Virus record (IMG/VR): IMGVR_UViG_3300048444_000077
Location: 1-21,682 of that record
Reading direction: 5' to 3' (one strand)
DNA: 21,682 nucleotides
DNA from: a virus
Below, one piece after another: positions 1-21,682 of the stretch; the stretch's first letter is position 1; the number at the start of each line of letters is the position of its first letter. A program made the position numbers and the translations under genes. The notes below the pieces were generated by a model that was not told the origin of the DNA, searched no databases, and was given only the letters and a program-made list of their open reading frames with translations.

Positions 1-2
1 CT

Positions 3-266
3 GGTAAACAGTTTATTCAACGATCAGAGTTTAAAGAGTTTGTTGATGGTATGGGTGCATGGAAATGGTCTACTGATCAGACTTTACTAAATTTCTTTTT
101 AAAGAAATACAGGATACCGACAAGACATCTTGGTTGGCAATGGAACGGACTCTTTACTGCAAATGACAAGATAGAAGAATGTCATTTCGTACACTTCTTT
201 CTCAAAGACAAATTACCAAATAAGGGTGAGGATGTCGATGAGTTAATGAAATTAATTAACGCTTGA
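3..266 (+). CDS. C-terminal end of a probable phage glycosyltransferase (5' truncated)
   Basis: The reading frame is open from the window edge to a TGA, giving about 87 residues, so only the C-terminal end is present. The sequence is rich in aromatic residues (WKWSTDQTLLNFFLKKY, then HLGWQWNGLF) and ends in a segment with HFVHFFLKDK. That style resembles the C-terminal part of small phage glycosyltransferases, where a Trp/Asn-rich acceptor-side loop is followed by a His-containing strand. No catalytic DxD motif lies in the visible part. The link to glycan synthesis rests mainly on the glycosyltransferases that follow downstream. A sigma70-type -35 box overlaps its stop codon, so transcription of the next genes can restart here. 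The function is a weak inference; the coding call is firm. Confidence 0.6.
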   Translation, partial: GKQFIQRSEFKEFVDGMGAWKWSTDQTLLNFFLKKYRIPTRHLGWQWNGLFTANDKIEECHFVHFFLKDKLPNKGEDVDELMKLINA

Positions 267-291
267 CAAAGAGGATGCAATTGTGTATAAT
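263..291 (+). promoter_or_regulatory. Sigma70-type early promoter for the tRNA and downstream operon
   Basis: A perfect TTGACA (263-268) is followed after 17 bases by a perfect TATAAT (286-291). Transcription would start near 298, a few bases before the tRNA. The -35 box is preceded by AACGC, giving the 11-mer AACGCTTGACA that recurs at two other promoters in this window. Confidence 0.85.
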
Positions 292-301
292 AGTCTTACT
301 C

Positions 302-376
302 GCCTCCGTAGTTTAACGGATAAAACAGTCGGCTACGAACCGACAACTAGAGGTTCGATTCCTTTCGGGGGCGCCA
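302..376 (+). tRNA. tRNA-Arg (anticodon ACG)
   Basis: A full cloverleaf can be drawn by hand. The acceptor stem pairs 302-308 with 366-372. The D stem is GTTT with AAAC (311-314 and 323-326). The anticodon stem is GTCGG with CCGAC (328-332 and 340-344), the anticodon loop is CTACGAA and the anticodon ACG is at 335-337. The T stem is 349-353 with 361-365 around TTCGATT. The discriminator is G373 and the CCA (374-376) is encoded. After A34-to-inosine editing by a host TadA-type enzyme this tRNA reads CGT, CGC and CGA. CGT is the dominant Arg codon in most genes here (for example in gp32), so the tRNA fits a codon-supply role. It lies directly downstream of a consensus promoter and 3 bases before the next start codon. 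Confidence 0.95.
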
Positions 377-379
377 ATC

Positions 380-787
380 ATGAAGGTTAAGATTGGTAGA
401 TATCCAAATTGGAGATGGTATCATACATATCTTTACCGCTGGTTTGGATATGCGCCTGGCCAGAAAAAGAAGATCCACATTGATCCGTGGGACACTTACA
501 GTATGGACTACACGTTAGCACAGATAGTTCTACCGATGTTGTTACAACTCGCCAAGGAGAAACATGGATCACCCAAAACCGATTTAGAAGATGTACCTTT
601 TGAGTTACAAGGTGATCATGAGGATGCTATACACGATCGATGGGATTGGATTATGAAAGAAATGATATATGCATTTGATGCTAAGGTCAATGATATCGAT
701 GAGTGGGAGTTTAGTGAGGAGAAACAAGAACGTATTCAGAATGGATTCCGATTATTTGGAAAATATTATACTGGACTTTGGGACTGA
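380..787 (+). CDS. Conserved T4-like phage protein of unknown function
   Basis: This 135-residue protein matches in style a protein common in marine T4-like phages. That family is marked by a DPWDT(Y/W)SMD segment, an ILPML helix, a 'KHGSP...EDVP' loop and a C terminus reading NGFRLFGKYYTGLWD. All of these are present here at about residues 38-46, 50-58, 63-74 and 121-135. Some relatives known to me are longer, with an extra N-terminal portion, so this is a short form. No catalytic motif is visible and no function is claimed. The ATG is only 3 bases after the CCA of the tRNA. The sole purine-rich stretch upstream is the GGGGG of the tRNA acceptor stem, so its ribosome binding is unusual. It is co-transcribed with the tRNA. 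Confidence 0.85.
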   Translation: MKVKIGRYPNWRWYHTYLYRWFGYAPGQKKKIHIDPWDTYSMDYTLAQIVLPMLLQLAKEKHGSPKTDLEDVPFELQGDHEDAIHDRWDWIMKEMIYAFDAKVNDIDEWEFSEEKQERIQNGFRLFGKYYTGLWD

Positions 788-800
788 AGTGTGGTATAAT
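772..800 (+). promoter_or_regulatory. Possible extended -10 promoter
   Basis: TGGTATAAT (792-800) is a perfect extended -10 element. The -35 region 17 bases upstream is only TGGACT (772-777), a 4 of 6 match. The predicted start near 806 would leave a leader of only a few bases before the ATG at 812, so this is tentative. Confidence 0.4.
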
Positions 801-811
801 GGGAGTATATT

Positions 812-1405
812 ATGAACGGTTTTAGAAAGTTACAAGAGAGACTCAAAGAAGAAGGATGGTACGTAGGATGGGCCCACTACTGTTGTCAGTCATGTGCGTG
901 GATGGATGTACCTGATTACTTTGATCCGCAGTACGACAAAGACGGATACTTAATCCGTGAAGATAAAGACGGTAACAAGATAGAATACAAAGACGTTGAT
1001 CTCGCCAAGGTACTGTTCAATCATTCACAGGATTGTGAGTATGATGTACACGAAGAGTTTATGCAGTCTGAGTTACTTGAAGAAGGAGAAGATGATTTCT
1101 TTGAGGAGTTAGAAGAAGCTCAGTGGGCAGAAGAAGATGGTCAAAAAGGTGCCATGTTAGAAGTCGCCAAGAAGTACGGTGTAGAATCTGTTCTAGAGAA
1201 TGAACCCAAAGGATTAATCAGAGAGGGTTCGTTTGTTTGTTTCCCACCAGAGATGCAGAACGAATCGACTTTCTGTTTTAACGGTGACAAAGAAGGTGTG
1301 AAGAATTTAAAGGCGATCATCCCCATCATTGAGGAATGTGGATGTTCAATACATTGGAACGGTAAGGGCGATACACGTCCTTCCATAAGTTGGGAGTTGG
1401 AATGA
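812..1405 (+). CDS. Conserved phage protein with DUF6891-like features
   Basis: The protein is 197 residues long and very acidic. A Cys-rich N-terminal segment (GWAHYCCQSCAWMDVP, about residues 19-34) is followed by LFNHSQDCEYDVHE (about 68-81), an acidic stretch of Glu and Asp (about 87-110), and a C-terminal part ending in CSIHWNGKGDTRPSISW. The conserved Cys and His residues could form a metal site. The pattern of 'FxHxQDCE' with a late 'W(N/D)G' resembles proteins grouped as DUF6891, but this assignment is from memory and no function is known. The start follows GGGAG (801-805) at a spacing of 6. The stop overlaps the GroES-like gene in an ATGA. Confidence 0.8.
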   Translation: MNGFRKLQERLKEEGWYVGWAHYCCQSCAWMDVPDYFDPQYDKDGYLIREDKDGNKIEYKDVDLAKVLFNHSQDCEYDVHEEFMQSELLEEGEDDFFEELEEAQWAEEDGQKGAMLEVAKKYGVESVLENEPKGLIREGSFVCFPPEMQNESTFCFNGDKEGVKNLKAIIPIIEECGCSIHWNGKGDTRPSISWELE

Positions 1406-1677
1406 GGGTATTAGGAAATAACATTTTAGTAGCGGAAGCAAAGAAGGAAGAGACTACCACTGGTGGTATTATCTTACAGAATGATATTGCGACAGGTAAT
1501 AAACCTGCCGTAGTAATTGCGACTAGTGGATCAGAAGATGTCGCAATGGCAGGTTTACTACCAGAACAAAAGGTATATCTAGATTGGACGAAAGCGTTCG
1601 CAGTTGAACTTGACGGTTTAAAATGTGCGGTTGTTGATGTTGAACATGTCAAGTTGATTGTTGGTGATGTTAGCTAG
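1402..1677 (+). CDS. groES: GroES-like co-chaperonin (Cpn10 family)
   Basis: The protein is 91 residues, close to the usual 95-97 for GroES. It starts with the typical first strand (RVLGNNILVAEAKKEE). It has a mobile-loop-like segment ETTTGGIILQ (about residues 16-25) that aligns with the GroEL-binding loop of bacterial GroES. The barrel ends in a C-terminal strand of VVDVEHVKLI type. The T4 counterpart is gp31, which replaces host GroES to fold the major capsid protein; marine phages often carry this shorter, more GroES-like form. I chose ATG 1402, not the upstream in-frame ATG at 1390. It gives the correct N terminus, forms an ATGA overlap with the previous gene and has GGGAG at 1392-1396. 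It sits unusually at the head of a glycosyltransferase run. Confidence 0.85.
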   Translation: MRVLGNNILVAEAKKEETTTGGIILQNDIATGNKPAVVIATSGSEDVAMAGLLPEQKVYLDWTKAFAVELDGLKCAVVDVEHVKLIVGDVS

Positions 1678-2374
1678 AGTCATATACGTAAAGGGAAACC
1701 AACAGTCTGAATCTTGTATGAAAGACTGTGTTGCTTCACTAGAGAAATACGAATGGAACTATGAAGTTGTTGGGGGTGTCACACGTGACACTCTAGATCT
1801 TGATGAGTTTCCATTTCCTCTATTGGAGGGAGGAAGACTCCAAGGTTTCTCTACTCATAAAATTGATCGTGAGAGACGGAAGTATGAAACCAAAAGATCT
1901 TGCGTATATAACAATTTAAGATTGGCACAGGATGTCATCAAGAAGAACGAACCGATGATATTTCTAGAACACGATGTTCTTGCGACTGCACCTATGCCTA
2001 GTGCCAAAGGTATAAGAGACTATTGTTTCCTAAACATGGATGGTGCATTTAAACCACCTAGTTGTCTGAACAAACAACCTATGAAGGGTTGGTATAATAA
2101 ACACGATCATAAATTAGGGGTACAAGAATTCCCTGAAAGTTATCCATTGAAGTATTATAAAAAGTCTAGATACTTAGGATACAATTTAACGCCAGGCACT
2201 AGTGCGTATATTTTGACAGTGAGTGGTGCAAATAAAATACTTACTGCAGCTGCTGAATTTGGATTAGAACAATCAGATTTTCTAATCAATCATGGGGTAT
2301 TACACTTAGAATACATGAATCCGAGTCCAGTAAAATTTCAGAATACAAACCCTAATTTGAGTCACAAACTATGA
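1667..2374 (+). CDS. Glycosyltransferase, GT25-like (first of three)
   Basis: This 235-residue protein opens with a beta strand (ARVIYVKGNQQSE) typical of LPS glycosyltransferase family 25, which folds as GT-A and uses nucleotide sugars. The acidic metal-site region reads IFLEHDVL near residue 96, where the family usually has an E-D-D-like strand end. It is followed by GTSAYILTVSGANKIL (about 176-191), the acceptor-side helix found in family 25 proteins. The likely start is ATG 1667, overlapping the end of the co-chaperonin gene; a TTG at 1658 is also open. Its stop overlaps the next start as ATGA. The sugar and acceptor are unknown. It may modify phage virion proteins, phage DNA or host surface glycans. 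Confidence 0.75.
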   Translation: MLARVIYVKGNQQSESCMKDCVASLEKYEWNYEVVGGVTRDTLDLDEFPFPLLEGGRLQGFSTHKIDRERRKYETKRSCVYNNLRLAQDVIKKNEPMIFLEHDVLATAPMPSAKGIRDYCFLNMDGAFKPPSCLNKQPMKGWYNKHDHKLGVQEFPESYPLKYYKKSRYLGYNLTPGTSAYILTVSGANKILTAAAEFGLEQSDFLINHGVLHLEYMNPSPVKFQNTNPNLSHKL

Positions 2375-2958
2375 TAAAACCAGACATTACTCACGTGAAG
2401 GATATTCACGAATTTTATAAAACCTTGAAGTCCGCACAACAAGGGGAACATGGTAGAACCTACACTGGTCATCACGATGCACTAATTAAGTGTGCAGAAG
2501 AGTGTGAGGTTATCAGAGAACTTGGAGTGTGTCAAGGTGCCACACTAGCGGCTCTGTTACTTACCAATCCAAGGAAACTTACAGGTGTAGATATTGCACC
2601 TCGTTATATCAAACCTTATCTTCATCATTTTGAAAAGTATGCGGAAGAGAACAATATTGATTTTAACTTTCTTGAGATGTCTAGTCACGATAAAGAGAGT
2701 GTAGGTAAATGTGATCTACTTCACATTGACAGTTTGCATGTACCAAGACATTTGATGGGTGAATTAAAACTCCATGCAAAACATGTTAGGAAGTATATTG
2801 TACTTCATGATACTGCAAACATGAAATCAACTCGTGGACTCTTTAAAACAATCGCTGAATACATTACTGAACACGAACAACAGTGGGCAGTAGTTGATCA
2901 CTTTATACATAATGTTGGATACACAGTATTAAAACGAATAAACCGTGAAGAGTCCTAA
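2371..2958 (+). CDS. Class I SAM-dependent methyltransferase (Methyltransf_24-like)
   Basis: The protein is 195 residues. The SAM-binding motif I is visible as IRELGVCQGATLAALLL (about residues 49-65). Motif II follows as KLTGVDIAP with an acidic residue ending the second strand. The segment CDLLHIDSLHVPRHLMGEL (about 114-132) and the later YIVLHDTANM resemble the cephalosporin-hydroxylase or sugar O-methyltransferase type, in which Asp and His help bind a metal. Small-molecule O-methylation, possibly of a sugar, is the most likely activity. It is translationally coupled on both sides: ATGA with the previous gene and TAATG with the next. Placement among glycosyltransferases suggests a capping or decorating methylation of the glycan, but this is inference. 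Confidence 0.8.
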   Translation: MIKPDITHVKDIHEFYKTLKSAQQGEHGRTYTGHHDALIKCAEECEVIRELGVCQGATLAALLLTNPRKLTGVDIAPRYIKPYLHHFEKYAEENNIDFNFLEMSSHDKESVGKCDLLHIDSLHVPRHLMGELKLHAKHVRKYIVLHDTANMKSTRGLFKTIAEYITEHEQQWAVVDHFIHNVGYTVLKRINREES

Positions 2959-3671
2959 TGACAACAGCTTATATTATCAACGTAGAGGGTGAACAACAAG
3001 ATGCAGTCGCAAGACTGAAACAGAGTATTGTTGATACTAAGTCGCACGTCTCACCAAAGATCTTTCGTGCTTCTACACCTGATACTATGGAACAAGATCT
3101 TAAAGACATGATCTGTTTTGATTGGAAAGATTGGAGATGGAACTGGCCCATGTCACCAGACGAAGAAGGATTAGATCTTCAGACTGGTGTTTATAAGAAG
3201 ATGTACCGTGCAGAAAATCAATTGAAAGTAATTGCATGTGCGGTATCCCATATGCGTGTATGGGAAGAGATCGTTAAGGAAGATCAAGCGTCACTAGTAT
3301 TGGAGAGTGATGCATTATTCACACGAAAGTTTACTGGGATACGTAAAGGATTAGGTTGCGTTGGATTATGTGATCCACGTGGTGCAACAAGAAAGGCACA
3401 ACTGTTTCATGAACTAGTATCCTATAGTGACAATCTAAAGTTCGTTCCAGTAGTAAATGAAGAAGGAGAAGATCCTGTACCGCAAGGTATGGCAGGAAAT
3501 TCTGCGTATTGGATGGAACCTAAGATTGCACGAGAAGCGTTAGAAAAAATTAAAGAACTTGGTATGTGGCCCAATGATGCGTTTCTCTGTAGAGAGAACT
3601 TCTTACATCTGAGAGCCGTATATCCATATTACACTAAAGTACAAGGAGTGGTTTCTTCCACAACACGATGA
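2958..3671 (+). CDS. Glycosyltransferase, GT25-like (second)
   Basis: This 237-residue protein begins TTAYIINVEGEQQDAVARL, a typical first strand and helix of family 25 proteins. It contains IACAVSHMRVWEEIV (about residues 91-105), corresponding to the conserved 'G-C-x-x-S-H' region. The acidic strand SLVLESDALF follows (about 110-119), and then GMAGNSAYWMEPKIAREALE in the C-terminal half. This is the best family 25 match of the three. The TAATG junction with the methyltransferase and ATGA junction with the next gene mean the run is translated as a coupled unit. Donor and acceptor are unknown. Confidence 0.8.
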   Translation: MTTAYIINVEGEQQDAVARLKQSIVDTKSHVSPKIFRASTPDTMEQDLKDMICFDWKDWRWNWPMSPDEEGLDLQTGVYKKMYRAENQLKVIACAVSHMRVWEEIVKEDQASLVLESDALFTRKFTGIRKGLGCVGLCDPRGATRKAQLFHELVSYSDNLKFVPVVNEEGEDPVPQGMAGNSAYWMEPKIAREALEKIKELGMWPNDAFLCRENFLHLRAVYPYYTKVQGVVSSTTR

Positions 3672-4306
3672 AGTCATACGTAATTACAATAATGGATAAT
3701 GAAGAATCTAAAATGGTTGCAGATCGTTGCATCCGTTATAGTTCTTGGTACAACATTAACATCCATCACTTTCCCGCCACAACACCTAAAGATGACTTAG
3801 ATTCTTTGTTTGAAAACGAGGGATTAAGTATGGATGGGTTAAATGAAGTCTATAGTCGTACTGCTAACTGTGCAGCTGCGTTCTTTTCACATTACTCATT
3901 ATGGAAGAAGTGTGTAGAGGACAATGAGACATTTGCGATATTCGAACATGATGCGGTCTTGAATAATAAAGTACCTGAAGTACATTTTGATTATGTTATG
4001 AATATTGGTCATCCGTCATACGGTAAATGGAATACACCACCTACTTTGGGTGTTAACAAACTTACTAGTAAACGTTACTTCCCTGGCGCACATGCGTACT
4101 TGGTAAAACCTGAAGGTGCGAAGAGACTAATAGAACAGGCGAAGATCTGTGCAAAACCCACAGATGTGTTTATGAACTTAGATGATATGCCTTGGTTACA
4201 AGAGTATTACCCTTGGCCTGCAACTGCAAAGGATGAGTTCACTACTATACAGAAAGAAATCGGAACTCAGGCAAAACACAACAAGGTTGAGATTATAAAT
4301 GCTTAA
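3668..4306 (+). CDS. Glycosyltransferase, GT25-like (third)
   Basis: The 212-residue protein starts with MKSYVITIMDNEESKMVADR. It carries the family 25 block NCAAAFFSHYSLWKKC (about residues 66-81), then FAIFEHDAVLNN with an acidic H-D strand end, and AHAYLVKPEGAKRLIEQA (about 141-158). It is clearly related to the two preceding family 25-like genes, so the cluster seems to have grown by duplication followed by strong divergence, as expected for enzymes making successive linkages. It overlaps its neighbours on both sides: ATGA upstream and an 8-base overlap downstream. The sugar used is unknown. Confidence 0.8.
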   Translation: MKSYVITIMDNEESKMVADRCIRYSSWYNINIHHFPATTPKDDLDSLFENEGLSMDGLNEVYSRTANCAAAFFSHYSLWKKCVEDNETFAIFEHDAVLNNKVPEVHFDYVMNIGHPSYGKWNTPPTLGVNKLTSKRYFPGAHAYLVKPEGAKRLIEQAKICAKPTDVFMNLDDMPWLQEYYPWPATAKDEFTTIQKEIGTQAKHNKVEIINA

Positions 4307-4955
4307 AACATATTTGACAGGATGCGATTCAAACACTGAGTGGCAACTACCGTGGTTCATCACTAACTTACGACAACATACAGATTTTCATCTATTGATT
4401 GCGGACTTTGGTATGACCGAAGAAGTTCTCGAATCACTAGAACACTTAGAAAACATTAGGGTGTTTAAGGTTATTAGTCAAGCTAAAGGATGGTTCAAGA
4501 AACCACGTGCAATGTTAGATGCATCCCAAATGGGATTCGGTAAAGTCTGTTGGTTAGACACTGATTGCGAAGTTACAGATGAAAGTATCGATACTATATT
4601 CAATTGGACAGAACAAGGTAAACTGTCTATGGCAATGGATCGACCTTGGACAAAGAGACGTGGTGCTATGGGTAATTGGCATAATACTGGAGTTGTTGTC
4701 TTCGAGGGATCACCAAATATTTTAAGACACTGGTCAAATGAATGTATCGAGAATCCAGATGTTGGTGATCAAGAGACATTGTATAAGATGATTGGTGGTA
4801 ATGAAATAATGCGTCTCGCCTTGATAAGAGATCTTCCGAACAGGTTTAACACGTTAAGATTAGACTATATAGATGGTATAGCTGGAAAAAACCCTTGCGT
4901 AATTCACCATACAGGGAGAAAGGGTAAAGAAACAATTAAGGAGAAAATAGGATGA
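4299..4955 (+). CDS. GT-A glycosyltransferase with DxD motif
   Basis: The protein is 218 residues. The N-terminal strand TYLTGCDSNTEWQLPWFI and the segment FHLLIADFGM fit a GT-A Rossmann-like domain. The metal-binding DxD is clear in GKVCWLDTDCEV (about residues 82-93), and a later NTGVVVFEGS block (about 125-134) is the typical strand that contacts the sugar donor. A C-terminal His pair (CVIHHTGRKG) matches the third metal ligand of GT8-like or GT77-like enzymes. It is a different family from the three preceding genes, so it likely adds a different residue or linkage. The gene overlaps the previous one by 8 bases and the next in an ATGA. Confidence 0.8.
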   Translation: MLKTYLTGCDSNTEWQLPWFITNLRQHTDFHLLIADFGMTEEVLESLEHLENIRVFKVISQAKGWFKKPRAMLDASQMGFGKVCWLDTDCEVTDESIDTIFNWTEQGKLSMAMDRPWTKRRGAMGNWHNTGVVVFEGSPNILRHWSNECIENPDVGDQETLYKMIGGNEIMRLALIRDLPNRFNTLRLDYIDGIAGKNPCVIHHTGRKGKETIKEKIG

Positions 4956-5167
4956 TGCATTATTTAATAGAAGCATTGGTAAAGAAACTAGAGGGTGATA
5001 TTGCTATCGCACGTGCAAACATACAAGTATATCTTGATAACGCAGCTGGTATCGGAGAACATTCCGATATCGTTGAATCTATCGAAGGTGAACTAAGTAA
5101 GATTGCAGAGGCAGAAGATAAGTTAAATACCGCTCTCGAATATTTTGGAGAGAAGGAAGATGTATGA
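4952..5167 (+). CDS. Small conserved T4-like phage protein, helical
   Basis: The protein is 71 residues and almost wholly helical. The N-terminal helix YLIEALVKKLEGDIAIARAN is followed by VYLDNAAGIGEHSDIVESI and a C-terminal amphipathic helix. This pattern (LEG-IA-A-AN, then a GIGEH turn, then an AEAEDKL helix) is one I recognise from many marine T4-like phages, always without a known function. Start ATG 4952 has AAGGAG at 4938-4943, spacing 8, and makes an ATGA overlap with the glycosyltransferase. The adjacent ATG 4955 is less well placed. Confidence 0.8.
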   Translation: MMHYLIEALVKKLEGDIAIARANIQVYLDNAAGIGEHSDIVESIEGELSKIAEAEDKLNTALEYFGEKEDV

Positions 5168-5525
5168 GTATAAAGCAACTATCGGACGTTGGGTTGATGG
5201 CGATACTGTGGACGTTGATATTGACCTTGGGTTTGACGTTGTTCTTAGTAATCAACGTGTTAGGCTTTATGGTGTCAATACTCCAGAAACTCGCACCAGA
5301 GACTTGGCGGAAAAAGCAAGGGGACTTGCAGCGAAAGAGTACGTCAACAACATGGCCCCCGCTGGATCGGTAGTAAAACTTGTAACTAAAACATATGATG
5401 CGAAAGGTAAGTTCGGACGTATCCTTGGAGAGATCGTAGTAGATCTTGGTAATGGCGTATATAATATTAATGAGATGTTGGTGAATGAAGGACATGCAAC
5501 GGAATACTTCGGTGGTAAAAGGTAA
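5160..5525 (+). CDS. Staphylococcal nuclease-like endonuclease (SNase domain)
   Basis: The 121-residue protein is a single SNase (OB-fold) domain. The metal site begins with VDGDTV (Asp13, Asp15). The catalytic region reads VRLYGVNTPET with Arg35 and Glu43, and Arg87 lies in KGKFGRILGE. These correspond to Arg35, Glu43 and Arg87 of Staphylococcus aureus nuclease. One calcium ligand, Asp40 in the reference enzyme, is Asn40 here, a change also seen in active family members. No signal peptide is present, so it would act in the cytoplasm, perhaps on host DNA or RNA. ATG 5160 gives the right N terminus and overlaps the preceding stop by 8 bases; an in-frame TTG at 5145 is less likely. Confidence 0.88.
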   Translation: MYEYKATIGRWVDGDTVDVDIDLGFDVVLSNQRVRLYGVNTPETRTRDLAEKARGLAAKEYVNNMAPAGSVVKLVTKTYDAKGKFGRILGEIVVDLGNGVYNINEMLVNEGHATEYFGGKR

Positions 5526-5931
5526 AGTAGGATTCACTTGTAGTGCATTCGATTTGTTACATGCTGGACATGTATCGATGTTACGAGATGCAAAAGATCA
5601 ATGTGATTATTTGATTTGTGGATTACAAGTAGATCCGTCTGGTAGGAAAGGAAAGAACAAACCTATCCAGACTGTGGTTGAGAGATACACTCAGCTAAAG
5701 GCTGTTGGTTATGTAGATGAGATTATTCCATACGGAACAGAAGAAGATCTCGAAGATATCTTAAATATGTACAATATAGATATACGTATTCTTGGTGAAG
5801 AGTATAGAGACCGAGATTTTACTGGTAAGGATATCTGTCGTAAACGTGATATAGATCTTTACTTTAATAAACGAGATCATAGATTTAGTAGTAGTGATTT
5901 GAGAATAAGAGTCTGTAGTAATGAGAGTTAA
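5512..5931 (+). CDS. Cytidylyltransferase-like nucleotidyltransferase
   Basis: The core motifs of the glycerol-3-phosphate cytidylyltransferase (TagD-like) family are present. FTCSAFDLLHAGHVSML carries the HxGH signature as HAGH. VVERYTQLKAVGYVDEIIPY is the helix with the conserved Arg and Glu. RFSSSDLRIR replaces the usual ISTT-type motif near the C terminus. The family joins CMP to a polyol phosphate or similar substrate. I placed the start at GTG 5512 because family members have only a few residues before the first strand; ATGs at 5485 and 5494 in the same frame would give a longer form. The gene overlaps the nuclease by 14 bases and the next gene by 11. Its product may feed a CMP-activated donor to nearby transferases. 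Confidence 0.8.
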   Translation: MVKGKVGFTCSAFDLLHAGHVSMLRDAKDQCDYLICGLQVDPSGRKGKNKPIQTVVERYTQLKAVGYVDEIIPYGTEEDLEDILNMYNIDIRILGEEYRDRDFTGKDICRKRDIDLYFNKRDHRFSSSDLRIRVCSNES

Positions 5932-6538
5932 TGTATTAGGAAACGGTGATCACAACTTTTTATTTAAACGTGGTACGCCTGGCAAGTTATTGATTTGTAA
6001 CATGCCACCATTTGAAATACCAAAGAATGAAGTCCATGCCTCTTGCATGGTTGACTTCAAAATGATGGCAGCTCTTGCGGAAGGTAAGGTTAATCTTAAC
6101 ATGTACGATTGGGTACTTGGTACTCGACCTCGTAGATGGATGGAGATGCAACCTAACTTCTATTTAAGGTATTCGCAGAATATTCGGGACTTCTGGCAAA
6201 GAGTTCCTGATTATGCTGGGAACGCAACTAACTTTAGTTGTGGACACATGGCAGTAGATTACGCATGTGGTAAGATGGGTGCAAAAGAAGTACACATCTA
6301 TGGGTTTGATTCTATCTTTGATATGACGTTGTTATCTGCAACAGATTTGATTTTAGAAAGCGATAGATCTATAAATAATACACATAGGATTGCAAATAAC
6401 TGGAGACCGATCTGGCCAGCAATGTTCAGTGAATACTCTGATGTTAAATTCTTCCTATACCATTCCCACAATAAAGTAAAGATTCCTTTACCTGATAATG
6501 TGGAAGTGGTTGTACAAACTAAATCTCAAGGGGGTTAA
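5921..6538 (+). CDS. Sialyltransferase/DUF115-like Rossmann protein
   Basis: The protein is 205 residues. The N terminus RVNVLGNGDHNFLFKRG has the G-N-G turn that binds nucleotide in GT42 sialyltransferases and DUF115 proteins. The most telling block is NFSCGHMAVDYACGKMGAKEVHIYGFDSIFD (two fragments, about residues 103-133). It parallels the 'SG...A..LG.KEIYL.G.D' segment of those families. The conserved late His of GT42 is not clearly identifiable, so a CMP-sugar transferase role is inference. Its place directly after a cytidylyltransferase makes such a role attractive. Alternatives are a GT29-like transferase or a non-catalytic Rossmann protein. Confidence 0.65.
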   Translation: MRVNVLGNGDHNFLFKRGTPGKLLICNMPPFEIPKNEVHASCMVDFKMMAALAEGKVNLNMYDWVLGTRPRRWMEMQPNFYLRYSQNIRDFWQRVPDYAGNATNFSCGHMAVDYACGKMGAKEVHIYGFDSIFDMTLLSATDLILESDRSINNTHRIANNWRPIWPAMFSEYSDVKFFLYHSHNKVKIPLPDNVEVVVQTKSQGG

Positions 6539-6542
6539 TATA

Positions 6543-6710
6543 GTGATTAATAAATTAGTCGGTAAAGTAAAGGCACTTTGGAATAAGGTGCAAGAAGTCG
6601 TAGTTGATTTTGTACGTGGTACAATTGACGACTTTTATACTGTCTGGGAATTTCGACCAAACGTAGTTATTTGGTTAGTAGTTCTAGCTGTACTCTGCTT
6701 ATTTGTATAA
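6543..6710 (+). CDS. Small C-terminally anchored membrane protein
   Basis: From GTG 6543 the protein has 55 residues. There is an amphipathic, charged N-terminal part and one C-terminal membrane helix (NVVIWLVVLAVLCLFV) ending at the stop. The GTG is supported by AAGGGGG (6528-6534) at a spacing of 8. The longer in-frame ATG at 6498 lies inside the previous gene with no Shine-Dalgarno sequence. The tail-anchored form is seen in phage membrane effectors and lysis accessory proteins, but no family is recognised. Its TAA is embedded in the late promoter of the next gene. Confidence 0.65.
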   Translation: MINKLVGKVKALWNKVQEVVVDFVRGTIDDFYTVWEFRPNVVIWLVVLAVLCLFV

Positions 6711-6713
6711 ATA
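6706..6713 (+). promoter_or_regulatory. T4-type late promoter TATAAATA
   Basis: An exact TATAAATA, the -10-like element read by the gp55/gp33 late system. In T4 spacing the transcript would start at 6719, one base before the ATG at 6720. The element shares bases with the stop codon of the preceding gene. Confidence 0.8.
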
Positions 6714-6719
6714 CACTTT

Positions 6720-7592
6720 ATGAAGACCTTTAATCAGCACTATCTCGAAGAACGAGAACTCCAAGAACATGGTGAGATTCTATTAGAGAAACTCATCACA
6801 TTCGGTGGGAAGGCGTATCCTAACTTTGGTAACGTAGTTATCATGGCAGGTGGTGCTGGTTCGGGTAAGGGATTTGTTCTTTCTAATTTGGTTGGTCTTG
6901 AAGGCAAAGTCATGGATGTCGATGCACTCAAGACAGCAGCTTCTAAATCTAAACTAATTCAAAAACGTGTTAAGGATAAGACTGGAATGGACATAGATGC
7001 CATTGCATCTGATCTAAAGAATCCAGAAAACGTTGGTAAGTTACATGACATTATCGCAAACGTTTTGCAGATCGACTCACGTAAACAAAAAGTATTAATG
7101 ACTGGTATTTTGGCGGCACCCGCTGATCGTAAACCTAATCTTATTTTCGATACAACACTCAAAGATATCACTAAGTTAGGAAACCTGTCACGTCAATTGA
7201 CTAACGTTGGTTACGATAAAAAGAATATCCACATCGTGTGGGTGGTAAACGATATCGAAATCGCTAAGGCGCAAAATCTGACTCGTAGTCGTACAGTACC
7301 AGCAGAAATCCTAGTCAACACACACCGTGGTGCATCACAGACTATGGGTGATATCTTGAATATGGGTAAAACCCTAAAGAGATATATGGATGGGGATATT
7401 GTGTTCGCATTCAATAAAGTCGGTGTTGACTCCGCATTGAAGGTGTCTGGTAAGGGAGGATCGTTCCTAGATGATGCAAAATACTTCTACGTCAAACGTC
7501 AAGGTAAACTACCTACTCCAGTTGCAAAACTAGAAAAGGATATCAAATCAAAGATATCCTCTTACGTTCCTAAAGCAGTTACTTGGGCTTAA
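6720..7592 (+). CDS. P-loop kinase, zeta-toxin-like, with internal-protein-like N terminus
   Basis: The 290-residue protein has a clear Walker A loop, GGAGSGKG (residues 44-51), after a hydrophobic strand NVVIMA. VMDVDALK (about 64-71) supplies an acidic residue typical of zeta-toxin or polynucleotide-kinase-type enzymes. A later strand NLIFDTTLKD and a basic lid-like LTRSRTVP segment complete the kinase fold. The first residues, MKTFNQHYLEER, resemble the capsid-targeting sequence of T4 internal proteins (about MKTYQEFI-x-EA) and contain a possible prohead-protease site L-x-E at 9-11. The gene has its own late promoter, consistent with a virion-associated product. The substrate is unknown. 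Confidence 0.75.
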   Translation: MKTFNQHYLEERELQEHGEILLEKLITFGGKAYPNFGNVVIMAGGAGSGKGFVLSNLVGLEGKVMDVDALKTAASKSKLIQKRVKDKTGMDIDAIASDLKNPENVGKLHDIIANVLQIDSRKQKVLMTGILAAPADRKPNLIFDTTLKDITKLGNLSRQLTNVGYDKKNIHIVWVVNDIEIAKAQNLTRSRTVPAEILVNTHRGASQTMGDILNMGKTLKRYMDGDIVFAFNKVGVDSALKVSGKGGSFLDDAKYFYVKRQGKLPTPVAKLEKDIKSKISSYVPKAVTWA

Positions 7593-8530
7593 TCCGTTTC
7601 CTGTTCGTCTACAGGTAATTCTTCAGAAGAATAAACTTTAATTTGACGCTTCAAAAAACCGTACTCTTCTGGACGACTAGCGTTACGTGTCTCTTTATCC
7701 CATATCGCTCTGGTGGTAATTACTTCACCAATATTTCCTGTAACATCAATCCTGTGTTTTCTCTGACTACGGAAGAATCTCATACCATCGTCTAGATCGT
7801 AATTGTTCCACAGATCAACATACTCAACATTCGATGTACAGTATTTTGCGAAGTGATGTTTAATCTGATCTAGAACAAATGATTGTGAACCATCATGCAT
7901 AGGAATACCAGCGAATACAACTGCATCAAACTTTTCTGCACTTGTAGCACGATCTTTCATTTTCCAATCAAACGGTGTACCGTGTTTATATTGGCGGTTG
8001 CATGTTTCCATCGTATCTGCAACTTTAAATTTGTTGTATAGGTAATGTAGTAGACCACGATGACGAGACTCTGGTGGACGTGCGATAGTTACCTTTGGTG
8101 CATAACCCCATTGTTTCATGAAGATAGGGATAAACTGTAATATGATATTAATATCTGGGTAAAAATTCTGATGATATCTTTCGGGAGGAAATGGTTGATA
8201 CATTCTTGTATTTGGATTACTCTTTGCCTTTTCCAAGTACCAGTGATACTGACCAGAGTTGAAGTGACCAACAAATAGAATGTTTTTATATCCACGAGAT
8301 GTTAGGAAGTTACAGTAGAGAGGCGCACGGTTCATTGCTTCAGCAACCATATGCACTTCTTCGTTTTTATATTTAAGAACTATTTCATTCTGCTTGATAG
8401 AATTTACTAGTCTACTGTTGATGAAACGATATGTTTCTAGTTTCTCTTCTTGAGATACATAAGTGATTATTGAATCACCGTGTTGGTCAACGTCACTGAT
8501 TATCGTTTCCTGATCATCTCTGTAAAACAT
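7589..8530 (-). CDS. Conserved phage protein of unknown function
   Basis: The protein is 313 residues and I recognise no family. It has two Rossmann-like strand-turn segments, KNILFVGHFN (about residues 82-91) and FDAVVFAGIP (about 203-212). Between them is a helical section with many aromatic and basic residues. The C-terminal part (about 255-275) has FFRSQRKHRIDVTGNIGEV. The start follows AAAGGG at a spacing near 8 and lies 3 bases after the upstream gene, so the two form an operon read from tandem late promoters. Its stop overlaps that of the convergent kinase gene within a shared TTAA. It may be a late accessory or virion protein. Confidence 0.75.
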   Translation of the reverse strand: MFYRDDQETIISDVDQHGDSIITYVSQEEKLETYRFINSRLVNSIKQNEIVLKYKNEEVHMVAEAMNRAPLYCNFLTSRGYKNILFVGHFNSGQYHWYLEKAKSNPNTRMYQPFPPERYHQNFYPDINIILQFIPIFMKQWGYAPKVTIARPPESRHRGLLHYLYNKFKVADTMETCNRQYKHGTPFDWKMKDRATSAEKFDAVVFAGIPMHDGSQSFVLDQIKHHFAKYCTSNVEYVDLWNNYDLDDGMRFFRSQRKHRIDVTGNIGEVITTRAIWDKETRNASRPEEYGFLKRQIKVYSSEELPVDEQETD

Positions 8531-8533
8531 GGG

Positions 8534-8797
8534 TTACCCTTTATAAATTGATTGAATGTGCGTTTCAAACTGTTCAATCTTCTCAGTACGATTAGGCCAT
8601 AGAATATACTCTTTCTCTGGGTTCGCCTTCAGATTGTTCAACAACGGTTGAATCGCATTAAATAGTTTGTCTAGTTTTGCTTGTGTTTCGGACACCGATG
8701 CAGTAGTAGATGCGACTTGTGATTGTGCCTGTTGGACAACCTCTAGTTCGTTCTCATCTACAAGGGTAAAACCGAAATCGAATAGTTCATTACTCAT
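8534..8797 (-). CDS. Conserved small T4-like phage protein with coiled coil
   Basis: The 87-residue protein has a conserved N terminus (MSNELFDFGFTLVDENELE), a central Gln/Ser/Thr-rich coiled-coil helix, then a LLNNLKANPEKEYILWPNR motif and a short C-terminal helix ending IYKG. I recognise this arrangement from other marine T4-like phages, where it is a hypothetical protein with late-type expression. No enzymatic motif is present, so a structural or scaffolding role is plausible but unproven. The predicted late transcription start coincides with the A of its ATG. Confidence 0.8.
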   Translation of the reverse strand: MSNELFDFGFTLVDENELEVVQQAQSQVASTTASVSETQAKLDKLFNAIQPLLNNLKANPEKEYILWPNRTEKIEQFETHIQSIYKG

Positions 8798-8802
8798 AGT
8801 GT

Positions 8803-8810
8803 TATTTATA
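8803..8810 (-). promoter_or_regulatory. Late promoter TATAAATA (proximal)
   Basis: An exact TATAAATA on the minus strand. It ends 5 bases before the ATG at 8797, so T4-type spacing puts the transcript start on that A. Confidence 0.8.
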
Positions 8811-8832
8811 CCTTTTTTCTAGTTACTGCATT

Positions 8833-8840
8833 TATTTATA
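8833..8840 (-). promoter_or_regulatory. Late promoter TATAAATA (distal)
   Basis: A second exact TATAAATA, 30 bases upstream of the first. Its predicted start at 8827 would give a 29-base leader with AAAAAAGG, which is too far from the ATG to be a normal Shine-Dalgarno sequence. Confidence 0.75.
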
Positions 8841-8859
8841 CTTTTTTTATCGTAAACGC

Positions 8860-8888
8860 TTGACATTTGTTGCCACGGTTGTTATAAT
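8860..8888 (+). promoter_or_regulatory. Sigma70-type early promoter
   Basis: TTGACA (8860-8865), 17-base spacer, TATAAT (8883-8888), preceded by the shared AACGC. It drives the small early genes from 8922 and is divergent from the late promoters at 8803-8840. Confidence 0.88.
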
Positions 8889-8921
8889 ACTTGTATTGAA
8901 AATGAGAAGAGAGAGAAAATT

Positions 8922-9254
8922 ATGACGAAATTTAATAAAGAAGACTTCACGTGGGACGGTATGTATCTCATGTATAGAGGTAAACACACCGAGTCTGTGA
9001 ATATGGAGGTCGCAAGTCCTAACTGTCACCCATCTTGGGTTGGTCTACCAAAACCAGAGTTTATCGCAAGATTCAAGTATGGTTACAAACCTTGGAAGGC
9101 GTGGGTTAACTTCCTAGTGAAGAACGTGACCGTTGAGAAGTATCTTGAACTGTCTGACCATCAAAACAAGTTTCATAGTGAGAAGTACGGTTACGAAGTT
9201 AGTGGTTCTCCTGTCTATGCAATGGAAGCCCTTGGTTACAAGGGTAAGAAATAA
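8922..9254 (+). CDS. Conserved small phage protein of unknown function
   Basis: The protein is 110 residues, basic and rich in aromatic residues. The segments FTWDGMYLMYRGKHTE (about residues 9-24), FIARFKYGYKPWKAWVNFL and the C-terminal PVYAMEALGYKGKK look like a compact fold, with no catalytic motif I can name. GAGAGAG lies just upstream of the ATG and the gene is the first after a consensus early promoter, so expression soon after infection is likely. The TAATG junction with the next gene shows coupling. Confidence 0.75.
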   Translation: MTKFNKEDFTWDGMYLMYRGKHTESVNMEVASPNCHPSWVGLPKPEFIARFKYGYKPWKAWVNFLVKNVTVEKYLELSDHQNKFHSEKYGYEVSGSPVYAMEALGYKGKK

Positions 9255-9448
9255 TGGAGTACTTACAAGAGGTCACTGATTGGGGAGACCACAAAGTCCC
9301 CAATCACACTTACATAGTTAATGGTGCTGGACATCTAGCTGGATATATAAAACATGGTACAACCAAAGAAATTATGTTCAAGTCACCAATGAAACAGTGG
9401 TCAAAATCTAGAAGAAAGTTTAAAAAAGTGCTTGACAAAAGTTGTTGA
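9254..9448 (+). CDS. Small conserved phage protein
   Basis: The protein is 64 residues. It has an N-terminal half with strands (HTYIVNGAGHLAGYI, about residues 18-32) and a strongly basic C terminus (KQWSKSRRKFKKVLDK) that could contact nucleic acid. No family is recognised. Translation starts at the TAATG overlap with the preceding gene. A perfect 10-base-pair hairpin lies within its first codons. Its last codons contain the -35 box of the next promoter. Confidence 0.7.
   Translation: MEYLQEVTDWGDHKVPNHTYIVNGAGHLAGYIKHGTTKEIMFKSPMKQWSKSRRKFKKVLDKSC
9277..9306 (+). repeat. Perfect inverted repeat (hairpin) inside a coding region
   Basis: TGATTGGGGA (9277-9286) pairs perfectly with TCCCCAATCA (9297-9306) around a 10-base loop. 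It begins 23 bases after the ATG at 9254. No T-run follows, so it is not a typical terminator. Confidence 0.7.
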
Positions 9449-9460
9449 GTTTGTTATTAT
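9432..9460 (+). promoter_or_regulatory. Sigma70-type early promoter
   Basis: TTGACA (9432-9437), 17-base spacer, TATTAT (9455-9460), preceded by GTGC. The predicted start near 9467 serves the gene at 9488. Confidence 0.8.
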
Positions 9461-9487
9461 AGTATTTTAATGAGAGAGGTATTTGAT

Positions 9488-9901
9488 ATGGCTATAGCGA
9501 AAATTGTGATTGGAACCCAACATAGGGAAAATTATGGAGCCCATGATTGGGACGGTAAGGGTGAAGTACCCCAGTACTGGAAGTACAAGGGTGGATCCAC
9601 TTACGTGGTTGAGTTCGATGTGAACTCGCAGTCCGCAAAGGACATCGTGGCAGAGGTCAAGCCTCTGATCGAATCCTTCTCCAATGGATTTGAGGAGTAC
9701 ATCATTGACTACTCTGTAGTCGATCTCGATGAGACTCCGTGGGAAGAGTGGGAGAACCCATACTTCCTGACAAGGAACTTCTACGGTAATTATATTGCCG
9801 AGAGAGGTCTGTACTACAACGAAGGTGGTACAGAGTCATATGTCATGCTTCCTGAAGGGGAGAGGGCAGAATATCATAGGAACCTGAAGGAGGTTGCGTA
9901 A
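9488..9901 (+). CDS. Conserved phage protein with atypical codon use
   Basis: The protein is 137 residues and acidic. It begins MAIAKIVIGTQHRENYGAHDW and has a central Trp/Glu-rich portion (ETPWEEWENPYF). No family is named with confidence, although similar proteins occur in marine T4-like phages. I start it at ATG 9488 because GAGAGAGG (9472-9479) is 8 bases upstream; ATG 9470 lies almost at the predicted transcription start. Codon use differs from its neighbours: of six Leu codons four are CTG and none is TTA or TTG, and all Arg codons are AGG or AGA. It looks more GC-rich and perhaps recently acquired. Confidence 0.75.
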   Translation: MAIAKIVIGTQHRENYGAHDWDGKGEVPQYWKYKGGSTYVVEFDVNSQSAKDIVAEVKPLIESFSNGFEEYIIDYSVVDLDETPWEEWENPYFLTRNFYGNYIAERGLYYNEGGTESYVMLPEGERAEYHRNLKEVA

Positions 9902-10062
9902 TGTTAGAATTTCTAGCTGGTGTTGTAATGTTTATGGGAGTGGCGTTGTTCAGCGCCCTAATGATTATGGGTAGTTATGCAGCTACCGAGGAATCTTCGT
10001 GGCGTAAACGCAAGATGCGTGAAGGTACTCACGATTACTATGGGAATAAATTAGATGAGTAA
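9901..10062 (+). CDS. Tiny membrane protein (53 residues)
   Basis: The ATG at 9901 overlaps the preceding TAA as TAATG, and the frame runs 53 codons to a TAA at 10060-10062. Residues about 2-28 form one hydrophobic membrane segment (LAGVVMFMGVALFSALMIMG). The rest is charged (SSWRKRKMREGTHDYYGNK). The positive-inside rule suggests the C terminus lies in the cytoplasm. Its stop region overlaps the next ATG at 10055. The coupling on both sides and the sensible composition support a real gene. The function is unknown. Confidence 0.65.
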   Translation: MLEFLAGVVMFMGVALFSALMIMGSYAATEESSWRKRKMREGTHDYYGNKLDE

Positions 10063-10330
10063 TTTTGAAATCAAAGGTGGTACGACCATCGTAAAGTATG
10101 ATATGCCAGAACAAAACGGTTATCAACTTGTTTATCAGTTTGATAATGGTTATGGTGCTTCTGTAGTCAAACATGACTTTTCTTACGGTGGTAAGAATGG
10201 TCAGTACGAAGTTGCGGTGCTTGACAACGAAGGCGTTTTGTGTTATGATACACCCATAACTAGTGATGTGATTGGTTATCTAACCACGTCTGAGGTTGAC
10301 AAGATTCTTGTTAACATCTCACATCTATGA
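10055..10330 (+). CDS. Small conserved phage protein, beta-rich
   Basis: The protein is 91 residues and mostly beta strands by composition: FEIKGGTTIVKYD, YQLVYQFDNGYGASVV and QYEVAVLDNEGVLCYD. A C-terminal helix follows (LTTSEVDKILVNI). No family is recognised. It overlaps the preceding tiny membrane-protein gene by 8 bases and the next tiny gene in an ATGA. A sequence resembling the local early promoters lies inside its coding region at 10221-10249. Confidence 0.75.
   Translation: MSNFEIKGGTTIVKYDMPEQNGYQLVYQFDNGYGASVVKHDFSYGGKNGQYEVAVLDNEGVLCYDTPITSDVIGYLTTSEVDKILVNISHL
10221..10249 (+). promoter_or_regulatory. Possible intragenic early promoter
   Basis: TTGACA (10221-10226), 17-base spacer, TATGAT (10244-10249), preceded by GGTGC as at other promoters here. 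It could supply the tiny genes from 10327 on. It lies inside a gene, so it may be chance. Confidence 0.45.
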
Positions 10331-10479
10331 GTTTGTTTAAAAAGTATAAGGAAGTATGCCAAAGACACTGGAAGGAAATTCTGGTCTTGGCATTTTCCTT
10401 CCATTTCATAATGGATTGGTTTATTTTCTTACTAGGTGCTTTGGTAGGATATCATTTAGGAGACGGACATTGTCATTGA
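10327..10479 (+). CDS. Tiny membrane protein (50 residues)
   Basis: The ATG at 10327 overlaps the preceding TGA as ATGA, and the frame closes at 10477-10479. The sequence begins with a basic amphipathic stretch (SLFKKYKEVCQRHWKE). A hydrophobic helix follows (about residues 18-41, including FIFLLGALVG), and the tail ends HLGDGHCH, a possible metal-binding cluster of His and Cys. Gene coupling and hydrophobic design support a real product. The function is unknown. Confidence 0.6.
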   Translation: MSLFKKYKEVCQRHWKEILVLAFSFHFIMDWFIFLLGALVGYHLGDGHCH

Positions 10480-10634
10480 ACAAAGATCAGATCATACAAC
10501 TACTCAAGGACAAAATCCAAGAGTACACTGAGAAGGCCGTCAGTTCAAAAGATAGTTCGTTGTTGTACACCTATGCAATTATTCAAAGTGAGTTAAGTGG
10601 TATTGTAAGGGAGATAGAGGAGAATGAAGAATAA
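10470..10634 (+). CDS. Small helical phage protein, TTG start
   Basis: The frame is open well upstream, but the part that looks like protein is about 54 residues (SLNKDQIIQLLKDKIQEY onward), with two amphipathic helices ending REIEENEE. No ATG lies at the right place. TTG 10470 has AGGAG at 10458-10462, spacing 7, so I take it as the start. A longer ATG-initiated frame from 10356 would place a basic, Gly/Phe-rich N terminus over the preceding tiny gene and seems unlikely. The function is unknown. Confidence 0.6.
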   Translation: MSLNKDQIIQLLKDKIQEYTEKAVSSKDSSLLYTYAIIQSELSGIVREIEENEE

Positions 10635-10776
10635 AAGATTACATTGGGAACTTCATAAGAAACGCAAGAAGAATCCTGTTGCGAAGAATCTTAACACCTT
10701 CAATAAACCAGCAACTCACAAAGACAAAAAGAAAGAGTCAAAGAAAACAGGAGACTATCTAGATGATTCACGTTAG
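10624..10776 (+). CDS. Tiny very basic phage protein (50 residues)
   Basis: From ATG 10624 to TAG 10774-10776 the frame encodes 50 residues, about 17 of them Lys or Arg. The core KKNPVAKNLNTFNKPATHKD matches a pattern I recall in tiny proteins of cyanophages and other marine T4-like phages, where (K/R)NPVAK is followed by FN(K/R) and KD(K/R)KK. Nucleic-acid binding is plausible from charge alone. It overlaps the preceding gene by 11 bases and the following gene by 14 bases. Confidence 0.7.
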   Translation: MKNKRLHWELHKKRKKNPVAKNLNTFNKPATHKDKKKESKKTGDYLDDSR

Positions 10777-11056
10777 TATGAGGCACACGTCTACTGGACG
10801 TAAGAAGAAAACTAACTACTGGACTAAACCAAAGAAGAAAGTGTCTGAGTTCAAACCCTACGTTGCGCCTGATACCTTCAGACGTTCAACTCCAGATTAC
10901 CCGAGCGCAGATTCCATATCTCACGGATCTACTGGCGGTACACTTACAAGTCAAGAGAAAAAGGATATATCATCTAATTATACTATTGCACCTGCTTATA
11001 ACAAAGGTGCATATCAAGTCATTGGGCCAAAAAATATTAAAGATATTGGAAAATAA
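10763..11056 (+). CDS. Conserved small basic phage protein
   Basis: The protein is 97 residues. The start MIHVSMRHTSTGRKKKTNYW followed by KPKKKVSEFKPYVAP and a YPSADS segment (about residues 46-51) closely matches in style a protein found widely in T4-like cyanophages (VSMRHTSTGRKKK...). The C-terminal half is low in charge and likely disordered. No function is known. ATG 10763 is preceded by GGAG at 10750-10753, spacing 9. The next consensus promoter follows directly after its stop. Confidence 0.8.
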   Translation: MIHVSMRHTSTGRKKKTNYWTKPKKKVSEFKPYVAPDTFRRSTPDYPSADSISHGSTGGTLTSQEKKDISSNYTIAPAYNKGAYQVIGPKNIKDIGK

Positions 11057-11059
11057 CGC

Positions 11060-11088
11060 TTGACAAGTGTTGTGTAATGTCGTATAAT
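11060..11088 (+). promoter_or_regulatory. Sigma70-type early promoter
   Basis: TTGACA (11060-11065), 17-base spacer, TATAAT (11083-11088), preceded by AACGC. The transcript would start near 11095 and enter the metalloprotease-like gene. Confidence 0.88.
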
Positions 11089-11116
11089 GGCATCATAAAT
11101 TAAAGAGAGATTGTTT

Positions 11117-11524
11117 ATGTACTTCGTATCAGGTCGTCACGCAAAGAAAGATTTAGTAGATCAATACATACGTAACTTGATGAAACAATTAAACATCCAT
11201 CGATTCACCAAACGTGAGTTGATGATCGAATTCAAATCTGTCTTAGAAGATGAAGCTGACGGATTATGTCTCGGTGATACCAAAGAAGCGGTAATCAGTA
11301 TCGCTACTAAGAATAAGAGTTTCATGAGACAGATGCAGGCAATCGCACACGAGATGGTTCACGCAAGACAATTCTTCCGAGGACAATTGACATGTGATGG
11401 TGGGTTCGCATGGAAAGGTCGCAAAGCAGACGGTTTCCATTATAAGAATCAACCTTGGGAAAAAGAAGCGTACAAACTAGAACGTGAACTTTTCCTAGAC
11501 TGTTTTCCATTTGATGAGTTTTAA
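11117..11524 (+). CDS. HExxH zinc metalloprotease-like protein
   Basis: The protein is 135 residues. The zincin signature is clear as IAHEMVHARQFF, with HEMVH at residues 78-82. A preceding strand and edge (AVISIATKNKSFMRQMQ) and a downstream segment PWEKEAYKLERELF, whose Glu could be the third zinc ligand, fit a minimal SprT-like or gluzincin domain. Whether it cleaves a host or phage protein is unknown. Expression from a consensus early promoter suggests a takeover role. ATG 11117 is preferred over TTG 11111 because AGAGAG (11104-11109) lies 7 bases before it. Confidence 0.78.
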   Translation: MYFVSGRHAKKDLVDQYIRNLMKQLNIHRFTKRELMIEFKSVLEDEADGLCLGDTKEAVISIATKNKSFMRQMQAIAHEMVHARQFFRGQLTCDGGFAWKGRKADGFHYKNQPWEKEAYKLERELFLDCFPFDEF

Positions 11525-11548
11525 TTGAGAAGTTTAATAAGGAGAGAT

Positions 11549-11764
11549 ATGAAAAAGATAAATAAAGTTCAACGATACGCCATGATCAAGGCAGCTGCTG
11601 AAAAGATTCAGAAAAAAAAGTTGTTAGATCGTGAGGTTGATAAACAAGTGGCACAAATCGAGAAATACGATGACATGTCATTGATACACTGGAGTGATGC
11701 TTCTGACTATGCGAAGGCACACTACGGTTCTATTTTAGATAACACTCGCATAGGGGAAATGTAA
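11549..11764 (+). CDS. Small basic helical phage protein
   Basis: The protein is 71 residues. It has a basic helix (KKINKVQRYAMIKAAAEKIQ, residues 2-21) and a C-terminal part with SLIHWSDASDYAKAHYG. No family is recognised. The start is ATG 11549 with AAGGAG at 11539-11544, spacing 4; a longer TTG form from 11525 would include the Shine-Dalgarno sequence itself. It follows the protease-like gene by 24 bases and precedes the next gene by 2, so it belongs to the same operon. Confidence 0.75.
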   Translation: MKKINKVQRYAMIKAAAEKIQKKKLLDREVDKQVAQIEKYDDMSLIHWSDASDYAKAHYGSILDNTRIGEM

Positions 11765-11766
11765 TT

Positions 11767-12123
11767 ATGGCTACAACTAAAACTAAGGTTCGTGCAACTA
11801 AAGGCGATAGTACTAAACCGTTGAAAGGTCAACCCGAAGAAAAAGGTTTCGGGCAACCACGTAAGTTTGTGGATCTTCCAGAGATCTCAACTGACGAAGC
11901 GGAAGCGGTAACTGTCGAGATGTTGCGTGATGTTTATGTAGATACTATCCGTTATTACTTAGATCGTAAAGACGGAAAGGTAGGTGAAGATACTGTTAAT
12001 AAACAGGAATCCGAATCGATAGAAGGATTGTTAAAATCTTTCGAACAGGTGATCGTTTGGTTTGATCAATCAGACCAATGGTTAAAAGACTTGCATTCTG
12101 GCAAGTTAGATAATTCTAAATAA
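11767..12123 (+). CDS. Conserved phage protein of unknown function
   Basis: The protein is 118 residues. About 35 residues at the N terminus are basic, Lys/Thr-rich and probably disordered (ATTKTKVRATKGDSTKP). An acidic helical domain follows, from about residue 43 (EAEAVTVEMLRDVYVDTIRYYL), including SIEGLLKSFEQVIVWF and a C-terminal WLKDLHSGKL. No known family is recognised. It starts 2 bases after the previous stop and is in the same early operon. Confidence 0.72.
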   Translation: MATTKTKVRATKGDSTKPLKGQPEEKGFGQPRKFVDLPEISTDEAEAVTVEMLRDVYVDTIRYYLDRKDGKVGEDTVNKQESESIEGLLKSFEQVIVWFDQSDQWLKDLHSGKLDNSK

Positions 12124-12138
12124 GTGAGGTACTATATT

Positions 12139-12408
12139 ATGAATGATACGCAACTACCAAGTAAGGACACGGTTCTTATTGCATTGCGAAATGGACAAGT
12201 TGATCTATCGTTTACGAAAGTGAAGGATGGAGAAGTTCGTCAAATGAAAGCGACACTGGTATCCGATTTGATACCAGAGGACAAACGTCCTAAGTCAGAC
12301 AAAGAACCTAACAACCATGAGGTTGCATGTAGGGTGTTTGATTTAAGTCTACAGGAATGGAGATCGTTCCGTTATGATTCATTACTAACATTCAATCCAA
12401 TCGGGTAA
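12139..12408 (+). CDS. SH3-fold phage protein (DUF2693-like)
   Basis: The protein is 89 residues. The pattern of a hydrophobic strand VDLSFTKVKDGEVRQMKATL (two strands, about residues 21-40), a short Pro-rich loop with many Lys, then ACRVFDLSLQEWRSFRYDSL (about 64-83) matches phage proteins annotated as SH3 beta-barrel or DUF2693. The hallmark is W-R-S-F-R-x-D in the last strand. The role in the phage is unknown. The start is ATG 12139; GTG 12124 in frame would include GTGAGG, which is better read as its Shine-Dalgarno sequence. Confidence 0.78.
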   Translation: MNDTQLPSKDTVLIALRNGQVDLSFTKVKDGEVRQMKATLVSDLIPEDKRPKSDKEPNNHEVACRVFDLSLQEWRSFRYDSLLTFNPIG

Positions 12409-12411
12409 GAT

Positions 12412-13071
12412 ATGACAAAGAAAGGACAGAAGGCAGCTGATACTCGTAAGAAGAATCAGGATGCCATGATGAAGGAGTTGGGTTTCGAACGCAAGAAAAT
12501 AAAGCGTAAGAGAAAACCAATGACTGAGGAACAGAAGAAGGCAGCTGCTGAACGTCTTGCGAAAGCACGAGAAGCACGTGGTCACACTGGTCTAAAGACT
12601 GTCCATCATTCTATCCGTGATCTACCAGAAGATGATTTTCTTCATCCGCTGAAGGTCAAGGAGTGGATTAAAAGTAATGAATTGAAGTTGAGAGGTATGA
12701 GTAGTCTGAAGACATCTTCCAAATGGCAAGAGAGATCTGAGTACATCGACCTTCAAAATTATATTAAAAATATGAAATCTTATTTGTCTACTGGACACTG
12801 GGGAGATTTCCGTTGGGGTGAGAACAGGGAACACAGAGTACAAAAAGTATGTGTCGCCATGTCTTATCATCCAGACGGAACACCGAACAGAACTATGGGT
12901 GTGTTTTATCCAGACATAGGCCAGACTTGGACAAAGGAACTACAGGAGTCATGGTATGGTGAAGACGATCCCAGAAGAGTCCACGCAACCGCAACAAAAC
13001 TTTCTAACCAAGAAGAAATTCTCGGCGATGGTGGAGACGGCAGTGAGGACGAACAGGATGACCTATATTGA
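12412..13071 (+). CDS. Conserved T4-like phage protein with Lys/Arg-rich N terminus
   Basis: The protein is 219 residues. It begins with a very basic helical region (about residues 1-55; KKIKRKRKPMTEEQKKAAAE). A conserved domain then has SIRDLPEDDFLHPLKVKEWI, a helical middle and MGVFYPDIGQTWTKELQESW (about 162-181). I recognise this layout from T4-like cyanophages, where it is hypothetical. The 40-residue C-terminal end is acidic. The last 116 bases also encode the start of gp33 in another frame. The first residues resemble nucleic-acid-binding tails; no function is assigned. Confidence 0.8.
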   Translation: MTKKGQKAADTRKKNQDAMMKELGFERKKIKRKRKPMTEEQKKAAAERLAKAREARGHTGLKTVHHSIRDLPEDDFLHPLKVKEWIKSNELKLRGMSSLKTSSKWQERSEYIDLQNYIKNMKSYLSTGHWGDFRWGENREHRVQKVCVAMSYHPDGTPNRTMGVFYPDIGQTWTKELQESWYGEDDPRRVHATATKLSNQEEILGDGGDGSEDEQDDLY

Positions 13072-13213
13072 TGCTATTGTTTGGATCTGTGAAAAGAACA
13101 ATATCGAAATAGAGGACATCAAAAAATATTTAAATCTATCAATCGTAGAGAACCTTGAAAAGGAAGCGATGGATTTGAATATACTTCCAAAGGTAAATAC
13201 TTTGGATGTATAA
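12956..13213 (+). CDS. 33: gp33, late-promoter transcription accessory protein
   Basis: The protein is 85 residues. The core FLTKKKFSAMVETAVRTN, followed by YIDAIVWICEKNNIEIEDI and the C-terminal block EAMDLNILPK, corresponds to gp33 of T4-like marine phages. gp33 bridges the host RNA polymerase beta-flap and the sliding clamp, and with gp55 activates TATAAATA late promoters. I use ATG 12956 so that FLTKKKFS is retained; this makes a 116-base overlap with the previous gene. ATG 13028 is the next in-frame ATG and would cut that motif. Position next to gp32 matches other T4-like phages. Its stop is shared with a late promoter. Confidence 0.82.
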   Translation: MVKTIPEESTQPQQNFLTKKKFSAMVETAVRTNRMTYIDAIVWICEKNNIEIEDIKKYLNLSIVENLEKEAMDLNILPKVNTLDV

Positions 13214-13216
13214 ATA
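13209..13216 (+). promoter_or_regulatory. Late promoter TATAAATA upstream of gp32
   Basis: An exact TATAAATA that contains the TAA of gp33. The predicted start at 13222 gives a leader of about 93 bases to gp32. Confidence 0.75.
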
Positions 13217-13220
13217 GTGC

Positions 13221-13250
13221 TTGCCATACGAATACTATGTGTGGTATAAT
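13221..13250 (+). promoter_or_regulatory. Sigma70-type promoter for gp32
   Basis: TTGCCA (13221-13226), 18-base spacer, extended -10 TGGTATAAT (13242-13250), preceded by GTGC. The transcript would start near 13257. Confidence 0.75.
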
Positions 13251-13281
13251 ACTAATCATATATTATGCACAAAGTGGATAA

Positions 13282-13303
13282 ATTGTTAATACATTGTAAA
13301 TAC
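13282..13303 (+). repeat. Tandem 11-base repeat in the gp32 leader
   Basis: ATTGTTAATAC (13282-13292) is followed directly by ATTGTAAATAC (13293-13303), with one mismatch. The pair abuts the Shine-Dalgarno GGAG (13304-13307). It is A/T-rich and unlikely to fold, as expected of a single-strand binding site. It is a candidate autogenous operator for gp32. Confidence 0.6.
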
Positions 13304-13314
13304 GGAGAAAAAAT

Positions 13315-14241
13315 ATGTCTTTTGCAAATCTAAAGTCAGGTAAGACTGACATCTCAAAACTGGTCTCAGCTGCTCAAGAAGTAGGTGGTGGTCAGAAAAC
13401 TAAAAACAAATACGAGGACGAACGTAAGTGGAAACCAACTGTCGATGACGCTGGTAACGGTTACGCAGTCATTCGTTTCCTTCCAGCCATGGAAGGTCAG
13501 GAACTTCCTTGGGAACGTTACTGGGATCATGGGTTTAAAGGCCCAACTGGTCAATGGTATATCGAGAAGTCTCTTACTTCTATCGGACAGAAGGATCCAG
13601 TCGGTGAGTTGAACTCACGTCTGTGGAACTCTGGTAACGAGGAAGATAAAGAAACTGCTCGTAAACAAAAACGTAGACTACACTACATCTCTAACATTCT
13701 AGTTGTGAGTGATCCTTCTAACCCATCGAACGAGGGTAAAGTATTCTTGTACGAGTATGGTAAGAAGATCTTTGATAAACTCATGGATGTTATGCAACCA
13801 CAGTTTCCTGGCGAAGAACCAGTGAATCCATTCGACTTCTGGTCTGGAGCAGACTTCCAGTTGAAGATTCGTAATGTGGCTGGATATCGTAACTACGATA
13901 AGTCAGAGTTTAAATCTGCATCTGCATTGTTTGATGCTGACGAAACTAAACTTGAAGCAACATATAATCAACTTCACGATCTTGCGGAGTTTGTTGATCC
14001 GAAACAATACAAGTCATATGACGAGTTAAACTCACGTCTACAACTTGTACTTGGTCATTCGGTTGGTGATGGTGCAACTATGAAGAATGAGGCGTTAACG
14101 CAAAGTGCGGAAGCGGCTCCTGCTACTAGTGCATCGGAACCAGAGATTGTATCGGCACCTACGCCTGCAATTGAATCAGCACCTTCTGAAGATGAAGATG
14201 ATACACTATCTTACTTCGCCAAAATGGCACAAGCAGACTAA
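13315..14241 (+). CDS. 32: gp32, single-stranded DNA-binding protein
   Basis: The 308-residue protein is close in length to T4 gp32 (301). It carries the basic N-terminal region for cooperative binding. The core has DHGFKGPTGQWYIEK (about residues 71-85), HYISNILVVSDPSNP-x-NEGKVFLYEYGKKI (about 123-152, quoted in part) and a C-terminal acidic tail (EDEDDTLSYFAKM) for partner recruitment. It coats and protects single-stranded DNA in replication and recombination. The T4 zinc ligands Cys77, Cys87 and Cys90 are all missing: the CPVC block is DPVGEL here, and the whole protein has no Cys; only the His (about 72) remains. Both an early and a late promoter precede it and a strong terminator follows. 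Confidence 0.95.
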   Translation: MSFANLKSGKTDISKLVSAAQEVGGGQKTKNKYEDERKWKPTVDDAGNGYAVIRFLPAMEGQELPWERYWDHGFKGPTGQWYIEKSLTSIGQKDPVGELNSRLWNSGNEEDKETARKQKRRLHYISNILVVSDPSNPSNEGKVFLYEYGKKIFDKLMDVMQPQFPGEEPVNPFDFWSGADFQLKIRNVAGYRNYDKSEFKSASALFDADETKLEATYNQLHDLAEFVDPKQYKSYDELNSRLQLVLGHSVGDGATMKNEALTQSAEAAPATSASEPEIVSAPTPAIESAPSEDEDDTLSYFAKMAQAD

Positions 14242-14261
14242 TACAGTCTGAAGTAGTCAAG

Positions 14262-14287
14262 GGGGAACTTCGGTTCCCCTTTTTTTT
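14262..14287 (+). terminator. Rho-independent terminator after gp32
   Basis: The stem GGGGAAC (14262-14268) pairs with GTTCCCC (14273-14279) around a TTCG tetraloop. It is followed by eight T residues (14280-14287). It has no T-run in the minus direction, so it is one-directional. Confidence 0.93.
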
Positions 14288-16565
14288 ATCCGTAGGTTGT
14301 GTCTAGGTTATCTACCGCAGGCATGTTCATATTCATAACTGCTGTGGTAGGTGCAGAGTTGTTTACTACATTTGTTTGAGGTGCAACGACCATCGATGCT
14401 TGTCGTTGTTTTTCTCCATCAAGGATTGCTTGCGCTCTTCGTTTGTTTGATAGTTCCATACCAGATCCAGCACCTTCTGTCGCAAGTTTCTCTCTTGCTT
14501 TTGCGAGTAATTCTTCACGATCCTTTTCAGACATACGAGCAAGTCTTGCAGCTTCTTCCGAACCAAACTTCTGAATGTCTTCTTCACGTTTCATCGCAAC
14601 AAGTTTGCGATTAGCGATTTCGTCTTCTTTCTTGACGATTTTTTCTCTTAGGTTTTCTAACTGTTGCGCTTGACCTTCCGCAGAGTTGTCCTCTAACATC
14701 CACTCTTTTTCATCAGCAGAAGCTGCAGCGAGTTCAGCATCAGTCCACGTGAAAGTTGCTTCACCACGTGCAAGTTGATCCTTCATTCTTGCAAGTTGTT
14801 CTGCTTCTCTTTCTTCAAATGTCTTGGTAGACTTTTCCTTCAATCCTTTAAGTTCGGTATCGTCACCAGTCTTGATTGCTTCCATTCTCGCCTTATTCAT
14901 TTCTTGATTGGTGACAGTTAACTCTTTGAGACCGTCTAGTTGCATCTTTGTTGCATCTACGAACATCTGCATCTTCTCGACTTCCAGTTCTGAACCAGTT
15001 CCCTCATCTAATGCTTTCTGTGCATCCGCAAGATCTTTTTCATCTGCCTTGAGTTGTTGTTCAAGTTCTGCTTTGCTCATCTCACGTTCTTCACCTTCCT
15101 TGGCAGGTTCATCTACGGCAGGATCTTTCTTAGGTGGTGCGAATCGACCAGTCTGACCAACCCATTCATAAACTGCATCTGGAACAAACTTCTCAAGGAA
15201 CGATCCTTTCTCAGGTAACTTGTCCATGATGAACTCTCGGAACTTGTCTTGCAGTCCCGCTACTTTACCTTTGAGTTTACCGAATGTGTCTTTTGCGTGT
15301 TCAAACTTCTTGAAGAATCCCTCTGAGGCACCACTCCACCAGTCACCAACTTTGTCTCCGATACCACCGAAGAATCCACCAAAGTCAATGTTACTGAAGA
15401 AATTACCGATTCCTTTGACCGCACCAACCAATGCATCAACAATCATGCCTGGCAAGTCTGCGATAAAGTTGGTCATCCAATCCCATATCTTGGTAAAGAA
15501 ACCAGAGATACTGAATCCTGCTAATGCGTTCTCAGCGCTCTCAAATCCTAGTTTACCTAATAACCAAGCGAGACCGTTTTTCAACATGTCTAGAGGTTTC
15601 ATGATAATGGAGTTGATTGCACCTTTGAAGAATCCACTGAATCCTTTAAAGAGTGACTTCATTATACCGTCACCCTCGTCTCTGGACTTACCGAAGTCTT
15701 TGAACATCTGCATGATACCACCGATAAGACCAGTGATTACTGTGATAGGCCATGCGATTATACGACCAACTACTGAGAATGCTTTGAATACAACACCAAA
15801 TGTTTTGGCAAACCCACTAAAGAGTTTACCGACCATCTTGAATCCGTCACCTATTTTAGTGAAGAATTTGCCTACCTTACCAGTTTGAACAGTAACACCA
15901 TTCATCACTTTACCGATAGAACCTATTGCTCTTCGGATTCTATTGAATGGTTTGACGATGAACTTATTCATCATCCTACCCATACTTGCAAAGAAACCTG
16001 TTATTCCCTTTTGAAGACTAACGAATCTTCCCATTGCACCACGGAGGGCTTTGGTTTCACCTTTTAATCCTGCCCCAAATGCTTTACTAATGTTAGTAAA
16101 GAAAGTAGTTACAGGTTTAAAGAAATTCTTTATCGTACTAATCATACTAGTGAATTTCCCTTTGACGAACTGAACTAATTTTGTGTTCTTAAAGAAATCC
16201 TTAGTACTCTTAGCTAATTGAGTGAATGGACTAGTAACAGTTTTAACAATACCGTAGATAAGACCAAGTACCGCACCAGACAAACCAGCAACGATTCTAC
16301 CAAGTATTCCGATAAATCCGATACTCTCTTTACCTTGCGGTGCTTTGCCTCCACCACCAGATGGGCCACCACCTGCTGGTTTTTCTTGTTTATCCTGTGA
16401 ACGCTGACGATCGACTGCCATACCATCGAGCATATCACCAATAAGACGTGCGGTCTCTTGCGTAGCCGCTGCCGTCTTTTCTTGGTTCTCGTTCAGTTCT
16501 GCGAGTTTCTTATTATTCTCTTCTCGCAGTAAACCGATTGCGCCTGTTAATTGTGCTTCTGCCAT
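14286..16565 (-). CDS. 29: Tail tape measure protein (gp29-type)
   Basis: The protein is 759 residues; T4 gp29 has about 590. A charged coiled-coil start (about residues 1-55) is followed by a Gly-rich linker near 66-76. A long hydrophobic region of repeated helices rich in Phe, Gly and Ile (about 80-450) comes next, then a long charged helical region (about 495-710), and a C-terminal Asn/Pro/Met-rich tail. That design is typical of tape measure proteins, which set tail length and occupy the tube. The longer chain suggests a somewhat longer tail than T4, as inference. It is preceded directly by the frameshifted gp26 extension, which is the usual gene order for tail chaperone and tape measure. 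Confidence 0.85.
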   Translation of the reverse strand: MAEAQLTGAIGLLREENNKKLAELNENQEKTAAATQETARLIGDMLDGMAVDRQRSQDKQEKPAGGGPSGGGGKAPQGKESIGFIGILGRIVAGLSGAVLGLIYGIVKTVTSPFTQLAKSTKDFFKNTKLVQFVKGKFTSMISTIKNFFKPVTTFFTNISKAFGAGLKGETKALRGAMGRFVSLQKGITGFFASMGRMMNKFIVKPFNRIRRAIGSIGKVMNGVTVQTGKVGKFFTKIGDGFKMVGKLFSGFAKTFGVVFKAFSVVGRIIAWPITVITGLIGGIMQMFKDFGKSRDEGDGIMKSLFKGFSGFFKGAINSIIMKPLDMLKNGLAWLLGKLGFESAENALAGFSISGFFTKIWDWMTNFIADLPGMIVDALVGAVKGIGNFFSNIDFGGFFGGIGDKVGDWWSGASEGFFKKFEHAKDTFGKLKGKVAGLQDKFREFIMDKLPEKGSFLEKFVPDAVYEWVGQTGRFAPPKKDPAVDEPAKEGEEREMSKAELEQQLKADEKDLADAQKALDEGTGSELEVEKMQMFVDATKMQLDGLKELTVTNQEMNKARMEAIKTGDDTELKGLKEKSTKTFEEREAEQLARMKDQLARGEATFTWTDAELAAASADEKEWMLEDNSAEGQAQQLENLREKIVKKEDEIANRKLVAMKREEDIQKFGSEEAARLARMSEKDREELLAKAREKLATEGAGSGMELSNKRRAQAILDGEKQRQASMVVAPQTNVVNNSAPTTAVMNMNMPAVDNLDTTYG

Positions 16566-16571
16566 TACTGG

Positions 16572-16766
16572 TTATCCGTTTTGTTGATTCTGTCTTTCTA
16601 TTCTCTCGTTCTCTTCCTTAATGTGTTCCAATAGCATATTAACATATATTTCCCTTTCCCATGGCATCATCATCTCTAGTTCGCTTAAACTGTAATGATG
16701 ATGTTGCATCATTGCAAAATTTGTCTTATAATGGTTTACAAGACTATCATGAGAAAGGTTTAGGAT
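16572..16766 (-). CDS. C-terminal extension of gp26 made by -1 frameshift
   Basis: This frame is open for 64 codons from the slippery site to a TAA at 16572-16574. It begins ILNLSHDSLVNHYKTNF, continues MMQHHHYSLSELEMMMPWER and ends in a charged helix (HIKEENERIERQNQQNG). In-frame ATGs exist (first at 16712) but none has a Shine-Dalgarno sequence, so translation by frameshift from gp26 is the best explanation. The Y-S-L-S-E-L-E and P-W-E-R-E blocks look like the small second domain of tail-assembly chaperones. The fused product would have 301 residues (the frameshifted joint ORF spans 16572-17476). This is a prediction from the sequence. Confidence 0.65.
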   Translation of the reverse strand: MLNLSHDSLVNHYKTNFAMMQHHHYSLSELEMMMPWEREIYVNMLLEHIKEENERIERQNQQNG

Positions 16767-17476
16767 AAAAAATCTGATATCCCTTTTAACTCAATTTCAT
16801 TATCATGTTCACAGTTGATACACTTAAATTTTGCATCATGTGTCATCGATGGAAGATCACCAATATACTTGGTAACTCTTTCGAACTGTTCACTGGTCAT
16901 AGACTCAATGAATTCCATCAGTTCTTTTTTGGATACATCCTTCGCATCCATACGTTCTTCTTCAAGACCGTTTTTAACTATGACTCCAGCGATACTGGCT
17001 ACAACCATATCCAGTCCTAGTTTTACTTGATCACCAGATAGATCTGATTCCATAACCGACTTGTAAGAAGGGTACTTCATCTCTACCGTGATCTGATCGG
17101 TCAGTTCTACTTTCATGTCATCGTCTGTGACCTCAACTTCAATTGCAGATAGATCAATGTCTACCTCGTTTTGAGTTTCACATTCCTTACACTTGAGTAA
17201 GACTGTCGATTTCTCACCAGCAGACTTGGAACGTATCTGTGTAAACATATACTCGACATCGAATGTCGCCAGTTCTGCTACGTTTATTTTATCTTGAATA
17301 CATGCATCAATGGTCGCAACGATGGCTTTTAGTGCTTGATTCTGATCACCAGATTCAAACGCCATCATGAGAACCTTTTCTTCCTTAACAAGATACGGTC
17401 TGTAGCTGACTCGATCTCCTGTCGAAGGAACCGACATCTCATATATCGGTGCAGTATTTAACTTTGGTAATGCCAT
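16760..17476 (-). CDS. 26: gp26, baseplate hub assembly or tail chaperone
   Basis: The 238-residue protein fits the T4 bacteriophage base plate family (gp26 of T4 has 208). The N terminus LPKLNTAPIYEMSVPSTG and the following RPYLVKEEKVLMMAFES block (about residues 26-42) are characteristic. Two CxxC knuckles, Cys96/Cys99 and Cys219/Cys222, could form a zinc ribbon. In T4, gp26 acts in hub assembly and is not a main virion part. ATG 17476 has AGGAG at a spacing of 6. The stop is immediately preceded by the slippery site T TTT TTA, and the gene sits just upstream of the tape measure, which together suggest a chaperone made in two forms. Confidence 0.88.
   Translation of the reverse strand: MALPKLNTAPIYEMSVPSTGDRVSYRPYLVKEEKVLMMAFESGDQNQALKAIVATIDACIQDKINVAELATFDVEYMFTQIRSKSAGEKSTVLLKCKECETQNEVDIDLSAIEVEVTDDDMKVELTDQITVEMKYPSYKSVMESDLSGDQVKLGLDMVVASIAGVIVKNGLEEERMDAKDVSKKELMEFIESMTSEQFERVTKYIGDLPSMTHDAKFKCINCEHDNEIELKGISDFLS
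16766..16772 (-). promoter_or_regulatory. Predicted -1 programmed ribosomal frameshift site
   Basis: On the minus strand the codons GAT TTT TTA TCC TAA include the canonical slippery heptamer T TTT TTA, two codons before the gp26 stop. A -1 slip enters the 64-codon extension. No strong downstream stem is evident by eye. Confidence 0.65.
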
Positions 17477-17509
17477 TTCATTCTCCTAATAATTTAGAAA
17501 TAGTTTATC

Positions 17510-18226
17510 TCAACTGAAGATATTTAGTCCACCACTAAGTATTGAACTAAACAAACTCTTCGCATCGTGGGCAGTTGATTCCCAATCTCTATACTTAAAT
17601 GATACCGTGAGTTCCATGATTGCGTTCTCTTGGTCATCACCCAACTGTATATCACTCATTGTCGTTGGAAACGCTTCGATCAAACGACAAGTGTATGTCT
17701 TTTCGTCCTTTGTACCTAAGTCCAAATCTAATTCACCTTGGGACAATTTAAATGGCCCAATGTCTGGTAGTCGATTACGGATAGTCGGACTAATCTTTTT
17801 CAAAAAAGGTATTTGTTTATTAAAGGCAGGAATAGTTGCACCTGTCTTTAGAGTCTCAATCTTGAGATCTCTTGAGTAATCTTTAAAGTATCCTACTTCA
17901 CCTTTGTTCCACGCAATACTTTGCCAATCTTCGAAGTAGTTCTTTACTATGTGTGTTGCTGGTACATGGAATGTCATGGTTACTTCTGACACCGTCTGTG
18001 CATTTACTATGTCGTACTTATATGTACCTAACTGTTTCTCGATCGTACCGATCTGTCTGCCAGGCAATAATACTGCCTTACACAATAAGTTTAAATCTTT
18101 TGTGTCGTAACCATCAATCGGAGGTAACTGAACACGGAATAGATTAGGTCTTTGAAAACCATCGGATCTACCCATAAGGGTTTTCAGTCCTTCAATAGAA
18201 CCTAGTCTGTTTGTTGAATTAGCCAT
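17510..18226 (-). CDS. Tail-tube-fold protein, gp54- or gp19-like
   Basis: The 238-residue protein carries tail-tube features: FQRPNLFRVQLPPIDGY (about residues 24-40), a CKAVLLPGRQIGTIEKQLG block (about 49-67), the segment NYFEDWQSIAW (about 95-105) and the last strands ENAIMELTVSFKYRDWES. T4 gp19 has the same order of blocks (RPNLF, CKA..LPA, DWQSIA, ...YW), and gp54, the tube initiator, shares this fold. Size and location among baseplate genes favour a baseplate tube initiator such as gp54, but a tail tube subunit cannot be excluded. It overlaps the upstream gene by 8 bases and lies 33 bases before gp26. Confidence 0.75.
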   Translation of the reverse strand: MANSTNRLGSIEGLKTLMGRSDGFQRPNLFRVQLPPIDGYDTKDLNLLCKAVLLPGRQIGTIEKQLGTYKYDIVNAQTVSEVTMTFHVPATHIVKNYFEDWQSIAWNKGEVGYFKDYSRDLKIETLKTGATIPAFNKQIPFLKKISPTIRNRLPDIGPFKLSQGELDLDLGTKDEKTYTCRLIEAFPTTMSDIQLGDDQENAIMELTVSFKYRDWESTAHDAKSLFSSILSGGLNIFS

Positions 18227-18824
18227 CTATCATTTGCCTTGAATCGTAGAATACTTTCTGTGAGTTTGCTTTTCTGAACTGTGCAGTTGGTAAGAAAGTC
18301 GCAATTTCCCACTCTGGTGTTTGAACTTCTGCAAAACGACTCTTTACATGTTTAGTCAGATAGTGTTTCAAACAAGGTTTATAGTACCGCATCTTTGCAG
18401 TCTTCTGTAAGATGCCATATGTCAATCGCATTCTTGCAGTCTTTGTCATCTTTGTACCTAATACATCCATCAATGCATCTAAGAACTTTGCACGAAGGAT
18501 CGGTGGTAAGTAATGTAAATTCAATCCATAGAATCCACCTTCTGCGGGCCCTATGATAATTACTAATGGAAAGACATCGTAGTATGGTAATGTCTTCTTA
18601 TGTTTTGGGTCATATGAAAACATCTGCATAGAACCAATCAATTCTCGATTGTCCGCCTTTGATGCATCACGTCTCTTCAACGGATCTTCTCTCATCAACG
18701 CTTCACGGTTGATCGAACGTAGGTTTGATGCCTTTTGTCTGAACCAATCACGACTTTCCTTAGTACGAGGTGTGATGCCCGCACGGAATGCCTGTAGTTC
18801 TAGTCTGTTGAATAAATTACTCAT
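18219..18824 (-). CDS. Conserved T4-like virion protein, possibly gp2-like
   Basis: The 201-residue protein is very basic in its first 60 residues (LELQAFRAGITPRTKESRDW and DPLKRRDASK). Its core PYYDVFPLVIIIGPAEGGF continues GLNLHYLPPILRAKFLDAL (about residues 79-116). The C-terminal part has CLKHYLTKHV and WEIATFLPTAQFRKA. I recognise this layout as a conserved T4-like family, but its name is uncertain; DNA end protector gp2 is a candidate because in T4 gene 2 lies next to gene 4. The gene follows gp4 and has its own TATAAATA element, whose predicted start is the A of the ATG. Late expression and a structural role are likely. Confidence 0.72.
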   Translation of the reverse strand: MSNLFNRLELQAFRAGITPRTKESRDWFRQKASNLRSINREALMREDPLKRRDASKADNRELIGSMQMFSYDPKHKKTLPYYDVFPLVIIIGPAEGGFYGLNLHYLPPILRAKFLDALMDVLGTKMTKTARMRLTYGILQKTAKMRYYKPCLKHYLTKHVKSRFAEVQTPEWEIATFLPTAQFRKANSQKVFYDSRQMIDG

Positions 18825-18829
18825 GTTTC

Positions 18830-18837
18830 TATTTATA
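18830..18837 (-). promoter_or_regulatory. Late promoter TATAAATA
   Basis: An exact TATAAATA on the minus strand, 5 bases before the ATG at 18824, predicting a transcript that begins at that ATG. It is overlapped by the gene 4 end region. Confidence 0.8.
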
Positions 18838-18838
18838 C

Positions 18839-19318
18839 CTATTTGTTACGTTTTTTGAAAGGTTTTAATGGTTTAGTTGATTTAGGCATCAACCCCATTG
18901 CAGTTAGTTCTTTCTCTGTCCAGATCTCAAATCCCCACCCCCGATCTTTTGCGTACTCTACCGCAGCTTTCCATTTGTTCTGGTTCTTGACATAGGTAAA
19001 TGATTCTGTTAACATACGTTTAGTACGTCTACCTTTCATCTTAGGTAATTGAGTTTCTTTGAATGGCTTGACTTCGATCAGTTTAGTTTGTCCTGTTTTG
19101 TAAACAATAACAAAATCCATGAAGTAACGATGATATTTCCTATCGACTTCATATAGATAAGGTATAACAATCTCTTCTGATCCCCATTCTTTGACATCCG
19201 AAGAGTTATCACAATACTTCATCACATACTTTTCCCACAGGGATCTGTATACGATGTTGGTCACGTCACCCAAATACTTATCTGGGTTTTTAGGTTTAAA
19301 TTTGCCTGAATATGCCAT
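18839..19318 (-). CDS. 4: gp4, head completion protein
   Basis: From ATG 19318 the protein has 159 residues, close to T4 gp4 (150). It begins MAYSGKFKPKNPDKYLGD and continues with IVYRSLWEKYVM, EWGSEEIVIPYLY, HRYFMDFVIVY and LIEVKPFKETQLP. These parallel the T4 blocks YRSNWEKF, WGSE-x-VIPY, RRYFMD and FIEIKPKKET in order. The acidic E and D plus the E-x-K motif (EVKP) are of nuclease-fold type. gp4 acts with gp50/gp65 in making filled heads ready for tail joining. The in-frame ATG at 19351 would add 11 residues before the conserved MAYSG and is rejected. AAGGA lies just before the chosen ATG. Confidence 0.9.
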   Translation of the reverse strand: MAYSGKFKPKNPDKYLGDVTNIVYRSLWEKYVMKYCDNSSDVKEWGSEEIVIPYLYEVDRKYHRYFMDFVIVYKTGQTKLIEVKPFKETQLPKMKGRRTKRMLTESFTYVKNQNKWKAAVEYAKDRGWGFEIWTEKELTAMGLMPKSTKPLKPFKKRNK

Positions 19319-19326
19319 AAAATCCT

Positions 19327-19334
19327 TATAAATA
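19327..19334 (+). promoter_or_regulatory. Late promoter TATAAATA for gp48
   Basis: An exact TATAAATA on the plus strand; the predicted start is 19340, giving a leader of about 35 bases to gp48. Confidence 0.8.
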
Positions 19335-19357
19335 GAATTAGTAGTTTTCAATAACCC

Positions 19358-19364
19358 TATTTAG
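19358..19364 (-). promoter_or_regulatory. Possible weak late-type element CTAAATA for gp4
   Basis: CTAAATA on the minus strand resembles late promoter variants. The predicted start near 19352 gives a leader of about 34 bases for gp4. The match is partial. Confidence 0.35.
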
Positions 19365-19374
19365 TGGAAAAGTT

Positions 19375-20421
19375 ATGAGCGCAAAAAACATATTTAATTA
19401 TCCTCTTCATGACGAAGGTGATTATAAAGGAAGGATCAGATTTACTCTGTTTGCAGAGAAATATTTCAACACTGGTCTGGGAGACATATTGTCTGACAAA
19501 AAGACGGACATGCAATCTCTAAAAGAAAAGAGACTAGAGTTACTCAATCAAGCAAAATCAGAAGCGAAAGAAAGTGAAGGTGGTGCTGGTCAAGCCACAG
19601 ATGCTACGAAGAAGGAACTAGAAGAAGTTCAAGCGCAACTAGAAGAACTTGCAAAAGACGTAGGTGCATTCAATGGAGTATCGAATGAAACCGAAATGGG
19701 ATTAAGACCAAGACAGATCGTTGACACTGAAGTACTACTATATCTTCCACAGGGTTTACAGTTCAGGGATAATGTTACATACGAAAACGTTGATGTAGGT
19801 GCGACAGGATCGGCAGTTGCTGGTGGTGCATCTATACTAGGTTCTATGGCAGATGGTGTTGGATCATTTGTACAGGGACTTTCTGGTGGTAGTGGTGCTG
19901 GTGACGGTCTTGCCAAACTCGCAACAGTTAGACTTGCACAAAAGGCGGGTAAGTTTGGTGATGAGGTTACGGCAGGTCTTAAACTACAAACAGGTGTTAC
20001 TACTAATCCAAACACACGCTCGTTATTCAAACAAGTTAATATGCGTGAGTTCCAATTTAATTTTAAGATGATTGCACGATCTAGAGCTGAGTCAGAACAG
20101 ATAAAAAAGATTGTCAACTTCTTCCGTAGTGAATTATATCCCGAAGACATTCCAGTAACTATTGGTGGTCAAGAGATATCACTTGGTTATAACTTCCCTA
20201 ACAAATTCAATATCGAGTTCGAATATGACGGTAAGACTATTGCACACAAAGTCAAACCATGTTTCTTGCGTTCGGTCGATACAACATATAATGCAAGTCA
20301 GATGGCATTCCATGATGATGGTGAGTTCCTAGAAGTGGACATGAACCTTAACTTTACCGAAACCGTTACCCTATCCAAGAAAGACATTCTTGATACAGAT
20401 GCGGATGGAGTTGGATACTAA
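19375..20421 (+). CDS. 48: gp48, baseplate tail-tube cap
   Basis: The 348-residue protein is close in length to T4 gp48 (364). The N terminus (NIFNYPLHDEGDYKGRIRF) precedes a charged coiled-coil insert (about residues 45-93) and a Gly/Ala-rich stretch (about 143-177). The C-terminal tube-like part has NPNTRSLFKQVNMREFQFNF (about 212-231), RAESEQIKKIVNFFRSELYP (about 239-258) and CFLRSVDTTYN. This block order matches gp48 of T4-like phages, which with gp54 starts tail-tube polymerisation on the baseplate. Its stop overlaps the gp53 start by one base (TAATG). It is driven by a late promoter facing away from gp4. Confidence 0.88.
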   Translation: MSAKNIFNYPLHDEGDYKGRIRFTLFAEKYFNTGLGDILSDKKTDMQSLKEKRLELLNQAKSEAKESEGGAGQATDATKKELEEVQAQLEELAKDVGAFNGVSNETEMGLRPRQIVDTEVLLYLPQGLQFRDNVTYENVDVGATGSAVAGGASILGSMADGVGSFVQGLSGGSGAGDGLAKLATVRLAQKAGKFGDEVTAGLKLQTGVTTNPNTRSLFKQVNMREFQFNFKMIARSRAESEQIKKIVNFFRSELYPEDIPVTIGGQEISLGYNFPNKFNIEFEYDGKTIAHKVKPCFLRSVDTTYNASQMAFHDDGEFLEVDMNLNFTETVTLSKKDILDTDADGVGY

Positions 20422-21461
20422 TGAGTACAAAATATTTTCAACGGTTTGAGAAACTATATTACAAGTTTGGTGATGAGACGAATTACTCTCTCATGCAAAA
20501 CCTTACACAGTATGTTGATATAATTGATCAGATCAAACCACAGAAGTCTTTCTATGAAGATTACATGATCAAGTCAGGTGATCGTCCAGACACGTTGTCA
20601 TTACAATTATATGGTGACACCAACTATTACTGGACATTTTATCTCATGAATGACCACTTACGTGAGTCAGGTTGGCCATTGAAGAACGAAGAAGTACTAG
20701 AACGTGCAAAAGGATTTTATCCACACAGAGTATTGACAACTACCGCAGATATTGCCACCGCTGAGGGTGGTTATGACTTTAGGGTAGGTAGACAAATAAT
20801 CGGTCAACAATCAGGTACGGTAGGAACAATCGTAAAACGTAATCTTGATCTAGGTCAACTCATAGTTGATACTGAGACTACTTTTGTTGTAGAGAATAGA
20901 GATGTCGTACTTGACGTTAACAGTAATGGTGCAGCTACTTTGACTCTAAGTGATGAACAAGAGAAGTTTCATCAAACCGACTTATGGGTATTAGAGAAAC
21001 AAGATTTAGATGATCCTAGTTCCGATCCTATTATCTTGGGTGGTTATAGTATTACACTTGAAAGTCTTGACAGTATAGCTAAGGTAATCAATATACCATT
21101 TGAGGTTGGTAACTTCGAATATACTTTTAAAATTAGAGTCGCCAAATACAATCGAAGAGATTCAACGTTTACTCAAGGTGAACAGGTATACTTCCGTGAT
21201 GACTCTACTGGTCTTGTTGTGTTTGCACGTATACACAAAGAAACGGCCCAATACAATGCGGTACATCATTACGAGAATTCAGATGGTGAGTGGATTGACA
21301 TAGATCCGTTTACTGAAAGTATTCCGTCTAGTCTTAATCCAGTAACTAACATGGAGAGACTGACCGCCAAGAATAATGAGTTAAAACAAATTAAGGCACT
21401 GAAGAGTGATGCAGTAGAAAGTGTAGTAAAAGAATTTTACAGGTTGATGAGTAATAGATGA
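20421..21461 (+). CDS. 53: gp53, baseplate wedge protein (enlarged)
   Basis: The 346-residue protein has the gp53 ends. At the N side, YFQRFEKLYYKFGD and DTLSLQLYGDTNYYWTFYLM (about residues 54-77) parallel T4 'A-x-x-IYGNPQLYWVLLMCN'. At the C side, NNELKQIKALKSDAVESVVK parallels the T4 'ENEKLRQIKIIAKSD' helix. T4 gp53 has 196 residues, so about 150 are extra; they are beta-rich (about 110-300) with GQQSGTVGTIVK and TFTQGEQVYFRDDSTG. Related marine phages also carry long forms. In T4 gp53 joins wedges into the baseplate hexagon. An ATGA overlap links it to the next gene. Confidence 0.88.
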   Translation: MSTKYFQRFEKLYYKFGDETNYSLMQNLTQYVDIIDQIKPQKSFYEDYMIKSGDRPDTLSLQLYGDTNYYWTFYLMNDHLRESGWPLKNEEVLERAKGFYPHRVLTTTADIATAEGGYDFRVGRQIIGQQSGTVGTIVKRNLDLGQLIVDTETTFVVENRDVVLDVNSNGAATLTLSDEQEKFHQTDLWVLEKQDLDDPSSDPIILGGYSITLESLDSIAKVINIPFEVGNFEYTFKIRVAKYNRRDSTFTQGEQVYFRDDSTGLVVFARIHKETAQYNAVHHYENSDGEWIDIDPFTESIPSSLNPVTNMERLTAKNNELKQIKALKSDAVESVVKEFYRLMSNR

Positions 21462-21682
21462 GTACAAAAAACGACAACCAATCACAATACAAGATTACTC
21501 AGGCGTATATTACATCTGAGGGTATGGGTGGTGATGATGCTGGTAACAGGGTTAACGTCAACTCAAATATTGTCGAATTGGTATTCTTTGAGAGTTTAGA
21601 GAAACCATACATTTCTGGTCAGGTTGCAATATCAGATGATCAGGGTTTTGTTGATGGTATGGGATTCTCTGGAACCGAAAGA
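21458..21682 (+). CDS. N-terminal part of a probable baseplate hub protein (3' truncated)
   Basis: The frame is open from ATG 21458 to the window end, 75 codons. The start MSTKNDNQSQYKITQAYITS is followed by a segment NIVELVFFESLEKPYISGQV and then ISDDQGFVDGMGFSGTE. This layout, with an early self-contained strand plus 'I-S-G-x-x-x-I-S-D', is like the first domain of the tail hub proteins (gp27-like). Gene position directly after gp53 agrees. Only a fragment is seen, so the call is moderate. Confidence 0.6.
   Translation, partial: MSTKNDNQSQYKITQAYITSEGMGGDDAGNRVNVNSNIVELVFFESLEKPYISGQVAISDDQGFVDGMGFSGTER

Follow-up and report, generated by a model that had tools for sequence, protein, structure and literature searches.

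A probable frameshifted tail-assembly chaperone, gp26-gp51, in an uncultivated T4-like phage

A 21,682-nucleotide stretch of viral DNA (IMG/VR record IMGVR_UViG_3300048444_000077, positions 1 to 21,682; hereafter the window) very probably encodes a frameshifted tail-assembly chaperone, with gp26 as its short form and a gp26-gp51 fusion as its long form. The window phage appears to be a marine T4-like virus of bacteria that possesses two forms of one tail-building helper protein. Its own record, a 21.7-kb fragment, holds a single gp26-type gene and no second paralogue.

The gp26 gene (short form, TAC-N type; 238 aa) occupies 17476-16760 on the minus strand, as do all features of the locus described below. 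It begins at ATG 17476, behind an AGGAG Shine-Dalgarno (SD) sequence (17487-17483) that pairs with the 3' end of 16S rRNA at -7.3 kcal/mol, and ends at a TAA (16762-16760). Profile searches matched the protein to PF12322 (T4_baseplate; 7.2e-55, residues 10-237) and to phrog_150 (5e-58, residues 1-237), i.e., to the T4 gp26/gp51 family over its whole length. The last codons read GAT TTT TTA TCC TAA and contain the slippery heptamer T TTT TTA (16772-16766), which is in frame with gp26 and leaves a single codon before the stop. After a -1 slip, the first codon read would be ATC (16766-16764), and the shifted frame then stays open for 64 codons until a TAA at 16574-16572, so that the predicted fusion comprises 237 + 64 = 301 aa. 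Six bases (16571-16566) separate this stop from the next ATG (16565). Within the -1 frame itself, the first ATG (16712) lies 20 codons past the slip and is preceded by weak pairing to the 16S 3' end (-1.5 kcal/mol versus -7.3 at the gp26 start). A first-pass annotation of the window had described the heptamer at the gp26 end, the 64-codon open frame, the 301-residue fusion, the six-base gap, and a small ORF devoid of its own SD sequence, and each of these was borne out. What it missed is the identity of the small ORF as gp51.

The -1 extension (16766-16572) was assigned to gp51 by a match to phrog_634 ("baseplate hub assembly catalyst"; 1.8e-27) over profile positions 57-119 of 121, the C-terminal half. 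It also matches the end of phrog_150 (8e-06; the last 50 columns, 232-281 of 282). Both pieces of the locus thus match phrog_150, and this profile is therefore long enough to hold both in one protein. In T4, gp26 (208 aa) and gp51 (249 aa) are encoded by divergent genes. T4 gp51 aligns to positions 13-280 of 282 of phrog_150 (2.6e-84) and to PF12322, and its end aligns to the frameshift extension. Hence, T4 gp51 corresponds to an in-frame long form and T4 gp26 to the short form. We conclude that the small ORF is most likely the C-terminal domain of gp51 and not a separate gene.

We collected related loci from IMG/VR searches and annotated phage records, and scanned 246 sequences (245 loci and the window) on the plus strand only. 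A gp26-type match was found in 237; the nine sequences that gave none were eight T4-type loci and the retrieved copy of the window's own record. The gp26 stop was present in 233, while four sequences ended before it. Four heptamer-less sequences were set aside as T4-type: the gp26 locus of phage Cronus and three loci fetched with T4 gp51, in which the gp26-type match is the long gene. The final set consisted of 229 sequences outside the T4-type phages (the window and 228 loci), many of them near-copies, and two encode a gp26 protein identical to that of the window. Distant queries for further loci gave no locus and one locus, respectively.

An in-phase T TTT TTN is found at the gp26 end in all 229 sequences. 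The heptamer lies within 24 nt of the stop in 228 (in the remaining locus it is nine codons before a later stop), and the stop follows it by zero or one codon in 225 of 229. Nineteen named-phage records outside the T4 type carry it, including XG4, SRB7757, 65.2, phiW-14, Bhz51, and Aeh1; the Aeromonas phages Aeh1, 65.2, and AS-szw, which also belong to the Straboviridae, retain it. Clustering at 60% protein identity yielded 87 clusters, and the heptamer is present in 87/87. Elsewhere in gp26, the 87 cluster representatives, of which the window is one, show an in-phase T TTT TTN at only 3 of 20,048 codon positions, and its presence at the gene end is therefore not due to chance. Codon usage alone predicts the heptamer with a mean probability of 0.395 per cluster, and the log10 of the product over the 87 clusters is -37, a value that overstates independence because the clusters share ancestry.

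Absence of the heptamer from relatives that keep the downstream ORF, which the first-pass annotation had named as evidence against frameshifting, was seen at none of the 228 loci outside the T4-type phages but does occur in five distant named phages. These are Salmonella phage S117, Erwinia phage phiEa2809, Vibrio phages YC and K475, and Pseudomonas phage Cygsa01, i.e., ackermannvirus-like phages plus Cygsa01. All five retain an open -1 extension with gp51-like sequence without any T TTT TTN, and the heptamer is for this reason not universal. S117 and phiEa2809 share the stretch IFEIDL ahead of any ATG in the -1 frame, and in YC, K475, and Cygsa01 the gp26 stop reads TAATG, which would permit a separate start. 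As a side observation, all five phages (S117, L254, 2290-2480; phiEa2809, L257, 2265-2440; and the other three, L253, L252, and L247) have a T-preceded Phe codon, shiftable to TTT, one codon before the gp26 stop.

Selection on the -1 frame was assessed in 208 of the 229 sequences, those with an anchorable motif, which reduced to 140 unique sequences. The test stretch was the 14 codons ahead of a conserved N-F motif, itself located before the first Met common to the sequences. Stops interrupt the two alternative frames in 86 and 138 sequences, respectively, but the -1 frame in none of the 140 unique ones. With 3,790 pairs pooled, the -1 frame gave a pS of 0.752 and a pN of 0.197, while pS was lower than pN in the other frames; no dN/dS is given because silent sites are saturated at this pS. 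Upstream of the first conserved Met, the -1 frame is under purifying selection. Contig ends cut the -1 frame in four loci, and in one further locus it is broken after 28 codons.

These data bear on the view, taken in GenBank annotation, that gp51 is a gene in its own right, with translation of the small ORF beginning at an ATG of its own or resuming once ribosomes have terminated at the gp26 stop. Among the annotated records that we inspected, some enter the gp51 domain as a separate 34-68 residue CDS ("hypothetical protein" or "assembly catalyst") and others omit it; where it is annotated it is never joined to gp26. Some lineages, among them six heptamer-bearing phages, read TGATG or TAATG where gp26 stops, which would also suit re-initiation. 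On the other hand, the conserved and selected stretch (LSHDSLVNHYKTNF in the window) lies ahead of the first ATG in most representatives, and 43 of 87 have no ATG, GTG, or TTG in the -1 frame between the preceding stop and codon 18. An ATG within the first 24 codons of the -1 frame is present in 72 of 87 representatives, but an SD-like site accompanies only 1 of these 72, versus 60 of 79 gp26 starts. A product begun at the inner ATG would be without the conserved front of the gp51 domain, and in T4 this domain is the end of an in-frame long protein. Taken together, we consider an independent gp51 gene improbable. Two features of the records themselves were noted in passing: the gp51 domain is a short separate CDS in 11 GenBank records (joined to gp26 in 0 of 11), and in Aeromonas phages AS-szw, 65.2, and Aeh1 the -1 extension is open and alike, with no gp51 feature annotated between gp26 and the next gene.

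The window also has an SD-like element, AAAGGG (16786-16781), a possible frameshift stimulator that lies 8 nt upstream of the heptamer and pairs with the 16S 3' end at -5.1 kcal/mol. Across the set, pairing peaks directly upstream of the heptamer and reaches -5 kcal/mol or stronger in 61 of 87 representatives, versus 5.9% of control positions. It also exceeds a synonymous null (mean of -5.78 versus -4.82, z of -6.0). The SD-like signal is partly due to a conserved Glu/Lys-Gly, and codon choice strengthens pairing further. A similar arrangement of an SD-like element upstream of a slippery site is known from E. coli dnaX. Downstream of the heptamer, a 9-pair hairpin of doubtful role is predicted at 16744-16723, 21 nt past the heptamer, and the usual frameshift-stimulating structures sit nearer. 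The downstream fold has a mean z of -1.27 (SD of 1.43; 85 of 87 representatives) versus -0.27 for a control stretch inside gp26. With its modest signal and unusual spacing, a downstream RNA structure is only suggestive as a stimulator.

The same signal could act on RNA polymerase instead of the ribosome, with slippage on the T run yielding a shifted message. The run is of 7 or 8 Ts in 62 of 229 sequences, which would favor polymerase slippage, but it is of exactly 6 Ts in the other 167, window included, and a 6-T run falls short of the lengths known for transcriptional slippage. Moreover, the run always holds the same codon phase, and the SD-like element upstream of it is a signal that acts on ribosomes. 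We regard polymerase slippage as very improbable.

Phages of the T4 type offer a natural contrast to ribosomal frameshifting at this locus. We examined 14 T4-type loci, in 7 of which gp26 was found by pattern and read, several being near-copies of T4. The Phe-Phe pair is encoded by TTC TTT after GAG or GAA in 6 of the 7 genes and is replaced by Phe-Ile in one. Among the genes read, T4-type gp26 therefore retains Phe-Phe in 6 of 7, with the slippery codons lost. That the heptamer is simply the commonest coding of a conserved Asp/Ser-Phe-Phe/Leu end of gp26, and has no role, is barely credible: Phe-Phe/Leu is indeed conserved and TTT outnumbers TTC elsewhere in gp26 (548 versus 262), but the heptamer is never broken in 87 clusters (hence the log10 product given above), and these six T4-type genes, from phages with a separate long gene, keep Phe-Phe without it.

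In a midpoint-rooted tree of 43 proteins, T4-type gp26 (4 proteins) and gp51 (9 proteins) split from the other 30 with branch support of 99/95; the gp26 rows of Enterobacter phage EC-F2 and phage 44RR are very long branches. The tree, together with the heptamer in Aeh1, 65.2, and AS-szw, fits one duplication inside the Straboviridae. In EC-F2 (Pseudotevenvirus; L250, 2001-3294), a long gp51 gene adjoins, on the same strand, a gene that could be a highly diverged gp26-like one, an arrangement that differs from T4, where the genes are divergent. T4 gp28, whose gene precedes that of the T4 tape measure, was considered as a third paralogue and rejected; its weak PHROG match was lost in profile comparison (E of 0.28). 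We tentatively suggest, at somewhat less than even odds, that gp26-gp51 is an SD-stimulated frameshift module and represents the ancestral state of T4-like tail chaperones. A single loss would have occurred when a forebear of the T4 group duplicated the gene, which left one short copy and one in-frame long copy. In ackermannviruses and Cygsa01, a different signal without T TTT TTN, for recoding or for re-initiation, would have taken its place and would keep the -1 extension expressed.

Structural comparison points in the same direction as the two-form architecture, at moderate strength. The AlphaFold model of the window gp26 has a pLDDT of 94.6. With VIA-align, the best match of its first 86 residues was the HK97 chaperone 2ob9_A (Z of 7.0, rmsd of 4.0 over 85 residues), although a Z below 8 may be chance; the runners-up were 3fgx (Z of 6.9) and a structure at Z of 3.8. 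Foldseek ranked 2ob9 fifth for the gp26 model (probability of 0.80, weak E of 0.34). The N-terminal domain of gp26 may therefore have an HK97-type chaperone-like fold, a prediction in which we place moderate confidence. A model of the long form, represented by a T4-type gp51 (pLDDT of 91.8), had no PDB fold match at E <= 0.001. At that threshold it matched 30 viral models, and those with names were either proteins of the baseplate or hub or uncharacterised; at E of 0.008 there was also a match to a protein of Citrobacter phage Moon that carries the name "tape measure chaperone." No phage protein was matched in a search of the PDB by sequence.

The ORF that starts 6 bases past the extension stop (16565-14286, minus strand; 759 aa) is a probable tape measure protein. 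It matches the tape measure family phrog_991 weakly (0.0014) and the putative tape measure protein of HTVC008M weakly as well (E of 0.001 for that single comparison), and it gave no match to T4 gp29. The position that the first-pass annotation had assigned to the gp26 locus, just upstream of the tape measure gene, therefore holds to within six bases, while the identity of the tape measure comes from weak matches. Such a position is that of G/GT-type chaperone genes. Adjacency to the tape measure gene is not universal among relatives: an extra ORF precedes the long downstream gene in HTVC008M, phiN3, Melnitz-3, P10VF, and LG08, a lysozyme or hydrolase gene lies downstream in ackermannvirus-like phages, and in phiW-14 the extension is followed by uvsW on the opposite strand. 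Elsewhere in the window, a head closure protein with a TnsA-like endonuclease domain (PF08722, 1.4e-19) is encoded at 18842-19351 on the minus strand, and a tRNA-Arg (anticodon ACG) lies near the left edge at 302-376 on the plus strand.

The analysis shows how the locus is built and conserved, that the -1 frame is under selection, that the locus is homologous to the separate short (gp26) and long (gp51) genes of T4, and that the modelled N-terminal domain resembles a chaperone at moderate strength; slipping by ribosomes, how often it would happen, a part for the upstream element in it, and action as a chaperone are inferred. Most ribosomes would stop at the gp26 stop and release the 238-residue short form. 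A fraction would pause at T TTT TTA, probably aided by pairing of AAAGGG to 16S rRNA, slip back by one base, and continue into the gp51 domain to make the 301-residue long form, the ratio of short to long being set by slip efficiency. If they work as lambda G and GT do, the two gp26 forms would coat the tape measure protein encoded by the following gene and draw in subunits of the tail tube. The heptamer and its upstream element would then form a compact cassette, to be set against phages that replace frameshifting by gene duplication. The long form of the chaperone is missing from the annotated records inspected.

The general claim is already known. Xu, Hendrix, and Duda reportedly described a conserved tail-gene frameshift in 2004. 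Tail-assembly chaperones (TACs) of T4-like phages (TAC-N/TAC-NC) were identified by Vladimirov, Gautam, and Davidson (Virology 2022;566:9-15), as relayed in passages of two citing papers (PMC10885494, PMC12846349). According to those passages, some T4-like phages have a short gene and a longer fusion gene in place of frameshifting (PMC10885494), and in T4-like phages the TAC-N genes are known to carry poly-T tracts as signals for -1 shifts (PMC12846349). Judging by the T4 match, the published T4-like TAC genes would be gp26 and gp51. Since the citing papers report the T4-like TAC frameshift, the window adds a member to a known group; the SD-like element and the codon-level loss of the heptamer in T4-type phages were measured in the present analysis. 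Among the matches listed in our literature search, judged by title and the start of the abstract, no open paper dealt with a gp26-gp51 frameshift in marine phages. In the passages concerned, a 2010 review (PMC3004832) counts both gp26 and gp51 of T4 among the chaperones of hub assembly, with gp51 absent from the final particle, and also cites genetic evidence for gp26 as a part of the T4 hub. The latter counts against the chaperone reading because a pure assembly chaperone would not be there.

The window can be compared with four systems. With the T4-like TACs of Vladimirov et al., as described in the citing papers, it has poly-T -1 signals in common, and it differs in that its phage is uncultivated and without annotation. 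T4 gp26 and gp51 are likewise homologous short and long proteins, but they are encoded by two divergent genes, with gp26 away from the tape measure gene and without the heptamer, and the long form is in frame. HK97 gp13 (2ob9) is the best fold match of the N-terminal domain of gp26, although its solved chain has 107 residues and gp26 has about 130 more. The link from gp26 to G/GT-type chaperones, drawn by the first-pass annotation, gains support from the two-form architecture, the in-frame long form of T4, the moderate fold match to HK97 gp13, and the gene position in the window. Lambda has a short form (gpG) and a -1 frameshifted long form (gpGT) encoded directly upstream of the tape measure gene, the arrangement predicted for the window; gp26 differs from gpG in being longer, in having two CxxC-type Cys pairs, and in its slippery heptamer, which in lambda is G GGA AAG.
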